Assembly (NCBI GenBank): GCA_023248635.1
Contig: JAHFED010000016.1
Span: 1-64,000 of the forward strand
DNA: 64,000 nucleotides
Source: Myxococcales bacterium
GTDB taxonomy: Bacteria; Myxococcota; UBA727; VGSZ01
Reading direction: 5' to 3'
The translations under genes and the position numbers were made by a program. Positions 1-64,000 of this stretch are shown here, piece by piece. The notes beneath the pieces were generated by a model, which made no database searches, was not told where the DNA came from, and saw only the letters and a program-made list of their open reading frames with translations. Positions within the stretch are counted from its first letter, which is position 1. Every line of letters starts with the position of its first letter.

Positions 1-2
1 CC

Positions 3-26
3 CGCGTAGCTACTCGCGTAGCTACT
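3..26. repeat. 12-bp tandem duplication
   Basis: The 12-mer CGCGTAGCTACT occurs twice head to tail next to the tRNA-Asn terminator. It contains the palindrome TAGCTA. No function can be read from it. Confidence 0.5.
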
Positions 27-43
27 TTGAGGCTGCGGAATGA

Positions 44-71
44 AAAACGGGACCTCGCAAGGTCCCGTTTT
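44..71 (-). terminator. intrinsic terminator after tRNA-Asn
   Basis: On the minus strand an 11-bp stem (AAAACGGGACC pairing with GGTCCCGTTTT) with a 6-nt loop ends in a T run. It begins 3 nt after the CCA end of the tRNA-Asn gene, as expected for a rho-independent terminator of a single tRNA transcript. Confidence 0.85.
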
Positions 72-74
72 CGC

Positions 75-150
75 TGGCTCCGACACTTGGGCTCGAACCA
101 AGGACCCTGTGATTAACAGTCACATGCTCTACCAACTGAGCTATGTCGGA
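75..150 (-). tRNA. tRNA-Asn (anticodon GTT)
   Basis: The minus strand folds into a full cloverleaf. The acceptor stem is TCCGACA pairing with TGTCGGA, the D-loop contains AGTTGGTAGA, the anticodon GTT lies at plus positions 117-115, and the T-arm carries GGTTCGAGCC. The discriminator is G and CCA is encoded (75-77). The gene is 76 nt including CCA and is followed by its own terminator. Confidence 0.97.
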
Positions 151-236
151 ATGTCGGCGGCCATCAAGCCATCCGTCGGCGACGAAGTCAAGCCAGACGT
201 TGACGTCGTCGCACCCGCCGGTAGGTTCCGCGACCC

Positions 237-410
237 ATGACACCAGAAGCTGAACTGTGCCGCCTCCTGCTCACTGCCTGTGAGCGCGAGGTGCCCGCGC
301 GTCGGGTCGCCGCCGCGCTCTTGTTGATGCAGCTCGCCCATGAGGGGTTGGAGTTGCCTCTCGACGACGCTCCTGTTGCTGTACGCACTCTTTTCGAGGC
401 CGAAGGCTGA
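237..410 (+). CDS. small hypothetical protein, 57 aa
   Basis: A short reading frame starts at ATG and ends at TGA between the tRNA and the large gene at 481. It encodes a Leu- and Glu-rich, probably helical peptide (begins MTPEAELCRLLLTACEREV, ends RTLFEAEG). Third codon positions are mostly G or C, like real genes here, but no clear ribosome binding site is visible and no family is recognised. It could be chance coding in a GC-rich spacer; confidence is modest. Confidence 0.35.
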   Translation: MTPEAELCRLLLTACEREVPARRVAAALLLMQLAHEGLELPLDDAPVAVRTLFEAEG

Positions 411-480
411 GTTTCCTTGGGACCAGACGCAGGGTCGATTGTTCGCGGCGTCGACGCCGGAACGGTAGATTCAAATCCGC

Positions 481-3075
481 ATGATGGGCGTCCTCGACGT
501 TTTGGGTTCTCTCGGCGCGGAAAAACTGCGCGACGGCTCGTGGAAGCTCGAGCTTGATCAGCTGCGGCTCCACTCGGTCTTTGGCGGATCCATCGCTGGG
601 GCCGCCGTTGTTGTGGTGGCTGGTGACGCTGTGTCCTTCCAGACTCCCCCCGAGCTGCTGGCCTGCGGCAAGATGTCGATGGCCGGCGTCGTCGACGTCG
701 ATGGGTTGCGCAACGCCATCGCCGAAGCCCACGGACAGGTGCGCGAGCGGGTCAGTGAAGGCGTCACCTCGCTGCGCCGCTTGGGGTTCAAGGCCAAGCT
801 GACGCCACCAGAGCCCCGGGCTCGCGGGTACTTGGAGGTCGACAAGCGCGCCGTCGTCGTCGGACTCGATCCAAATGGCGATCTCGTCGTCGAAGAGGTG
901 GCCGGGCGCGCCCTTCCTCCCGACCAACGGCGAGCGCTCATCGCCCCAGACGAGGCCACAGCGCCAGAAGCCCAGCGACGCGTGACCTCGCTGGTGCAGG
1001 CCTTCTGGAAGCGCCAGGGAACCGGCGCCGGCGCAACGTCGGCGGCTGCACCTCCCCTGTCCCAAGGCGAGCTCGACGAGCTCAGTGCTGCCTTGGGCGA
1101 GGATTCGCTGGACCCGGTGGCGGACGAATTCGAACAGCCGACCAAAGCTGGCGCCCATCCGCCTTTGCGCGAGCGCAGCCCCTCCGCGCGCTTCGCTGTC
1201 TCGCATCCCAATCCGAGTCACCTGTCCGACGAGCAAGAAGCCGCGACCGTCGGAGCCCGCGCCGCTGCGCCTGCGATCACCGCGCGCGAAGAAGACGACG
1301 ACGTCGGCACCCTGGAGCTCCGGGCGCCCCCGCGCATCGTAGGCGTGCCCTCGCCCAAGCAGAGAGACAGCGGCTCTCTGCTGGATGCTTTCGACGACGA
1401 GCCCGACCCAGACCACATCGAGCACACCGCCACCACCACCAAGCCGGCGGCGTCGCCGGCGTCGGCGAATCAGTTCGCGGTCCTTCTCTCGGTGATGGTT
1501 CCCTCGGCGACCGGCGAGGCCGAAAACGATCTGCTCGCCGCTTTCGACGACGCCGCCGCGCCGCCGATCGGGGACCAGCGGCCGGACTTCGACGACTTCC
1601 CCGCTTTTGACGGCGACGCCTCCTTGATGAACGGCAGTCCAACCTCGGTGAACGCCCCGCCGAGCCTGCTGCCCTCGTTGCCTTCTGCAGCCCCGACCCA
1701 CCCTTCCCTGGTCCCGCAGCTCAAGCGCACCAGCGTCGAAGACGAGGCCGACGGCTTCGATGACGGCGAAGGCAAGATCAAGGTGACGGCGGCCGCAGGT
1801 CCCCGCCCGCTCTTGGCACAGGCGGCTTCCGACGACGACCTCGACGACGAATTCGAGGTGAAGACCCGCGCCCTCAGCGTCGACCAGGCGTTGCTCGACA
1901 GGCTCAAGGTGGGGGCCCCCGGCGACGCCGCCACCGTCGAGACCCCGCGGCCGTCGCCGACGAACCCCAAGCAGCTCGCCACGGCGCCGGCCCTCGTGTT
2001 GTCGCCGCCGCCGTCTCTTGCCGCGGGGGTGTCCGTCGACGGCTTGGGTGCCAGCGATCCGCCCCGCATCTCGGTCGAGGACCCCCGTGTCGAGGCCGAG
2101 ATCGCCAGCTTGTCGTTGCGCGCTGAAGAGCTCGCCGCCGAGCTGGCGTCGGTGCACGCGCGCCTGGCCGTCTTGCAGGCCGCTCGGGAATCGACGGCGA
2201 CCCACCCCGGCGGCAGCACCGACCGCCGACCCACAAACGTGACCACGCAGAACAACAACCAGCCCACCGCGACGTCGCCGCCGGCGAAGGGACGCGACGC
2301 CGCTGCTCCGCCGCCCGCCAATGCCACTCCGCCCCGCGCACCCAAGCCGCGCACCGGAGAATTCCGCACCGTGGGTCAGAGCCTCGAAGGCAGCGGCGAG
2401 GGGGAGACCGGCGGGCGCGCTCACCACGGAGGCACCAGCCTGCCCAGCTTGGCCAGCGTCGACGTTCAGCAGCTCGCCGACCGCGACTCTTCTGCGGGCG
2501 AAGACGGCGTCTCCCTGGCCGATCTCCAAGGTGCGCTGCAAGGCCTGGACGCCAACGTCGTCGAAGCCGGCGCCACCCAGGTCGCTGCCTCCGAACTGCC
2601 CATCGAGCTGAACAACGACGACGGCGACGTCTTCGGCTCCTCGGCGGGGGCGGCGGAGGCTCCGGAGCTCTCGTTTGCCAAAACCCGCCTCCGCTCGAGT
2701 GTACGCCCCTCGTCCATCGCCCTCGTCGTCGAGGACCCCAAAGCCCGCGACCGCCTGCGCAAGCACCTCGAGCCCCGCTTTGGCGAGCTCTTGGAAGCCG
2801 AAAACGCGCGCGCCATCGCCCAGATGAAAGAGCTCTCCCGCCTCGACGCCATCGTCTTCGTGCGGCCGTCGTCGTCGGAGCTGAACCGCCAGGGTTTCAC
2901 CAAGCTCCACGCGCTGCCCCGGCGACCGCGCGTGTTGGTGATCAGCGCCGACCTCGTCTTCGACAATCTCCCTGGCGTCGACTTGCGCTTGCCCCTGGGG
3001 CAGAAGGCCTCCGAGGTTGCCCGTCAGGTGGTCGAGGGCCTCGAGCGCCTGGGCGTCTCCTTGCAGCAGGTCTGA
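481..3075 (+). CDS. unknown 864-aa protein with degenerate receiver-like C-terminus
   Basis: No family is recognised for the whole protein. Residues 1-180 form a compact N-terminal domain. Residues about 190-530 are acidic, Pro/Ala/Asp-rich and probably disordered. A heptad-like helix follows near 534-573. The last 125 residues (from about 740) look like a response-regulator fold: IALVVEDPKARDRLRKHL at the start, a central DAIVFVRP strand and a later RVLVISAD strand. The usual second acidic residue and the phospho-acceptor Asp are not evident, so phosphorylation is doubtful. The start is the first of two adjacent ATGs. It ends 3 nt before the GTG of aroA, so the two are probably co-transcribed. 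The layout suggests a cytoplasmic signalling or scaffold protein, which is inference. Confidence 0.7.
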   Translation: MMGVLDVLGSLGAEKLRDGSWKLELDQLRLHSVFGGSIAGAAVVVVAGDAVSFQTPPELLACGKMSMAGVVDVDGLRNAIAEAHGQVRERVSEGVTSLRRLGFKAKLTPPEPRARGYLEVDKRAVVVGLDPNGDLVVEEVAGRALPPDQRRALIAPDEATAPEAQRRVTSLVQAFWKRQGTGAGATSAAAPPLSQGELDELSAALGEDSLDPVADEFEQPTKAGAHPPLRERSPSARFAVSHPNPSHLSDEQEAATVGARAAAPAITAREEDDDVGTLELRAPPRIVGVPSPKQRDSGSLLDAFDDEPDPDHIEHTATTTKPAASPASANQFAVLLSVMVPSATGEAENDLLAAFDDAAAPPIGDQRPDFDDFPAFDGDASLMNGSPTSVNAPPSLLPSLPSAAPTHPSLVPQLKRTSVEDEADGFDDGEGKIKVTAAAGPRPLLAQAASDDDLDDEFEVKTRALSVDQALLDRLKVGAPGDAATVETPRPSPTNPKQLATAPALVLSPPPSLAAGVSVDGLGASDPPRISVEDPRVEAEIASLSLRAEELAAELASVHARLAVLQAARESTATHPGGSTDRRPTNVTTQNNNQPTATSPPAKGRDAAAPPPANATPPRAPKPRTGEFRTVGQSLEGSGEGETGGRAHHGGTSLPSLASVDVQQLADRDSSAGEDGVSLADLQGALQGLDANVVEAGATQVAASELPIELNNDDGDVFGSSAGAAEAPELSFAKTRLRSSVRPSSIALVVEDPKARDRLRKHLEPRFGELLEAENARAIAQMKELSRLDAIVFVRPSSSELNRQGFTKLHALPRRPRVLVISADLVFDNLPGVDLRLPLGQKASEVARQVVEGLERLGVSLQQV

Positions 3076-3078
3076 ACC

Positions 3079-4446
3079 GTGGCCAACGTCGTCGTCAGTG
3101 TGCCCGGCGACAAGTCGACGTCGACCCGCGCGCTGCTCCTCGCCCTGCTGGCGGAGGGTCGCTGCACCATTGACAACGTCCCGCTGGGCCGGACCACCGA
3201 GCACGTGCTGGCCGTGTTGCGACAGCTCGGTGCCGACGTCGACGTCGTGGGAACGACCGTGGTGGTCGCGCCGCCGGCCGCCCTGCCCTCAGGCCAAACG
3301 CTCCACTGCGGCGGCAGCGCGACGCTGGCGCGCATCCTGCTGGGGCTGTTGGCTGGGGCCAACGTCGACGCTGTCGTCGATGGGAGCGAGATGCTGCGAC
3401 GACGCCCGATGGAGCGCGTCAGCAAGCCCCTCGCCGCCTACTTCGGGCGCGAGGTCGTCACCCTCGACCAAGGCCATCTGCCGGCCCGCATCCACCGCGG
3501 GGCGCCGCCGACGTCGACGGAGCCCATCGCCTGCATGGACAGCGCGCAGGTTCGTTCCGCCTTGTGCTTCGCTGCGCTGACGGCGGGACGGCCCTTCCCC
3601 GTCGCCAACACCGCCACGATCAAGGCGCGGCGGGCGTTCGAGACGTTGTGCTCGGAGATCGGCATTGCCTGGCCTGAACCTCGGGTGCCGACCTTTCGCG
3701 CGATGACCCCCAACGACCCGTCCGCGGCGGCCTTCCCGCTCGCGTTGGCCTTGGGTCTGGGGTGCGGCCTCGCGATCGACGGCCCCGTCAACGACGACCC
3801 GGGTCGCGCCGGCTTCATCGTCGCTTTGCAGATGCTGGGGGCGCGCTTTCCCCCCCGGCGCCTCGGCGACGAATTTACCGACAGCGCTTCGCGTGTCGGT
3901 GAATTGTCTACAGGTTCATCGCCTGGCGGCGATGAATTTGCCACCGACGTGGCCCGCGACCGGACACGGATCCTGAAGCGCACCCAGCCACTGAGGGGCA
4001 TCATCGTCGCCGCCGACCCGGTCCCTCCAGCGGGGCTGACGCAGGGTCCGCACGTGTATGCCCTGGGGCTCTGGCAACTCATCGACGAGGTTCCACTGCT
4101 GGCCGCCCTGTGCGCTTTGGCGACGACGTCCTCGCGCCTATGCGGCCTCGCCGAGCTGCGCGTCAAGGAGAGCGATCGGGTCTCGCGCACCGCGGAGATG
4201 CTGCAGGCCTTCGGCGCCGCCGTCGTCGAGGAGGGCGATGATCTGGTGATCGAACCGGCGCAGCTGCGACGTCCGACATCGACGATCCGCACCGACCACG
4301 ATCATCGCATCGCGATGACGGCGCTGACCCTGGGGCGCATCCTCGATGTCGAAGTGGAGCTCGACGACGAAAGTTGCGTCGAGGAAAGTTGGCCGGGCTT
4401 CGTCGCGTTCATGAAGGACACCGCATGCCGGCTGCGATGCCCTTGA
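3079..4446 (+). CDS. aroA: 3-phosphoshikimate 1-carboxyvinyltransferase (EPSP synthase) with palindromic insert
   Basis: It makes 5-enolpyruvylshikimate-3-phosphate in the shikimate pathway. Family motifs are present: PGDKS (residues 9-13), the MDSAQVRSAL phosphate-binding segment near 153, LIDEVPLLAAL carrying the catalytic Asp, LRVKESDR near 363 and DHDHRIAM near 407. The glycine loop is degenerate (CGGSATLAR). At 455 aa it is longer than the usual roughly 430, because residues 266-286 (GDEF-TDSASRVGEL-type sequence) are encoded by one copy each of two dispersed hairpin modules inserted in frame at 3874-3936. The start is GTG, 3 nt after the upstream stop. aroC and aroKB follow as one operon. 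All main catalytic residues remain, so the enzyme is probably active. Confidence 0.95.
   Translation: MANVVVSVPGDKSTSTRALLLALLAEGRCTIDNVPLGRTTEHVLAVLRQLGADVDVVGTTVVVAPPAALPSGQTLHCGGSATLARILLGLLAGANVDAVVDGSEMLRRRPMERVSKPLAAYFGREVVTLDQGHLPARIHRGAPPTSTEPIACMDSAQVRSALCFAALTAGRPFPVANTATIKARRAFETLCSEIGIAWPEPRVPTFRAMTPNDPSAAAFPLALALGLGCGLAIDGPVNDDPGRAGFIVALQMLGARFPPRRLGDEFTDSASRVGELSTGSSPGGDEFATDVARDRTRILKRTQPLRGIIVAADPVPPAGLTQGPHVYALGLWQLIDEVPLLAALCALATTSSRLCGLAELRVKESDRVSRTAEMLQAFGAAVVEEGDDLVIEPAQLRRPTSTIRTDHDHRIAMTALTLGRILDVEVELDDESCVEESWPGFVAFMKDTACRLRCP
3874..3936 (+). repeat. in-frame palindromic modules A+B inside aroA
   Basis: One module A (3874-3903, stem ACCGACA/TGTCGGT) is followed by one module B (3904-3936, perfect 9-bp stem TTCATCGCC/GGCGATGAA, loop TGGC). 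The 63 nt add 21 residues to AroA without a shift or stop. The sequence GGCGACGAATTT just before it and GGCGATGAATTT at its end form a near-direct repeat, as if the element had duplicated or shared its target. The same modules recur at 31541-31765, 53144-53488 and 54071-54196. Confidence 0.9.
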
Positions 4447-4477
4447 TCGCAGCGTCGTCGTCGACGATGACCCGTTG

Positions 4478-5620
4478 ATGCTCGTGCATTTCCAGCTCCT
4501 GACGGCGGGCGAGAGCCACGGACCCGCGCTCACCGGCATCCTCGAGGGCGTGCCGGCCGGCGTGCCGCTGACCAAGGACGACTTCGCGCTGCAGCTCAAA
4601 CGACGGCGACGGGGGCACGGACGCTCGGCACGCCAACAGCTCGAGGTCGATGAGGTCGTCGTCGTCGGCGGCCTGCGCTACGGCCGCACCACCGGGGCTC
4701 CGCTGTGTCTGCGCATCGACAACCACGAGGCCGCGCGCTGGCAGCACACCCTGTCGCCCTGGCCGGTCGATGGGCCCGCGGCCAAAAACACCGTGCCCCG
4801 CCCCGGCCACGCCGACCGCGCCGGCATGATCAAATTCGACCACGACGACGTACGCGATGTGCTCGAGCGCGCCTCGGCCCGAGAGACCGCCATGCGCGTG
4901 GCCCTGTCGGTGCCGTGCCGATCCATCCTGCGGGAGTGCGGCGTCGTCGTGTCCTCCCACGTCGTGCAGATCGGATCGGTGCGCAGCCCCACGCTGGCCA
5001 CTGAGCTCGCAGCTGCCGATGCGTCGCCGGTGCGTTGCCTCGACGTCGACGCTGGCGCCCGCATGGTGTCCCTCATCGACGACGCCGCCCAAGCCGGCGA
5101 GACCCTGGGAGGGGCCTTCGTCGTCGTCGCCCGCGGGCTGCCCATCGGCCTCGGTTCCCACACGCAGTGGAATCGCCGCCTGAATGCGCGCCTGGGGGCG
5201 GCTCTGTTGTCGATCCCCTCGGTCAAGAGCGTGGCTTTCGGCGATGGCGCAGCGCTCGCAGCCACACCAGGAACCCAAGCCCACGATGCCTTCGTCGTCG
5301 ATCATCTCGGTGCCCGCCGCAACTCGAACCATGCCGGCGGCCTCGAAGGAGGCATGAGCAACGGCGAAGACGTCGTCGTCGAAGTGGCCTGCAAAGCTCT
5401 TTCGACAGTGCCCGGCGGCTTGCCGTCGACCGACATGGCGACGGGCACGGCGGCGCGCGGGCTCGTTGAGCGCAGCGACGTGTGCGCGGTTCCCTCGGCG
5501 TCGATCGTCGGTGAGGCCATGGTGTGCCTGGTGCTGTGCGATGCCTTGCTCGAGAAATTCGGCGGCGACTCTTTGCATCAATTGCAGGCCCACCTCGCGG
5601 CCAGCGGCGTGCGCGCGTGA
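4478..5620 (+). CDS. aroC: chorismate synthase
   Basis: It converts EPSP to chorismate with reduced FMN. Recognisable motifs are LTAGESHGPALTG near the N-terminus, the RRRRGHGRS flavin-site region, RPGHADRAG, ERASARETAMRVA and the SNGEDVVVEVACK segment near the C-terminus. The length of 380 aa is normal for bacterial AroC. ATG at 4478 is chosen; an in-frame TTG sits one codon upstream and a GTG two codons downstream. The gene lies 31 nt after aroA, and its TGA overlaps the GTG of aroKB in GTGA, indicating translational coupling in an aromatic amino acid operon. Confidence 0.95.
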   Translation: MLVHFQLLTAGESHGPALTGILEGVPAGVPLTKDDFALQLKRRRRGHGRSARQQLEVDEVVVVGGLRYGRTTGAPLCLRIDNHEAARWQHTLSPWPVDGPAAKNTVPRPGHADRAGMIKFDHDDVRDVLERASARETAMRVALSVPCRSILRECGVVVSSHVVQIGSVRSPTLATELAAADASPVRCLDVDAGARMVSLIDDAAQAGETLGGAFVVVARGLPIGLGSHTQWNRRLNARLGAALLSIPSVKSVAFGDGAALAATPGTQAHDAFVVDHLGARRNSNHAGGLEGGMSNGEDVVVEVACKALSTVPGGLPSTDMATGTAARGLVERSDVCAVPSASIVGEAMVCLVLCDALLEKFGGDSLHQLQAHLAASGVRA

Positions 5621-7071
5621 CGTGCTGGCTGCCCCTGGTGCCTCCCATCGTGCTTCTGGGCCCGCCGGGTGCGGGCAAGAGCACGGTTGGTGCTCGGGTG
5701 GCGGCCGCCCTGGGTTTTTCCTTCATCGACCTCGACGACGTCGTTGGCGTTCACCACTTGGTCCAGGAAGGCCTGCCGTCTTTTCGCGTGCGCGAGCATC
5801 TGGCGCTGACCGAGGCTCTCGAGGGAGGCGCGGTCGTCGTCGCCGCGGGCGCCGGCATCGTCGACACGGCACCTTCGCGGGCAATCTTGGTGCGCGCTCT
5901 CTGCGTCAACATCGACGTCGACGTCGACACGGCTCTCCACCGACTGCGATCGGTGGCCACCGCGCCGCGCCCCTGGTTGGGGGACGAGCCCGCGCCGCAG
6001 CGCACCAACTGGTTGCAGCGCGAGGACCAACGTCCTGGCTTCAGACACCAGCTCGCCCGCGGCGTCGTCGACGGCCGCGGGGCCCTCGACGTCGTCGTCA
6101 AGGCTGTGCTCGCCCTCGTTTTTTCCAGCGGCATCGGCTGCACCGAGGAAGACGACGTCGACGATGCCCTGGAGCTGGGCCACGGCTTCGTCATCGCCGA
6201 CGCCGCCGTGGCTGCCCGGCTGCAGCGCTGTGACCTCGTCGTCGATGTCGGCGCCGGCAAGGGCTTGGCGCAGGTCGAGCGCATCCTTGGGGCCCTGTCG
6301 AGCGCTGGCCGGGACAAAGACGACGAGGTCGTGGGCGTCGGCGGTGGCACGCTCCTCGATCTGGTGGGCCTGGCCGCGGGGCTCTTTCGACGGGGGACGC
6401 GTTGGCGCGCGGTGCCCACCACCTTGTTGGCCATGGTCGATGCTGCGCTGGGCGGAAAGACCGCGGTCGATGTCGTCGTGGATGGGGCCCTGGTGCGCAA
6501 TGCGGCGGGGCTCTTTCACCCGCCGTCGTCGTCGTGTGTGTGGCCGGGCTTTCTCGCCACGCTCTCGCCAGCAGGGCGTCGCCACGGACAGGCCGAGATG
6601 CTGAAGCACCAGCTCCTGTTCGACGGCGCCGCGGGCCCTGCGCCCGACGTCGACGCCTTCTCCCTGCGCCGCAACCGGGGGATCAAGCGCTTCGTCGTCG
6701 ACCGAGATCCCCGCGAGCGCCATTTTCGTCAGGCCTTGAACCTTGGGCACACCTTTGCCCACGCCTTCGAGTCGCGCTTCGGCGTGGCGCATGGCGATGC
6801 GGTGTTGCACGGGCTCTCCTGCATGTTGCGCTTGTCCGTCGACGTCGCCGGCCTGGATGCGCCGCTGGCCGCCGTCTGGCAGCGGGCCATCGACGCCCTG
6901 CAAGCTCCGCCTTTGCCTGCGCTCACCGCCGACGATCGGGCTGGGCTGCTGGCGGCGATGCACCGCGACAAGAAAGGCGCGGGCCGCTTCGTGTTGCTGC
7001 GGGGGGCGGGCAGACCCGTGGTCGCCGTCGTCGACGACGTCGTCGTTGCCGCAGCCCTGCCGCGCGAGTGA
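5617..7071 (+). CDS. aroKB: shikimate kinase / 3-dehydroquinate synthase fusion
   Basis: A two-domain enzyme of 484 aa covering two steps of the shikimate pathway. The kinase half has the P-loop GPPGAGKS (residues 15-22), FIDLDD near 41 and an Arg-rich lid near 125. The GGG motif that binds shikimate is degenerate (AAGAG near 87). The AroB half begins near residue 175 and shows VGGGTLLDL, PTTLLAMVDAALGGKTAVD, GQAEMLKH and LNLGHTFAHAFE, with the Glu and His ligands of the catalytic metal. The fusion is shorter than the sum of separate enzymes (about 530). The GTG start overlapping the aroC stop fits better than any upstream in-frame ATG. Confidence 0.92.
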   Translation: MTCWLPLVPPIVLLGPPGAGKSTVGARVAAALGFSFIDLDDVVGVHHLVQEGLPSFRVREHLALTEALEGGAVVVAAGAGIVDTAPSRAILVRALCVNIDVDVDTALHRLRSVATAPRPWLGDEPAPQRTNWLQREDQRPGFRHQLARGVVDGRGALDVVVKAVLALVFSSGIGCTEEDDVDDALELGHGFVIADAAVAARLQRCDLVVDVGAGKGLAQVERILGALSSAGRDKDDEVVGVGGGTLLDLVGLAAGLFRRGTRWRAVPTTLLAMVDAALGGKTAVDVVVDGALVRNAAGLFHPPSSSCVWPGFLATLSPAGRRHGQAEMLKHQLLFDGAAGPAPDVDAFSLRRNRGIKRFVVDRDPRERHFRQALNLGHTFAHAFESRFGVAHGDAVLHGLSCMLRLSVDVAGLDAPLAAVWQRAIDALQAPPLPALTADDRAGLLAAMHRDKKGAGRFVLLRGAGRPVVAVVDDVVVAAALPRE

Positions 7072-7164
7072 ATCAATTTCGTGCACGCGCGTCTCGATCA
7101 ACGGCGCCGTGCGGCAACGGCGGCTCTGGGCTATGGTGCCGCCGTCGTCGAGGAGGAAAACCAC

Positions 7165-9684
7165 ATGCGAATGCGCCTCTTGCCCCTGTCGGTCGTCTTG
7201 TGTGCTGGCACAACCTTGGCGGGGTGCGAGGAGATCCTCGGAGCGCTGTGCGACTTCGAGACCGACGACACCTGCGAAGACCCAAGCCGCGCGCAAATCA
7301 CGGGCGTCATCTCCATTCCCGAAGCCGGCGGCGAGTCGACGACGAAGAAGACGATGTCGCCTGACTTCCGCGCCCTGCGCTCGGCAGTGGCCAAGGCCGC
7401 GCGAGAGCAGAAGGGCGAGCGGGCCGTCGCCGTCGGGAAACGCAGCCGCGTGCCCGGTAGAGGCCGCGGCAACGACTTCGAGATCGAAAAATACCCCGTC
7501 GAGAAATTCCGCCCCGGCGAGGTCATCGTGCGGGCGAAAGAGCCCATCCGCGGACGCAAGGCCGAGATCTCCCGCGCGCTGTCGATCTGGCTCCACGACG
7601 ACGTCATCGTCAACGTGCGCTTGTGCGGCAGCGAATTCCGTTGCCTGGCGGATCTCACCGACCGCCAGGGCAAGCGCCTCGACCTCGCCGACACCGCCGA
7701 CATCGTCACCAAGCTCGACCAGATGCCCTTCCTGCAATTCGCCGAGCGCAACCTCATCCTCGAGAAGGCCTCCGTCTTCCCCGACGACGAATTCTTCACC
7801 TTCCAGTGGCACTACAGCGCCATCTCGGTTCCCGAGGCCTGGGAAATCACCCTGGGCGATCCCAACATCGTCGGCGCCGTCATCGACACCGGCATCCTCT
7901 TCAACCATCCCGATCTCGCCGACCGCGTCATCGGTGGCGCCGATCTCATCGACGATCCGAACGTGGCCAACGACGGTGACGGCCGCGACGACGACGGCGA
8001 CGACGCTGGAGACAACTCCTGTGGCGCGGGCTGTCACAGCCACCACGGCAGTCACGTGGCCGGCACCATGGGCGCCTCCACCGACAACGGCCTCATGGTG
8101 TCGGGCATCACCTGGGCCGGCGGATTGCTCGCCGTGCGCACCCTGGGCGAAGGGGGCGGATCGTTGTCCGACATCGCCGACGGCATCGAGTGGGCCATCG
8201 GCAACGACGTCGAGGGCGTCGCCACCAACCCCACCCCGGCCGACGTGTTGAACATGTCGCTGGGCGGGCAGGGCGTGAGCCAGGCGCTCAACGAAGCCGT
8301 CACCGACGCCGTCAACGCGGGCGCCATCGTGCTGGTCGCCGCCGGCAACGACGACCAGGACGCCGAGTCCTTCACGCCTGCCAACGCGCCTGACGCCATC
8401 ACCATTGCCGCGGTTGGCAACGGCGCCGGCGGGACCCCGAGCAAGGCCAGCTACTCGAACTTCGGCGACCTCGTCGACATCGCCGGACCCGGCGGCGAGC
8501 AGGCGGTCGACAACGACAACGACGGCAACGGCGACGGCGTGCTCTCGACCATCAACGACTTCGTCGCCTTTTACCAAGGCACCTCCATGGCCACCCCCCA
8601 CGTCGCTGGCGTCGCCATGCTGATGAAAAGCGTGAACCCTGGCCTCACCCAAGACGAAGTCCGCACCATTCTGCAGGACACCGCCGACGCCGACATCGAC
8701 TGCGACGAGGGCTGCGGCGCCGGCCAGATCAACGCCTTGGGTGCAGTTTCGGCAGCGGCCAACGGCGGCGTGGCCGAGGGCCTGGCGGCCGCTGGCGTGC
8801 GGGTCGGCAAGGGCGTGACGACGACGACGGTGGTGTTCCGCAACTTTGGTGACGACGCCGTCGACGCCGACTTCGAGGTGGGCGGCGCCGATCGCGATGC
8901 CGTCAGCATCAGCCCGAGCTCAGCGAGCATTCCCTCCAAGGGCAAGGTCTCGGTGGCAGTGACCATCGCCCGCAGCGCCGACGCCGACGACGTCGGATCG
9001 GCCACAGTCTCGGCCATCGCTGGTGACCAAAATGCCAAGGCGCGCGTCGACTGGACCGCCGATCAGGGCAGCGTTGTCGAGGTCGTCGACGTTGGCGCGG
9101 TGAAGATCGAAGACGACGGCAGCTTCGAGGTCGTCCGCCTCGTGACGACCGATGCGCTGCAGGGTTTCAGCTACAAGCTCTTCAACGTCGACCCCGGCGA
9201 ATACCTGATCGTGGGTGTCTTCGACTCCAACAACAACGGCAACTTCGACGACGAAGACGACGCGACCGGCTTTTTCGTGGCCCCCGCCGAAGACGGCAGC
9301 GTTTGCACCTCTCTTGGTTGCGGGCACGTCATCGTCGAAGCCGGCGATACCTTCGCCGACGCGAATTTCCTGGTGGTCCCGAACTTCACCGGCGGTGACG
9401 ATGTCGGCGGTGGCGGCGGGGTGGGCCTGGGTGGTGCCTGCGCTGCGGCATCGGATTGCGGCGACGGCCTCTACTGCGAAGACAAGTTGAGTGGCGGCTA
9501 CTGCACCACCGACTGCAATGAGGACGCCTCGGCCTGCACCGAGGGCAGCACCTGCTTCGACATCGGCGTCGATGGCGAGCCCTACCAAATCTGCTTCCTC
9601 GACTGCGCCGTCGACGGCGACTGTGGGCGCGCGGGCTACGTCTGCGACGTCCTCGGCGGAGTCGGCTCTTGTATCCCCGGCTGA
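7165..9684 (+). CDS. subtilisin-like serine protease (S8), lipoprotein with Cys-rich tail
   Basis: The 839-aa protein begins with a lipoprotein signal (lipobox LAGC, Cys near residue 22), so it is probably anchored on the outer side of a membrane. A propeptide-like region precedes the peptidase domain, whose catalytic set is Asp241 (VIDTG), His294 (HGSHVAGT), Asn395 (AGND) and Ser474 (GTSMATPHVAG). A beta-rich region follows, containing an Asp/Asn-rich stretch (NNNGNFDDEDD) that may bind calcium. The tail from about 755 is cysteine-rich, with DCGDGLYC and DGDCG spacing common in myxobacterial secreted proteins. AGGAGG at 7151-7156 fixes the ATG at 7165. Confidence 0.93.
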   Translation: MRMRLLPLSVVLCAGTTLAGCEEILGALCDFETDDTCEDPSRAQITGVISIPEAGGESTTKKTMSPDFRALRSAVAKAAREQKGERAVAVGKRSRVPGRGRGNDFEIEKYPVEKFRPGEVIVRAKEPIRGRKAEISRALSIWLHDDVIVNVRLCGSEFRCLADLTDRQGKRLDLADTADIVTKLDQMPFLQFAERNLILEKASVFPDDEFFTFQWHYSAISVPEAWEITLGDPNIVGAVIDTGILFNHPDLADRVIGGADLIDDPNVANDGDGRDDDGDDAGDNSCGAGCHSHHGSHVAGTMGASTDNGLMVSGITWAGGLLAVRTLGEGGGSLSDIADGIEWAIGNDVEGVATNPTPADVLNMSLGGQGVSQALNEAVTDAVNAGAIVLVAAGNDDQDAESFTPANAPDAITIAAVGNGAGGTPSKASYSNFGDLVDIAGPGGEQAVDNDNDGNGDGVLSTINDFVAFYQGTSMATPHVAGVAMLMKSVNPGLTQDEVRTILQDTADADIDCDEGCGAGQINALGAVSAAANGGVAEGLAAAGVRVGKGVTTTTVVFRNFGDDAVDADFEVGGADRDAVSISPSSASIPSKGKVSVAVTIARSADADDVGSATVSAIAGDQNAKARVDWTADQGSVVEVVDVGAVKIEDDGSFEVVRLVTTDALQGFSYKLFNVDPGEYLIVGVFDSNNNGNFDDEDDATGFFVAPAEDGSVCTSLGCGHVIVEAGDTFADANFLVVPNFTGGDDVGGGGGVGLGGACAAASDCGDGLYCEDKLSGGYCTTDCNEDASACTEGSTCFDIGVDGEPYQICFLDCAVDGDCGRAGYVCDVLGGVGSCIPG

Positions 9685-9834
9685 TCCCCGAACTCGCTGA
9701 ACTGCGTTCGCCGAGGTCGGGGTCTGCATCATCAGCCTCTCCAGGAAGAGCATCCCTCCCCCGCGCCGGCGGAGCCGGACGTTGAGGCCCCCACCCAACT
9801 CCGCTTCGCGCGCGCTCCTCGCGCCGGAGCGAAC

Positions 9835-9858
9835 TTCAAGACGCGCCAGCGTCTTGAA
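9835..9858. repeat. perfect 10-bp hairpin upstream of VanX-like gene
   Basis: TTCAAGACGC, loop GCCA, GCGTCTTGAA. It lies 25 nt before the ATG at 9884, without a T run, so it is more likely an mRNA leader structure or repeat than a terminator. Confidence 0.55.
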
Positions 9859-9883
9859 CATCCAAACTTCAACTGGACTTGGG

Positions 9884-10537
9884 ATGATGTTCCTCCTGCC
9901 CCTGCTGTCGTTGACGGCAGCAGGGGCGCCGACCCCGATGGATTCTGCGATCCTACCGGGCCTCGTCGACGTCGGCGCCTCGCTCCCGGTGCGCGTCGAG
10001 CTCAAGTACAGCAGCACCGACAACTTCATGGGCAAGGACGTCTACGGCCCCCTCGAGCAGTGCTTTTTGCAGAAGGACGCCGCCGACATGCTGGCCGTCG
10101 CCCACGGTCTGCTGCGGAAACAACACCCAGGCTGGAACTTCATACTGTATGACTGCGCACGACCACGCAGCGTTCAGCTGTATATGTGGGAGATCGTGAA
10201 GGACACGCCTCAACAAGGTTACGTCGCCAACCCGCACAAGCCACCAGGCTCCATCCACAACACCGGTTGCGCCGTGGATCTCTCGCTGTGGGACGACGCC
10301 GCCGCCGTCGCTGTCGACATGGGCACGCCCTACGATTTCTTCGGGAGCAAAGCCGAGCCCCGCCACGAAGTCGAGCTCTGGAAGAGCGGGGCTTTGACGT
10401 CGACGCAGTACGCCAACCGCCTGGCCTTGCGCGAAGTGATGCTGCGCGCGGGCTTTCGCATCCTGCCCCATGAATGGTGGCACTTCGACTGTACAGATGG
10501 AACGACGGCGCGAAAGAAATACCCGGTTATTCCGTAG
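9884..10537 (+). CDS. D-Ala-D-Ala dipeptidase, VanX/DdpX type (M15D)
   Basis: A zinc dipeptidase of the VanX family that cleaves D-Ala-D-Ala, in the periplasm if exported. The family motif SIHNTGCAVD gives zinc ligands His125 and Asp132. PHEWWHFD gives catalytic Glu197 and ligand His200. The 217-aa length matches the family. The start at the ATG pair (9884) gives a short signal peptide (MMFLLPLLSLTAAGAP). No vanH, vanA or peptide permease genes are nearby, so a role in murein dipeptide recycling is more likely than glycopeptide resistance. It converges on the SDR gene with no gap. Confidence 0.9.
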   Translation: MMFLLPLLSLTAAGAPTPMDSAILPGLVDVGASLPVRVELKYSSTDNFMGKDVYGPLEQCFLQKDAADMLAVAHGLLRKQHPGWNFILYDCARPRSVQLYMWEIVKDTPQQGYVANPHKPPGSIHNTGCAVDLSLWDDAAAVAVDMGTPYDFFGSKAEPRHEVELWKSGALTSTQYANRLALREVMLRAGFRILPHEWWHFDCTDGTTARKKYPVIP

Positions 10538-11236
10538 TCAGTGTTCGACCTGACCCAGATTGGCGTGGATGACGGCGCCGTCGATGACCGGCTGCTGGGC
10601 GCACACCAACAAGAGCGCGGCGACCTCTTCGGGCTTCACCAAGCGCTGGTGACCGCTCAACGACGACAGCGCCGCCATCACCTCTGCTTTGCCCCCGGTG
10701 TGAGCCCGCAACATTTCCGTGTCGGTGAAGCCAGGGCACACGCACGCTGTGTGGATGCCCCGTGGTGCTGCGTCTTGGCAGGTGGCCCGCATCAGGCCGA
10801 CCAGAGCGTGCTTCGAGGTCACGTAGCTGGCGGTGCGGGCGACGGCCTTTTCCGACAAGGTGCTGCCGACGTAGAGAACGCTCGAGCCCTCCTGCAGCCG
10901 AGGCGCGAGCAAACGGTTGAGCACCGCCGGCACGACGACGTTGAGCTCGAGCACCTGCCGCAAGCGCTCGGCGGTCAAAGAGAGGGCGTCGTCTTTGAGC
11001 AAGAGCGCAGCGTTGTGCACCAGACACACCACGCCAGCGTCGACGTGCGGCAGCGCCTCAGTCTGCACCACTTGCTCCCAGGACACCTGCGCGAAGTCGA
11101 CGGCGACGGAGACGGCATCGTTCACGGGGCAGGGGCGGCGGGCCAGGCTCACCACCTTCCAACCAGCGCCGCGAAAGGCGGCAGCGGTGGCCGCCCCGAT
11201 GCCGGCGGAGCCGCCGGTGATGACGAGGGTGCTCAT
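10538..11236 (-). CDS. short-chain dehydrogenase/reductase, possibly sepiapterin-reductase-like
   Basis: A classical SDR of 232 aa. The nucleotide-binding motif TGGSAGIG is at the N-terminus, an NAA motif follows (LVHNAALLL), then the catalytic Ser (YVGSTLSEKA) and YVTSK with Tyr and Lys. The start (ATG at 11236) overlaps the stop of the pterin synthase gene (ATGA), so the two products are made together. 6-Pyruvoyl-tetrahydropterin is reduced by the SDR sepiapterin reductase in tetrahydrobiopterin synthesis, so a pterin carbonyl reductase role is a reasonable inference from context, not proven by sequence. Confidence 0.85.
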   Translation of the reverse strand: MSTLVITGGSAGIGAATAAAFRGAGWKVVSLARRPCPVNDAVSVAVDFAQVSWEQVVQTEALPHVDAGVVCLVHNAALLLKDDALSLTAERLRQVLELNVVVPAVLNRLLAPRLQEGSSVLYVGSTLSEKAVARTASYVTSKHALVGLMRATCQDAAPRGIHTACVCPGFTDTEMLRAHTGGKAEVMAALSSLSGHQRLVKPEEVAALLLVCAQQPVIDGAVIHANLGQVEH

Positions 11237-11727
11237 GGGCCGGCCTGCCAGCGCCACGACGCTTCCTGACCCGGCCCCGACGCGCACTTCACGACGACGG
11301 CGACGATGCGATCCTGCTCCAGTCGGGCTGTGTCTGCGCACAAGCCTTCGCCGAACAAACGCGCGAGCTCTTCGAGGGTGACGTTGGTGGCCGGCAACAC
11401 AGTCACATCACGCGGCAAGAAGGGGATGCGCTCGCCGTTGAAGAGCGCGGTCACATAGTCACCGCGCTCGACGGTGAGGTGAGGCGATTCACCAGGCAGT
11501 AGAAAGGTCTCGTTCCACAGCTTGCAACGATCGCAGATCCATCTCTTGTAGCCGCCATAGTCGGCCAGCATGCCGTTGTCGCCGACGACGCCTTCGAGAG
11601 CGACGTAGACGCTGAAGTTGTGGCCATGCAAATTCTCGCGCTCGGTGGCTGAAAAAACAGTGAAGTGTCCCGCCGAGAATTTCATCTCTTCTTTGTAGAG
11701 CTCGATGATGGTGGTGCGCGGGCTCAT
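11233..11727 (-). CDS. 6-pyruvoyl-tetrahydropterin synthase / QueD family protein
   Basis: The 164-aa protein carries the zinc-site signature of the family: FSAGHF (His21) and NLHGHNFSV (His34, His36), followed by a Glu in the last third (ASGPGQEASWRW). Members act on 7,8-dihydroneopterin triphosphate to make 6-pyruvoyl-tetrahydropterin (PTPS) or 6-carboxy-tetrahydropterin (QueD). No queuosine partner is nearby. Coupling to an SDR favours a PTPS-like role. It is coupled by ATGA overlaps to the regulator before it and the SDR after it. Confidence 0.88.
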   Translation of the reverse strand: MSPRTTIIELYKEEMKFSAGHFTVFSATERENLHGHNFSVYVALEGVVGDNGMLADYGGYKRWICDRCKLWNETFLLPGESPHLTVERGDYVTALFNGERIPFLPRDVTVLPATNVTLEELARLFGEGLCADTARLEQDRIVAVVVKCASGPGQEASWRWQAGP

Positions 11728-13118
11728 GGTGTTTTGGCCAGGTCGCGCGCGTCGAGAGCGTAGCGATCGAGGATCTTGTGCAGGCTCATACGATCGATGC
11801 CGGCCACCCGCGACGCCGCCGACACATTGCCCTGGTGCACCTTCATCAGCAGGCGCACGTAGCGTTCTTCGAAGTCGGCGATCACCGCGGCCTTCTGATC
11901 TTTGTAGGGCAGGGTGGCGTCGATGGCGAAGGCTCCCTCCGCACCGGGTGCAGGAGTCTCAGACGTCGACGACGACGACGACGACGACGACGACGGCGGA
12001 CCTTCGGCCGAGCCCAGGAAGCGGGTCTCGCCCAACACCACGGCCCTCTCGACGGCGTTCTTCAGCTCGCGGCAATTGCCGGGCCAGGGGTGCTCGACGA
12101 AGCGCTCCAGAGCTCCAGCGGGCAGGGCGCTGCTGTCGGACTTCAAGGTGCGCAGGAAGTGCTCGACGAGGACGGGGATGTCCTCTTTGCGTTCGCGCAG
12201 GGGCGGCAGCTCGAGCGAGACGACGGCGAGGCGGTAGTAGAGGTCTTCCCGAAACTCGCCCCGCGCGACCATGGCCCGCACGTCGCGGTTGGTGGCGGCG
12301 ATGATGCGGACGTCGACGGGGATGGTCTTGTCGCCGCCCAGGCGCTGGATCTCTCGGCGCTCCAGCGCGCGCAGGAGCTTGGGTTGGAGATCGAGCTCGA
12401 GCTCACCCAGCTCGTCGAGAAAGAGGGTGCCGCCGTGGGCCCGCTCGAAGGCACCGATGCGTCGTCGATCGGCGCCGGTGAAGGATCCCTTCTCGTGTCC
12501 AAAGAGCTCGCTCTCGATCAGGGTGCGGGCGATGGCGCTGCAATCCAAGACGACGAAGGGTTGGTCTTTGCGTTTGCTGGCCTCGTAGATCGACCAGGCG
12601 ATGACTTCTTTACCGGTGCCCGTCTCGCCGTGGATCAGCACGGTGGCGTCGGTCTTTGCCACCCGTTCCACCCGCGAGAACACCGCTCGCATCGACGCCG
12701 AGGCGCCCACAGCCCCATGCAGCTCCGTCGTCGTCGACAACGGCTGGCTGATGGTGTCTTTCGAGACCTTGAGCACCAAGGCCACGTCGCCGACGGCCAG
12801 CTGAACACCATCTTCGACAAAGGCCTCGATCACCCTGACCCTGTTGACCGTGGTGCCATTGGTGCTGCCGAGGTCTTTGATCTTGAAGCCACGTGTCGTC
12901 GCCGTGATCTCGGCGTGCACCGACGACACGGTGGGGCGATCGAGGACCAGATCGTTGCCCGGTCCGGCGCCGATGCGCACGCTGGTGGCGTCGAAGCGGT
13001 GCCGCTTGCCCGATGCCGTATCGGTGAGCTCGAGCACCGGCCGCTCGAGGGCCAAGCCGCCCTGGGCTTTGACGACGACGGTCGCACCGCGCGGGGACAA
13101 GACGTTTTGGGAGCTCAT
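11724..13118 (-). CDS. FHA-domain sigma-54 transcriptional activator
   Basis: A 464-aa regulator with an N-terminal FHA domain (about 20-105; [21 protein letters not shown]) that should read phosphothreonine, a sigma-54 AAA+ domain (Walker A GETGTGKE near 164, GSFTGA loop near 211 in place of GAFTGA, Walker [11 protein letters not shown]) and a C-terminal Fis-type helix-turn-helix ([19 protein letters not shown]). A ten-Ser linker (about residue 375) is encoded by a GAC/TCG triplet run at 11964-11997. This layout is typical of myxobacteria, where Ser/Thr kinases feed FHA activators. ATG at 13118 is used; an in-frame GTG at 13151 is possible. It probably controls the pterin genes it is coupled to, or uses their product; neither is shown. 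Confidence 0.93.
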
Positions 13119-13256
13119 GGGCCGACCTTCGGTTTCCGCGCCGCCGGACACAAGAGGTGTGGTCCATGGGTCGCTTCTGGCCGCTTCTCACTCACGCGGA
13201 AGCGAGCCGTCTCAGAGGAGCGACCCGCCGCGACTGCTCGCTTGACCGGAGCCCGC

Positions 13257-14075
13257 TCAGGCGAGCAGGGCCAAGGCGCCCCGGCCCAGGCTGGCCAGGA
13301 GCAAGAGGAACAAGGGCCCGCCCACGCCTTCGCCCCGCAGCGGTCCCAGCCAACGGGACAAGGCCACGCCAACAGCAGCCACGGCCAACGCCGTCGTCGG
13401 CGCGCTGACCCACAGCCCGCAGCGATCAAGAACCGCAGCCCCGGCCAAAGCAGCGACGACGACGACGACGGCGCGCTCCGCGCTTCGAACGCACACCAGG
13501 GCCGGGCCCGCCAGACGCTCATCGAAGCGCGGCAGCGGGGTCGGCGCCCCGCGGTGGCGACTGCGAATGAGCACCACCACGGCAAAGACGCAGACCCCAA
13601 GGAACAGCGTGAGACGAGCTGCCTGCTGCTGCGGGGCTCCAGCTCCCGCACCAACGACGACGACGACGACAGCGGTGAGGGCCAGGGCGCGACGGACGAG
13701 CTGTGCCAGCGCATCGTGCAAGGCGAGCCGACCGCGTTCGTCGTTGGCCGTGCCGAGGGTCAACAGCATGGGGCCCGGCAGCGCCACCAAAAGCGAAGCC
13801 GCGGCCAAAGCGGCCATCGATGTCGACGTCGACAGCAGGGCTGCACCCAACGCGGGAGCCAGCAGCGTGACCCCCAGGCCAGCGATGCCGGCGACGCCAT
13901 CGGCGTCGAGGTGGGAGCGGGCTGCGAGCTGGCTGCGGGCCCTGGAGAAGGTCGAGAGCACCCCGCGCTCCGGACGCAGCCACAGGGACTCGAGCGCGGC
14001 CAGGCCCAAGACCCCGGGCGCCACGCACACCAAGCAGCCCAGCAGTCCGCGCCAGAGGGCTTCGTCGACGTTCAT
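13257..14075 (-). CDS. integral membrane protein of unknown function
   Basis: A 272-aa hydrophobic protein with roughly six to seven transmembrane segments (for example VAGIAGLGVTLLAPALGAAL, AALAAASLLVALPGPMLLTL and a C-terminal LFLLLLASLGRGALALLA). No family is recognised; a weak layout similarity to respiratory complex membrane subunits is not enough to name it. Its ATG overlaps the stop of the M16 lipoprotein gene (ATGA), so it belongs to the M16 operon. Confidence 0.7.
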   Translation of the reverse strand: MNVDEALWRGLLGCLVCVAPGVLGLAALESLWLRPERGVLSTFSRARSQLAARSHLDADGVAGIAGLGVTLLAPALGAALLSTSTSMAALAAASLLVALPGPMLLTLGTANDERGRLALHDALAQLVRRALALTAVVVVVVGAGAGAPQQQAARLTLFLGVCVFAVVVLIRSRHRGAPTPLPRFDERLAGPALVCVRSAERAVVVVVAALAGAAVLDRCGLWVSAPTTALAVAAVGVALSRWLGPLRGEGVGGPLFLLLLASLGRGALALLA

Positions 14076-15649
14076 TGCTGAAACAACGCCGACGGCGGCA
14101 CCACGGTGACGTCGTCTTTGGCGAGGCCGAGATCGAAAGACACGATTTGCTCGTCTTCTTTGAGCAAGCTCGCATCGACCTTGGCGGCATAGGCGATGGG
14201 CGAGGGTTTGTTGTCGAGCACGTCTCGCACCAACGGCGTCGCATCCTGGGTGACGACGACGTAGATGACCTTGTTGGCGGCCAGCTGACGGTGGATGGCG
14301 GCGTTGACCTCGGCCCGGGTGAGCTGCTGCACGCGCTGGCGCAACCCCTCACGATCGAAGCTCGAGCCCGTGAGGACGTCGTCGACGGCGTAACCGAGGC
14401 GCCGCATGGGGTCTTGCTCCTTCGATCGCCAATAGCCCCGCACGAAGGACTTCACGGCGTCGAAGCTCTGGTCGTCGGGGATGCCCTGATCGACGAAGCG
14501 GGCCAATTCCCAGGCGCCCATGCGCAGGGCGAAGAGGCGGTTTTTATGCTCGACCGGGCGGATCCACATCGAGAAATACTGGCTGCGCCGAGGGACGTTG
14601 GTGCGCTCCAACGTCGACGAGCCCTCCTGCACGAAGTGCTCGACGTAGGCGTAGTCGCCGTAATTGAGCCCCCGCACCTCGCGCATGCTGTGAAAGAGGT
14701 GCCCGATCAAATTGCGGTGCTCGCCAAACCACGTCTCGGCGAGCTTCATCGCTGGGTAGTCGGGGTGCGCCCGCGCCAAAGAGACCGGAAAGCCCAAGGA
14801 GATGGCGGTGCCGGCGGAAGGTTTGTCGACGACGAGCAGCTTGGATGCCTTGAGCTCGGGTGTCGAGGGCAGCACCCGCGTCGCGCCCGTGGCCGGCAAC
14901 ATCCGCAGCGCGCTCGAGAGGGCTTCGACGACGGCTGCTTCGGCGCCGCCGGCCACGCCGAGCACCAGACGGTCCTGGGTCAGCACCCGTGCCATCTGTG
15001 CTCTGACGTCGTCGAGGGTGATGGCGGCGAGGCCCACCACCGTGCCAGTCGGGGTGTGGTGGTAGGGATGGCGCGCACCCTCGCTCTCCCTGTCGTCGTA
15101 GAGCACGGCCTCGAGGGCCTCACGCTGCAGGGCTTCGTCGTTGTTGGCCCGCAGCGTCGACGTCAGATAGGCGCTGGCGTCGTCCCTCAAGCGCGCGAAG
15201 TCGGTGGGGTCGAGGCGCGGGTGCGTGAGCACGTCGGCCACGAGCCGCACAAACGCATCCTGGTGATCCTTGTGGCAGCGGCCGGCGAAGACGACGACGT
15301 CTTTGTCCACCTGCACCGAGATCTCGGCGGCCAAGGGAAAGAGGGCATCGGCGAGGGCAGCGGCGTCTTTGTCAAGGGTGGCTTCGCGCATCAGGCGCAC
15401 CGTGAGCGCGGTGAGCCCCTCTTTGCCGGCGGGGTCGTCGGCGGAGCCACTCTCAAAGACCACGCGCACATCAATGATGGGATCCGTCGACGACAACTGC
15501 AGCACCGAGCGCAACGGTGCTGCCTCGTGGGGGGCCGGGGCGTCGACCAGTGGTGGCAAGGCGGCCCGCGGATCGGGTCCCCCGCTGATGCTGCGGGTCG
15601 ATACGCAAGAGAGGCAGCCCGCAACGATGACGACGACGGCGGCTCTCAC
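14072..15649 (-). CDS. M16 peptidase-like lipoprotein, zinc site lost
   Basis: A 525-aa M16 (insulinase/processing peptidase) relative with a lipoprotein signal (VRAAVVVIVAGC). The region that should carry HxxEH reads LTALTVRLMREAT, so zinc ligands and catalytic Glu are missing. The C-terminal half keeps the Arg/Tyr substrate-binding motif (MREVRGLNYGDYAYV). This is the pattern of the inactive subunit of M16 heterodimers, and the active partner is encoded just upstream. The start is the GTG overlapping the stop of the partner (GTGA), which places the lipobox correctly; upstream in-frame codons lie inside the partner gene. Confidence 0.88.
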   Translation of the reverse strand: MRAAVVVIVAGCLSCVSTRSISGGPDPRAALPPLVDAPAPHEAAPLRSVLQLSSTDPIIDVRVVFESGSADDPAGKEGLTALTVRLMREATLDKDAAALADALFPLAAEISVQVDKDVVVFAGRCHKDHQDAFVRLVADVLTHPRLDPTDFARLRDDASAYLTSTLRANNDEALQREALEAVLYDDRESEGARHPYHHTPTGTVVGLAAITLDDVRAQMARVLTQDRLVLGVAGGAEAAVVEALSSALRMLPATGATRVLPSTPELKASKLLVVDKPSAGTAISLGFPVSLARAHPDYPAMKLAETWFGEHRNLIGHLFHSMREVRGLNYGDYAYVEHFVQEGSSTLERTNVPRRSQYFSMWIRPVEHKNRLFALRMGAWELARFVDQGIPDDQSFDAVKSFVRGYWRSKEQDPMRRLGYAVDDVLTGSSFDREGLRQRVQQLTRAEVNAAIHRQLAANKVIYVVVTQDATPLVRDVLDNKPSPIAYAAKVDASLLKEDEQIVSFDLGLAKDDVTVVPPSALFQQ

Positions 15650-16971
15650 TTGGCACCTGCTTTCGGGGGCGCGTGGTGCAGGACCACGATGGCCCGCTGC
15701 TGGGGCCCGAAGCGGGCTTTGACGAAGTCCTGCAGATCTTTGGGTCCGAGCTCGGCCAGAGCGCCGTAGACGCCGTCGACGAAGCTCGTGTCCATCGCTG
15801 GACCGCTGAGCCAGGCGAGGGTGCCAGCGATGTTGTCGGCAGAGGTCAGGTTCATCAAGAGCGCGTAACGGAGATTGCTCTTTACATCGGTCAATCTCCG
15901 GTCGTTGATCTTGCCGAGAGAGACGTTGTCCAACTGTTGCTGAATGCGCGCCAAGACGTCGTCGACGGCTTTGCCTTCCTTCATTTTGGCAGCCACAGCA
16001 AAGAGCGAGGCGTCTTTGTGCCATTCCCACCCGCACTCGACGTTCTCCGCCAGCTGCTCGCCCAGCACGACGGCCTTCACCAGATCGCTCGACTCCGAGA
16101 AAAGATAGCTCTTGAGCAACATGCCCAGGGCCGCCTGGCGGGGATCATCCACCGACGAGGGCACGCGCCATCCCACGTGCAAGCGATCTTCGGTGGGATT
16201 GTCCCAGGCGATCACCTTCCGGCGTTCAGCGTTCAGCGGCGCCTCATCTTGTACCGCGGTCTTGGCCCGCGTGCCCTTCCATCCCCCGAAGGCGTCGGCG
16301 GCCTCTTGGTGCACCGCAGCCACGTCGACGTCGCCAACGACGAGGAGCATCACGTTGTCTGGTGTATAGAATTTCTTGAAGAAGTCGCGAGAATACCTAT
16401 ATCCATTTGGCATTGCTTCGATGTCTTTCAAGAAGCCCATTGTCGTGTGCTTGTAGGTGTGCTTGTCGAAAGCCAGGTCCGAGAGGGCTTCGAAGGCCTT
16501 CTCATCGGGGTTGGCAAAGTTCTTGTTGTATTCGCCGAGCACGGCGCGGGACTCGGTCTTGAAGTCGTCCTCGGAGTACTCGAGCGCTCGGTAGCGATCG
16601 GCCTCGAGCTCGAAGATCTTCTGCAGGCCCTCTTTGGGGCCGACGAGCGAAAAGCCGGTGAAGTCGTCGGTGGTGTAGCCACTCTCGTCGACGCCGAGAG
16701 AAGCGAGCAGCGCCACCCTCTTGTCGGCGGGGAACTTCTTGGTGCCCCGAAACATGATGTGCTCGAAGAAGTGAGCGAAGCCCGAGTGGCCCGGCTCCAC
16801 CTCATCGCGCGAGCCTGTGCCGACCACCTCATACAGGGCGAAGAAGCCGCTGTGATCGGTGGGAACGACGACGACGCGCAGCCCATTGTCGAGGCGCTTC
16901 TCATAGCGCTCGTACGGAAAGGTCGGGGCCGCAGCGGCGACCGAGAGCGAGATCAGCAGAGAACCCAACAT
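15646..16971 (-). CDS. M16 zinc metallopeptidase, active subunit
   Basis: The 441-aa protein has a signal peptide (MLGSLLISLSVAAAA) and the inverted zinc motif HFFEH (His67, Glu70, His71) followed by the downstream ligand region LEADRYRAL and ESRAVLGEY. It is the catalytic half of an M16 pair acting in the periplasm or at the outer membrane. It leads a three-gene operon with the inactive M16 lipoprotein and a membrane protein. A block of A/T-rich codons near 16345-16445 encodes the segment around YRYSRDFFKKFYTPDN. Confidence 0.92.
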   Translation of the reverse strand: MLGSLLISLSVAAAAPTFPYERYEKRLDNGLRVVVVPTDHSGFFALYEVVGTGSRDEVEPGHSGFAHFFEHIMFRGTKKFPADKRVALLASLGVDESGYTTDDFTGFSLVGPKEGLQKIFELEADRYRALEYSEDDFKTESRAVLGEYNKNFANPDEKAFEALSDLAFDKHTYKHTTMGFLKDIEAMPNGYRYSRDFFKKFYTPDNVMLLVVGDVDVAAVHQEAADAFGGWKGTRAKTAVQDEAPLNAERRKVIAWDNPTEDRLHVGWRVPSSVDDPRQAALGMLLKSYLFSESSDLVKAVVLGEQLAENVECGWEWHKDASLFAVAAKMKEGKAVDDVLARIQQQLDNVSLGKINDRRLTDVKSNLRYALLMNLTSADNIAGTLAWLSGPAMDTSFVDGVYGALAELGPKDLQDFVKARFGPQQRAIVVLHHAPPKAGAK

Positions 16972-17072
16972 GCAGTGGCCTTAGCAGAATTTCCCCCTCG
17001 GCTTGGGCGGCCGGGCTTCCCAACCAGAAGCGGATGGGCCGACTGCCAGAAGCGCAAGCGCGTCACCGCAGA

Positions 17073-17157
17073 TTTGCGCCGTGCCAACGGCGCAAAGCAG
17101 GAAGCCCTTTGAGCCGTGCCAACGGCTCAAAGCAGGAGGCCCTTTGAGCGTGCCAAC
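17073..17157. repeat. 35-bp tandem hairpin repeat (2 full copies plus a partial)
   Basis: Two hairpins, TTTGCGCCG/CGGCGCAAA (17073-17096) and TTTGAGCCG/CGGCTCAAA (17108-17131), share the loop TGCCAA and are 35 bp apart. A third left half follows at 17143. One base pair differs between copies on both arms (G-C versus A-T), a compensatory change that points to selection for the stem. A related sequence lies at 38793-38813. The spacer is between the convergently arranged M16 promoter region and the end of the TPR gene. Confidence 0.75.
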
Positions 17158-17237
17158 CCGCCAGGCCCCAGGCCCCGACCGCGAGGCCCGGACCACCAGA
17201 GGGGCCGGGCGTGGTGAGCGTCACGGAGGACGCGTCC

Positions 17238-19301
17238 TCAGGCGGCGTCGTCGTCGATCATGCGCAGCAATTCCCGCACGGTGTCGTCGTCGGGCTGCTC
17301 GGCCAGGGCCGCACGAGCATGGTGCAGCGCTCGCTTGCGCTCACCCGTGCGGTGGCAGAGCACGGCCATCGACGCGTGGGCCTCCGCCGACGTCGGCTCC
17401 ACACGCAGGGCGTGCTCGAGGGCGCTCTTGGCCTCGCCGTACAGGCGCTCGTCGCAACAAGTACGGCCGAGGTTCACCAAGAAGCCGACCTCGTCGGGGG
17501 CGAGCTTCACCGCGCGCAAGAAAGCCACCCGAGCGTCGCCCGCGGCCCCGGTTCGGTACAGGGCGAGCCCCAGGGCGTTTTGGACGTCGGCGTGCTCGGG
17601 CAGGGCCCCGGCCGCGCGCTCGAGAATGCTCACCGCGCGGCTGTGCTCACCCAAGGCCGACAAAGCGCGGCCCAGGGCAAGGTTCAGCTCGCCATCGTCG
17701 GCGCGGGCGCGCACGGCACGCTCGAAGGCCCGGGCGGCTTTCTCGGTGAGACCGAGTGCTTCGAGGGCGAGGCCGCGGAGGTAGTCGGCGTGGGCGCGCC
17801 CGAGGTCACCGCTTTCGATGGCTTGGTCGGAGAGCAAGAAAAACTCATCGGGCACGATGGTGAGCTCGAAGCAGCCACCGCCGACGGAGGGCAGGTCGAT
17901 GCGGCGGGTCACCGACAACGCGTCGGCGCCGTCGTCGAAGAGATCGACTTCGAGACGCGAGGCGCGGCGCCGGGCTTCTTCGATCACGACCCCCGTGGTC
18001 CCCGGCGCCGAGATGATCAAGGCATTTTCGCTCAAAGCAACGACGTCGACGGCGTGGGGAAGGGGGCCGAGCTGTTCGCAAAATCCGCGCACCAGCGTCG
18101 GATCGAGCAGCAGGCTGGCAGCCTTGTCGCCGACGAAGCCGTAGGCGCGCGGTGCCAGTGCTCCCTGTCGCGCGCTCTGTTCGACGACGAAGGCGTGGCC
18201 ATCGAGGCGCAAGAAGGGCAGCTGGCGCCGGGCCTCGGCATGCAGGAAAGCGAAGCGCTCCGGAGGGTCGTCGTCGTGGACACGAAGGGGTGTGGCGCGT
18301 CCGCCGTCCTCGCGCACGGCCACCAGCAAGCAGCCGTCGTCGTCCTGACAGACGACGTCGGGGTAGGCCTTCTTGTAGGCCGGAGAGCGGACCAGGACAG
18401 CGACGTCGCCGACCTGTTCGGCCAGATCGTCCAGGCGCGCGCCCTTGAGGAAGACGTCGATGGCTGTGCCACTGGCGCGCGCGCCGGCCGCGAGATGGCG
18501 GTAGTCGATGCGTGACGGTCCACCACGCGTTGCGGTTCGAGCGAGCAAGCGATCCCCGGCGACCTCGAAGCGCACGCCCAGGAAGCGCCGTTCGAGCCCG
18601 CGCAACACCGCGACGAAGCTGCGCATCTCGTTGGGCAATTGCTGGGCGCGTCTCAAGACGACGGCGAGGGGACCTGCCCCCGTCCACAGTGCCTCGGCGA
18701 TGAGCGCGCTGGTGCCGACGTGGGCGTGGAAGCGGCCATCCGAGACCCGCACCAGTGCCCCTTCTTCTTCGATGTGCCCCGCGAGCCCCTGGGCCTCGGC
18801 TGCCTGAACCACCGCCAGCGCAATGGCTTCGACGTCGACGAAGAAGATCAAGCCCGCGTCGCCGTCGAGGTGGTGGGCCAGGTTGCCACCCCAATCCGGT
18901 GGCGCTGGTCGAAAGGGTGGGCGAGCATCGCGCAACGCCGACCAGGTCACCGATGAGAGGGCCTGAGCCCCGGCCTCGACCTGGCGCAAGGCCGCATCGA
19001 TCTCGTCGTCGCTGCCGCTGTTGGCTTGCTGCGAGAGCACCATCACCCGCATCGAAGGATCGAGGGTCGCGATCTGCACCTTGGCCTCGTCGTGGGCAGC
19101 GCGGATCGAATCAAGCAGCCGCTGGCGAAAGAGATCGGCCGGTGCCCTCGGCAGGCGGGCCAGCGTCTCGTGATCCAGGGCCTGCGGCAGAGGGGCATGA
19201 ACGCCACGATCGCCCAGCTCTCGCGCCGAATCAGCGTCCAGCGTCGTCTCCGCCGTACCGCGGGCGCGCAACCAACTGCCGATGCGAGAGAAAATCCGCA
19301 C
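17238..19301 (-). CDS. TPR-repeat protein of unknown function
   Basis: A 687-aa protein without a signal peptide. Residues 1-500 form a mixed alpha/beta region that is not recognised (segments such as GLIFFVDVEAIALAVVQAAE and GTAIDVFLKGARLDDL). Residues about 510-680 contain about four to five tetratricopeptide repeats (ARAFERAVRARADDGELNLA, NALGLALYRTGAAGDARVAF, EAKSALEHALRVEPTSAEAH). TPRs mediate protein-protein contacts, so an adaptor role in the cytoplasm is likely. The start is GTG. It is divergent from the pilin operon across about 290 bp. Confidence 0.8.
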   Translation of the reverse strand: MRIFSRIGSWLRARGTAETTLDADSARELGDRGVHAPLPQALDHETLARLPRAPADLFRQRLLDSIRAAHDEAKVQIATLDPSMRVMVLSQQANSGSDDEIDAALRQVEAGAQALSSVTWSALRDARPPFRPAPPDWGGNLAHHLDGDAGLIFFVDVEAIALAVVQAAEAQGLAGHIEEEGALVRVSDGRFHAHVGTSALIAEALWTGAGPLAVVLRRAQQLPNEMRSFVAVLRGLERRFLGVRFEVAGDRLLARTATRGGPSRIDYRHLAAGARASGTAIDVFLKGARLDDLAEQVGDVAVLVRSPAYKKAYPDVVCQDDDGCLLVAVREDGGRATPLRVHDDDPPERFAFLHAEARRQLPFLRLDGHAFVVEQSARQGALAPRAYGFVGDKAASLLLDPTLVRGFCEQLGPLPHAVDVVALSENALIISAPGTTGVVIEEARRRASRLEVDLFDDGADALSVTRRIDLPSVGGGCFELTIVPDEFFLLSDQAIESGDLGRAHADYLRGLALEALGLTEKAARAFERAVRARADDGELNLALGRALSALGEHSRAVSILERAAGALPEHADVQNALGLALYRTGAAGDARVAFLRAVKLAPDEVGFLVNLGRTCCDERLYGEAKSALEHALRVEPTSAEAHASMAVLCHRTGERKRALHHARAALAEQPDDDTVRELLRMIDDDAA

Positions 19302-19591
19302 GTGCCACGCTAGCGCGACTCGCCAACGCGCGGGGCCGTGGGCGATATCGGGTCAAGCCCCAACCTGGCTCAAGCCAGCAGCAGCCGCCGGCGGCACCGA
19401 CAACGACGACGTCAAACACCCTGCTTGCTGCTTGTGGGCTTGGCGCGCAGCCGGTGTGTTCTCTTGGTTGAGCTCCAGCCAGATCGAAGGTGCGCGAAGT
19501 CAAGGGCTCGTGCCGATCTGCCTCATCATGGACGCCGTCGTCGGGGTGACCCTAACTTCGGACTGTGGGCAGGTTTTCCTTCGAACGAGAA

Positions 19592-21076
19592 ATGATCCTC
19601 GACTACCGCGTGCGGTGGCTGGGACTGATCCCTCTCACGATGTGGATCTTCCACGTGGTCTACAACTGCTTCGTTCGGATGCAGCCGGCCTACCTGCTGT
19701 GGATGTGTCACGTCTCGGCGCTGCTGCTGGCGGTCGGATTGATCGCCTCCTATGCGTCGCTGATCCGGCTCGTCGCTGCCTGGACCGTGCTCGGCCTCCC
19801 CATCTGGATGCTCGACGCGATCGCCACAGGAGCCACGCGCATCTCGGTGCTCTCCCACTTGCTGGTGCCCCTCACCGCCGTCGTCGCCATGAGCCAGGTG
19901 CGTGGACCCCGGAGCCCCCTGCGCGCCACCGCCGCCGCCTTCGCCTACTACGTCGTGCTCCAGCTGATCGCGCGTTTCACGACGCCGCCGACGCTCAACG
20001 TCAACCTCGCATTTCAGGTCTACGAGTACTTCGCGAGCGAGCTCTTCACGGGCTACGCCGCGTACTGGACCATCGTCAGCTCCATTGGCGCCCTACTGCT
20101 CTTTGGCATCAACACGGCCTTCGCGCGCAAGTTCCCCATCGAGCTCGAGGAAGTTGCGGAGGTGCCCCCGCGCCGTGAACGCACCAACCCTTCGCAGACA
20201 CCCAGCAGCCCCGAGGCCCCCGTGAAGAAGCAGGCCACATCGCCAGGCATGCTGCCCCCGAAGGCCCCCGGCAGGGTGACGACGGCAATCCCCAAGCCAA
20301 AGACGTCGACGTCGGAGCCGACGCAGACGCCGATGTCGCCGGGCGCCGGGCCCCGGGTCCGCGGTTTCACGCTGCTGGAGATGATGATCGTGGTGTCGAT
20401 CCTCGGCGTATTGGCGGCCCTCGCCGTTCCCGATCTGTCGCCCGCGGTTCACAACGCCAAGCTGCGTTCTTCGCTCGACGAAGTCGTGAATTTTCTCGAG
20501 CGCGCCCGCCGCAACGCCCGCGCCGAGGGTCGGTGTCACCGCGTCGAGGTGCAGGGAAACACGACGATGGTGATGTCGCGCCGTGACACCGCCGACTGCT
20601 TCACGGCCGCCGACCTCGGCACCGGCTGGACGGAGGTGGCGCGCGCGTCCGTCCCCGCCCAGGGCATGACCTACGACATGGAGACGACGGCGGCGGTGGC
20701 GGCCCCGGCGTCGGAGAAGTTCATCATCTTTCGCCCCAACGGACGCCTGCGCGGCGACGGCGACCTCGACGTCAAAGACGACGGCGGCCGCATCTATGTC
20801 ACCTACGACAAGACTGCCAACATCGGCGTCGACGTCATCGTGACCTCGTTCGGGCGCATCTGCGGCAACCGCGTGGGCAGTCGCCCTGCAGCCCTCAGCC
20901 CCGCCGTTCCGGTGACCTGCGCCGTCGGCTTCTTCGACAGCGGGAGCGTCTTGGCGGCGGGGAGCTTCGGCGGCGGCGGCGGCGGGCCTCCTCTGGTTTT
21001 CAGCGGCGGTCTGACCTTTGGCGGCGGCCTGCTCGGCGACGGCGGCTTCGGCGGCGGCGGGGGGTCAGGCGGATGA
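19592..21076 (+). CDS. polytopic membrane domain fused to GspH/FimT-type prepilin
   Basis: A 494-aa product joins two unrelated parts. Residues about 10-185 hold five to six hydrophobic segments (IPLTMWIFHVVYNCFV, VSALLLAVGLIASYASL and others). After a Pro/Thr-rich linker comes a textbook prepilin site, RVRG258|FTLLEMMIVVSILGVLAALAVP, with Phe259 and Glu263, then a GspH-like domain and a Gly-rich tail. Prepilin leaders are normally short, so a 258-residue leader is odd. An internal in-frame ATG at 20333 would give a normal 11-residue leader, so two products from one frame are possible. ATG at 19592 is used; GTG at 19565 is an alternative. Its stop overlaps the next pilin gene (ATGA). Confidence 0.82.
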   Translation: MILDYRVRWLGLIPLTMWIFHVVYNCFVRMQPAYLLWMCHVSALLLAVGLIASYASLIRLVAAWTVLGLPIWMLDAIATGATRISVLSHLLVPLTAVVAMSQVRGPRSPLRATAAAFAYYVVLQLIARFTTPPTLNVNLAFQVYEYFASELFTGYAAYWTIVSSIGALLLFGINTAFARKFPIELEEVAEVPPRRERTNPSQTPSSPEAPVKKQATSPGMLPPKAPGRVTTAIPKPKTSTSEPTQTPMSPGAGPRVRGFTLLEMMIVVSILGVLAALAVPDLSPAVHNAKLRSSLDEVVNFLERARRNARAEGRCHRVEVQGNTTMVMSRRDTADCFTAADLGTGWTEVARASVPAQGMTYDMETTAAVAAPASEKFIIFRPNGRLRGDGDLDVKDDGGRIYVTYDKTANIGVDVIVTSFGRICGNRVGSRPAALSPAVPVTCAVGFFDSGSVLAAGSFGGGGGGPPLVFSGGLTFGGGLLGDGGFGGGGGSGG

Positions 21077-21495
21077 AGCGCGGTTACATCCTCCTCGAGA
21101 CCTTGATTGCTGGCGGCATCGTATCCATCGCCTTGGCCACCAGCGTCACCATGATTGCCTCCTCGCGCTTTGAGGCGTCGATGGCGGCGAAGCGTGCCGA
21201 GGCGTCGTCGTTGGCCCTCGGGATCGCCGACGGATTGATGACCGGCAAGACCGCTGCGAGCCAGGCGCTGGGGCCCGTCAGCAACCATCCCGGCTTTCAG
21301 GCCGGGTTCGACGTCATCGATTCATCGAACACCGTTCGCGTCTCTGATGGGGCGACCATCCCCCTGAAGAGCGCGAGCGTCCCGGCCCTCGCCGCCGATG
21401 ACTCCATGCACCTCATCACCGTCACCGTCGAGTACCCCACGAGCCAGGGCCCAGCGACCTTCGTCTACCAACGCCTGCGCCGGTTGGTGCCGTGA
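21073..21495 (+). CDS. minor pilin, PilV/GspI type
   Basis: A 140-aa pseudopilin whose leader is only MKRG, with cleavage before YILLETLIAGGIVSIAL; the Glu at +5 of the mature form is present. It has the length and simple architecture of PilV/GspI minor pilins, which prime type IV pilus or type II secretion assembly in the inner membrane. Its start overlaps the previous stop and its stop overlaps the GTG of the next gene, placing it in a four-gene minor pilin operon. Confidence 0.88.
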   Translation: MKRGYILLETLIAGGIVSIALATSVTMIASSRFEASMAAKRAEASSLALGIADGLMTGKTAASQALGPVSNHPGFQAGFDVIDSSNTVRVSDGATIPLKSASVPALAADDSMHLITVTVEYPTSQGPATFVYQRLRRLVP

Positions 21496-22787
21496 AGGGT
21501 CGTTCTGTGCCCCCCGTCTGCTTCCGCTTGGGGAAGCCGACCGGCCCGCCCGAGCGCAGCGCAAACACCGCCCGTGGGTTCACGCTGATCGAGCTGATCA
21601 TTGGCACGACCATGTCGCTGGCCATCGCCGGCGTCGCCATGGCCACGCTGCTCACCGTGCAGACGACGCAACTGGAGACCCAGCTCAAAAACGCCACCAC
21701 CCGCGACGCCATGTACATGCTCGACATGGTCGGCGGCGACCTTGGCTACGCCGGCGTCGGCGTCCCTTGGGGCAACGAGGTCAGCGGCCAGCCGGGCAGC
21801 ATGCGACCGGTGCTGCGCGTGGCGACGGCGCAGCAGCTGACCTTCATCGGCGACCTCCCCCTGCCCAATTCCGATCTCAACGGCTTGGCGGTGTTGAGCC
21901 GCCTCGGCGGCGCCGGCGACTCCGCTGACGTCGAGGTGACGTCGGAGCTCTCCCTCTGTGCGCCCGAAGCCGGTGCACTCACCTACCAATGCGACACCGG
22001 GCACAACAGCCTCTTTGAATTCCCCTCGGACAATTGTTCGACGGATCTCAGCGCCCGCACCTGTCCCTGGGCCCTGGGGAAATGGGCACCGATCAACACC
22101 GTTGCTGGCTCCACCGGCGGACAGCTCTTGCTCTTCACAGCGCCGGATGGGGGCTGGGCGTGGCGCAGGGTAGAGGTCAGCGGCGGCACCTTTCCCACCA
22201 CGGTGGACCTCGGCGAGACCCGCGGCGTCACGCTCCAAGCCGACTTCCCGGTCAACAACGGCGAGAAGCTGAGCCGCAGCCGCTTTTTGCGTCCGGTGAT
22301 CGGGGCAAGCACCATCTCCACGCTCGACCGCGTTTTCTATTCGGCCGAGACCCTGGCGGGTGCCGACTGCACAGCTGCCGTCAGCGCCGCCGCCACCGCC
22401 GCGGGGGGCAGCGCCGGGTGCGTGTTGATGCGGCGGCATTGTTGGGGCGAAGTGCTCGACGTCGACAGTGCCGGTTTTCCCGGCGCTGGGTCGGCGGCGC
22501 TGACGTCGAGGGGGGCGGCTCCTGCTGGTTGCGCGGCGCCCGACGAGGGCACCGACTGGGAGCCCGTCGCCAACAACCTCGACTCCTTCACCTTTCGCTA
22601 CTTCGACGTGCTCGACGCCCCTGTCGCTCCGACCACCGCCGCTCTGTTGTCGACGGTGGCGAGCGTCGAGGTCGAGCTCGTGATCGCGCGGACGACGACG
22701 GTGACGCACACCGTGTTGCGCCACAAGGTGGAGCGGCGTTTCTTCGTCGAGGCCGGCGACGGCTACGGCCCCACCGGGAGGCGCTGA
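21492..22787 (+). CDS. minor pilin, PilW type
   Basis: A 431-aa prepilin with the processing site ARG|FTLIELIIGTTMSLAIAG followed by a long cysteine-containing globular part (AYAGVGVPW, YQCDTGHNSLFEF, FTFRYFDV). Length and order match PilW. The leader is 29 residues, longer than usual, with a Pro/Arg-rich piece (VPPVCFRLGKPTGPPERS) between MKGR and RGFTLIE that could be an in-frame sequence insertion. The GTG start overlaps the previous stop. Confidence 0.88.
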   Translation: MKGRSVPPVCFRLGKPTGPPERSANTARGFTLIELIIGTTMSLAIAGVAMATLLTVQTTQLETQLKNATTRDAMYMLDMVGGDLGYAGVGVPWGNEVSGQPGSMRPVLRVATAQQLTFIGDLPLPNSDLNGLAVLSRLGGAGDSADVEVTSELSLCAPEAGALTYQCDTGHNSLFEFPSDNCSTDLSARTCPWALGKWAPINTVAGSTGGQLLLFTAPDGGWAWRRVEVSGGTFPTTVDLGETRGVTLQADFPVNNGEKLSRSRFLRPVIGASTISTLDRVFYSAETLAGADCTAAVSAAATAAGGSAGCVLMRRHCWGEVLDVDSAGFPGAGSAALTSRGAAPAGCAAPDEGTDWEPVANNLDSFTFRYFDVLDAPVAPTTAALLSTVASVEVELVIARTTTVTHTVLRHKVERRFFVEAGDGYGPTGRR

Positions 22788-24658
22788 TGCTGGCAACACC
22801 ACAGCGGGGTTTCGCCCTCGTCATCGTCGTCATCTGCAGCGTCGCCATGGTGGCCATCGCCATCGCGCTGGTCTTCACCGCCGGCTCCAGCCGCTTGATC
22901 TCGGTCAAGGGCAGCGCCATCGATCAGAGCGAGACCATCGCCATCGCCGGCATGGAACGCGCCGTCGCCTACGCCGAGCGCGTCGCCGACGTCGAACGGG
23001 ACTACGATCTGCTCCTCGACCCCACTGCCAGCATCGACTGCAACTCCCTCATCATCAGCCAGACCGCCCCTCAGAGCATCGGCGCCAACAGCAGCGGCAT
23101 CCCGCGCTTCACCGATGGGAACATCGCGTCTTACGAAAACCGCAGATATCGCGTCGTGCCCTTCAACAGCGGCGCCTACCTGGTGCGCTACGACGACGAC
23201 GCCGACGACGCCGACTCCAATCCGCTCTGGTCCCCCTTCACCGGCAACCGTCCCAACGGGGTCGCTTGCGGCGAGGGGCCGGCCTTCGGGAAGAACAACC
23301 CCTTCCGCGATCGCAACCGCGCCGTGTGGATCAGCGTCATCGGCGTCTATCCCGGCACCGATCCCGATCGCGCCCACCACCGCACGGCGCTGCGCCGTTT
23401 TCACGTGTCGACGGCGTCGCTGCCGGGTCCAGCGATCCACGTCGCGGGGGACATCGACTTCGACGGCGATCTCAAGTTCTGCTCCAACGTCGGCGACATC
23501 GCCTCGGGGGGGAGCATCACTTTCAACGCCGGCGACGCCGCCTGCGGACGATCCGCCGCCGCCGTGGCCATCATTGGCACGGTGCCGCCGGCCCCCGTTT
23601 GCCCGGCCAGCCACTGCACTCCGGCCGGAGGTGGAACGGCGCCAGCACCCTTCACGCCCCCGACGGTCTCGGACCCCGACACGCTCTTCTGGTTCAACAC
23701 CACGCAGCCGGCCTGCAATTTTTACGTCATCCAGGGCAACCCCGGCGGCTTGTTCTTCTGGGACGTCACCAGAGACCCGCCGAACTGCGCCGACGCACTC
23801 ACGGGTCCGTCGACCGACGCCCTTCCCTCACCGCCCGACGTCGCCACCATCGCTGCTGGGGCGGGTCTCGACACCTGTTGGGTGCCCATCCTCGTGCACG
23901 ATGCCACCGACGTCTTCGACACCCTCGGCAATGATGTCGTGGCGGGGGCTGGTGGCAGCTGGCGCCCTGGCACCACCTCGGGCCCCTTCGACATTCAGGA
24001 CCCCTTGGGTCTCACGTTCTCGGGGAGCGGCACCAAACCCGATTGGTCCCAGTGCAAAGTTCCTTGGAAAAAGACGGGTGATTTGACGTGCACCGGCAGT
24101 TGCAACGGGGCGACGACGGCGGCGTCGCTGCAGGCCGGTTTTCTGAAATTCGCCAACACGCAGGCCCTGCCGCCGGGCATGTACCGTTTTGCCCCGAGCA
24201 GCACGGGCACCCAGAACGCCAGCACCATGTTCGAGTCGACGGCTGTGGCAAGCATGCCGACCAGCGACGCGCCCCCGCCCGGCAACGTCAATCCCTTTCC
24301 CCTCGCCACTTTTCTGGTCAGCGGCAATTTCGTCGGCGACGACGACGTCGTCTTGGGCATCGGGCAGGAGCGCTCGCCCTTTGCCTCTTTGGTGGCCAAG
24401 AACAACATCACGTTTCCCGCGGGGCAGCACATGCTCTTCGCCGGCTCCGTCGTCTCCCTTTCGGGGAACATCCTGCTGCAAAACGGCGCCTTTCCCGTGG
24501 CCGGCCCGGCCTTCAATTTCCACGGCATGATCGTCGCCGCCAGCGGTAGCCTCACCGTCGAAGGGGGCGCCAACCTGCGGGTCGACTACAACGAGGATCT
24601 CTTCGGCGGCGTCAACGGCATTCCGGCTTCGGCGACGACGTCTCGCACCATCCGCTAA
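22787..24658 (+). CDS. PilX-like pilus assembly protein
   Basis: A 623-aa protein that begins MLATPQRGFALVIVVICSVAMVAIAIALVF, a PilX-type N-terminus (leader ending in RG, hydrophobic helix, no Glu at +5), then a region with IDQSETIAIAGMERAVAYAERV as in PilX N-terminal domains. The C-terminal two thirds are beta-rich with paired cysteines (GDLTCTGSCNGA) and are much larger than classical PilX, suggesting a fused surface domain. Start ATG shares one base with the previous stop (TGATG). It closes the minor pilin operon 19 nt before the kinase gene. Confidence 0.85.
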   Translation: MLATPQRGFALVIVVICSVAMVAIAIALVFTAGSSRLISVKGSAIDQSETIAIAGMERAVAYAERVADVERDYDLLLDPTASIDCNSLIISQTAPQSIGANSSGIPRFTDGNIASYENRRYRVVPFNSGAYLVRYDDDADDADSNPLWSPFTGNRPNGVACGEGPAFGKNNPFRDRNRAVWISVIGVYPGTDPDRAHHRTALRRFHVSTASLPGPAIHVAGDIDFDGDLKFCSNVGDIASGGSITFNAGDAACGRSAAAVAIIGTVPPAPVCPASHCTPAGGGTAPAPFTPPTVSDPDTLFWFNTTQPACNFYVIQGNPGGLFFWDVTRDPPNCADALTGPSTDALPSPPDVATIAAGAGLDTCWVPILVHDATDVFDTLGNDVVAGAGGSWRPGTTSGPFDIQDPLGLTFSGSGTKPDWSQCKVPWKKTGDLTCTGSCNGATTAASLQAGFLKFANTQALPPGMYRFAPSSTGTQNASTMFESTAVASMPTSDAPPPGNVNPFPLATFLVSGNFVGDDDVVLGIGQERSPFASLVAKNNITFPAGQHMLFAGSVVSLSGNILLQNGAFPVAGPAFNFHGMIVAASGSLTVEGGANLRVDYNEDLFGGVNGIPASATTSRTIR

Positions 24659-24677
24659 CCCGGCCTAGAGTCGCGCC

Positions 24678-26432
24678 ATGGAGTATCCCCAGCGCTTCGG
24701 TCCCTATGTGCTGGAGCGGTTCTTGGCCGCCGGCGGCATGGCCGAGGTGTTCGTGGCGTCGCGTCCCGACGGGCGGGTGCCGGGGCCCATCGCGCTGAAG
24801 CGCATGTTGCCGCAGATGATGGAGAACCCCGAGTACGCGACCATGTTTCGCGACGAAGCAAACCTCGCCGGGCAACTGGTGCACAAAAACGTTGTGCGGG
24901 TGTGGGACTCCGGCGAATACGACGGCCGCCTCTACATGGCGATGGAGCTCGTCGACGGCCTCGACACGTCGAGCATGCAGAAGAAGCTGCGCGCCAAAAA
25001 CGAGATGCTGGGGGTGCCCCACGCGCTGCGCATCGGCGTCGAGCTCTGCAACGGGTTGTCGGTGGCTCACTCGCTCAAAGACGAGCGCGGCGTCGCCATG
25101 ATGATCATCCACCGCGACGTCAGCCCGCAGAACATCCTCATCGCCCGCGACGGCACCGTGAAGGTCACCGACTTCGGCGTGGCCAAAGCCACCGGCAGAG
25201 AGACCCACACGGCGACGGGACACATCAAGGGGAAGATCCCCTACATGGCGCCGGAGCAGGCTCTCGCGCAGTCCATCGATCAGCGCGTCGACCAGTTCGC
25301 CGCCGGCATCGTGGTGTGGGAGCTGCTGACGGCCACGCGTTTGTTTCAGGACAAAAACGACCTGCTGATGTTCGAGAAGATCATCCGCCGGCCGACGCCG
25401 AAGCCCTCGTCGGTGCGCCAGGGGGTTCCGCCGGCCGTGGACACTGCGGTGTTGCGCGCCTTGGCCAAAAACCCCGACGAACGCTTTCCCGACGTCGCTG
25501 GCTTCGGTCGCGCTTTGCAGGCGGCGCTGCACGGCATGGGGGGGTGGGAGGTCTCGGAGCTCGCGCCCATCGTCGACTACCTGATGCCGCCCGCGGCACC
25601 CGCGCCGACGGCCCCAGGCCTGCGCCCTGCTCTCTCTCAGGCGGCGACGCCGGCCGCGGGCTCACAGACGGGCCGAGGTGCCCAATCGCTGCCCTCGCGT
25701 CCCACGGGCCAGCCCCTCACACCGGCCCCCGCAGACACCGACCACATCGCGACGCAATTCGTGCCCCAACCGCCGGCCTTGCAGACGACGCCGCCCTCGG
25801 CCACGCCGCCCTCGGTCACGCCGCTCACCGCCACGCCGGGTACGCCTCGGTCGGCGGTGCGTCCGCGGGGCCTGGGCAGCGCCGACGGGCCATCGTTTTC
25901 GAATCCTGGCGCTGTGGCGCCCGGCTCGGGGCGCAGCGAGCCCGCACTCACACTGGATCGCACCCGCAACCGCGCTCCCTCGGGTGTGGAATCGGCGGGC
26001 GGTCCCACCATCGCCCCCCTGATGCTGGCGCCGTCGTCGCCGTCGTCGTTTCCGGTGGCCTTGGTGGCCATCGCGCTCGTCGTGGGCGCTGCTGTCGGCT
26101 TCGGCATCGGTCGGGCAACCGCACCCAAGCCCGAGGTCGTGAGCAACAGTGGCTGCGCGCGTCCGTCGACGGCCACTGCCGACGTCGAAGCGGCCTACGA
26201 CCTGCTCTTGCAGTCCCAGATCCAGCTCGATGCGGGCGACATCCAGGGGGCAACGGAGAAAGCCACCGAGGCGCAGGCGCGCAGCGGGACCGCCAAAGGC
26301 CACTTCATGCTCGGTCGGATCCGCATGAAGGGAGGCGATGTGTCGTCGGGGCTCAACCACTACCGTTGCGTCTTCGAGTTGGCGCCGACCTCAGACGAGG
26401 CCAAGAAGCTCAGCATCGCCATGCCCCGGTGA
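24678..26432 (+). CDS. membrane-anchored Ser/Thr protein kinase
   Basis: A 584-aa Hanks-type kinase. The Gly-rich loop is LAAGGMAEVF, the ATP-binding Lys is Lys41 (IALKRM), the catalytic Asp is Asp147 in HRDVSPQNIL, the DFG Asp is Asp165 and the APE motif is present (APEQ). The kinase domain ends near 290. A Pro/Thr-rich linker, one transmembrane helix (about 457-479) and a C-terminal TPR-like part (DAGDIQGATEKATEAQ, KGHFMLGRIRMKGGD) follow outside the membrane. This is the common myxobacterial layout. It may signal to FHA proteins such as the one at 11724-13118, which is speculative. Confidence 0.95.
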   Translation: MEYPQRFGPYVLERFLAAGGMAEVFVASRPDGRVPGPIALKRMLPQMMENPEYATMFRDEANLAGQLVHKNVVRVWDSGEYDGRLYMAMELVDGLDTSSMQKKLRAKNEMLGVPHALRIGVELCNGLSVAHSLKDERGVAMMIIHRDVSPQNILIARDGTVKVTDFGVAKATGRETHTATGHIKGKIPYMAPEQALAQSIDQRVDQFAAGIVVWELLTATRLFQDKNDLLMFEKIIRRPTPKPSSVRQGVPPAVDTAVLRALAKNPDERFPDVAGFGRALQAALHGMGGWEVSELAPIVDYLMPPAAPAPTAPGLRPALSQAATPAAGSQTGRGAQSLPSRPTGQPLTPAPADTDHIATQFVPQPPALQTTPPSATPPSVTPLTATPGTPRSAVRPRGLGSADGPSFSNPGAVAPGSGRSEPALTLDRTRNRAPSGVESAGGPTIAPLMLAPSSPSSFPVALVAIALVVGAAVGFGIGRATAPKPEVVSNSGCARPSTATADVEAAYDLLLQSQIQLDAGDIQGATEKATEAQARSGTAKGHFMLGRIRMKGGDVSSGLNHYRCVFELAPTSDEAKKLSIAMPR

Positions 26433-26488
26433 TTCCGGAGTCGGATGCTGCCGTCGGCGCAGCCGGCTGCAGCATCCGACTCCGGAAT
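26432..26488. terminator. 20-bp perfect inverted repeat between convergent genes
   Basis: ATTCCGGAGTCGGATGCTGC (26432-26451) pairs perfectly with 26469-26488; inner CGGC/GCCG can extend it. It starts on the stop codon of the kinase gene and lies between two convergent genes, so it probably ends transcription in both directions, although no T run follows. Its right arm begins a dispersed repeat also seen at 52642-52686. Confidence 0.65.
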
Positions 26489-26587
26489 ATTCTCTGCCCT
26501 TGCGGGCCCACTTCTTCCGCTGCGCTCCGCTCGCCAGAAGGCGCACGCGCAGCAGGCGATGCGGGCGCACTTCTTCCGCTGCGCTCC
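26480..26587. repeat. dispersed repeat with internal direct repeat
   Basis: The stretch CTCCGGAATATTCT followed by GC-rich bases and CACTTCTTCCGCTGC (26480-26523) recurs with few changes at 52642-52686. A second copy of the end part, GCGGGC(G)CACTTCTTCCGCTGCGCTCC, lies at 26561-26587, 59 bp from the first at 26502-26528. No coding frame is evident. Confidence 0.6.
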
Positions 26588-26634
26588 CTCGCGGTGAAAC
26601 TCGCGTGCTGATCACACTGCCCGTCTTGGGCCGA

Positions 26635-27507
26635 TCAGTGCAGCAAGGGCTTGAGGGCGACGAAATAGCCGAGCACCCAGGGGGTCACGAAGAAGACGGC
26701 GTCGATGCGATCGAGCATGCCGCCGTGGCCGGGGATCAGGTTGCCTGAGTCCTTCACGTCGTAGGCGCGCTTCCACAGGCTCTCGGCGAGGTCGCCGACG
26801 GGACCGAGCAGCGCCACCGGCATGCTCAGCACGATGATGTCCACCGTCGTCAGGGGCGCAAAGACCGCGGGAGCGATGGCTCGACCCGCGAGCAGAAAGA
26901 GGGGAGCACCAATGGCGCCGCCGACGAAGCCCTCCCAGGTTTTTTTCGGGCTGATGAGACCGGCCATCTTGTGCTTGCCGAGGAAACGGCCGGCGAAATA
27001 GGCGCAGGTGTCGTTGGCCCACGTCGTCGTCATCGCGGCCATGATGAAGCAGGAGCCCGCGGCGGGCAGTTGGGCGGCCGTCACCAGGGCGTGCACGTTG
27101 TCGGCGTCGCCCAGGTCGCGCAGCCGGCAGATGCAGATCAAGCCAGGTGCGATCCAGATGATGCCAAAGACGAGGCTCGCGAGGGTGCGGAAGGCCAGCG
27201 CGAGATCGGTGCCGGGGCGGAGCACGAAGAGCCCCGACAACACGACGAAGGCGACCTGCACGGACAAGATCGCGAGCACGGGGTCGTCGACGATGATGCC
27301 CAGCGCCGTCACGGTCATGCCGCTGAGAAACAAGAGCACGCGGGCGAGGGGGTCGCCGCGGGCGGTGACGGCGCCGTACTCGAAGAAGCAGGCGGCGGCG
27401 GCCAGCAAGGCCAAACCCCTGAGCCACCAATCGCCAAAGTGGAAGGTCGCGATGACCAGCGGCAGCAGCACCGCAGCGGACAAGAGGCGCAGGACGAGGT
27501 TGCTCAC
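26635..27507 (-). CDS. cdsA: phosphatidate cytidylyltransferase
   Basis: It makes CDP-diacylglycerol from phosphatidic acid and CTP in the inner membrane, the branch point for phospholipids. The CDP-diglyceride synthetase signature is present near the C-terminus (SLWKRAYDVKDSGNLIPGHG followed by GMLDRID), and there are about seven to eight transmembrane segments. At 290 aa the length is normal. The GTG start overlaps the uppS stop (GTGA). The uppS-cdsA pair is the conserved bacterial order, usually followed by dxr, which is absent here. Confidence 0.94.
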   Translation of the reverse strand: MSNLVLRLLSAAVLLPLVIATFHFGDWWLRGLALLAAAACFFEYGAVTARGDPLARVLLFLSGMTVTALGIIVDDPVLAILSVQVAFVVLSGLFVLRPGTDLALAFRTLASLVFGIIWIAPGLICICRLRDLGDADNVHALVTAAQLPAAGSCFIMAAMTTTWANDTCAYFAGRFLGKHKMAGLISPKKTWEGFVGGAIGAPLFLLAGRAIAPAVFAPLTTVDIIVLSMPVALLGPVGDLAESLWKRAYDVKDSGNLIPGHGGMLDRIDAVFFVTPWVLGYFVALKPLLH

Positions 27508-28250
27508 GTCTTCTCCGAGAGCTGGGCGCCGGTCTTGCCAAAGCGCCGTTGGCGCTGGTGAAAGGCCGCGATGGCCTCGTCGAGGCGCTCGCGCGTGAAG
27601 TCGGGCCAGGCGACGTCGGCGAAGAAGAGCTCCGCATAGGCCACCTGCCACAACAGGAAATTCGAGATGCGCATCTCGCCGCTGGTGCGGATGACGAGGT
27701 CGGGATCGGGCATCCCCGCGGTTTGCAAGCGGGAGGCGAAGGCCGCCTGATCGATGCCGTCGACGTCGACGCGGCCGCCTTTGACGTCTCGGGCGAGCTT
27801 TTGGGCTGCCTGCACGATCTCGTCGCGGCCGCCGTAAGACAGAGCCAAGGTGAGCTGCATGCCCGTCGCCGACGCCGTCGCTGCCTTCACGGCCTCGAGC
27901 CCGGTGCGGACGAGCAAGGGCAGGCGGCCGACGTCGCCGATGCTGGCCAGGCGCACGCCATTTTTCAGCAGGGTCGGCAGCTCGTCGCGCAGGTAGGAGC
28001 GCAGCAGGTCCATCAGGCCCTCGACTTCGTCGGCCGGGCGGGACCAGTTCTCCGTCGAGAAGGAAAAGAGCGTCAGGTACTTCACGCCCCGCTCGCGGCA
28101 GGCCGTGGTGATGTCTCTGACGGTGACCGCGCCCCGCTTGTGGCCCTCGATGCGGGGCAGCCCGCGCTCCTGGGCCCAACGCCCGTTGCCGTCCATGATG
28201 ATGGCGATGTGCCGGGGAACGGGGGCTTCGCTGGGGGTCTGGGGAGGCAC
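27504..28250 (-). CDS. uppS: undecaprenyl diphosphate synthase
   Basis: A cis-prenyltransferase that makes the C55 carrier lipid for cell-wall and glycan synthesis. HIAIIMDGNGRWAQERGL gives catalytic Asp20. GHKRGAVTV, LFSFSTENWSRP, ALSYGGRDEI and DPDLVIRTSGEMRISNFLLWQ are family motifs. The 248-aa length is typical. Start GTG. It is coupled to cdsA by a 4-nt overlap. Confidence 0.95.
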   Translation of the reverse strand: MPPQTPSEAPVPRHIAIIMDGNGRWAQERGLPRIEGHKRGAVTVRDITTACRERGVKYLTLFSFSTENWSRPADEVEGLMDLLRSYLRDELPTLLKNGVRLASIGDVGRLPLLVRTGLEAVKAATASATGMQLTLALSYGGRDEIVQAAQKLARDVKGGRVDVDGIDQAAFASRLQTAGMPDPDLVIRTSGEMRISNFLLWQVAYAELFFADVAWPDFTRERLDEAIAAFHQRQRRFGKTGAQLSEKT

Positions 28251-28409
28251 GGACCGAGCGGTTCGCCCAACGCCCCCAGACCGTCAAGCCGTGCGGCAGT
28301 CGCACGCGCGGAGGAAATGGGACGGCAGTACGGCGGCCTCTGCTCCAGTGGTGGCCACCCCAGTTGATCCAGCCCGGCGTCGGGCTTTCGTGCGAGGTCG
28401 AGGAGCGGC

Positions 28410-28474
28410 GCAGGGCCGGCCTCTCCGGCCGGACCGAGGAGGCGACGAAGAGATCGCGCGAAAGACCAAGCCTG
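28410..28474. repeat. dispersed intergenic repeat (partner at 54261-54327)
   Basis: GCAGGGCCGGCCTCTCCGGC at 28410-28429 and GAAAGACCAAGCCTGGCG near 28460-28477 match, in the same order and spacing, GCAGGGGCAGCCTCTCCGGC and GAAAAGACCAAGCCAGGCG at 54261-54328. The middle part is less conserved. It lies between uppS and the hydrolase gene; no gene is seen in this 265-bp spacer. Confidence 0.5.
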
Positions 28475-28515
28475 GCGCTGGTTCAACCAAGGTGATCGCC
28501 GCTGTATGTCGAGGC

Positions 28516-29136
28516 ATGCAGGTCTTCCTCATCCACGGCATGGGTCGGACTTCGGCGTCGATGGCCCTGCTGGCGCGGCGTCTGCGGCAGGCCGGGCACG
28601 GCACCAGCTCCTTTGGCTATCTGGTGTCCCGCCAGTCTATCGACGACATCGTGAGCCGTTGGGTCGAGCACATCGAGCGCCACCGCAGCGCCGAGCCGGA
28701 GCGGGGCTTCGCCGTCGTCGGCCACTCCTTGGGCAATGTCATCACGCGCCGGGCCTCGCCCCGACTCCCCGCGCTCTCGCACTTCGTCATGCTGGCCCCG
28801 CCCAACCACCCGCCCGCGCTGGCCCGCGCCCTCGAGCGCAACCCCATCTTTCGCGCGCTGACCAGAGACGCCGGGCAGAAGCTCCTCGACGACGACGGCT
28901 TTTACTCTTCGCTGCCGGTGCCGGTGGCCAAGACCCTGATCATCGCCGGCGACGGCGGACCCCGCTTTGCCCGCTCCCCCTGGAAAGGTGCCCCCAACGA
29001 CGGCGTCGTCTCCGTCGACGAAACCCGCTTGCCCGGCCTCGAGCCCGTCGTCGTCGACGCCATCCACACGCTGATCATGAACCAGCGGGCGGTCGCAGGC
29101 CTGACCTTGCGCTTCCTTTCTGAAGGAGTTGTGTAA
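28516..29136 (+). CDS. alpha/beta hydrolase, lipase-like
   Basis: A 206-aa hydrolase that begins MQVFLIHGMGRTSASMALLA with the oxyanion-hole HG motif. The nucleophile elbow is VVGHSLGNV. A GDGG plus a late acidic residue and IHTLIMNQ provide the likely Asp and His. It lacks a signal peptide, so action in the cytoplasm on a lipid or ester is likely; the substrate is unknown. ATG at 28516 starts directly at the first beta strand. Confidence 0.82.
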   Translation: MQVFLIHGMGRTSASMALLARRLRQAGHGTSSFGYLVSRQSIDDIVSRWVEHIERHRSAEPERGFAVVGHSLGNVITRRASPRLPALSHFVMLAPPNHPPALARALERNPIFRALTRDAGQKLLDDDGFYSSLPVPVAKTLIIAGDGGPRFARSPWKGAPNDGVVSVDETRLPGLEPVVVDAIHTLIMNQRAVAGLTLRFLSEGVV

Positions 29137-29237
29137 GTGGGATCCGAGATGGGAGGGCTTCCGGAAGCGTCCGTGCTGGGGGTGCCGCACCAAAGCGAGG
29201 GCTTGAACGGATGTACAGGTCGAGGGACTCTGCCTGC

Positions 29238-31049
29238 ATGCTCTCCCACCTGACCGTCAGAAACGTTGCCCTCATCGACCACGTCGAGCTCTCGCTGCGG
29301 CCGGGGCTCACGGTGCTCACCGGCGAAACCGGCGCCGGCAAATCCATCGTCGTCGAAGCGCTGCTCTTGCTCTTGGGCCAGCGGGCCTCCGCCGAGGCGG
29401 TGCGGGCTGGGTCCGCCGAGGGCACCGTCGAGGCGCAGTTTCACCTGGGGGGCGAAACCCGCCGCCGCGTCGACGACCGACTGCGCGAGCACGAGCTGCC
29501 CCCGCTCGAGGACGGGACCTTGGTGCTGCGTCGGGTGCTCTCTCGCGAGGGCCGCCACAAGCAGCAGGTGAACGGCGCGTTGTGCACCCTCGCCCAGCTC
29601 AAAGCCATCGCCGAGCCCCTGGTCGATTTCACCGGTCAACACGCCCACCAACAGCTGCTGCGCCCCGCGGCGGCCTTGCCCCTGCTCGATGGCTTCGCTG
29701 GTCTCGACGACGACGTCGCTGCCATGGCGGCGGCTTTTCACGCGGCGTCGACGACGGCGGCGGAGCTCTCCGAGCTGCACACCAAAGAGGCCGACAAAGA
29801 GCGACGTCTCGACGTGCTGCGCTTCTATCTCGACGAAATCGAGGCCCTCGATCCCCAGGCTGGCGAAGACCTGAGCCTCGAGCGCGATCGACGACGGCTG
29901 CTGAACGCCGGCAAGTTGCGCGAGACCGTGGGTGACGCGCGCACCCTGCTTGTCGACGGCGAGCACGATGTCTTGACCCGCCTGCAGCAGGCCCGAGCGG
30001 CGCTGACCCGGGGTGTGCGCGACGATCCAGCTCTCGAGGCGCTGGTCTCGTCCCTCGACGAAGCCGTGGTGCTGATCGACGACGTCGCCCGCTCCCTGGT
30101 CCGCCACGCCGACGTCGACGACGACCCGCGGCTCTTGCTGACCATCGAAGATCGCCTCGATGCCCTCAAGCGGGTGATGAAGAAGCACGGCGGGGACCTC
30201 GATGCGGTGCTGCGGGCCAAAACAGCGCTGCAGTCCGAGCACGCCCTGCTCAAAGACGCCGCCGCCCGCGTCGCTGCCCTCGAGCTCCAGCTGGCCAAAG
30301 ACACAGCCGCCGCCGTCGTCGTCGCCGACCGCTTGAGTCTGGCCCGCCGCCACAGCGCGCTCGAGCTGGCGCGGGCGGTGGATGCCGAGCTTCCTTCCCT
30401 CGGCATGGCCGGCGCGCACATTCAGGTGGCCGTCGAGCCCCTGTCGTCATCGTCGTCGATGTTGCAGCGACCCGATGGCGTCGCTCTGTCTCGATCGGGC
30501 GCCGATCGGGTTGAGTTCTTGTTCTCGGCCAACGCCGGCGAAGGGCTGGCACCCCTGGCCAAGGTCGCCTCGGGTGGCGAGCTCTCGCGCGTGCTGCTGG
30601 CCGTGAAGCGCGTGCTGCTTGCCGGCGATCCCGTGCCCGTCAGCGTCTTTGACGAGGTCGACGCCGGCGTCGGCGGCGCCGTCGGCGAAGCCATCGGCAT
30701 CAAGCTGCAGGCCATCGCTGGCGAGCAGCGTCAGGTTTTGTGCATCACCCATCTTCCCCAGATTGCTTGCCGCGGGGACGGCCATCTCGTCGTCGAAAAG
30801 GTCGTGTCCGGGGGACGCGCCATCTCGCAGGTGCGCGCCGTCGCCGACGAAGCACGCGTCGACGAGCTGGGCCGCATGTTGGGGGGTCAAGAGATCACCG
30901 CCGCGACTCTCGAGCACGCCCGCGAGATGTTGGCCCGCGCCCACGGGAGTTCGGCATCGCGACCGGGTCGGCCCACACCATCTGCACTTCTCGCGTCCCA
31001 GCCCCTTGCGGCTGCGCCCAAGAAGGCGAAGAGGAGGGGTGCGGCCTGA
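29238..31049 (+). CDS. recN: DNA repair protein RecN
   Basis: An SMC-like ATPase of 603 aa for double-strand break repair. It has Walker A GETGAGKS (residues 29-36), VDFTGQHAHQQLL, a long central coiled coil, the ABC signature VASGGELSRVLLAVK, and Walker B VSVFDEVDAGVGGAVGEAIG followed by CITHLPQIA. The C-terminus has a short basic Ala/Lys-rich extension (AAPKKAKRRGAA). ATG 29238 is chosen since MLSHLTVRNVALID matches the family N-terminus. tsaB follows after 32 nt. Confidence 0.95.
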   Translation: MLSHLTVRNVALIDHVELSLRPGLTVLTGETGAGKSIVVEALLLLLGQRASAEAVRAGSAEGTVEAQFHLGGETRRRVDDRLREHELPPLEDGTLVLRRVLSREGRHKQQVNGALCTLAQLKAIAEPLVDFTGQHAHQQLLRPAAALPLLDGFAGLDDDVAAMAAAFHAASTTAAELSELHTKEADKERRLDVLRFYLDEIEALDPQAGEDLSLERDRRRLLNAGKLRETVGDARTLLVDGEHDVLTRLQQARAALTRGVRDDPALEALVSSLDEAVVLIDDVARSLVRHADVDDDPRLLLTIEDRLDALKRVMKKHGGDLDAVLRAKTALQSEHALLKDAAARVAALELQLAKDTAAAVVVADRLSLARRHSALELARAVDAELPSLGMAGAHIQVAVEPLSSSSSMLQRPDGVALSRSGADRVEFLFSANAGEGLAPLAKVASGGELSRVLLAVKRVLLAGDPVPVSVFDEVDAGVGGAVGEAIGIKLQAIAGEQRQVLCITHLPQIACRGDGHLVVEKVVSGGRAISQVRAVADEARVDELGRMLGGQEITAATLEHAREMLARAHGSSASRPGRPTPSALLASQPLAAAPKKAKRRGAA

Positions 31050-31081
31050 CGTTCGCCGTCGAAGCGCCCCGGGGAGAGACG

Positions 31082-31987
31082 ATGGCTTCGCTGTGGCTCG
31101 TGCTGGACACCGCTGGGCCCGAGGCCGTGGTCGGCGTCGTCGACGTCGACGCTGGGTCGGTGCTGCGAGAGCTCTGGCTGCGGGAGCCGCGGCTTCATGC
31201 CGAGCGCCTGCCGGGGGCCGTTGCTGAGGTCGCGGCGGGAGCAGCGCTCAGCGGCATTGGTGCGGGCACGGGTCCGGGCTCCTTCATTGGTGTGCGCACG
31301 GGCCTCGCTTTTGCGAAGGGCTTGGGGCGCGCCTGGAACGTGCCTGTGGTCGGCGTGCCGTCGTTGTGGGCTTTGGCGTCGTCCCTCGACGTGCCGCGCG
31401 GGCGCTGTGTCGCCGTCGTCGACGCCAAGCGTGGGGAGCGCTACGCCCAGGTCTTTGACAGCTCGGGCAGGAGCGTGAGAGCGCGCGGCCAGCCCCAGGC
31501 CGTGGTGCCGTCGGCGGTGCCCGGGTTGAGCGGCGATGAATTCACCGACGGCGCTTCGCGTGTCGGTGAATCCACCGACGGCGCTTCGCGTGTCGGTGAA
31601 TTATCTACAGGTTCATCGCCTGGCGGCGATGAATTATCTACAGGTTCATCGCCTGGCGGCGATGAATTGTCTACAGGTTCATCGCCTGGCGGCGATGAAT
31701 TGTCTACAGGTTCATCGCCTGGCGGCGATGAATTGTCTACAGGTTCATCGCCCGGCGGCGGCGAATTCGGGGCTGGCAACGAAACCGTGGTCGGCGTCGA
31801 CGGCACCCCGGGCTTCGCGCTGGCCGGCCCACGGGCCCTGGGGATGGTGCGGGTGCTGTGCGCGCTGGATCGCAGCGACGAGCGCGCGACCCTGGCCCCG
31901 CTCTACGTTCGCGCACCCGATGCCAAGCTGCCGGCCGTGGATCCCGCGCGGCACCGCCCCCTCCTCGGCCCAGGTGAGGCGCCATGA
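31082..31987 (+). CDS. tsaB: tRNA t6A biosynthesis protein TsaB with palindromic insert
   Basis: It partners TsaD and TsaE in making N6-threonylcarbamoyladenosine of ANN-decoding tRNAs. The N-terminus (LVLDTAGPEAVVGVVD), GAGTGPGSFIGVRTGLAFAKGL and VVDAKRGERYAQVF are characteristic. Normal TsaB is about 230 aa; this one is 301 because residues 154-228 are encoded by seven hairpin modules (two A, five B) at 31541-31765, giving Gly/Ser/Asp-rich repeats such as LSTGSSPGGDE. The normal C-terminal part resumes after them (GTPGFALAGP...LAPLYVRAPDAKLP). The ribosome site GGGGAGAG precedes ATG 31082. Its stop overlaps the next gene (ATGA). Confidence 0.93.
   Translation: MASLWLVLDTAGPEAVVGVVDVDAGSVLRELWLREPRLHAERLPGAVAEVAAGAALSGIGAGTGPGSFIGVRTGLAFAKGLGRAWNVPVVGVPSLWALASSLDVPRGRCVAVVDAKRGERYAQVFDSSGRSVRARGQPQAVVPSAVPGLSGDEFTDGASRVGESTDGASRVGELSTGSSPGGDELSTGSSPGGDELSTGSSPGGDELSTGSSPGGDELSTGSSPGGGEFGAGNETVVGVDGTPGFALAGPRALGMVRVLCALDRSDERATLAPLYVRAPDAKLPAVDPARHRPLLGPGEAP
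31541..31765 (+). repeat. in-frame palindromic module array A-A-B-B-B-B-B inside tsaB
   Basis: Modules A lie at 31541-31570 and 31571-31600 and modules B at 31601, 31634, 31667, 31700 and 31733 (33 nt each). A copies carry the local variant ACCGACGGCG; B copies carry TTATCTACAGG or TTGTCTACAGG. The last B is diverged (CCCGGCGGCGGCGAA). The left flank ends GGCGATGAA, itself the end of a B module. Total 225 nt, 75 codons, no stop. Confidence 0.92.
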
Positions 31988-32214
31988 GCCAGAACGACCC
32001 GACCCAGATCTTGCGCAGCCAGCTCGACCGGCTCTTGCGCGAGCACGGCGACGTCAAAGAGCGGGTTGCGGAGTACCAACGACGACGCTGGCTCTCGCCC
32101 GGTGAAGAGCTGGAGCTGCGCACCCTGCAACGCCTGAAGTTGAGGAAAAAAGACGCCATCGCCGTTGCCGAACGAGAGCTCAGCGCGCTGGAGACCAGCC
32201 TCAAGCTCGATTGA
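31984..32214 (+). CDS. small DUF465/YdcH-like helical protein
   Basis: The 76-aa protein is highly charged and helical, with the pattern LDRLLREHGDVKERV followed by LSPGEELELRTLQRLKLRKKDAI, which fits the DUF465 (YdcH) family of unknown function. The ATG overlaps the tsaB stop, so it is translationally coupled to it. The assignment rests on charge pattern and length, so it is moderate. Confidence 0.72.
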   Translation: MSQNDPTQILRSQLDRLLREHGDVKERVAEYQRRRWLSPGEELELRTLQRLKLRKKDAIAVAERELSALETSLKLD

Positions 32215-32283
32215 GCGCTGCCACCGCGACGACGTCGGCGTGCGCTTGGTGGTGGGTGCGGAAGTTGAGGGGCCGGATCGCGC

Positions 32284-32598
32284 GTGGTACTCGAGGGCAT
32301 GCGCGCGCTCGCTGTCCTCGTCGTCGGAGCCGCCGCTGTCGTCGTCGTCTTGGGCCTCGTGCTCTTCTCGCCCTCTGGGGTCTCAAAGCTCTCGCACCTG
32401 CAGGAAGAAGAGCGGGCGCTGGGCGGTCAAGCGGCCCAGAAGCGCGCCGAGAACACCCAGATGATGCAGGAGACCCGCCTCTTGCGCGGCGACTCCGAGG
32501 CCTCCCGGCTCGTGCTCGAAAAGAAAGCGCGAGAAGAGCTTGGCTACATTGCTCCGGGCGAAATCGTCGTGAATCTCCCCGCGACGGGTGGTCGTTGA
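32284..32598 (+). CDS. FtsB/DivIC-like septum formation initiator
   Basis: A 104-aa bitopic membrane protein with one N-terminal transmembrane helix (ALAVLVVGAAAVVVVLGLVLF), then a coiled-coil stretch (LQEEERALGGQAAQKRAENTQ), then the family C-terminal feature ARLVLEKKAREELGYIAPGEIV-like (LEKKAREELGYIAPGE). This is the FtsB/DivIC layout, a divisome component that links FtsL and FtsQ. GTG at 32284 is chosen; ATG at 32299 would drop five residues. A TTG overlapping its stop probably begins the next gene. Confidence 0.85.
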   Translation: MVLEGMRALAVLVVGAAAVVVVLGLVLFSPSGVSKLSHLQEEERALGGQAAQKRAENTQMMQETRLLRGDSEASRLVLEKKAREELGYIAPGEIVVNLPATGGR

Positions 32599-34664
32599 GC
32601 GCCACGCCGTCGACGTCGTCGCACCCGCCGCGAGCTCCCCATCGCCGCTCGGTCCGTCGAGCTGCTGCGCCGCTCGACTCTTTCTCGGACCAGAAAGTCG
32701 TGCGCTCGCGTGCTCGACGTCGACCGCTCTTGCTGTCGCCCGTCGTCGTGCTGGCGGGCCTGGGGGTGCTGGCCTGCGCCGGCGTCGTCGTCGCTGCGCC
32801 CTTGCTCGCCTGCGTGTTTGCCGTGGCCACAGCCGCCGGCAGCTGGTTGTCGCCGCGTGCGCTGCAACGCTTCTTGCCGCCGCTCGCCGCCGCCGCCGTC
32901 GTTAGCGTTGTGGTCGGGGACGGTGACGCCGTCGTCGCGTCCACCCCGCTGTTGGCCTTCGCGGCTGTGGGTGTGTTGGGCTTCGGTGTGCTGCCGCGCG
33001 GCTTGTTGGCGCGGGCGGTGCGGGCGGCTCGAGTGCGCGAACAAGCCCGGGCCGATGCCGAGATCTTGGCGCTCGTCGATGACGCTCGCTTGTTTCGCCG
33101 CCTCGGTCGCTCGGGTGGCGATGAGCGTTTGCCCCAAGAGGCCAGGCCCGGCCGCGCGAGCTCGAAAACGGCGGTGAAGGACGTTGCTTGCGCCCTTGCC
33201 CAGCGGGACCGCCTCTATCGCCTGCTGCGCCTGGCCGAACGCGCCATCGCCGACACAGCCGTGGTCGCCCTCTACGTCGTCGACGACGCCGGCAGCGGAC
33301 TGCGGTTGGTCGAGCAGCTCGCGGCCGTCGACGCCCAGAACCAACCCCGCCTCAGCCTGGCGGGCCGCGGCGTCGGAGAGGCCGGACTGGTCGGCCTGTG
33401 CGTCAACCGCCGTGCCCCCGTGCGGGTCGTGGACGTCGACGGCCCCGCGCTGCGGGCCCACCGGCTCAGTGGTCCCCCTCCGCAAAGCGCGCTCTGCGTG
33501 CCGGTGCTGGCTCGCGATGGTGGCGTGCGGGCGGTGCTGGTGGTCGATCGCTGCGAGCCTCGGGCCTTCGTCGACGACGACGAAGCCTTTGCTCTGGCCC
33601 TCGGAGCCGAGTTGCTCGAGGGCCTGCACACCGAGCAGCTGATCGTGGATCTCGAGGCCGAGCGTCGGCGCGGAGCGCGGGTGTATGGCGCGGCGCGGGC
33701 CTTGGCCGGGGTCACCCGCACCGCCGAGGTCGTCGACGTCGCCCTGGAGGCTGTGCAGGGTCTCAGTGCGTCAGTGGCCATCATCGACGTCGTCGGCCAC
33801 ATGATTTCGTCCTCGCCGGGCTGCGGCGAAGCCACGGTGTTGCGTTCATCCGGAGCCCTCGCGTCGCTGCGCAGCGGACCCCTCGATCCCGACAGCTTCG
33901 CGGCCCGGTCTTTGGCTGAGCTTTGTACCTTGCCCCACACCCAGCTCGCAGCCGCAGCAGCCCGGCCCTTGTGCCACCCAAGCGATGGCGTCGACGTCGG
34001 CGCGCTGCGCGATCTGCGGGTGGTGCCGCTGCTCCTTCGGGGTCAGGCGCGGGGCCTGTTGGTCCTGGGGTCCACCGAAGGCCGCTTCTCGCCCGAGGTC
34101 GTCGACGCTCTCGAAGCCCTCGCCGACGTTGTGGCCCTTGCCCTGGCATCGTCGCGGGCTTTCGACGCCATCGAGCGCCAGGCGACCACCGACGGCCTCA
34201 CGGGGCTCTTGAACCGCCGCAGTTTCGATGCCCGCCTCGACGAGGCGGTGGCCCGCGCGCGCCGATCTGGACGGCCGCTGTGCGTGTTGATGAGCGACGT
34301 CGACCACTTCAAGAGCGTCAATGATGCCTGGGGCCACGCCACTGGCGACGAGGTGCTCAAGGGGGTGGCCCGCGGGTTGTCGGCGGCCGCGCGCACCACC
34401 GACGTCGTTGCGCGTCTGGGCGGCGAAGAATTCGTGGTCCTCTGCGAGGGCACCGACGTCAACGGTGCCGTCGTCGTCGCCGAACGCATGCGGCAGGGCC
34501 TCAAGAGCCTGACCTTTCAAACGGCCAAGGGCCCGCTCTCGGTGACGGCGTCGTTTGGCGTGGCCTTGCTCCAGTCGGCAGACACTGGATGCCAGATGCT
34601 CGAGCGTGCCGATCAGCAGCTCGGCCTCGCCAAGCTTCGAGGCCGCGACCGCGTCGTCAGCTGA
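32595..34664 (+). CDS. membrane diguanylate cyclase with GAF domains
   Basis: A 689-aa signalling protein. The N-terminal region has three to four membrane segments (LLLSPVVVLAGLGVLACAGVVV and following), then two GAF-like sensor domains (about 200-350 and 365-510), then a GGDEF domain with GGEEF near residue 609 and an RxxD inhibitory site (RTTD) five residues before it. It should synthesise cyclic di-GMP and be feedback-inhibited. The TTG overlapping the ftsB-like stop is taken as start; GTG at 32700 is an alternative. The PilZ protein at 48144-48467 is a possible downstream reader, only by inference. Confidence 0.9.
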   Translation: MSATPSTSSHPPRAPHRRSVRRAAAPLDSFSDQKVVRSRARRRPLLLSPVVVLAGLGVLACAGVVVAAPLLACVFAVATAAGSWLSPRALQRFLPPLAAAAVVSVVVGDGDAVVASTPLLAFAAVGVLGFGVLPRGLLARAVRAARVREQARADAEILALVDDARLFRRLGRSGGDERLPQEARPGRASSKTAVKDVACALAQRDRLYRLLRLAERAIADTAVVALYVVDDAGSGLRLVEQLAAVDAQNQPRLSLAGRGVGEAGLVGLCVNRRAPVRVVDVDGPALRAHRLSGPPPQSALCVPVLARDGGVRAVLVVDRCEPRAFVDDDEAFALALGAELLEGLHTEQLIVDLEAERRRGARVYGAARALAGVTRTAEVVDVALEAVQGLSASVAIIDVVGHMISSSPGCGEATVLRSSGALASLRSGPLDPDSFAARSLAELCTLPHTQLAAAAARPLCHPSDGVDVGALRDLRVVPLLLRGQARGLLVLGSTEGRFSPEVVDALEALADVVALALASSRAFDAIERQATTDGLTGLLNRRSFDARLDEAVARARRSGRPLCVLMSDVDHFKSVNDAWGHATGDEVLKGVARGLSAAARTTDVVARLGGEEFVVLCEGTDVNGAVVVAERMRQGLKSLTFQTAKGPLSVTASFGVALLQSADTGCQMLERADQQLGLAKLRGRDRVVS

Positions 34665-34688
34665 TCGATCTCGCGGTGCCCGATCAAC

Positions 34689-35450
34689 TCAGAGCAATTG
34701 ACGCAGGAAAGCGCGCAGGTTCGCGGGTGCTGCGAACCAGAGCGTCCGCCGGGGCAGCGCGGTGCCGACGGTTGCCAGCCAAGCCTTGGGCGGGGCCGCG
34801 TCCAGCAACGAAAGGTCCGTGGTGTCGTCACCGACCGCGAAGACGGCGACGTCGTCGTTGGGGCGGTTGGTGGGGTTCTGCAGCGCCGCCATCGCCAGTC
34901 GTTTGCCCACGCCCCGGGGCATCACATCGATGACGCATTTGCCATCGAGCACCGTCGCATCTGGTCCGGCGGCGACCCTGAGGCTCACCCTGAGCCGGCG
35001 CAGAGCGTCGTCGTCGAGGTCGGCGTTTCGATAGTGAAAGGCGAGCGAGCGCTCCTTGCGCTCGACGCGGGCGCCGGGATGACGGCGGGCGGCGTGCTCC
35101 AGGATGGCCACGACGGCACGCAGATCGAGGGCGGGATCGGCCAGGGCGCGCCACGAGGCTCCCCCGACGGGCGGGCGCAACCACAGCCCATGCTCGGCGC
35201 TGAGCCCGATGGGCAAGGCGCCCAAGAGCCCGCCCAACGAGGCGCGCGCGCGACCGCTGACGACGACGACCTCGGTCCCTGGGGAGCGGGCCAGCGCGCG
35301 CAGCAGATCGATCAGGTCGGCGTCGGCGAGGGCCAGCTCAGGCTGGGCGGCGAGGTCGACCAGGGTGCCGTCGTAATCGAGGAACAAGCGTCGTCGGGGG
35401 GCAGCGCGCAGGGCCAAGAGCGCATCGCGCAGAACGGCGTCACCGCTCAT
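34689..35450 (-). CDS. otsB: trehalose-6-phosphate phosphatase
   Basis: A HAD-family phosphatase of 253 aa. LFLDYDGTLVDL gives the nucleophile Asp25 and acid/base Asp27. VVVSGRARASL, LSAEHGLWL, VERKERSLAFHYR and FAVGDDTTDLSLL are OtsB motifs. It removes phosphate from trehalose-6-phosphate. ATG 35450 overlaps the otsA stop by 11 nt, the third gene of a trehalose operon. Confidence 0.94.
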   Translation of the reverse strand: MSGDAVLRDALLALRAAPRRRLFLDYDGTLVDLAAQPELALADADLIDLLRALARSPGTEVVVVSGRARASLGGLLGALPIGLSAEHGLWLRPPVGGASWRALADPALDLRAVVAILEHAARRHPGARVERKERSLAFHYRNADLDDDALRRLRVSLRVAAGPDATVLDGKCVIDVMPRGVGKRLAMAALQNPTNRPNDDVAVFAVGDDTTDLSLLDAAPPKAWLATVGTALPRRTLWFAAPANLRAFLRQLL

Positions 35451-36933
35451 CACCCACCCCAAGGAGCACGGGGGGCATGAAGGGGAGCAGTTTCAAGAAG
35501 CCCTCGGCCCAGGCCCGGGGACTCTCGCCGACCACCTTGAGACGCAGGCGGCGCATGCGGTCCCGGCGTTCCTCCGCCGACATGTCCAGGGCGGCACCCA
35601 AAGCGCGCGCAGTGCCGTCGATGTCGTAGGGGTTCACGATCAGCGCATCTCTCAGCTCGACGGCAGCCCCGGCAAACTCGGAGAGCACCAGCACGCCGTC
35701 GTCGTCGGTGCGGGCGGCGATGAACTCCTTGGCAACCAGGTTCATGCCGTCGAGCAGCGGCGTCACGACCATGACGTCGGCGGCGCGGTACAGCGAGAGC
35801 AACTGCTTCTGGCTGTAGCCGTGGCTCACCAGCCGGATGGGAACGGCGCCGGCAAGGGAGGAGTGCTTGCCGTTCACTCGTCCCACCAGCTGTTGCACCT
35901 GTACCTTGAGCTCGGCGTAGGCCTCGACCTTTTCCCGTGAGGGCACCGCGATTTGCAGCAGCGTCACGCGTCCGTTCAACTCGGGTCGCAATTCGAGCAA
36001 TCGATCGATGGCCAGCAGCCGTCGCGGGATCCCCTTGGTGTAGTCGAGGCGATCCACACCGAGCAGCACCTGAATGTCGGGGTTGGTGTGCAGCTTGTGC
36101 ATCTCGAGCTCGATCTGATCGTCGCCCTCACCTCTGAAGTCGTCGGCATCGATCCCCAGCGGTGCTGCGCAGGTCTCGATGCGTCTCCCTTCGTAGACGA
36201 CGCCTTCGTCCTTCACCCGGGCTCCCGGCACCAGGGCCCGCACGCAATCGATGAAACGATCGCGATAACGGGTGGTGTGGAAGCCGACGATGTCGCTGCC
36301 GAGCATTCCTTCGAGCAGCTCGCGGCGGTCGGGCAGGATGGAAAAGACCTCCAAAGGGGGAAAGGGAATGTGCAGGAAAAACGCGACCCATTGACCGGGG
36401 CGACGCTGACGCAACAGGCCGGGCACGAGACAGAGGTGGAAATCGTGGACCCAAACGATGTCGTTGCGCCCGTCGTCGTCATCGAGGACGTCGACGACGG
36501 CGTCGGCGAAGCGCTCGTTCACGGCGCGGTAGGCATCGAATTGGTGATTCTCCAGCGGCAGACGGTCGATGCGGTTGTGAAAAACCGGCCACAAAACCGA
36601 GTTGGCGCAACCCTCGTAGTAGCGCTCGACCTCACCGCTGCTGAGCTGCACCGGTACCAACGCGCGCCTTCCACACTCGCGGTTCACCATCGAGACATCG
36701 ACCGGGGCGAAGCGGGACAAGTCGCCGGGCCAGCCGATCCAGCAGCGACGATCGACGGGCCAACACACCTTGAGAGCCGTGGCGACGCCGCCGACGGAGT
36801 CCTTGATGCTTGGTCCATCGTCGCCTTCGACGACGCTGATGGGCAGGCGGTTGGAGACCAGGATCAGCCGCGCCGACTCCAGATTGGGGGGCACCACCGA
36901 CCAATGACCGCCCGGCAAGAGATTCATCGCCAT
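35440..36933 (-). CDS. otsA: trehalose-6-phosphate synthase
   Basis: A GT20 glycosyltransferase of 497 aa that joins NDP-glucose and glucose-6-phosphate. Motifs: [67 protein letters not shown] and a nucleotide-binding end segment GMNLVAKEF. Start ATG 36933 overlaps the GH15 stop by 10 nt; a second Met two codons later is also possible. Confidence 0.95.
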
Positions 36934-38747
36934 GTGCGCAGCCCTCCGCTTCGCGCGTGCAAGTGCTCGCCGATGGTGGATGCGGCGTGGATCAGCCCGA
37001 CGTGCGTATAGGCCTGCGGAAAATTCCCGAGCAAGCGGCCCGTGCGGGGGTCGACGTCTTCGGAGAAGAGCCCGTTGGCATTCTGGTGCCGCAGCACCGC
37101 CTCAAAGACGGCGACAGCCTCGTCGAGCTTGCCGGCCAAGGCCAGCGTCTCGGCCCACCAAAACGAGCAAATGGTGAAGGCGCTGGTGGTCTCGCCGAAG
37201 TCGTCTTCGTTGCGGTAGCGGAGCATCAGGCCATCCTTCACGAGGAGAGAGCGATAGGCCTCGAGGGTGCTGAGAAAGCGCGGGTCGTGGGCATCGACGA
37301 GCCCGATCATCGGCAGCAGCAGGTTGCTGGCGTCGGGGAAGCGCCCATCGAGAGTTTGGGCGAAGAAGCCCAGGTCGGCGCAGTAACCGCGCGTCAGCAC
37401 CTCGGCGCGCTCGCGTTCGGCGACGGCCGCCCAGCGCGCGGTGATCTCCGCTTTGCCGAGGAGCCTGGCGATGGAGGCACCCCGGTGAATGGCCGCCCAG
37501 CACATCGCGCGGGAAAAAGTGTAGGGCCTGAGCAGGGATCGAAATTCCCAGATGCCGGTGTCGAGCGTCGGTGCCGCCACGATGGATTCCTCGACGAGGC
37601 GAAACACCAGGGGCCAATAGGATTCGACGTCGAGCAGGAGGCGCGGATCGCGCAGGAGCGTATCGAGGCAGAGCATGACCTCGCCCATCAGATCGTTCTG
37701 GCGCTGGCGGCAGGCGGCGTTGCCCACGCGCACCGGCCCATTGCCGTTCCACCCGCTGAGGTGATCGAGGCTCAGCTCCTCGAGCTCACGCGCCCCGTCG
37801 ATGCCGTAGACGGGTTGGATGGGTCCAGACTCAACGACATTTCGCAGGTAGTTGAGGAAGAGCTCGCCTTCGCTGAGATGTCCCAGCCGACGCAGGGCCT
37901 CGATGACGAAGGCCGAGTCCCGTAGCCAGCAATAGCGATAGTCCCAGGTGCGCGGGGTTCCGATGGCTTCCGGAATGCTCGTCGTCGCCGCGGCGATGAT
38001 CGCCCCGGTGTCTGTGTACTGGTGGAGCTTCAAGCACAGGGCCGAGCGCAGCACGTCGTCGTCGTGAAAGCCGGGCAGGGCGCAGGTCTTGGCCCAGGCG
38101 CGCCACCCTTGGACGGTGAGGCTCAGCGATTCTTCGACGGCAGCGAGGGTGTCGAGGGGCGAGGGCTGTCCATAGGCGAAGCAGAACCAGAGGGTGCGCG
38201 TCAGCGTCAGCTCTCGACCGCCCAGTACGTAGGCGGTCGGGCAATTGGTCGTCAGGTGGAAGCTCGGGCCCGCCCAGCGAACTTCGACGCCGACGGCGGT
38301 CTCGACGAGAGTCGGTGCGTTCAGCGCGAAGCCCGGGCGGGGATCGAACACGATCCGCATCCGCGGATGACCCCGCAGCGGCCGCACCACGCGCACCATC
38401 TCGAGGGAGGCTTGCCCGCCGAGCCCCTTGGGGATGCGCGGGAGAAAATCGATCACCTCCCAGGATGTGTCACCGTCGTCGACGACGATGCGGGAGACGT
38501 TGGTGTTGCGCACGTAGGCTTGCCGGCTTGTGCGGGGATCCCCATCCGGTTCACGACCCTCGGCGCTGCGCGGGCTGAGGAAGGCGAACGTCCCACCCTT
38601 CTGCTCGTCGAGCAGACGCCCAAACACCGTGGGGGAATCAAAGCGTGGCAGGCAGAGCCAGTCGATGTGGCTGGTGGGTGCGACCAGCGCGATCCCGCGG
38701 CCGTTGCCGACCGCAACGTGGTCGAGCTCCTGAGTGGCCACCAGCAC
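36924..38747 (-). CDS. GH15 glycoside hydrolase (glucoamylase/trehalase family)
   Basis: A 607-aa cytoplasmic protein of the family that includes mycobacterial-type trehalase and glucan glucohydrolases. The N-terminal domain begins with VGNGRGIALVAPTSHIDWLCLPRFDSPTVFGRLLD; the (alpha/alpha)6 domain has TWDYRYCWLRDSAFV and GNAACRQRQNDLMGEV. Being first in an operon with otsA and otsB, it is likely to act on trehalose or glycogen-type glucans. The start is taken as GTG 38747 (alternatives GTG 38741 and, less likely, GTG 38831), because a dispersed hairpin at 38793-38813 suggests non-coding DNA upstream. Confidence 0.88.
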   Translation of the reverse strand: MLVATQELDHVAVGNGRGIALVAPTSHIDWLCLPRFDSPTVFGRLLDEQKGGTFAFLSPRSAEGREPDGDPRTSRQAYVRNTNVSRIVVDDGDTSWEVIDFLPRIPKGLGGQASLEMVRVVRPLRGHPRMRIVFDPRPGFALNAPTLVETAVGVEVRWAGPSFHLTTNCPTAYVLGGRELTLTRTLWFCFAYGQPSPLDTLAAVEESLSLTVQGWRAWAKTCALPGFHDDDVLRSALCLKLHQYTDTGAIIAAATTSIPEAIGTPRTWDYRYCWLRDSAFVIEALRRLGHLSEGELFLNYLRNVVESGPIQPVYGIDGARELEELSLDHLSGWNGNGPVRVGNAACRQRQNDLMGEVMLCLDTLLRDPRLLLDVESYWPLVFRLVEESIVAAPTLDTGIWEFRSLLRPYTFSRAMCWAAIHRGASIARLLGKAEITARWAAVAERERAEVLTRGYCADLGFFAQTLDGRFPDASNLLLPMIGLVDAHDPRFLSTLEAYRSLLVKDGLMLRYRNEDDFGETTSAFTICSFWWAETLALAGKLDEAVAVFEAVLRHQNANGLFSEDVDPRTGRLLGNFPQAYTHVGLIHAASTIGEHLHARSGGLRTWR

Positions 38748-38792
38748 CTCCGACGACGGACCCAAGGGCGCCGGCAGCAAGTACCGATGGCC

Positions 38793-38813
38793 TGAGCCCT
38801 TGGCACGGCTCAA
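38793..38813 (-). repeat. hairpin related to the 17.1-kb repeat
   Basis: The minus strand reads TTGAGCCGTGCCAAGGGCTCA. It shares TTGAGCCGTGCCAA with the copy at 17109-17122 and keeps a short stem (TGAGCC/GGCTCA). It lies in the leader region of the GH15 operon. Confidence 0.5.
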
Positions 38814-38984
38814 ACGAGCCGCCCGCACCACGGATGACCTAACGTCGGGCGCTGCGAACGCGTGCCGAATTGTCCAGCGAGCGCAGGAAGGGCAGGACTG
38901 CGCCCGGGCGCAGCGCCCTCGTCCCCCCGCCGTCCCTGGTTCGCCCCGCTTGAGAACTGGAAGGCATCCGGGTCAGTTTGCCCC

Positions 38985-41900
38985 ATGACGTCGACGAGCG
39001 CTTCGCCAACACCAGCCACCCAGACCGCGAGCCCCGGGCGTGTTGTGCCCTCAGGCCGGACGGCAAAGGGCCCGAAGGACCCGTCTGTCGATGGCAGCGC
39101 CTACGAGATCATCAAAGCCCGGCTCGATGAACAGTCGAAGTCGCTGGGCGAACGACTCGCGAAGCTCAACGCGCGACGCTTGGAAGTCTTCGGCACCACC
39201 GAGCTTTCAGTGCTCGGCAACGAAAGAGTGCGCACCGAGAACAATTGTGTCCCGCGTGATATCTTGAATGTCGCCGGAAATCTATGGTTTGGATACAATG
39301 TGTTTATCGGGCTGAAGAAGGAGGTCAAGGTCGACGACGTCTTCGCCCTGCACCACTTCTCGAGGGCCAACGACGGAACGTTCAACCTCGACCCCATGCC
39401 GCTCACCGGCGAGACGCCGGCGGCCGCCACGGAATTCTTGCGTGATCCACAGTTTGTGAAGGATTTTGGCGAGATCTATAAATACTACAAGGATGCCACC
39501 CTCTCACAGCTGCGGCGCACCGAGAACGGTCGTTTGCTCGCGGTATTCCAAGTCGGGGCGACCGAGCGCGACGTCAAGGTCTTGCGCTGGGCGATCAGTC
39601 CCCAAGGCTTGATCCGATACATCGACAACCGCGGCGAAGAAGACCACCGCTTTCCCTCGCGCCACTCCTTCGAATGGACCCGGGCCACCCGCGAAGACTA
39701 CGTCAGCGGCAAACACCCCCACGTGAACGTCCTCGACGAGGTCTTCGTCGAGACCGTCGGCGGCGATCTCACCATCAAGGTCGAAAACAACACCACCAGC
39801 GGCCGCGGCATCTACGCCGAACCCGTCGACGACAAGAATCAATCTCTCGACGATGCGCAGTTTCATTACGCAAAAGTCGGCGCGCTGATCCTGTTGAAAA
39901 TCTTGCCCTTCAGAGAGACGGCCTGGCGCCACCTGGTCTTCAACACCCGCACCAAAGAGGCCGTGCGCATCGACGCCATCGAGGCATCTTGCGTCGAGCT
40001 TCCCGAAGACCACGGCATCATCTTTCCCGGCGGCTACGCGTTGGCTACCGGCGAAGTCAAGACCTTCGACGTCGAAGGCGCCACCGGGTCTCTCTTCAAG
40101 AGAGTGATCAAATCCGACAATGGCGAAGACGCATTGTATGTCTTTTATGAGCCCGCCACGGGACGCCGCATCTTGTTGCCCTACAACATGATCGACAAGG
40201 AGGTGCGCTCGCCCATCGTGTGCCACGGCTGGAGCTTGTTCGACGACGGCAAGGTCATCGCCTTCCGCGCCGAAGACAAAGAGCCCGTGCGCCTGCACCC
40301 CATGCGCATCTGGCAGACCCCCTACCTCTCGGCGGAGCGGTCGGCGGCGGCGCGGTCGACGTCGGCGCACCAGGGATCGCTGCTGCTCAAGACGGGCAAC
40401 CCCGAGGCGGTGCGGGCCATCTCCGACGTGCAGACCGTGCGGCGGATGATTGGCTCGGGCAAGCCGACCCTGCGCAACTACGAGGACTTGATCGCGCAAG
40501 TCACGCGCATCCTCGATGCCTACCCCTGGCTCGGCGAGGCCGAGGCCCAAGATCTCGAGACCGTGCTCCACGAGGTCAACAAGACCGCCGACCTCGTCAT
40601 CGACGAATTCGAGAAGGTGCTGGCGATCCAGAAAGCGTCGGCGGAGGCCGTGGCCAAGGCTGAAGAAAAACAGAAGCAGATCTTCGGCGACATCCGCCTC
40701 GACAGCTTCACGTCCATCGATCCCTTCGTCGAGCTGATGACGCGCCTGCGCGGACAACGCGGTCACCTGATCACGCTCAAAGAAGAGCGTTACATCGACG
40801 TCGTCCGCCTCGATGTGCTCGAGAAAGAATGCGGTGCGCGCTTCGACGAAGTGACCGGCCGGGCCGGCCGTTTCTTGCAAGGACCCGAGGCCCTGCTGCC
40901 CTACCAGCAGAAGCACGACGACGTCATGAAGCGCGGCGACGAAGTGACCCGCGCCGCCGACTGCAAAGGGCTCGTCGACGAATTGCTCGCCGCCACCGAG
41001 GGATTGCAGCTGCTCACCGAGGTGACGGGCCAGCTCAAGATCGACGACGCCAACGCGCGCACAGCGATCCTCGAAGCCATCGCGGCCATGCTGGGCACCC
41101 TCAACCGCGCCCGCGCCGTGCTCGAGAGCAAGAAGAAGACGCTGCTGCTCAAAGAGGGCGCCTCGGAATTCGCAGCCCAGATGCGGCTCTTTTCCTCCGC
41201 CGTCGAGAGCGCGTTGTCGTTGTGCGACAGCCCCGAGCGCACCGATCAAGAGCTCTCGCGTCTCTTGGTCAGCGTCGAAGAGCTCGAGGGACGCTTCGCC
41301 GGCTTCGACGATTTCTTGTTGGAAATTGGCAAGAAGCGCGAAGAGGTTTTCGAGGCGCTGTCGACGAAGAAGCAGCAGCTGCTCGACGAGCGCAACCGCC
41401 GCGCCCAAAACCTGCTGACCTCGGCGGAGCGCATCCTCGACGGCGTCAAACGTCGGGCCTTGGCCATGAAGACCGCCGACGAGCTCAACGCGGCCTTCGC
41501 CGCCGATCCCATGATCGAAAAAGCCCGGGCCATCGCCGCCGAGCTGCTGACCTTGGGCGACGCGATGAAGTCCGAAGAGGTGCTCGCGCGCCTCAAGGCC
41601 ACCCGCGAAGACGCCACCCGCATCCTGCGGGACAAAGCCGACATCTACGTCGACGGCGGCGACCTCATTCAGCTCGGGCAGCACCGCTTCGCCGTCAACA
41701 AGCAGACCTTCGATCTCACGATGCTGCCCCGCACCGGCGGCGACGGCACGCCCCGCCTCGCCCTGCACCTCACGGGCACCGAGTACTTCGAAGACGTCGA
41801 CGATGACGCTCTCAACGCCTTGCGCGACCTCTGGGAAGACACCCTGCCCTCGGAGGATGCCCGCGTGGCCCGGGTGGAGTTTCTCGCCTGCACGATCCTC

Positions 41901-44633
41901 TTTGACGCCCTGGCCGGCAAAACAGGGGCGCGCGGGCTCGATCAGCTCGAGGCCGCGCGCCTGCAGGAGGGCAAGCTGCTGGCGCTGGTCGCCGACGTCG
42001 CCCGATCCCGTTACGACGAAGGCTACGAGCGTGGTGTGCACGACGCCGACGCCGCTCAGATTCTCGACGCCCTGCTTGGCCTGCGGCGCCAAGCGGGCAA
42101 GCTCGCCCACTCTCCCAAGGCCCGCGCCCTCGGAGCCCTGTACTGGGCCTCCGTCGACGACGCTGCCCGCGCCACCACCATGGCTCGGGTGCGCGGCACC
42201 GCGCGTTTGCTGCTGCGCTTTCAAGACAGTGGTGCTGGTCGTGATCGCGTGCTCGATCTCGCCACCGAGATGCTGCCGCGTTTGCAGGCCCTGGTACCCG
42301 GCGGCGTCGACGTCGACGAAAGCGATGCCAAGGCTGCAGCCCGGGCCCTGGTCGACGAGGTCGGCACCGACGCTGGTGAGCCCGCGCTGGTGTTGTCGGG
42401 CGATGCCCAGCTGCTCTGTGACGAGTTGTGGTCGGCCCTCGACAAAGCCAACGAGCGGGCGGCCTTCGAGAGCGACCTGAAAGATCTCGGCACCCAGCCC
42501 CGCGAACAGCTGGCCCTGGTGCTGGCATGGCTGCGCTCCGTCGTCGACGCTGCTGTGGTCGGTGGTCCCTGCGCCCGCGCCGCCCCCGCGCTGCTCGAGG
42601 CCGCGGTGCACCTCGTCACGCGCCTCAAGCTGAAGAGGACGTCTTCGTCTTCGTCGTCGGCGCTGGTGGTCAGCGGCTTGTTTTCGGCCCATCCGCGCAT
42701 CGTCGACCGCAAGCTCGAGGTGCGTCTCGATGAGATCCTGCCGCGCCTGCACTCCTTCGTCGACGCGCGGGTGCCGCGCTTTTTGGCCATGAAGGACCGC
42801 CGCAAGGCCGTCATCGACGAACGCCGCACGGCGCTGCGCGTCGCTGAATTCGCTCCCAAGGTGCTCGCGAGCTTCGTGCGCAACAAGCTGATCAACGAGG
42901 TCTACCTGCCCCTGGTCGGCAACAACCTCGCCAAACAAATGGGTGCCGCCGGCGAAAAGAAGCGCGCCGATCTCATGGGCATGCTGCTGCTGATCTCGCC
43001 GCCCGGCTATGGCAAGACTACATTGATGGAGTATGTTGCCCAGCGACTTGGACTTTTCTATGTGAAGGTGAATGGGCCATCCATCGGCCATGGCGTCACC
43101 TCGCTCGATCCCGCCGAAGCCCCCGATGCCACCTCGCGCCAAGAAGTGGAGAAGCTCAATTTCGCCTTCGAGCTCGGCAACAACGTGCTGCTGCTTGTCG
43201 ACGACATCCAGCACACCTCGCCTGAGTTGCTGCAGAAATTCATCTCTTTGTGCGACGGCACCCGTCGGGTCGAGGGCGTGTGGCGCGGCAAAACGCGCAC
43301 CTACGACCTGAGAGGAAAGCGATTTGTCGTCTGCATGGCCGGAAATCCATACACTGAAACCGGTGATAAATTCCAGATTCCAGACATGCTGGCCAACCGC
43401 GCCGACACCTACAATCTCGGCGACATCAGCAGCGGACGCGAAGACGTCTTCGCCTTGTCCTATGTCGAGAACGCGCTGACGGCGAACCCGACGACGCAGC
43501 CGCTGGCGGCCCGGGATCCTGCGGATGTGCACCTCTTGGTGCGGCTGGCCAAGGGCGAACCGGTGGCGACGACGGACCTCAAGTACGGCTACTCCGGCGC
43601 CGAGATCGACGAGCTCGTGCGGGTGTTCACCAAGCTCTTGAAGGTGCAGTCGGTGCTCTTGAAGGTGAACGCGAACTACATTTCGTCGGCGGCCACCGAT
43701 GAGCGCTTTCGCACCGAGCCGCCCTTCAAGCTGCAGGGCAGCTACCGCAACATGGCCAAGATGGCGCAGGGCATCGTGCCGGTGATGAACGACGACGAGC
43801 TCGAGCGCTTGATCGACGATCACTACCGCGGGGAGTCCCAGACGTTGACGACGGGCTCCGAGGCCAACTTGTTGAAGCTGGCCGAGCTGCGCCAGCGCTC
43901 CTCACCGGTGCAGAGCGCGCGCTGGGCCGACATCCGCAAGAACTTCGAGCGCTTGCAGTTGCAGGGTGACGCCAACGATCCCGGCAGCCGCGTCGCCTCC
44001 ACCCTCGCCAACCTCACCCAGCGCATCGACGCGGTTGCATCGTCCATCGTCGAGGCGAGCAAGGTCCATGCGGCCACCGAGGCAACGGGCCGGACCAGCA
44101 GCCTGCAAACCTTCGAGGCGGCGCTGTCGCAGACGGCGACGTCGTTGCAGACGCTGTCATCGTCGCTGTCGTCGTCGTTGTCGTCGTCGTTGAACGCTGT
44201 GCAGCAGGAGCTCGGGCAGCTGCGCAAAGATGCGGCTGCGCAAGAGAAGCTCCGACACGCGCAGCAAGCAGCCCAGCAGGCGCAGGCGCCGACGTCAGAT
44301 CCCAAATTGCTCGCCGCCCTCGACGGCGTCGTCGCCTCCCTCGCTCAGGCGCAGATGGCGGTGACCGTGAACGCCCCGCCGGCAGCGGGCATCGCCGACC
44401 TGGTGCGGCTGCAGACCATCTTGATCGAGGCCAGCTTGTTGCCGCTGGTGCGCGGCCTCGCGGCATCCATCGAGCACGAAAAGGGCAACGCCGAGCGCCT
44501 CGAAGAAGCCCTCGCGTCCTTGAAGCAGCTCGAGGAGCGCGGCCTGGTGGCCCCCGGTGCTTCGGCGTCGACGACGGAGGTGCACCGTCCGTTCAAGCCC
44601 AAGCCACAGGGCACGCGCGCGAAGGACAAGTAG
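38985..44633 (+). CDS. giant AAA ATPase, DUF3686 / DNA-repair-ATPase-like, 1882 aa
   Basis: A very long cytoplasmic protein. Residues about 55-500 match what I know as the N-terminal domain of large bacterial proteins labelled DNA repair ATPase (LNARRLEVFG, TENNCVPRDI, GNLWFGYNVFIGLK). A long helical middle (about 510-910) has coiled-coil character. A Ser run (about 1218) is followed by an AAA module: Walker A PPGYGKT (1339-1345), LLLVDDIQHTSPELLQKF with Asp1406/1407, and MAGNPYTETGDKFQIPDMLANRAD. The tail (from 1680) has Ser-rich heptads (SSSLSSSL), a coiled coil and a Lys-rich end. The target is unknown. It is transcribed alone, divergent from the GH15 operon. Blocks of A/T-rich codons mark several conserved motifs. 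Confidence 0.85.
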   Translation: MTSTSASPTPATQTASPGRVVPSGRTAKGPKDPSVDGSAYEIIKARLDEQSKSLGERLAKLNARRLEVFGTTELSVLGNERVRTENNCVPRDILNVAGNLWFGYNVFIGLKKEVKVDDVFALHHFSRANDGTFNLDPMPLTGETPAAATEFLRDPQFVKDFGEIYKYYKDATLSQLRRTENGRLLAVFQVGATERDVKVLRWAISPQGLIRYIDNRGEEDHRFPSRHSFEWTRATREDYVSGKHPHVNVLDEVFVETVGGDLTIKVENNTTSGRGIYAEPVDDKNQSLDDAQFHYAKVGALILLKILPFRETAWRHLVFNTRTKEAVRIDAIEASCVELPEDHGIIFPGGYALATGEVKTFDVEGATGSLFKRVIKSDNGEDALYVFYEPATGRRILLPYNMIDKEVRSPIVCHGWSLFDDGKVIAFRAEDKEPVRLHPMRIWQTPYLSAERSAAARSTSAHQGSLLLKTGNPEAVRAISDVQTVRRMIGSGKPTLRNYEDLIAQVTRILDAYPWLGEAEAQDLETVLHEVNKTADLVIDEFEKVLAIQKASAEAVAKAEEKQKQIFGDIRLDSFTSIDPFVELMTRLRGQRGHLITLKEERYIDVVRLDVLEKECGARFDEVTGRAGRFLQGPEALLPYQQKHDDVMKRGDEVTRAADCKGLVDELLAATEGLQLLTEVTGQLKIDDANARTAILEAIAAMLGTLNRARAVLESKKKTLLLKEGASEFAAQMRLFSSAVESALSLCDSPERTDQELSRLLVSVEELEGRFAGFDDFLLEIGKKREEVFEALSTKKQQLLDERNRRAQNLLTSAERILDGVKRRALAMKTADELNAAFAADPMIEKARAIAAELLTLGDAMKSEEVLARLKATREDATRILRDKADIYVDGGDLIQLGQHRFAVNKQTFDLTMLPRTGGDGTPRLALHLTGTEYFEDVDDDALNALRDLWEDTLPSEDARVARVEFLACTILFDALAGKTGARGLDQLEAARLQEGKLLALVADVARSRYDEGYERGVHDADAAQILDALLGLRRQAGKLAHSPKARALGALYWASVDDAARATTMARVRGTARLLLRFQDSGAGRDRVLDLATEMLPRLQALVPGGVDVDESDAKAAARALVDEVGTDAGEPALVLSGDAQLLCDELWSALDKANERAAFESDLKDLGTQPREQLALVLAWLRSVVDAAVVGGPCARAAPALLEAAVHLVTRLKLKRTSSSSSSALVVSGLFSAHPRIVDRKLEVRLDEILPRLHSFVDARVPRFLAMKDRRKAVIDERRTALRVAEFAPKVLASFVRNKLINEVYLPLVGNNLAKQMGAAGEKKRADLMGMLLLISPPGYGKTTLMEYVAQRLGLFYVKVNGPSIGHGVTSLDPAEAPDATSRQEVEKLNFAFELGNNVLLLVDDIQHTSPELLQKFISLCDGTRRVEGVWRGKTRTYDLRGKRFVVCMAGNPYTETGDKFQIPDMLANRADTYNLGDISSGREDVFALSYVENALTANPTTQPLAARDPADVHLLVRLAKGEPVATTDLKYGYSGAEIDELVRVFTKLLKVQSVLLKVNANYISSAATDERFRTEPPFKLQGSYRNMAKMAQGIVPVMNDDELERLIDDHYRGESQTLTTGSEANLLKLAELRQRSSPVQSARWADIRKNFERLQLQGDANDPGSRVASTLANLTQRIDAVASSIVEASKVHAATEATGRTSSLQTFEAALSQTATSLQTLSSSLSSSLSSSLNAVQQELGQLRKDAAAQEKLRHAQQAAQQAQAPTSDPKLLAALDGVVASLAQAQMAVTVNAPPAAGIADLVRLQTILIEASLLPLVRGLAASIEHEKGNAERLEEALASLKQLEERGLVAPGASASTTEVHRPFKPKPQGTRAKDK

Positions 44634-44641
44634 AGCAAGGC

Positions 44642-45969
<1,328 letters not shown>

Positions 45970-45970
<1 letters not shown>

Positions 45971-46536
45971 CAGTTGCAGCCCTGCGTGAAGGTCGGAGGA
46001 ACGCAGGAGTCCGAGAACTGAAAGCAGAGCTGGCTCTGGGGATCGGTGGCGGCGGTGACGACGGCATCGCAGTCGCCGCGCACACACCAACCCCGGCAAC
46101 GGCCCTCGTCGACGACGCAAAAACGATTGTCGAAGCGGCAGAAGCCGTCGCCGCAGTCGCCGTCGTTGTCGCAAAACGCCTCGTTGGGATCGCTGTCCTC
46201 GCAGCGGCCGAAGCAGGCGGCCGGGCAGAGCGTGTCGTCGTCGCCGTCGGTGCAGGCGGGCGGGGGTTCGCACACCTCGATGTCCAAGTTGCAGCGCTGG
46301 GGGGGAGAACGACTCGCGCAATCTGAGGCCTGCAGGCACGACTGCACCTCGCACTCGCACACGGGACAGCCTTGGCTGTCGCGCGCCGGGTCGACGCAGA
46401 TGAGATCGGGGCAGAGCTCGGTGAGATCAGCGCAGGTGGCGTCGTCGGCGGGTGCGCAGCGCGCACCGGCGAGCACGACGGCGGTGGCGAACCACCCCAA
46501 GGCTGTGCCTGGCCCACGGCTCATCGGAAACGGCAT
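45970..46536 (-). CDS. secreted cysteine-rich protein
   Basis: A 188-aa protein with an N-terminal hydrophobic signal (GTALGWFATAVVLAGARC) and more than 20 cysteines in patterns such as CPDLICVDPARDSQGCPVCEC and CDNDGDCGDGFCRFDNRFC, typical of disulfide-rich extracellular proteins of myxobacteria. It is not a clear lipobox. No enzymatic motif is visible. It is coupled to the HtrA gene, so HtrA may act on it or on similar envelope proteins (inference). ATG 46536 is used; ATG 46524 is possible. Confidence 0.75.
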
Positions 46537-46609
46537 GGGGCCTGTGTATGCGGTCTGGGCAGCGAGGGTCAGGGGTCTCTGCTCCGGCAGCGGGGTGCTA
46601 AGGTGCGGC

Positions 46610-48127
46610 ATGGCCTCCCCCGTCGATCCTGACGACGACTCCGAAGGTGCGCGGACCCTCGTCACCTCGGCGGGCGCGATCCGCAAGTCCATGCCGTCGG
46701 CGGAGCCTCAAGAGGCGACCCGCACAGCGTCGCGTCGCTCCACCTCCCAGCCTTCGCAGCCGCCCACGTCGGACTCCCGCGTTCGCGATTCCTCCGCCGA
46801 CATCTCCCTGCTCGATCTTCCTGCGCTGACCCTGGAGGGCCCGGTGGCGCAGACGACCTCACAGGAGCGCGATGCCCGCCGCCGGGTGCCCTCCGCCGAC
46901 GAAAACCTCAGCGGGCAGCGTCGTCGTCGTCAGCACAGCGGCGAGATGCGCACTCCCGTCGGCGAAGCACCCCTGCCCGCGAGGGTCGCGGTGGGGGGAG
47001 GCGGGGGCTTGCAGATCGTCAAGCCGATGCTGCCGCCACCGACGACGGCGATGCCGGCGGCCTGGCTGCCCCCGCCCGCACCCCTCGATCCCCATGTGCC
47101 TGCGATCCGAGACCGGCCCAAGACCCTGAGCGGGCCCCACCCCGTCGCAGAAGAGGCGCCCCCGCCGGCGCCGAAGCTCCCCTCGCCCCCCTTGTCCCTG
47201 GTGGTGAAGCAGAGCCTGGCTGCGGCGGGCGGGATGGCCTTGTTGGGTCTGGTGTTCTTGGTGGCCAGCAGCGGCGACGGCTACACATCCAAGCGCTTCA
47301 CGGTCGAAGAGCAGCAACGGCTCGGCGCGCTGTGGAAGGCCAAGGGCATCCAGCAGTGGGGGGGCATGGCCAATGCCGACGTCAACGCCGCCGTCGCCGC
47401 CGTCGGCGCCCCGATCGCCAAGGCCATGGCCGACGCCCTCGACGAGCGGCCCGTCGCGTTCTTGGTTGTGAAGGAGCCCAACGTACCCCAGGCTTTCGGG
47501 CTCCCCGAGGGCACCGTCGTCATCACCGCCGGCATGCTGAACCGCTTGACCACGCAAGCGCAGCTGGCAGCCCTGTTGGCCCACACCATAGCGCACCAGG
47601 CCTTGGGTCACATCGACGCCGCCATCGACGGCTCGGTAGAAGCCGACGTCGCCGTCCGGGCCGCCCTTGCACCTCCCGCCGCTGGGTCGGGCGAGCTGCC
47701 TGCCATCAACGCCACCAACGTCGCCATCGCCGTGGCCGTCGCCGAGGCCGGGGTGTCGGCGGTGAACGGTCCACACAGCGAAGCCGTCGCCGACGAGCTG
47801 GCCATCGATGCCTTGCGGGCGCTGGGCTACGAGACGCGGGCGCTGCGCAGCCTGATCGTCGACGGCTTGGCGCCGATGCGACGACAGCACGCAAATTGGC
47901 TGGCGCAGCATCCTGATCTCCCCACGCGCATGCGCGATCTGCAGGATCTCGAGGATGCTGAGCCGGGCCGAAAAACGGGGCAGGCCGAGTACCAGGCGCT
48001 GCTCGCCAAGCTGAACCCCCCGGCGGCAGTGAGAGCGCCTGCCGCTGTGCAGGGAACCGCCGCTGCCGCCAAGGCGCCAAAGACGCCGAAGAAACCCAAC
48101 AAGAAGCCGGCATCGACGAAGCGGTAG
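46610..48127 (+). CDS. M48-like membrane protein with degenerate zinc motif
   Basis: A 505-aa protein. Residues 1-195 are a Pro/Ser/Arg-rich, probably disordered cytoplasmic region. One transmembrane helix follows (about 203-222), then an M48 peptidase-like fold (FLVVKEPNVPQAFGLPEGTVVITAGMLN). The HExxH motif is replaced by HTIAH (325-329): both His stay but the catalytic Glu is Thr. The third ligand region EAVADELAIDAL (Glu391, Asp395) is kept. It may bind zinc but should be inactive. The C-terminus is Lys/Pro/Ala-rich. The start ATG is 73 bp from the divergent cysteine-rich gene. Confidence 0.82.
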   Translation: MASPVDPDDDSEGARTLVTSAGAIRKSMPSAEPQEATRTASRRSTSQPSQPPTSDSRVRDSSADISLLDLPALTLEGPVAQTTSQERDARRRVPSADENLSGQRRRRQHSGEMRTPVGEAPLPARVAVGGGGGLQIVKPMLPPPTTAMPAAWLPPPAPLDPHVPAIRDRPKTLSGPHPVAEEAPPPAPKLPSPPLSLVVKQSLAAAGGMALLGLVFLVASSGDGYTSKRFTVEEQQRLGALWKAKGIQQWGGMANADVNAAVAAVGAPIAKAMADALDERPVAFLVVKEPNVPQAFGLPEGTVVITAGMLNRLTTQAQLAALLAHTIAHQALGHIDAAIDGSVEADVAVRAALAPPAAGSGELPAINATNVAIAVAVAEAGVSAVNGPHSEAVADELAIDALRALGYETRALRSLIVDGLAPMRRQHANWLAQHPDLPTRMRDLQDLEDAEPGRKTGQAEYQALLAKLNPPAAVRAPAAVQGTAAAAKAPKTPKKPNKKPASTKR

Positions 48128-48143
48128 CGACCCCTGTCGTCGG

Positions 48144-48467
48144 CTACGCGGAACGAGGTCGCGAGGGCGGAGGAGGGCCGAGGCGAAACGCCAAGCCGGC
48201 GCGGTCGCCCTTTCGCCATCGCACGGTGGCCTGGAGCCAGCGTTCCTCTCCGGGAGATGCCAAATCAAAGGCGAGCTCGACGCTCTCGCCCTTGTCGAGC
48301 GAGTGGGGCACGAGGAGGCAAATGCCGGCGCCGCGGTCGGTGACGTCGACGACGAAGGCTCCAATGATCGTCGCGTCGGCGGTGCGCAGCCATCCCTCCC
48401 GTCCCAACGACGATCGCGACCTCAAGCGGCGCTCGGCCGTCTCCACCGACGTAGATCGTCTCTGCAT
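48144..48467 (-). CDS. PilZ-domain protein
   Basis: A 107-aa single-domain protein. Its N-terminal part RRSTSVETAERRLRSRSS gives an arginine-rich entry and DVTDRGAGICLLVP plays the part of the (D/N)xSxxG motif (here DVTDRGAG), followed by the typical strand pattern VELAFDLAS...ATVRWRKGDRAGLAFRLG. PilZ domains bind cyclic di-GMP; the second motif is divergent, so binding is not certain. It faces the end of the M48-like gene. Confidence 0.82.
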   Translation of the reverse strand: MQRRSTSVETAERRLRSRSSLGREGWLRTADATIIGAFVVDVTDRGAGICLLVPHSLDKGESVELAFDLASPGEERWLQATVRWRKGDRAGLAFRLGPPPPSRPRSA

Positions 48468-48642
48468 GATCGCCTCCAGTAGTGACGATCGTCATCGATC
48501 GGCCTTTCTGAAGGCCTGATCGCCCCCACTCACGGCCCAGCACAGGTCGACCCGCATCGGATGGTGCTCGGGCCGCGCGCCTGCAGTATTGGTGGGTCAA
48601 GATGCCGGCATGCTGGGTGTGCCCAACACTCTGGAGAAACCG

Positions 48643-48888
48643 ATGAAGAGCCCCGTCCTGATCGTCGCCGGCGCCGCCCTCCTGGCCGCCGCTCTGCCCC
48701 TCACGGCCTGCGCCTCCAGCGGCGCCGAAACCAAGGCCGAGGCCAAGCCGGCCGAAGCGTCCTGTGGCGGCGGCAAGAAGGGCGAAGAAGGTTCCTGCGG
48801 CGGCGACAAGAAGGTCGAGCCCAAGGCGGCGGGCGAGAAGGCCAAAGAAGGCTCCTGCGGCGAAGGGTCGTGCGGCGGCCGACGCTGA
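48643..48888 (+). CDS. small cysteine-rich lipoprotein with EGSCGG repeats (HvfA/BufA-like)
   Basis: An 81-aa protein with a lipoprotein signal (lipobox LTAC, Cys23) and a Lys/Glu/Gly-rich body carrying the motif SCGGGKKGEEGSCGG and ending KEGSCGEGSCGGRR. EGxCGG repeats are the hallmark of HvfA/BufA-type copper-linked peptide precursors that are modified by DUF692 (HvfB/BufB) enzymes; no such enzyme lies next to it. GGAG at 48633-48636 supports ATG 48643. A strong terminator follows, so it is transcribed as a single unit. Confidence 0.8.
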   Translation: MKSPVLIVAGAALLAAALPLTACASSGAETKAEAKPAEASCGGGKKGEEGSCGGDKKVEPKAAGEKAKEGSCGEGSCGGRR

Positions 48889-48933
48889 GAGCGTCCACCG
48901 GAACATCAGGGAGTTGGCGCCCCAGATCTGAGA

Positions 48934-48958
48934 GGTGCGACGATGTCGCACCTTTTTT
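48934..48958 (+). terminator. strong intrinsic terminator
   Basis: GGTGCGAC, loop GAT, GTCGCACC, then six T. It ends the transcript of the cysteine-rich peptide gene and lies 24 bp before the next ATG (48982), so the next gene needs its own promoter or reads through. Confidence 0.9.
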
Positions 48959-48981
48959 CTGGGGCCGTCCGAAAAGCTCGC

Positions 48982-49710
48982 ATGGTGCGCGCCTTCCTTC
49001 TGGGTTTCGTGGCGGTGGGCTTGCTGGCGTGCGCCAACGATCTGAACCCCAGCAGCTCCGACGCCCCCACCTCTCAGAACCAGCCGCGCAACCTGCAGCC
49101 CGCCGGCCCAGCATCGGGAAACGACGACGACGACGGCACTCCCACCGGCAACGACACCAACGACGGTGAGCCTGACAGCGCTCCCGGTGCCGACGACGAC
49201 ACTGGGGCGGCCGACGATGACGACGCTGTGCTGCCGCCTGGTCCACCTCCCTCCGAGGCCGCGCAGTCCTGCCAGCAATGGAGCGACTGCGGCCCGAACT
49301 ACGCAAACCCCAACTCCGGCTTCGACTGCGCCAGCGGAACCTGCGCCTGCAACGTCGACGGCAATTGGGACGATGCCTGCGCCGGCATCGGTGGCGTGTG
49401 GAGCGACGCCGAGTGCTTCTGCTTCGTCGGCGCCTCGCCTCAGCCCACCATCAGCGCCAGTGCCTGGGTGGCCGACGACGAAGACCCGGCCGACTACGAC
49501 GACGACGAACGCACCTGCTGGTGGACCTGGCGCGAGACCTGTGAGCCAGACACCTGGGTCGACGGCGGCTACGAGTGGGTCTGCAATGGTCCCAGCAGCG
49601 ACGACTGCGGCTACGAGCACGACGACAACGGCGGCTACTGGGAGTCGGGCGCTTGCTCGGGCTACTGGCTGCGACGTTGCGACGACGGCTCACAGAAACG
49701 CTACGGCTGA
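48982..49710 (+). CDS. acidic cysteine- and aromatic-rich lipoprotein
   Basis: A 242-aa putative lipoprotein (lipobox LLAC). After the anchor comes an Asp/Gly/Thr-rich linker (GNDDDDGTPTGNDTNDGEPD), then a disulfide-rich part (CQQWSDCGPNY, CASGTCACNVDG, CAGIGGVWSDAECFCF) and a Trp/Tyr-rich end (ERTCWWTWRETCEP, SGYWLRRCDDGSQ). No family is recognised; a surface protein is likely. ATG 48982 is preferred to 48943, which lies in the terminator. Confidence 0.78.
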   Translation: MVRAFLLGFVAVGLLACANDLNPSSSDAPTSQNQPRNLQPAGPASGNDDDDGTPTGNDTNDGEPDSAPGADDDTGAADDDDAVLPPGPPPSEAAQSCQQWSDCGPNYANPNSGFDCASGTCACNVDGNWDDACAGIGGVWSDAECFCFVGASPQPTISASAWVADDEDPADYDDDERTCWWTWRETCEPDTWVDGGYEWVCNGPSSDDCGYEHDDNGGYWESGACSGYWLRRCDDGSQKRYG

Positions 49711-49781
49711 CGCAGCTCGAGAGCGACGCGCCACGACGAGGCTGGCTCGCGGGGATCGATTCACATTGGTAGGCTGGTGTC

Positions 49782-50318
49782 GTGTCTGTCGTCGCTGTGC
49801 GTGTTGCCCATTTCACCCTCGATCCGCGCGATGGACGCGCCGTGGTGCTTTTGGTCCACGAGCCTTCGCAGCGGGTGTTGCCGCTGTGGATCGATGACGA
49901 CGCCGCCGCCGCCCTCGCCTCGGCCCTGCGCGGCGACCGGTTGACGTCGTCGTCGACGGCGGCGCTGCTGTGGGCTGCGGTACAGGCCTGCGGCGGCGGC
50001 ATCGAACGCTGCGAGCTCACAGCCGAGATGGGGGGCGTGTTGCAGGCCGTCGTCGTCGTCGAAGGCGCCTTTGGTCCGGCGGAGCTGCCCGCGCGCGCTT
50101 CGGTGGCCGCAACGCTGGCGGTCTTGAGCGGCGCGCCTTTGGTGGTCGACGACCTGCTGCTGTCTGCCGTGCACTCCCTCCTGGTCGAAGCTGCCGCCCG
50201 CCAGCGGGGGCAAAAGGACGTCGCCGTCGACGCTCCCTTGCTGCAGACCACCTCGGAACGTTGGAACCAATTGCTCGAGCACTTGCGCGAAAAGATCGTC
50301 GACGAGCGCCCGAGCTAG
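49782..50318 (+). CDS. bifunctional nuclease (DUF151/BFN) family protein
   Basis: A 178-aa protein with the BFN-domain pattern: VVLLVHEPSQRVLPLWIDDDAAAALASALRG, TAALLWAAVQACGG, a central beta strand with ELTAEMGGVLQAVVVV, and a final PLVVDDLLL segment. Related proteins have been reported to have RNase and DNase activity in plants; function in bacteria is unclear. GTG start. It lies 9 nt before the SEC-C gene. Confidence 0.8.
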   Translation: MSVVAVRVAHFTLDPRDGRAVVLLVHEPSQRVLPLWIDDDAAAALASALRGDRLTSSSTAALLWAAVQACGGGIERCELTAEMGGVLQAVVVVEGAFGPAELPARASVAATLAVLSGAPLVVDDLLLSAVHSLLVEAAARQRGQKDVAVDAPLLQTTSERWNQLLEHLREKIVDERPS

Positions 50319-50327
50319 CCTGCGTCG

Positions 50328-51797
50328 GTGAAGCGCGCGCACATCGACCATCGCCTCGACAGCCGCGCCACGCCTGCTGCTGCTGCGCGTGGATTTGCGC
50401 TGCTGCGGGATCGTCCCGCGCTTGCCCGTCTCATCGACACCCTCGCGACCACGCGCGTCGACCTCGCTGGCGCCGATCGTGTCGCCTTTGCCCTCGGCGC
50501 AGGTGATCGCGCTGCCCACGCCATCGTCGACCGCGAGGGCAGCGGCGTCACCTGCCTGGCACCAGACATGAGCGTCGCGGCGCCGGTGGTGGCTTGGCCC
50601 GTGGTCGAGCTCTTCTTGCGCCAACAAGACGAGCGGCTGCAGGCCCGACGAGCGCTGCAGAGCGTGAAGGACGCCGACGACGACGTCTCGCCTTTGGTCC
50701 GCCTCGTTCAGCATCCCCACCGCCTCGTGCGGCGCGAGTGGGAGGTGCTGCGGGCGCTCTTGCCCCTGCTCGGGGTGCAACTTTTCAGCAGGAGCGTGCT
50801 GGTCGCCGTCGACAAGGTCATCCAGCCCGCGCACCAGCCGGGACGCGCGCCCAACGACGCCGTCGCACGCGAGCTGTGGCGCCTGTACGTCGGTGGCGCC
50901 GTGGGTCTCACTTTGGTCGGCGACCAGCGCGGTCTCACGCTCATGCACCTGAGCGCGGTGTTGGGGGGCGATCTCATCCTCGCCGCGCGGGCCCTCTGGT
51001 ATCTCGCCAACCAGCCCGAAGACACCCTCGCCTTCGCCGCCTCCGTCGCCCGTGACGGCGACGATGTGCTGAAAGAGGTGCCGTCGGCGACCAAGCTCTT
51101 GGTGCGCCTGGGACTTGCTTTGGCCTTGCCCGCCGTGGGCTTTCGCTGTCCGGGCTTTTTCAAGGAGGCCGAGCGCTTGAGCGCGCGGCTCAACGGTGGC
51201 GACGTCATTGCCCAGGAGGGGCGCAGCCGGCGCGAGGTCGAGCTGCACAGCGTCAGCTTCGCGCCGGTGCTGCTGAGGCCCTTCGCGATGAATCCCGATG
51301 CGCTCCTCGACGACCCCGAGACCCAGCAGCGCATCGCCGCCGCCGGCGACGACGTCGAGGCCATGGCGGCAGCTGCTGGTCCCTGGTACGCCGACATTTT
51401 TCGCATCTGGCGCCCCTTTGCCGACGCGCGGCTGCCCCCCCGCCTGGTCCCCCGCCCGTCGCAGAGCGTCACCGACGACGACGACGCCAGCGCCACCCTC
51501 TGGCGCTCCTTGCTGCGGCACACCTTGGTGTCGCCCATCCTGCAGCCGTGGTTGGCCAAGCTGGTGACCCTTGCGCCCATCGAGGCGCTGGTGCCGGGGC
51601 CCGAGCCCGATGCCGAGTGGCGCCTCTCGGAGGGCATCGACTATGTGCAGCACCAACTCGAGTGGGTGCTGCGTCCAGCGGCGCTGCGGACGACGACAAA
51701 GCTGGAGCCAGCCACCGCCCCCAAGAGACCGCCTCCCAACGGCCCGTGCCCCTGCGGCAGCGGCAAGAAGTTCAAGAAGTGCCACGGGAAGCCCTGA
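50328..51797 (+). CDS. SEC-C motif protein of unknown function
   Basis: A 489-aa protein that ends in a SecA-type zinc motif, PCPCGSGKKFKKCHGKP (Cys-x-Cys-x8-Cys-His). The rest is mainly helical and not recognised (segments such as VELFLRQQDERLQARRALQ and GPWYADIFRIWRPFADARLP). SEC-C tails often act as protein-contact modules. Start GTG at 50328. Probably co-transcribed with the BFN gene before it. Confidence 0.78.
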   Translation: MKRAHIDHRLDSRATPAAAARGFALLRDRPALARLIDTLATTRVDLAGADRVAFALGAGDRAAHAIVDREGSGVTCLAPDMSVAAPVVAWPVVELFLRQQDERLQARRALQSVKDADDDVSPLVRLVQHPHRLVRREWEVLRALLPLLGVQLFSRSVLVAVDKVIQPAHQPGRAPNDAVARELWRLYVGGAVGLTLVGDQRGLTLMHLSAVLGGDLILAARALWYLANQPEDTLAFAASVARDGDDVLKEVPSATKLLVRLGLALALPAVGFRCPGFFKEAERLSARLNGGDVIAQEGRSRREVELHSVSFAPVLLRPFAMNPDALLDDPETQQRIAAAGDDVEAMAAAAGPWYADIFRIWRPFADARLPPRLVPRPSQSVTDDDDASATLWRSLLRHTLVSPILQPWLAKLVTLAPIEALVPGPEPDAEWRLSEGIDYVQHQLEWVLRPAALRTTTKLEPATAPKRPPPNGPCPCGSGKKFKKCHGKP

Positions 51798-51890
51798 TCA
51801 GGTCAGCAGCGACGTCGACGGCGCCTTCGAGGCCCCGCTTTGCGGCGCAGAAGAGCTTGAGGGCTGCTCCTGCGGCTGCTAGCCGGCACC

Positions 51891-52595
51891 ATGGCCTTTT
51901 GGAAGAGCACCGCCGCCATCGTGAAGGGGATGTTGACCACCCTCAAGCACACCACGCGCAAAGCGGAGACGGTGCAGTACCCCGAGGTCAAAAAGCCCGT
52001 CGCGCCGACCTACCGCGGCCGCCACCGCCTGCACAAAACCAAGATGGAAGTCGACGGCGCAGTCATTGAGGTCGAGCGCTGCATCGGCTGCCATCTCTGC
52101 GCCGCCGCCTGCCCCAGCCAAGCCATCTACGTCGAAGCCGCCGACAACGATCCGAAGAATCCGTCGTCGCCCGGGGAACGCTTCGCGGTGCACTACGAAA
52201 TCAACATGCTGCGCTGCATCTTCTGCGGCTTCTGCGAAGAGGCATGCCCGGTCGATGCCATCAAGTTGGGCTCCGAATACGAATTGGCCGACGTCGATCG
52301 CCATGCTTTGGTGTACACAAAATCCATGTTACTCGAGCCCGAAAAATACGCCCCGAAGGGTCAGTACCACGCCGATGTCGACGGCCAACACCGCTCCAAG
52401 AAGCCGATTATTTTTGATGTGAAACTTGATCCAAACAAGGATCTAGATACAGTCTATAAGACGCACCACCCACTGGGGGCCACGCTTGCTCAGATGGCCG
52501 ATGGCTCGACGGCGCGCTCGCAGCGCTCAGCCTCCCAGCAACACAACGGCCGCGGTCCGACGGCAGACGTTCCCGCGCTCTCGCGGCGCAGCTGA
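51891..52595 (+). CDS. nuoI: NADH-quinone oxidoreductase subunit I
   Basis: A 234-aa ferredoxin-like subunit with two [4Fe-4S] motifs: CIGCHLCAAACP (Cys64, 67, 70, 74) and CIFCGFCEEACP (Cys109, 112, 115, 119). The N-terminal helix (WKSTAAIVKGMLTTLKHTTRKA) fits NuoI, which carries electrons between the peripheral clusters and quinone in complex I. The C-terminal tail (from about 185) is longer and polar (STARSQRSASQQHNGRG). No other nuo gene lies in the window. Codons in the segment near 52405-52465 are strikingly A/T-rich. Confidence 0.93.
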   Translation: MAFWKSTAAIVKGMLTTLKHTTRKAETVQYPEVKKPVAPTYRGRHRLHKTKMEVDGAVIEVERCIGCHLCAAACPSQAIYVEAADNDPKNPSSPGERFAVHYEINMLRCIFCGFCEEACPVDAIKLGSEYELADVDRHALVYTKSMLLEPEKYAPKGQYHADVDGQHRSKKPIIFDVKLDPNKDLDTVYKTHHPLGATLAQMADGSTARSQRSASQQHNGRGPTADVPALSRRS

Positions 52596-52641
52596 TCCCG
52601 GGTCAGGATGATTTTGTCGGCTGGCCGACTGCATCACCCGG

Positions 52642-52686
52642 CTCCGGAATATTCTGCGCCCTCGCCGGCGGCACTTCTTCCGCTGC
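52642..52686. repeat. dispersed repeat (partner at 26480-26523)
   Basis: CTCCGGAATATTCT, then GC-rich bases, then CACTTCTTCCGCTGC, matching the copy after the kinase gene. It lies in the 144-bp spacer between nuoI and the degenerate receiver gene, which are convergent. Here the matching left arm of the large hairpin is missing. Confidence 0.6.
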
Positions 52687-52739
52687 AACGAAATCAAGAT
52701 CATCTTGGGATGACCCCGCACAACGACGCGCCTGAGCGC

Positions 52740-53105
52740 TCAGCGCTTGAGGTGCAGTGCGAGGGTCTCGGCCAGGCCATCGAAATCGTCGAGGCGGGGA
52801 ACCACGCCATCGGCGCCCACGTCGAGCACCGCCGAGCGCGCCTCGAGGGCGTCGTCGGAAAAGAACAACACCGGCGTCGACGCGGTCAGCGGGTCCCCCT
52901 TCAGGCACCTCACCAGGCGCTCGCCAGCCGATGAGCTCGCCGAGGCGTCGACGAGGACGACGTCGGGTCGCTCGGCGCGCACGAGGCGGTTGGCAACGGT
53001 GTCGGCGCCATCGCCCTCGACGACGTCGAATCCCCGTGGCTTGAGCTCTTTTTTGACTCGAAAGCGCACCAGGCCTGAAGGGGAGAGAACCAGAACCTTG
53101 GGCAT
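52740..53105 (-). CDS. stand-alone degenerate response-regulator receiver
   Basis: A 121-aa single receiver domain (MPKVLVLSPSGLVRFRVKKEL...). The phospho-acceptor Asp is kept in the strand VVLVDASAS, and FFSDD gives the switch strand, but the N-terminal acidic pair is replaced by Ser-Pro-Ser and the conserved Lys after the fifth strand is Arg. It may work without phosphorylation or be very slow. ATG 53105 starts directly at the first strand. Its upstream spacer is filled by a palindromic module array. Confidence 0.8.
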   Translation of the reverse strand: MPKVLVLSPSGLVRFRVKKELKPRGFDVVEGDGADTVANRLVRAERPDVVLVDASASSSAGERLVRCLKGDPLTASTPVLFFSDDALEARSAVLDVGADGVVPRLDDFDGLAETLALHLKR

Positions 53106-53113
53106 CGAATCCT

Positions 53114-53142
53114 CAATTGGCCGCCCAGCCTGAGGGCAAAGA
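53114..53142. repeat. dispersed sequence CAATTGGCCGCCC... (partner at 63534)
   Basis: CAATTGGCCGCCCAGCCTGA and the following GGGCAAAG match 63534-63562 with about four to five differences in 29 positions. It directly precedes the module array at 53144. Confidence 0.5.
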
Positions 53143-53143
53143 A

Positions 53144-53488
53144 ATGTCTGCAGGTTCATCGCCTGTCGGTGAATTCACCGACAGCACTTCGCGTGTCGGT
53201 GAATTGTCTTCAGGTTCATCGCCTGGCGGCGATGAATTCACCGACAGCACTTCGCGTGTCGGTGAGTTGTCTTCAGGTTCATCGCCTGGCGGCGATGAAT
53301 TCACCGACAGCACTTCGCGTGTCGGTGAATTGTCTTCAGGTTCATCGCCTGGCGGCGATGAATTCACCGACAGCACTTCGCGTGTCGGTGAATTGTCTTC
53401 AGGTTCATCGCCTGGCGGCGATGAATTCACCGACAGCACTTCGCGTGTCGGTGAATTGTCTTCAGGTTCATCGCCTGGCGGCGATGAA
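53144..53488. repeat. intergenic array of five 63-bp A+B palindromic units
   Basis: After a chimeric unit (53144-53173, left half of B joined to the end of A) come five A-B units starting at 53174, 53237, 53300, 53363 and 53426, almost identical to each other. The local variants are ACAGCAC in A and TTGTCTTCAGG in B, different from those in aroA and tsaB, which implies local tandem amplification. It fills most of the 491-bp gap between two receiver genes. The rest of the gap (53489-53596) shows no recognisable gene. Confidence 0.93.
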
Positions 53489-53596
53489 TTGCGCCTGGCC
53501 TCCCGGAGAGGTCGCCTCGGTGGGCTCGGCGTGGGGTCGCCCTGGGGGTCGCAAACCGAGGCGTGTGCGCAGAAGACGTCTCGTGGGAAGGACCGG

Positions 53597-54025
53597 TCAT
53601 CGCGTGCTGGGTGATGGGGTCACCTCCTCGTCGAAGCTCGAAGGAGCGGCGCTCCGGCGGGAGCGTTCGTCGACGGCACGTCGGGCCGCGGCGATGAGGA
53701 GCTTGGGGTCGATGGGCTTCAGCAGGAAGTCGAAGGCGCCGGCACGCAATGCCGCCACAGCCGCGTCGAAGTTGCCCAGCCCCGTCAAGATGATCACCAG
53801 CGCGTGAGGAGCCACGACCTGAACGCGCCGGCAGAGCTCCAGCCCGTTCATCTCGGACATCTGCACGTCGGTCACCACCAGGGCGACGTCGTCGAGCAGA
53901 GTGAGAGCCTCCAGCGGCGACGTCGTCGACCGCACCTTGTGACCCGCCCGACGGAGCACCGCCTCGTGCACCTCGCATTGGTCGGGCTCGTCATCGACGA
54001 GCAGGATGGTGTGGCGGCGGGGCAT
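53597..54025 (-). CDS. stand-alone response-regulator receiver
   Basis: A 142-aa protein with one canonical receiver domain: acidic pair Asp11/Asp12, phospho-acceptor Asp53 (VVTDVQMSEMNG), IILTGLG and LLKPID. After the domain only a short Ser/Arg-rich tail follows, so it has no output domain and probably acts by protein contact, as CheY-like or phosphorelay proteins do. No histidine kinase is in the window. Palindromic module arrays lie on both sides. Confidence 0.92.
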   Translation of the reverse strand: MPRRHTILLVDDEPDQCEVHEAVLRRAGHKVRSTTSPLEALTLLDDVALVVTDVQMSEMNGLELCRRVQVVAPHALVIILTGLGNFDAAVAALRAGAFDFLLKPIDPKLLIAAARRAVDERSRRSAAPSSFDEEVTPSPSTR

Positions 54026-54070
54026 GCTTCCGCCGGGTCTCCACGTGCCGTGCCATGGAGTCGAGGCGAA

Positions 54071-54196
54071 ATCACCGACAGCGCTGCGCGTGTCGGTGAA
54101 TTCACCGACAGCGCTTCGCGTGTCGGTGAATTGTCTACAGGTTCATCGCCTGGCGGCGATGAATTGTCTACAGGTTCATCGCCTGGCGGCGATGAA
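54071..54196. repeat. intergenic palindromic array A-A-B-B
   Basis: Modules A at 54071-54100 and 54101-54130, modules B at 54131-54163 and 54164-54196. Variants are the aroA type (ACAGCG, TTGTCTACAGG). It lies upstream of the receiver gene 53597-54025, in a 402-bp spacer that otherwise contains only the repeat at 54261-54327. Confidence 0.92.
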
Positions 54197-54260
54197 ATCC
54201 GTGGCCGACATGGTTGATCGAGCATGGCGCCGCGGATTCTCGGTGGCAGCTCGGCGCGCC

Positions 54261-54327
54261 GCAGGGGCAGCCTCTCCGGCTTCACCGACGACGCAACGAC
54301 GCCCCCACCGAAAAGACCAAGCCAGGC
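54261..54327. repeat. dispersed intergenic repeat (partner at 28410-28474)
   Basis: GCAGGGGCAGCCTCTCCGGC, a variable middle and GAAAAGACCAAGCCAGGCG, in the same order as at 28410. The following 100 bp to the end of the lipoprotein gene show nothing recognisable. Confidence 0.5.
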
Positions 54328-54427
54328 GACCCAATCATTTTGATCATGGGGTTTAGGGGGCTGGGAGGTCAGGTGTCCGCCTGGTGTCCGCGAACGTCTG
54401 TCCGGACACATCCGCAGGGTCGCAACC

Positions 54428-55870
54428 TCAAGGGGGGCAGACCGTCGTCGCCGACAGCCGGTAGCGGTTTTGGGCGTCGGCGAAGCCAAACACACGCAAG
54501 ACGATGACGTTGCTGTTGGGGGCCAGGAACTCGATGAGCTCGTCGTCGTCGCTGGAGGTGGAGCTGCCGATCTCCAGGCCGTTGTTGTCTTGGAGCTTGA
54601 GGTCGAGGTCGCCGTCGGCGTGCCGAAAGGAGAGCAAGAAGGAGGTGGTGCAGCCCTGCTGGGGGCTGACGCGGAAGAAGTCCTCGTCGAGGCCGCAGGT
54701 GATGCCAAAGGTTTGCCCAGTGCGGCTCAGGCTGGTGCCGGTTTGGCGGGTGTCGTTTTCTTCATTGGGATCGTCGCCAGGGCAGGAGAGGTCGCCGATG
54801 CAGGTCTGGTCGACGACGATGCGGTAGCCGTTGCCGACGTTGACGTCGTTGCCCTGGAACAGGATCACGCGCGCCGCCAGGGCTGCGGGATCGGCGACGA
54901 CGAGTCCCACGTGCTCATTGTTTTGGGTCCCGGCCGAAGACACGACGGTGGTGCCCGTCGCGCGCTGCACCACGAAAAGATCGATGTCACCGCGAGAGTG
55001 GGTGAAGGAGGCCTCGACGTCGGCGAAGCAGCCTGCTTGCACGGGAAGCGTGAAGAAGTCCGCATCCGCGCCGCACACTGCCCCGTTGAAGGCGATGCCC
55101 TCGTCGAGCGTGGCCGGCGTCGTCGCGGTGTCGTTGCCTGCTCCCCCTTCGTTGGCGTCATCAGCGGGGCACACCTGATCGGTGCCGCAAGCGGTGTCGA
55201 GGACGATGTCGTAGGCGACGTCATCGGTGCTGCCACCTCGCACTCGCACGGCGTAGACGCCGGCCTTGGGGATCAACACATTCAGAGCCTCGCGTGTGCC
55301 CAAGCCGGCGGCAGAGCCGGCCAAAGAGCCGTCGTCGACGTTGACGAGCACGAGATCGAGATCGGCGAGGTTGAGCTCGACGTCGCCGCCGTCTTCTCCT
55401 TCCCCTTCCCCTTCACCTTCGCCTTCACCTTCGCCCTCGCCCTCGCCTTCACCTTCGCCCTCGCCTTCACCTTCGCCTTCGCCTTCTCCTTCGCCTTCGC
55501 CTTCGCCTTCGCCCCCGGGTGCAACATCGGCTGTGACCACCAGCGTGGCAGACAGAGCGCAGCCAGCGCCGACGTCGATGCTGTACCAGTCGTCGTCGCC
55601 GCCGCAGAAGCGGGCGGAAACGCCAACCCCCGGTGTCATGGATGTGGCGCTGCCGGGCTCATTGTTGGGCTCCGAGCTGTCCTCGGCACAGGCCGGCGGT
55701 GGACCAGCGTCGGGCACCGACCCCGCGTCGATGATCTCAAAGGGAGGCCGACCGAGCGGATCGCCGCCTTCGCCTTCGCCTTCGTCGCCGGGGGGCGTCT
55801 GCGGGGGACAACCCACGACGAGAGCCGCGAGCAAAGCCGGGAACAGCAAGGCCAGGAGCAAACGACGCAT
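54428..55870 (-). CDS. lipoprotein with long Gly-Glu repeat and pre-peptidase C-terminal-like domains
   Basis: A 480-aa lipoprotein (signal MRRLLLALLFPALLAALVVGC). After a Pro-rich start come three repeated beta domains of about 110 residues, each with a DxDxFxL/V-type core (GGDDDWYSIDV, GADADFFTLPV, GLDEDFFRVSP) and a DLDLVLV/DIDLFVV/DLDLKLQ strand; these resemble bacterial pre-peptidase C-terminal domains. The first domain is interrupted by about 20 Gly-Glu repeats (55394-55514). Probably a surface protein; no catalytic motif. ATG 55870 puts the lipobox in place. Confidence 0.85.
   Translation of the reverse strand: MRRLLLALLFPALLAALVVGCPPQTPPGDEGEGEGGDPLGRPPFEIIDAGSVPDAGPPPACAEDSSEPNNEPGSATSMTPGVGVSARFCGGDDDWYSIDVGAGCALSATLVVTADVAPGGEGEGEGEGEGEGEGEGEGEGEGEGEGEGEGEGEGEGEGEDGGDVELNLADLDLVLVNVDDGSLAGSAAGLGTREALNVLIPKAGVYAVRVRGGSTDDVAYDIVLDTACGTDQVCPADDANEGGAGNDTATTPATLDEGIAFNGAVCGADADFFTLPVQAGCFADVEASFTHSRGDIDLFVVQRATGTTVVSSAGTQNNEHVGLVVADPAALAARVILFQGNDVNVGNGYRIVVDQTCIGDLSCPGDDPNEENDTRQTGTSLSRTGQTFGITCGLDEDFFRVSPQQGCTTSFLLSFRHADGDLDLKLQDNNGLEIGSSTSSDDDELIEFLAPNSNVIVLRVFGFADAQNRYRLSATTVCPP
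55394..55514 (-). repeat. 6-bp microsatellite coding for (Gly-Glu)n
   Basis: About 20 imperfect hexamers (GGCGAA, GGCGAG, GGTGAA, GGGGAA on the minus strand). A unit of 6 bp means copy-number change keeps the frame and only alters the length of the acidic linker. Synonymous variation between hexamers shows that the tract is not brand new. Confidence 0.85.
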
Positions 55871-55929
55871 GCGACCAGCGTACGCGAGGGCTGGCGCCTC
55901 GGCGAAGTCCGAAGAACAAGCAGACGGCG

Positions 55930-55960
55930 AAAGAAAAGAAAGCGCCCGGTGGGGCGCTTT
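55930..55960 (-). terminator. intrinsic terminator after rplS
   Basis: On the minus strand AAAGCGCCC, loop CACC, GGGCGCTTT, then a T-rich run (CTTTTCTTT). It lies about 50 nt after the rplS stop and before the lipoprotein gene, separating the two transcripts. Confidence 0.85.
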
Positions 55961-56012
55961 CTTCTCCGCGCGAAGCGCGTTCTCGGCACAAAAGCGCGCA
56001 ACGCAAACGAAC

Positions 56013-56429
56013 TCAGGTCTTGGCAGGCGCCTTGGCAGCAGCCGCCGCAGCAGCAGTGGCCGCCGGCTTCGTCGACGGCTGAAACTCGACCTGGGCCTTG
56101 ATGCGCGCCTTCTTGCCCTTGAGACCACGAAGATAAAAGAGCTTGGCGCGACGCACGCGACCACGCTGCACGATGTCGATCTTCTCGATGCGCGGTGAGC
56201 AGAGCGGAAAGATGCGCTCGACGCCCTGGCCGAAGCTCATCTTGCGCACCGTGATGGTGCCGCGGTTGCCGCCCCGACGACGAGCGATGCACACGCCTTC
56301 GAAGGTCTGCACGCGCTCTTTGTCGCCTTCCAGAATGCGGAAGTTGACGCGGATGGTGTCGCCGGGACGAAAGTCCGGGGTCTTGATGAGGTAGGATGCT
56401 TCGATGTCTTGAATGATCTTCGACTTCAC
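56013..56429 (-). CDS. rplS: 50S ribosomal protein L19 with Ala-rich tail
   Basis: The protein (138 aa) shows the L19 motifs [43 protein letters not shown] and [19 protein letters not shown]. With the GTG at 56429 the PDF motif falls at position 18, as in E. coli L19; an in-frame ATG at 56450 would add seven unusual residues. The C-terminus has an extra Ala/Lys/Pro-rich tail of about 22 residues. The usual neighbours rpsP, rimM and trmD are absent from the window. Confidence 0.94.
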
Positions 56430-56737
56430 GGGCCAACTCACATGCAGCATCGGCTGCGTTGCGACGGGATGGCTGATGCTCCAAAGAGATCAGCAGATCG
56501 ATCGTCGGGGAGGTGCCGTTTGGATGGCGTCGTCGTCGTCGCAGGCGCGAACGGTCACGCAGACACCCGGTAGAGCTCCCGGTTTTGTTCGCGCCGAGGG
56601 CCAAGCCATCGACACGTTGACCCGGGGATTCCCGCGCCGAGGCGGACCTAAGCAGCGGCTGGGGGCAGCGTCAATGTCGTCGAAGGAAAAAGCGCCCAGC
56701 TCAACGCGATCAACGGAATGAGCCGTTCTTGGTGGGC
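56430..56737. other. 308-bp spacer without recognised gene
   Basis: This gap separates the divergent rplS gene and a small lipoprotein gene. It should contain the rplS promoter and leader, but I could not identify clear promoter boxes, an L19 autoregulatory structure or a small gene in it. Confidence 0.4.
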
Positions 56738-57058
56738 ATGATCAGAAAAAACGCCGCGCATGGCACCTGCGTGCTGGTGATCAGCCTTTTCGGGTGTGCC
56801 ACGGAGAGCGCGAAGCTCGCGGCGACGCCAGGAACCCTCAAACCCTTCAGCCTCGTCGTCTGCCGCGAATTGAGCAGCCTGCACTGCAACCCCGACGATC
56901 CCCGCGACTGCGAGGGTCCCCCGCCGATGCAGGGAAACGTGACCCTCACTTTCGCAGACCGGGCTTCTTGCGAACAGGCGCGCACAGCCGAGCTGGCCGG
57001 CCAGTGTGCGGAGCGCGACGTCGTTGCGCCTTGCCTCGGCCCTGATGCTCAGGACTGA
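56738..57058 (+). CDS. small cysteine-containing putative lipoprotein
   Basis: A 106-aa protein with an N-terminal basic-hydrophobic signal ending in SLFGCAT, an acceptable lipobox. The mature part has five pairs-like cysteines (VVCRELSSLHCNPDDPRDC, ASCEQARTAELAGQCAERD). No family is recognised. Its last 10 nt overlap the 3' end of the convergent hydrolase gene. ATG 56738 is used; TTG 56729 adds three residues. Confidence 0.65.
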   Translation: MIRKNAAHGTCVLVISLFGCATESAKLAATPGTLKPFSLVVCRELSSLHCNPDDPRDCEGPPPMQGNVTLTFADRASCEQARTAELAGQCAERDVVAPCLGPDAQD

Positions 57059-57951
57059 ACGAGTCTCTTCAAAGTCTGAAGGAAGGCTTCGGGGGCCTCG
57101 ACGGGCGGCTCGTGCCCCGATCCGGCGATGACGTCGAGGGTGGCGCCGGGAATGAGCTTTTGCATCACCCGTCCGCACTCGACGAGGGGAAAGAGGGGGT
57201 CGTGCTCGCCCCAGATCATGCGCACCGGCACTTTGAGCTCGGAAAAACGGGGGGTGAAGGCACTCACGGCCTGCGGCGACGTCATCCTCATCATGGTGGC
57301 GTAGGCCGCTGCTTTGCCGCCGGGTCCGTTGATGGTGCGCAGCATGTTGTCGAGCACGCTCTCGTCGAACACCGATTTCACGTAGTAGACGTCGTTCTTC
57401 AGGAAATCGCCGAGGCTCTTCCGCGTGCCGCCGAGGAGGTGAAAGAGCCCCTCGCCGACGACGGGCAACTGCAAGATGCGGCCGAGCACGGGCGGGGGCC
57501 GCGCGATGCCGACGGAGTCGATGAGGATCAATTTCTCGACGCGCTCGGGGTGAGCAATGGCGAATTCGACGGCGCCGGGTCCGCCCATGCTTTGGGCGAT
57601 GAGCACGAACTTGTCCCAGCCCATGCCGTCGGCGAGAGCCTTGAGCTGAGCACCGTACCAGCGCGGATCGTAGGCCGCCGTCTTTGGATCGGGCTTTTCG
57701 GAGTCGCCGAAGCCGATGAGATCGGCGGCGCGATAGTGCATGAACTCGCCGAGACCAGCCCAGCATTTACGATAAAGTTGATGACTCGCGATCCAGCCGT
57801 GCAAGAGGATGGCGCGCGGCTTGGCTGCTGCGGCGGACTTGTCCGCAGGGGCGCCGCCTTCGACGTAGCAGGCGCGGTATTGCCCGGCGGTGACGAAGTG
57901 GGTCTCAGGTGGGCGACTCGCTGTTGGTGCTGCAGTGTTCACGTCGGTCAC
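57049..57951 (-). CDS. alpha/beta hydrolase
   Basis: A 300-aa hydrolase with the oxyanion HG motif (ILLHGWIAS), nucleophile elbow AQSMGGPG (Ser), GEHDPLFP with the Asp, and GSGHEPPVEAPEAF with the His. The cap domain has no diagnostic features. Similar to epoxide hydrolase/haloalkane dehalogenase-like esterases; substrate unknown. Start GTG, 1 nt after the stop of the UPF0158 gene, so the pair is probably one operon. Confidence 0.9.
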   Translation of the reverse strand: MTDVNTAAPTASRPPETHFVTAGQYRACYVEGGAPADKSAAAAKPRAILLHGWIASHQLYRKCWAGLGEFMHYRAADLIGFGDSEKPDPKTAAYDPRWYGAQLKALADGMGWDKFVLIAQSMGGPGAVEFAIAHPERVEKLILIDSVGIARPPPVLGRILQLPVVGEGLFHLLGGTRKSLGDFLKNDVYYVKSVFDESVLDNMLRTINGPGGKAAAYATMMRMTSPQAVSAFTPRFSELKVPVRMIWGEHDPLFPLVECGRVMQKLIPGATLDVIAGSGHEPPVEAPEAFLQTLKRLVQS

Positions 57952-57952
57952 G

Positions 57953-58636
57953 TCACAGGCTCCGCTTTCGATAGATGATGAATTCTTGGGTCATATCGGT
58001 TGCCAAGCGTTCGAAAGCGGCCGGTCCAAAGAGGTAGTGGTATTCCTCGCCGTGGGAGCGTGCCCACGACTGCAGGTAGGCCCGCAGCGCTTCGAGCTCG
58101 GCGCGGTCGGCGCTCACCGGCACGCTGCCGCTGGCTTCGCTGGCAACGGCAGTCACCGCACCGACTTCGAGCACAGGCGGCGTCGTGGGCTCCGGCGACG
58201 GCGTCATCGGCGGATCGAGGTTCCAGGCTGGCACCTCTTGCAGCTCGAGCTTGTGCTGCTTCAACCAGTCCAGGATGAAGCGGTGCAACAAGGCGTCGCG
58301 GAAGGCGAACCAGCGCTTGCGCTCCTCGGGATAGCGGCCGACGGCGTCCTTGAAGCGGCGAAAGGCACCTTTGCCGACGATGGAGTCCTGCAGGGCATCT
58401 TTGAGCGCGGTGTTGGTCACCGTGGCGATGAAGCGCTCCATCATGCGGTACTGCTCGCGCGAGGGGATGGGCTCGACGCGGATCCATGCACCGGGCCCGA
58501 GCTTGGTTTCGTCGACGACGCCGTCGGCAAACACCTGGATGGTGCCCGTGGTGCCGTCGAGCAAGGTGCGCTGCTCGGGGGCGTGGCTCTCGAAAGCCGA
58601 CTCGAGCAGCATCCAATCGATCGACAAGCCCGCCAT
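57953..58636 (-). CDS. UPF0158 family protein
   Basis: A 227-aa protein with the UPF0158 pattern: LLDGTTGTIQVF near the start, RFKDAVGRYPEERKRWFAFRDALLHRFILDWLKQHKLELQ in the middle. The function of the family is unknown. The C-terminal third is an added Pro-rich linker and a helical piece with YHYLFGPAAFERLATDMTQEFIIY. ATG 58636 is preferred to an upstream GTG at 58690, since the family begins near here. Confidence 0.78.
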   Translation of the reverse strand: MAGLSIDWMLLESAFESHAPEQRTLLDGTTGTIQVFADGVVDETKLGPGAWIRVEPIPSREQYRMMERFIATVTNTALKDALQDSIVGKGAFRRFKDAVGRYPEERKRWFAFRDALLHRFILDWLKQHKLELQEVPAWNLDPPMTPSPEPTTPPVLEVGAVTAVASEASGSVPVSADRAELEALRAYLQSWARSHGEEYHYLFGPAAFERLATDMTQEFIIYRKRSL

Positions 58637-58770
58637 GCGTCCGTCCCTCTCAGCCCGATGGCGCGTCGCGTCGACAATGGCGCGCTGCACTTGGCAACGA
58701 ACAGGTCGCGATGGCGCCTTCCCATCTCGTTCCCGCGTCGAGTATCACTGACCGCTCGCCCGGGGAAAGC

Positions 58771-59184
58771 ATGGCCATCGACCCAAAGACTCTGCCTTCG
58801 CAACCGTGGAAGGCCCGCCTCGTGGAGGCTCAGACCAAGACGTCGACGCCGGCGCTTCAGCATGTCGTCGAACAGGTGATTGCTTCGGGGGTTTCGGCCA
58901 CCGAGGTCAAAGCCTTCATGAGCGAGCGCCCAGACGTCTTCGGCGCCGACGCGGGCCGGCGTGCTGGGGAAGCCTTCCTCGATCAAGGCAACCCCAAGTT
59001 GAATGAGCAGCCCCAGGCCGGCGGCGTCAAAGCCCATGCCGTGCGCTTTGCTGCTCTGCCCTGGTTTCAGCGCGTGTCGCTGCCCGAGCTCCCGATCCTG
59101 CTGCAAGGCAAAGGAGACGTCGTCGTCGTCGACGGCGAACGCTTCAGCCAAAGCGATATCGCTGCTTTGCTGCGCTCTGCCTGA
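58771..59184 (+). CDS. hypothetical protein, 137 aa
   Basis: Not recognised. A mixed alpha/beta soluble protein (MAIDPKTLPSQPWKARLVE..., GGVKAHAVRFAALPWFQRV, DVVVVDGERFSQSDIAALLR). GGGGA upstream supports ATG 58771. It is divergent from the UPF0158 gene and converges with a methyltransferase gene 5 bp away. Confidence 0.65.
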   Translation: MAIDPKTLPSQPWKARLVEAQTKTSTPALQHVVEQVIASGVSATEVKAFMSERPDVFGADAGRRAGEAFLDQGNPKLNEQPQAGGVKAHAVRFAALPWFQRVSLPELPILLQGKGDVVVVDGERFSQSDIAALLRSA

Positions 59185-59189
59185 CGCTG

Positions 59190-60131
59190 TCAGCGCGGTC
59201 GGGCAGTGACGGTGATGCTGCTCCCGCGACCCAAGGCGGCCTGCAGCGCACTGCCAATGAGGGCCGGGCCGGTGCCGACGGCGGCGGCGGCGAGGACGGC
59301 GGCTGCGGTCAGACGCGGTAATTTCTGACCGTGCTTCAAGAGCCCATAAAGCGCATTGCGGGGGACGCCGGGCAGCGCGTTCTGTGCGGTCTGCAGCAGG
59401 CCAAAGGGGCCGTACTCGATGGAGAGGGTGGCGACGTCGACGACATCGAAGCCGGCGCCCACCACCAATCGCTCCAGGGAGCCCGGTGAGAAATGGTGCA
59501 GGTGACGGGGCACATCGAGGTGAAACCAGGCGTCCTTGCCCCAACGCGCCTCGAGGCAGTCGAAGTTGGGCACCGCGAGCACGACGATGCCGTCGGCGGC
59601 CAGCAAAGAGCGCAGCTGGCCCAGCAGCAGCCGCGGTTGGGCGACATGCTCGAGCACGTGCCAGGCAGTGACGACGTCGAATTCGCCCCTGACCTCGGCT
59701 AGGTCGTTGACGACGTCGGCTGCTTTGTTGCCTGGGCGCTTCAGGCGGTCACGGGCCCGGGCGGCTCCTGCTGCCGAGGGCTCGAAGCCGGCGACGTCGA
59801 CGCCTTCTTTGGCCAGGTGAGCCAGGAAGCCGCCGTCGCCGCAGCCGACGTCCAACACGCGGCGCACCTTGTTGTGGTGGCGTCGCACGGTGGCTGCCCG
59901 CCGGCCGTAGAAGAAGCGCAGGGCCGCGCCAGACGTCGACGAGGGCTGGCCGTAGAAGGCGTCGGCGTAATAGGGGGCAAGCTCAGCGTCGGTGGGGACG
60001 GGGTCGACGGTGACCAGGCCACAAGACTGGCAACGGACCAGGCGATAGCTGCGATGAAAGGCGAAGTCCTCGGCGTCGCGGACGATGACGACGGCGCCGT
60101 CGCAGGCTGGGCAGCTCGTGCAGGGGGTCAT
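59190..60131 (-). CDS. SAM-dependent methyltransferase with N-terminal zinc ribbon
   Basis: A 313-aa class I methyltransferase. The N-terminus has a zinc-finger-like pair (CPACDG, CQSCGLV), then DVGCGDGGFLAHLA (SAM site), TAWHVLEHVAQP and HHFSPGSLERLV. A C-terminal hydrophobic segment (LTAAAVLAAAAVGTGPALIG) may attach it to the membrane. Such proteins sit in polysaccharide and glycolipid clusters. ATG 60131, 2 nt after the glycosyltransferase stop; last gene of the sugar operon. Confidence 0.9.
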   Translation of the reverse strand: MTPCTSCPACDGAVVIVRDAEDFAFHRSYRLVRCQSCGLVTVDPVPTDAELAPYYADAFYGQPSSTSGAALRFFYGRRAATVRRHHNKVRRVLDVGCGDGGFLAHLAKEGVDVAGFEPSAAGAARARDRLKRPGNKAADVVNDLAEVRGEFDVVTAWHVLEHVAQPRLLLGQLRSLLAADGIVVLAVPNFDCLEARWGKDAWFHLDVPRHLHHFSPGSLERLVVGAGFDVVDVATLSIEYGPFGLLQTAQNALPGVPRNALYGLLKHGQKLPRLTAAAVLAAAAVGTGPALIGSALQAALGRGSSITVTARPR

Positions 60132-60133
60132 GA

Positions 60134-61108
60134 TCAGGGCTTGCTCCCGCGGTGGGGGAGGAGGTTGCCCGAGCGCTCGCGCTTCACGTTCGTCGCCGAG
60201 CGGTGCCAATCGACGACGCTCTGGGGGCGGCCGATGATGTTGCGATAGATGCGGGCCAGATAGAGCGCCGCGACCGCCACAAAGACGCAGACGTAGGAGA
60301 GATCGAGCAGGATCACCCGCCGAAACCAGGCCGGTGACGAGGGAGCGATGACCAGCCACGCCAGGTTGCTCAGCAGCACCGGCGGCAGCCCGTAGAGGGC
60401 CAGGCGCAGGGGAAGAGTGGTGCCCGCCATGATGCCGGCGACGGCGAAGCGGGTCAGACCCCAGAGGTTGTAGTGGGAGATCCCAGCGACCCGGGGGTGG
60501 CGGTCGTAGGGGATGCCGAGGCGGCGAAGGCCCAACGCGGCGATGTCGGCGCGAATGAAGGGAAAGGTGTTGCGTCCCTGCAAGATCGCGTCGCGCACGC
60601 TGTGATCGATCAAACAGAATTCGGCCATGTCAACAATGATTTCGCTGTCAGCAACTAGACGATTCAAGCGATAAAAAATCTTGCGGCACAACGTAATCCA
60701 ACCCGGTTCACGCCTCTTCATGCGCTCGCCATAGACCAAGTCGTAGCCCTCCAGCCAGTGATCGACGAAGGCGGCGATCATCTCGGGCGGGTCCTCGCAG
60801 TCGACGTCGACCATGACGATGGCGTCACCGGAGGCCTGGCGCAGGCCTCCTTGAAGTGAGGCCTGATAGCCGATGTTTCTCGTGTAGGTAAGCAACTGGA
60901 CCCGCGCATCGGTGGCGCGAAGCCCGAGAATCTGGTCGACCGTGCCATCGGTCGAAGAATTGTTGCAAAATATCAGTTCGACGTCGACGCGGTTTGCTAG
61001 ACTCTGGCTGAGGATCTTCCAGCGCTCATAAAAGAGGGGGACGCATCGCTGCTCGTTGAAGACCGGGCACAGGACGGTCAGCAGCGGCCGACGGTCGAAC
61101 GTTCGCAT
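60134..61108 (-). CDS. GT2 glycosyltransferase (polyprenyl-phosphate type)
   Basis: A 324-aa enzyme with a GT2 catalytic domain (LLTVLCPVFNEQR, FCNNSSTDGTVDQI, VMVDVDCEDPPEMI) and two C-terminal transmembrane helices (AGTTLPLRLALYGLPPVLL, DLSYVCVFVAVAALYLARIY). This is the DPM1/ArnC/GtrB layout, transferring a sugar from a nucleotide donor to a polyprenyl phosphate at the inner membrane. ATG 61108 is used; a GTG at 61114 would overlap the upstream stop. A/T-rich codon blocks occur near 60620-60700 and 60860-60990. Confidence 0.9.
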   Translation of the reverse strand: MRTFDRRPLLTVLCPVFNEQRCVPLFYERWKILSQSLANRVDVELIFCNNSSTDGTVDQILGLRATDARVQLLTYTRNIGYQASLQGGLRQASGDAIVMVDVDCEDPPEMIAAFVDHWLEGYDLVYGERMKRREPGWITLCRKIFYRLNRLVADSEIIVDMAEFCLIDHSVRDAILQGRNTFPFIRADIAALGLRRLGIPYDRHPRVAGISHYNLWGLTRFAVAGIMAGTTLPLRLALYGLPPVLLSNLAWLVIAPSSPAWFRRVILLDLSYVCVFVAVAALYLARIYRNIIGRPQSVVDWHRSATNVKRERSGNLLPHRGSKP

Positions 61109-61110
61109 GG

Positions 61111-62373
61111 TCACGGGAGAATCTGGGGCTGGGGGAGGGGAACGACGAAGCGCCCGCCTCCGCTCCGCCAGCGTGCCAATTGCTGTTGAATCTCGGGGAG
61201 GAAATTCCAGGCCAGCACCAGGAGGACGTCGACGGGCTCCTTTTGCAAGGCCTCGAGAGAGACCACGCGCAGCCGACTGCCAGGGGTGAGCAGCCCCTGC
61301 TTGAGTGGATTCTTGTCGACGACGTAGCGCAGGTCGCGCCCATCGAGGCCACAAGTGCAGAGCAGGGTGTTGCCCTTGGCAGCGGCTCCGTAGGCGGCGA
61401 CCCGGGCTCCGTCGGCGCGCAGCTGATCGAGCAATCGTGGCAAGCCCGTGCGGATGGCAGCCACGCGCGCCGCGAACTGCTTCCAACCCGATCCCGAGTC
61501 CAGACCCGCAGCCGTTTCGGCGGCAACGACGTCGTCGACGCTGGCGTTGCGCTGCTGTTTGCCGGCGCGTGCGGCATGCACGCGGATCGATCCTCCGTGC
61601 ACGGACACCTGTTTGACGTCGAAGACCTCGAGGCCATGGCGCCGCAACCACGCGGTCACCGCGCGCAGGGAGAAGTAGCTCAGGTGCTCATGGTAAATGG
61701 TGTCGAATTCGACCTTCTCTTGCATGGTCAATGCGTGCGGCACCTCGAAGACGAAGACGCCGTCGTCGTCGAGCAGGTTGGTGACGGCCACCGCGAGGTC
61801 GTCGAGGTCGTCGATGTGCGCGATGACATTGTTGCCGATGAGCACCTTTGCCTTGCCGTACTCGCTCACGATGGAGGCGGCGCTGGCCGCGTTGAAGAAG
61901 GCCGTCGTCGTCGGCACCCCGGCCGTGCGCGCCAGCTCGGCGATGTTGGCCGCCGGCTCGATGCCGAGGCGCCGGGTGCCGGCCGGCAGCTGCTTCAGCA
62001 AGGTGCCATCGTTGCTGCCAATCTCGACGACGAGCGCTTCGCCACCACCAGCTGAGCCGGCAAAGCGTTCGCCGATGTCTTTGGCGTAGGCACCAAAGTG
62101 CTCGACCATGGTGGGCGAAGTCCCCGACACGTAGGGGTAGTCGCTGAACATCAACTTGGGGTCGACGACGACGGACAGGGTCAGGAGCCCGCAGTCGTGA
62201 CAGCGCAGCACCGCCAGGGGGAAGCGGGCTTCGTCGTCGTCGCGCACCTTCTGCGTTGATGTTCCTGCCGCTGGCGCCGCCAGGAAGGCGTTGGCCAGGG
62301 GAACGACGCCGAGATCGACGACGGGCTCGAGGCGCGTTCCGGTGCAGCAGCGACAGCGCGTGGTGTTTTTCAT
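61111..62373 (-). CDS. sugar C-methyltransferase-like protein
   Basis: A 420-aa enzyme with the three-part layout of NDP-sugar C-methyltransferases: N-terminal zinc-binding part (CRCCTGTRLEPVVDLG, LRCHDCGLLTLS), central SAM domain (VVEIGSNDGTLL, IGNNVIAHIDDL, YHEHLSYFSL), and a C-terminal domain (VAAYGAAAKGNTLL, PVDVLLVLAWNFLPEI). With the RfbF-like and dehydratase genes upstream it probably methylates a CDP-4-keto-6-deoxyhexose (inference). ATG 62373 matches the family start. Confidence 0.9.
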   Translation of the reverse strand: MKNTTRCRCCTGTRLEPVVDLGVVPLANAFLAAPAAGTSTQKVRDDDEARFPLAVLRCHDCGLLTLSVVVDPKLMFSDYPYVSGTSPTMVEHFGAYAKDIGERFAGSAGGGEALVVEIGSNDGTLLKQLPAGTRRLGIEPAANIAELARTAGVPTTTAFFNAASAASIVSEYGKAKVLIGNNVIAHIDDLDDLAVAVTNLLDDDGVFVFEVPHALTMQEKVEFDTIYHEHLSYFSLRAVTAWLRRHGLEVFDVKQVSVHGGSIRVHAARAGKQQRNASVDDVVAAETAAGLDSGSGWKQFAARVAAIRTGLPRLLDQLRADGARVAAYGAAAKGNTLLCTCGLDGRDLRYVVDKNPLKQGLLTPGSRLRVVSLEALQKEPVDVLLVLAWNFLPEIQQQLARWRSGGGRFVVPLPQPQILP

Positions 62374-62449
62374 GGTGTTTTTTGCAGGGGCTCGGCGCCC
62401 GCGCGCCGGACCGTAGCACTGTCCTCGAGCTGCTCCACCGATCTCGGAC

Positions 62450-63406
62450 TCAGCGGGCGCCGAGAAAGGCCTCATACCAGGCAATGGTCTTCGTCAACGC
62501 AGACGCAAAAGTGTGTTGTGATTTCCATCCAAGGACGCGCTGGGCCTTCGACGACGACAGCCGCTGGGTCGGGATCTCGTGCTGGGCGATGTTTCTCACG
62601 TCGGGGATCAGCTCTCGACCCATGGCGCTGCCGATGCGAGCAATGACGTCGAGGACGCTGAGGGGTTCGTCGGCGGAAAAATTGAACGCTTGTCCGTCGA
62701 CGTCGGCCCGCCCTGCTTGATCGGCGAGCGCCAGATAGGCGGCGGCAGCGTCGTCGACGAAGAAGTAGTCGCGCACCAGGCTGCCATCGGAGCGCACCAC
62801 GGGGCGGCGCCCGGCCAGCGCGTCTTTGATGGTGCCGGGGATGAGCCGCGCCCAATTGAGGTCGCCGGGGCCAAAGATGTTGCCGCAGCGGGCGACGACG
62901 AGGGGCAGCGCGAAGGTCTCGCGGTAGGAGCGCACCACGATCTCGGCGGCGACCTTGGAGGCGTCGTAGGGGTATTTGCCCTGCAGGGGCATGTCCTCGG
63001 TGTAGGCGCTGCCTTGGTGGTCGCCGTAGGCCTTGTCGGTGCTGGCCACGACGATGGCGCGCAGCAGGTCTTTTTGTCGTCGACAGGCCTCGAGGAGGTT
63101 CCAGGTGCCGCGCACGTTGGCCTCGAAGTTGTCGAGGGGTTGGCGCACGGCGGCGCCCACCTGCGTCTGGGCCCCGAGGTGAAAGACGACGTCGGGAGCA
63201 TGCTGGGCCAAGGCCCGCTCGAGCACGGTGACGTCTTCGAGGGCGCCGTTCACCACGGTGGTGCGTTCGATGTCGCGCGAGCGCAGCAGCTCACTTTGGG
63301 GATCGTGATCGCGCACCAAGACGACGACGTCATCGCCGCGTTGGAGCAACTGTCTGACGAGCTGTGAGCCCACCATGCCGGTGGCGCCGGTAACGAACGC
63401 GCGCAT
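62450..63406 (-). CDS. NDP-sugar dehydratase/epimerase (probable CDP-glucose 4,6-dehydratase-like)
   Basis: An extended SDR of 318 aa: Rossmann motif TGATGMVGSQLV, ASTDKAYGDH, YPYDASK (catalytic Tyr and Lys) and RCGNIFGPGDLNWARLIPGTI. The STDK and IGPGDxxxxRLIP segments resemble CDP-glucose 4,6-dehydratase, and the cytidylyltransferase gene just upstream supports this, but it is shorter than RfbG (about 360), so an epimerase is also possible. ATG 63406 is used; an ATG four codons upstream exists. Confidence 0.87.
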   Translation of the reverse strand: MRAFVTGATGMVGSQLVRQLLQRGDDVVVLVRDHDPQSELLRSRDIERTTVVNGALEDVTVLERALAQHAPDVVFHLGAQTQVGAAVRQPLDNFEANVRGTWNLLEACRRQKDLLRAIVVASTDKAYGDHQGSAYTEDMPLQGKYPYDASKVAAEIVVRSYRETFALPLVVARCGNIFGPGDLNWARLIPGTIKDALAGRRPVVRSDGSLVRDYFFVDDAAAAYLALADQAGRADVDGQAFNFSADEPLSVLDVIARIGSAMGRELIPDVRNIAQHEIPTQRLSSSKAQRVLGWKSQHTFASALTKTIAWYEAFLGAR

Positions 63407-63533
63407 GGGCCTCCTCATGGTGCAGAACGAGCGTCGTTCCGGAGGCCGCGAGATCGCTCCGAGGGTGCTCGGACTCCTCGAAGGCTACCCTCACTCCTAC
63501 GCCGAAACGGGTGAGAGGGAGGAGTCTCGACGT

Positions 63534-63600
63534 CAATTGGCTGCCCGGCCAGAGGGCAAAGCAGCAGACCTTCTGACCCCCTCCCGTCTGCGGGAGAGGG
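63534..63600. repeat. dispersed sequence and hairpin in the rfbF-dehydratase spacer
   Basis: CAATTGGCTGCCCGGCCAGA and GGGCAAAG (63534-63562) match 53114-53142. A small hairpin, CCCTCCCG with CGGGAGAGGG, follows at about 63578-63600. The 262-bp spacer between the cytidylyltransferase and dehydratase genes has no gene. Confidence 0.5.
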
Positions 63601-63680
63601 TGGCGTCAAGCTCGCTTTGTCGACGAGAAAGCGCGGGCGCCGGGTGGGACCCTTGGGTCGGACAAGGTGGGGCCTTTGGG

Positions 63681-64000
63681 TCAGCTGCGCCATGGCGGGT
63701 TCCCTTGTTCCCACAGTGCCTCGAGAGTGCGGACATCGCGCAGGGTGTCCATGCACTGCCAGAAGCCCTCATGGCGGAAGGCGCGCAGCTGTCCGTCGGC
63801 GGCCACCTGCGACAGCACGTCGCGCTCGAGCACGGTCTCGTCGCCCTCGATCAAATTCAGCACGGCCCGCTCGATCACCATGAAGCCGCCGTTGATCCAG
63901 CCCTCGGCCAGCTGGGACTTCTCCTGGAAAGAGCGGATGGTGTCGCCGTCGAGATCCAGGGCCCCGAAGCGGGCTGGGGGTCGCACCGCAGTCACCGTGG
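63681..64000 (-). CDS. rfbF: glucose-1-phosphate cytidylyltransferase, C-terminal part (cut by window end)
   Basis: The last 106 residues of an RfbF-type enzyme that makes CDP-glucose. VTAVRPPARFGALDLDGDTI, EKSQLAEGWINGGFMV and FRHEGFWQCMDTLRDVRTLE are characteristic of the C-terminal half. The frame stays open to the window edge; the missing upstream part (about 150 residues) lies beyond it. It heads the sugar cassette on the minus strand. Confidence 0.92.
   Translation of the reverse strand, partial: TVTAVRPPARFGALDLDGDTIRSFQEKSQLAEGWINGGFMVIERAVLNLIEGDETVLERDVLSQVAADGQLRAFRHEGFWQCMDTLRDVRTLEALWEQGNPPWRS

Follow-up and report, generated by a model that had tools for sequence, protein, structure and literature searches.

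The tsaB gene of this Myxococcales bacterium carries an in-frame array of palindromic modules that is probably a copy of a short non-autonomous element, one that has multiplied within the species, inserts at AATT and later grows in tandem. The two modules, A and B, make up a repeat that is interspersed through the genome in hundreds of copies and are not a feature of tsaB. The array occupies positions 31541–31765 of the window, the whole 64,000-nt stretch analyzed here. Direct reading of the window sequence confirmed the order A-A-B-B-B-B-B that an initial annotation had proposed, and the module sizes given there (30 nt for A and 33 nt for B, summing to 225 nt or 75 codons) were correct, as were the encoded peptides (Table 1). 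The description of the stems required adjustment. The A hairpin exists in tsaB, but with the stem TTCACCGACG and TCCACCGACG, whereas the stem originally assigned to it, TTCACCGACA, is the genome consensus; the B stem stands except in the last copy, where it is degenerate (GGCGGCGGCGAA). As for the open frames originally claimed, the consensus AB unit has two on the plus strand (0 and 1) and one on the minus strand, and its other three frames are closed. Immediately ahead of the array lie 11 nt, GCGGCGATGAA, that correspond to the end of another B. In the window, hairpins A and B have 10 and 13 matches, respectively, compared with 0 in 100 dinucleotide shuffles, which excludes a chance origin.

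The identity of the host gene as TsaB was upheld by a match of the open reading frame to Pfam PF00814 (TsaD/TsaB type, 2.8e-16) and by TsaB/YeaZ chains as the best PDB matches once the insert was removed. The sole additional match to TsaB in the same genome was weak (2e-4), suggesting that tsaB is single-copy. Orthologues in G001, G002 (same genus) and G003 (same family) are uninterrupted at the insert position, which falls past the conserved DAKRGERY region, in a stretch of variable length. The insert would add 75 hydrophilic residues, probably as an unstructured loop, and is most likely near-neutral for the host. A single-sequence AlphaFold model of TsaB with the insert (mean pLDDT 34) was useless for structure.

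Table 1. Window features that contain or consist of the palindromic modules.
Feature	Position	Strand	Basis
aroA (EPSP synthase), second in-frame host	3079..4446	+	PF00275 at 9.4e-55; insert-free orthologues
One 63-nt AB unit within the aroA frame	3874..3936	+	module matches
tsaB, 301 codons, array host	31082..31987	+	PF00814, PDB TsaB/YeaZ, insert-free orthologues
GCGGCGATGAA, probable remnant of a B module end, left edge	31530..31540	+	direct reading; inference
A copy 1 (FTDGASRVGE), rare ACGG variant as in copy 2	31541..31570	+	hairpin match
A copy 2 (STDGASRVGE)	31571..31600	+	hairpin match
B copy 1 (LSTGSSPGGDE), TTATC variant	31601..31633	+	hairpin match
B copy 2, TTATC variant	31634..31666	+	hairpin match
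B copy 3, consensus	31667..31699	+	hairpin match
B copy 4, consensus	31700..31732	+	hairpin match
B copy 5, right stem degenerate (GGCGGCGGCGAA)	31733..31765	+	hairpin match
Module C, 27 nt plus AATT-like edges, 3 mismatches, abuts next array	53115..53145	+	
Intergenic array B(AB)5	53144..53488	+	module matches
Intergenic array AABB	54071..54196	+	module matches

A search of both modules through the genome and its relatives, as the initial annotation had proposed, found hundreds of copies in the former and essentially none in the latter. Within the host genome (a 6.53 Mb draft of 135 contigs, 96.7% complete with 2.9% contamination) and at up to 3 mismatches, the head of B had approximately 245 matches and A had 164–174, compared with 0 for the reversed-sequence controls of both. 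Module A had 0 matches in 194 other genomes of the phylum, and a search of 57 relatives for B returned just four isolated matches, with 2–3 mismatches, in 3 genomes. The B pattern was absent from 2.9 million viral contigs. Among 84,980 species genomes it matched once, in a Thermoguttaceae MAG (L157), at a place without a hairpin, and this match was judged to be chance. In G002 and G003, unbiased k-mer scans covering 0.40 Mb and 0.38 Mb, respectively, detected no dispersed palindromes, and an Rfam search with the modules gave one meaningless match, far under its threshold. As far as can be seen in genome collections that may omit near-identical records, with strains of this species outside their coverage, the palindrome family appears to be species-specific and young.

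Array anatomy was described from the window and 80 further stretches, most of them surrounding copies, 1.48 Mb in all (23% of the genome); this sample is biased toward module copies and contains 119 arrays. Arrays usually consist of one 63-nt AB unit or of several, (AB)n; the variants AA, BB and inverted A also occur. In the AB unit, hairpins A and B are joined by an 11-nt linker. The original view of two modules holds insofar as A and B are distinct, but together they make up one 63-nt unit, and AA and BB are later local duplications. In the consensus, the two ends of the unit are alike, TTCACCGAC and the reverse-complemented TTCATCGCC being identical at 7/9 positions. The GAA-TT junctions that had been singled out as peculiar are real and represent an AATT target found on both sides of the insertion: left edges read G in 55/66, A in 62/66 and A in 63/66 cases, and right edges T in 57/78 and T in 72/78. 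Spacings from one AATT to the next, in a genome poor in AATT, peak sharply at 30 nt (125), 33 nt (135) and 27 nt (17), the last corresponding to a third module, C (TTGGCCGCCCGGCCTGAGGGCAGAGAA), with 66 copies genome-wide. In the B(AB)5 array of the window, private variants (GCACTTC, and TTGTCTTC apart from the edges) are common to all five AB units. A restriction-site explanation, EcoRI-like avoidance of GAATTC, was unsupported (observed/expected 1.12 outside arrays).

Filled and empty sites were sought by joining array flanks and then searching the fetched DNA. Two pairs were recovered, both inside copies of a separate element of approximately 160 nt with inverted-repeat ends, copies of which occur both with and without AB arrays. 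In one pair, the empty site GAGGAAATTCCCGG (L129, L083, L121, L069) corresponds to the filled site GAGGAAAT(C)CACC...GATGAATTCCCGG in L113, a net gain of exactly 126 nt. In the other, the empty TTTCCTAATTGATTGACC (L129) corresponds to TTTCCGAATTCACC...GATGAATTGATTGACC in L069, a net gain of exactly 63 nt, and the base preceding AATT also differs (T to G). Both inserts lie between AA and TT, with AATT flanking them on each side and occurring once in the empty sites. These pairs demonstrate insertion rather than chance convergence. The element of approximately 160 nt has ends AGGGCGGTTTCCT...AGGAAACCGCCCT and 13 matches in its own genome, with weaker ones in relatives; it lies at L129:923-1081 (reverse complement) and in L069, L083, L113 and L121, and stretches related to it occupy window positions 28364–28490 and 54211–54329.

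Variation among copies bears on what happens after landing. When both A copies compared were non-consensus, they were identical in 14/35 comparisons within arrays and in 59/3535 between arrays; for B the corresponding figures were 36/102 and 62/8154. Since non-consensus copies are identical far more often within arrays than between them, arrays appear to grow by local duplication after landing. The tsaB array fits such growth, as the rare ACGG variant is common to its pair of A copies and TTATC to two adjacent B copies.

The initial annotation had also called for a count of genic and intergenic copies and of their reading frames. Most arrays proved to be intergenic, with about a dozen in frame in genes: according to a home-made gene caller, 95 of the 119 (approximately 80%) are intergenic, 17 lie inside genes and 7 overlap them. 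Two arrays considered as genic, L110:4073 and L081:17806, were rejected, as both lie between called genes. Outside arrays, 83% of GAATT sites are within genes, so that genic landings are strongly under-represented among the arrays, whether by avoidance or, more likely, by selection. Genic array length is a multiple of three in 16/17 cases, the exception (L076) being in a doubtful upstream reading. Hosts include three protein kinases with arrays outside the kinase domain (L088, L116, L120), a histidine kinase (L130), a lytic transglycosylase (L109), an HPt protein (L131), a MerR-type regulator (L099), a PLD/VTT protein (L110) and the enzymes AroA, TsaB and LipB, all three of which have orthologues without the insert. 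In LipB (L082:14074-14976), ABAB read antisense and a hairpin of type D together add approximately 60 residues just ahead of the conserved K(L/V)xAIGV stretch, and comparison with orthologues reveals a very clean interruption between GC and H(A/V)VE. The majority of genic copies are read in the sense frame EFTDSASRVGELSTGSSPGGD, and the antisense frame NSSPPGDEPVDNSPTREALSV is used in LipB, L109 and L082:5336. This usage follows from the phase of same-strand GAATT sites, which is GAA TTN in 278/403, and from which frames lack stops; a protein-level purpose need not be assumed.

In the reading that we favor, a 63-nt AB element would land at AATT, usually GAATT(C/G), leaving AATT on both sides. 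It may be moved by an enzyme or by a recombination process acting on hairpins. Single AB units would then expand by local tandem duplication, as presumably occurred in TsaB, and most genic insertions would be purged. Those that survive would span a multiple of three nucleotides, be read in an open frame and sit in a loop, linker or tail that tolerates them. As the lengths of A and B are divisible by three and three of their frames are open, some genic copies can survive. Neither an autonomous partner nor an insertion sequence with matching ends was found in the 1.48 Mb, and no transposase was found between close arrays. A possible but rather doubtful reading is a new kind of mobile palindrome, in which modules with AATT edges (A, B and the 27-nt C) each offer a new AATT target on which others chain, moved by an enzyme of neither the RAYT nor the IS200/IS605 type and with lengths that keep the frame by chance.

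It is unlikely that the modules are a classical REP/REPIN family whose mobilizing RAYT tyrosine transposase has since been lost or is missing from the assembly. The palindromes are of REP size, paired, chiefly intergenic and in some cases intragenic, as described for REPs (PMC3733652), and the reverse-strand linker CCTGTAGACAA of the consensus has GTAG beside hairpin A. However, this GTAG lies 4 nt off the A stem and 3 nt off the B stem, so the consensus modules have no conserved unpaired GTAG at the palindrome base, and no position of B varies more than its T (79% conserved, compared with approximately 98% in the stem). A CGTC tag is likewise absent from the ends of consensus A and B. Y1_Tnp (PF01797) had no match in the whole draft genome, although a control search was positive in 5/14 genomes, and the TnpB-type zinc-ribbon family (PF07282) was absent from the same draft; with neither TnpA Y1 nor TnpB present, an origin from RAYT or IS200/IS605 elements was rejected. 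The AATT on both sides suggests instead that the target was cut with a stagger and duplicated, a mode not expected of the RAYT transposase class. A second alternative, that the hairpins are functional RNA or DNA elements under selection (terminators, mRNA stabilizers or protein-binding sites) with genic copies as by-products, seems improbable. A and B do fold as strong hairpins (z-score of the AB unit -6.7), and B stems, with positions 92–100% conserved (mostly 98–99%), are better preserved than the linker, where conservation drops to 79%. There is also a slight excess of arrays between convergent genes (18/86 placed arrays vs. 13% of intergenic bases) and a deficit between divergent genes (18/86 vs. 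29%). Against this, compensated double changes number 1 in A and 2 in B, compared with 73 and 39 pair-breaking single-side changes; arrays occur in all gene orientations, no array is conserved in relatives, and the stem is not followed by a T-run.

Two further explanations were considered. If TsaB and other proteins had acquired a repeat peptide domain in frame, this would account for hydrophilic, tandem, in-frame segments in about a dozen proteins, but we consider such a device very improbable given that most copies are intergenic, that the hosts are unrelated to each other, that the three antisense cases encode another peptide from the opposite strand, and that frame usage tracks GAATT codon phase and the absence of stops. 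We attach equally little credence to an assembly artefact in which repeats were misjoined into tsaB. The assembly is a somewhat contaminated draft with contigs that end at or near arrays (e.g., C4, C80, C132, C133), and tandem copy numbers may therefore be wrong. Nevertheless, the open frame runs unbroken into and out of the array, variants private to the array are present (ACGG in each A copy, TTATC in two copies of B), and other genes show the same in-frame pattern. The initial annotation had held that an unbroken TsaB in relatives, together with an artefact here, would undermine its claim. Relatives do carry TsaB without the modules, but the artefact was not borne out, and since the modules occupy dozens of independent loci, insert-free relatives imply recent insertion.

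Comparison with described systems upheld the view that the modules and their GAA-TT junctions fit no recognized family. No conserved GTAG or CGTC tag and no RAYT gene was found, and the ORF-borne definition of PARCELs does not apply. The likeness to Rickettsia palindromic elements (RPEs) that had been suggested from the outset also holds: RPEs are palindromes of one lineage that lie in frame in unrelated genes and are translated (PMC10969869, PMC3733652), and here, too, palindromic repeats of one lineage are in frame in many unrelated genes. RPEs, compared here by description, differ in being approximately 150 bp or CGTC-tagged (RPE-4, RPE-6), and nearly half of their copies in R. conorii were genic in the first report, vs. 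the mostly intergenic copies here; the present element is a two-hairpin unit at AATT with tandem growth in an unrelated large-genome bacterium. REPs, REPINs and BIMEs are similarly palindromes of 20–40 nt at high copy number, in pairs or clusters, mostly intergenic and sometimes genic (PMC3733652), where clusters inside genes encode 43–82 residues (PMC3733652). The AB family matches a loose definition of REPs as high-copy short palindromes that are mainly extragenic, but differs in having no conserved tag or RAYT gene and in consisting of head-to-tail direct repeats of two different hairpins with AATT on both sides. MITEs share its short, non-coding nature, high copy number and target on both sides, duplicated in the two filled/empty cases, and possibly its imperfect terminal repeats, whereas the AB unit is just 63 nt long, with two internal hairpins, weak terminal repeats (7/9 nt) and no parental insertion sequence in the 1.48 Mb searched. 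PARCEL is tandem palindromic DNA that is translated (PMC2996958), as the genic copies here would be; its 25-residue repeats lie in ORFs across distant clades, in contrast to the mostly intergenic hydrophilic units of 10/11 residues in one species. The AB element is best read as a REP/MITE-like palindrome that resembles RPEs and intragenic REPs and would belong to no named family.

A recent burst of hairpin repeats thus appears to have reached the housekeeping enzymes TsaB, AroA and LipB and to have been kept there as extra protein segments, a case outside those usually cited (Rickettsia and a few REP-rich species). Comparing copies with empty sites of one and the same genome makes the AATT target and the exact gain of 63 or 126 nt readable, and what moves tag-less palindromes is a question now testable in one organism.

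Hairpin repeats seem to be tolerated unusually well in this genome. Allowing up to 2 mismatches, it contains 443 copies of another palindromic family, R1 (CAAGACGCGCCAGCGTCTTG; e.g., window 9837–9856, plus strand); 18 relatives gave one stray match. Tandem copies of R1 are spaced 33 or 34 nt apart, and within called genes R1 can be read in frame (KTRQRLEHPNF). Two further species-specific palindromes, R2 (TTTGCGCCGTTGGCACGGCGCAAA; 35-nt spacing, 113 copies in 1.48 Mb) and D (GATGCAGCTTGGGGGCCGAAGGCC), occur in L074, L089, L091, L107 and others. Another repeat, R3 (CTGATCCCCGATCTCGCTGAACTTCGACCGCGG...), is longer and composite, probably extending over a few hundred nt; its core occurs 38 times in 29 of the 81 sampled sequences. 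Finally, a 27-nt inverted repeat interrupted by a 3-nt gap (ATTCCGGAGTCGGATGCTGCCGTCGGC) lies at window positions 26432–26488 and is directly followed by a stretch resembling the start of module C (attctctgccct).
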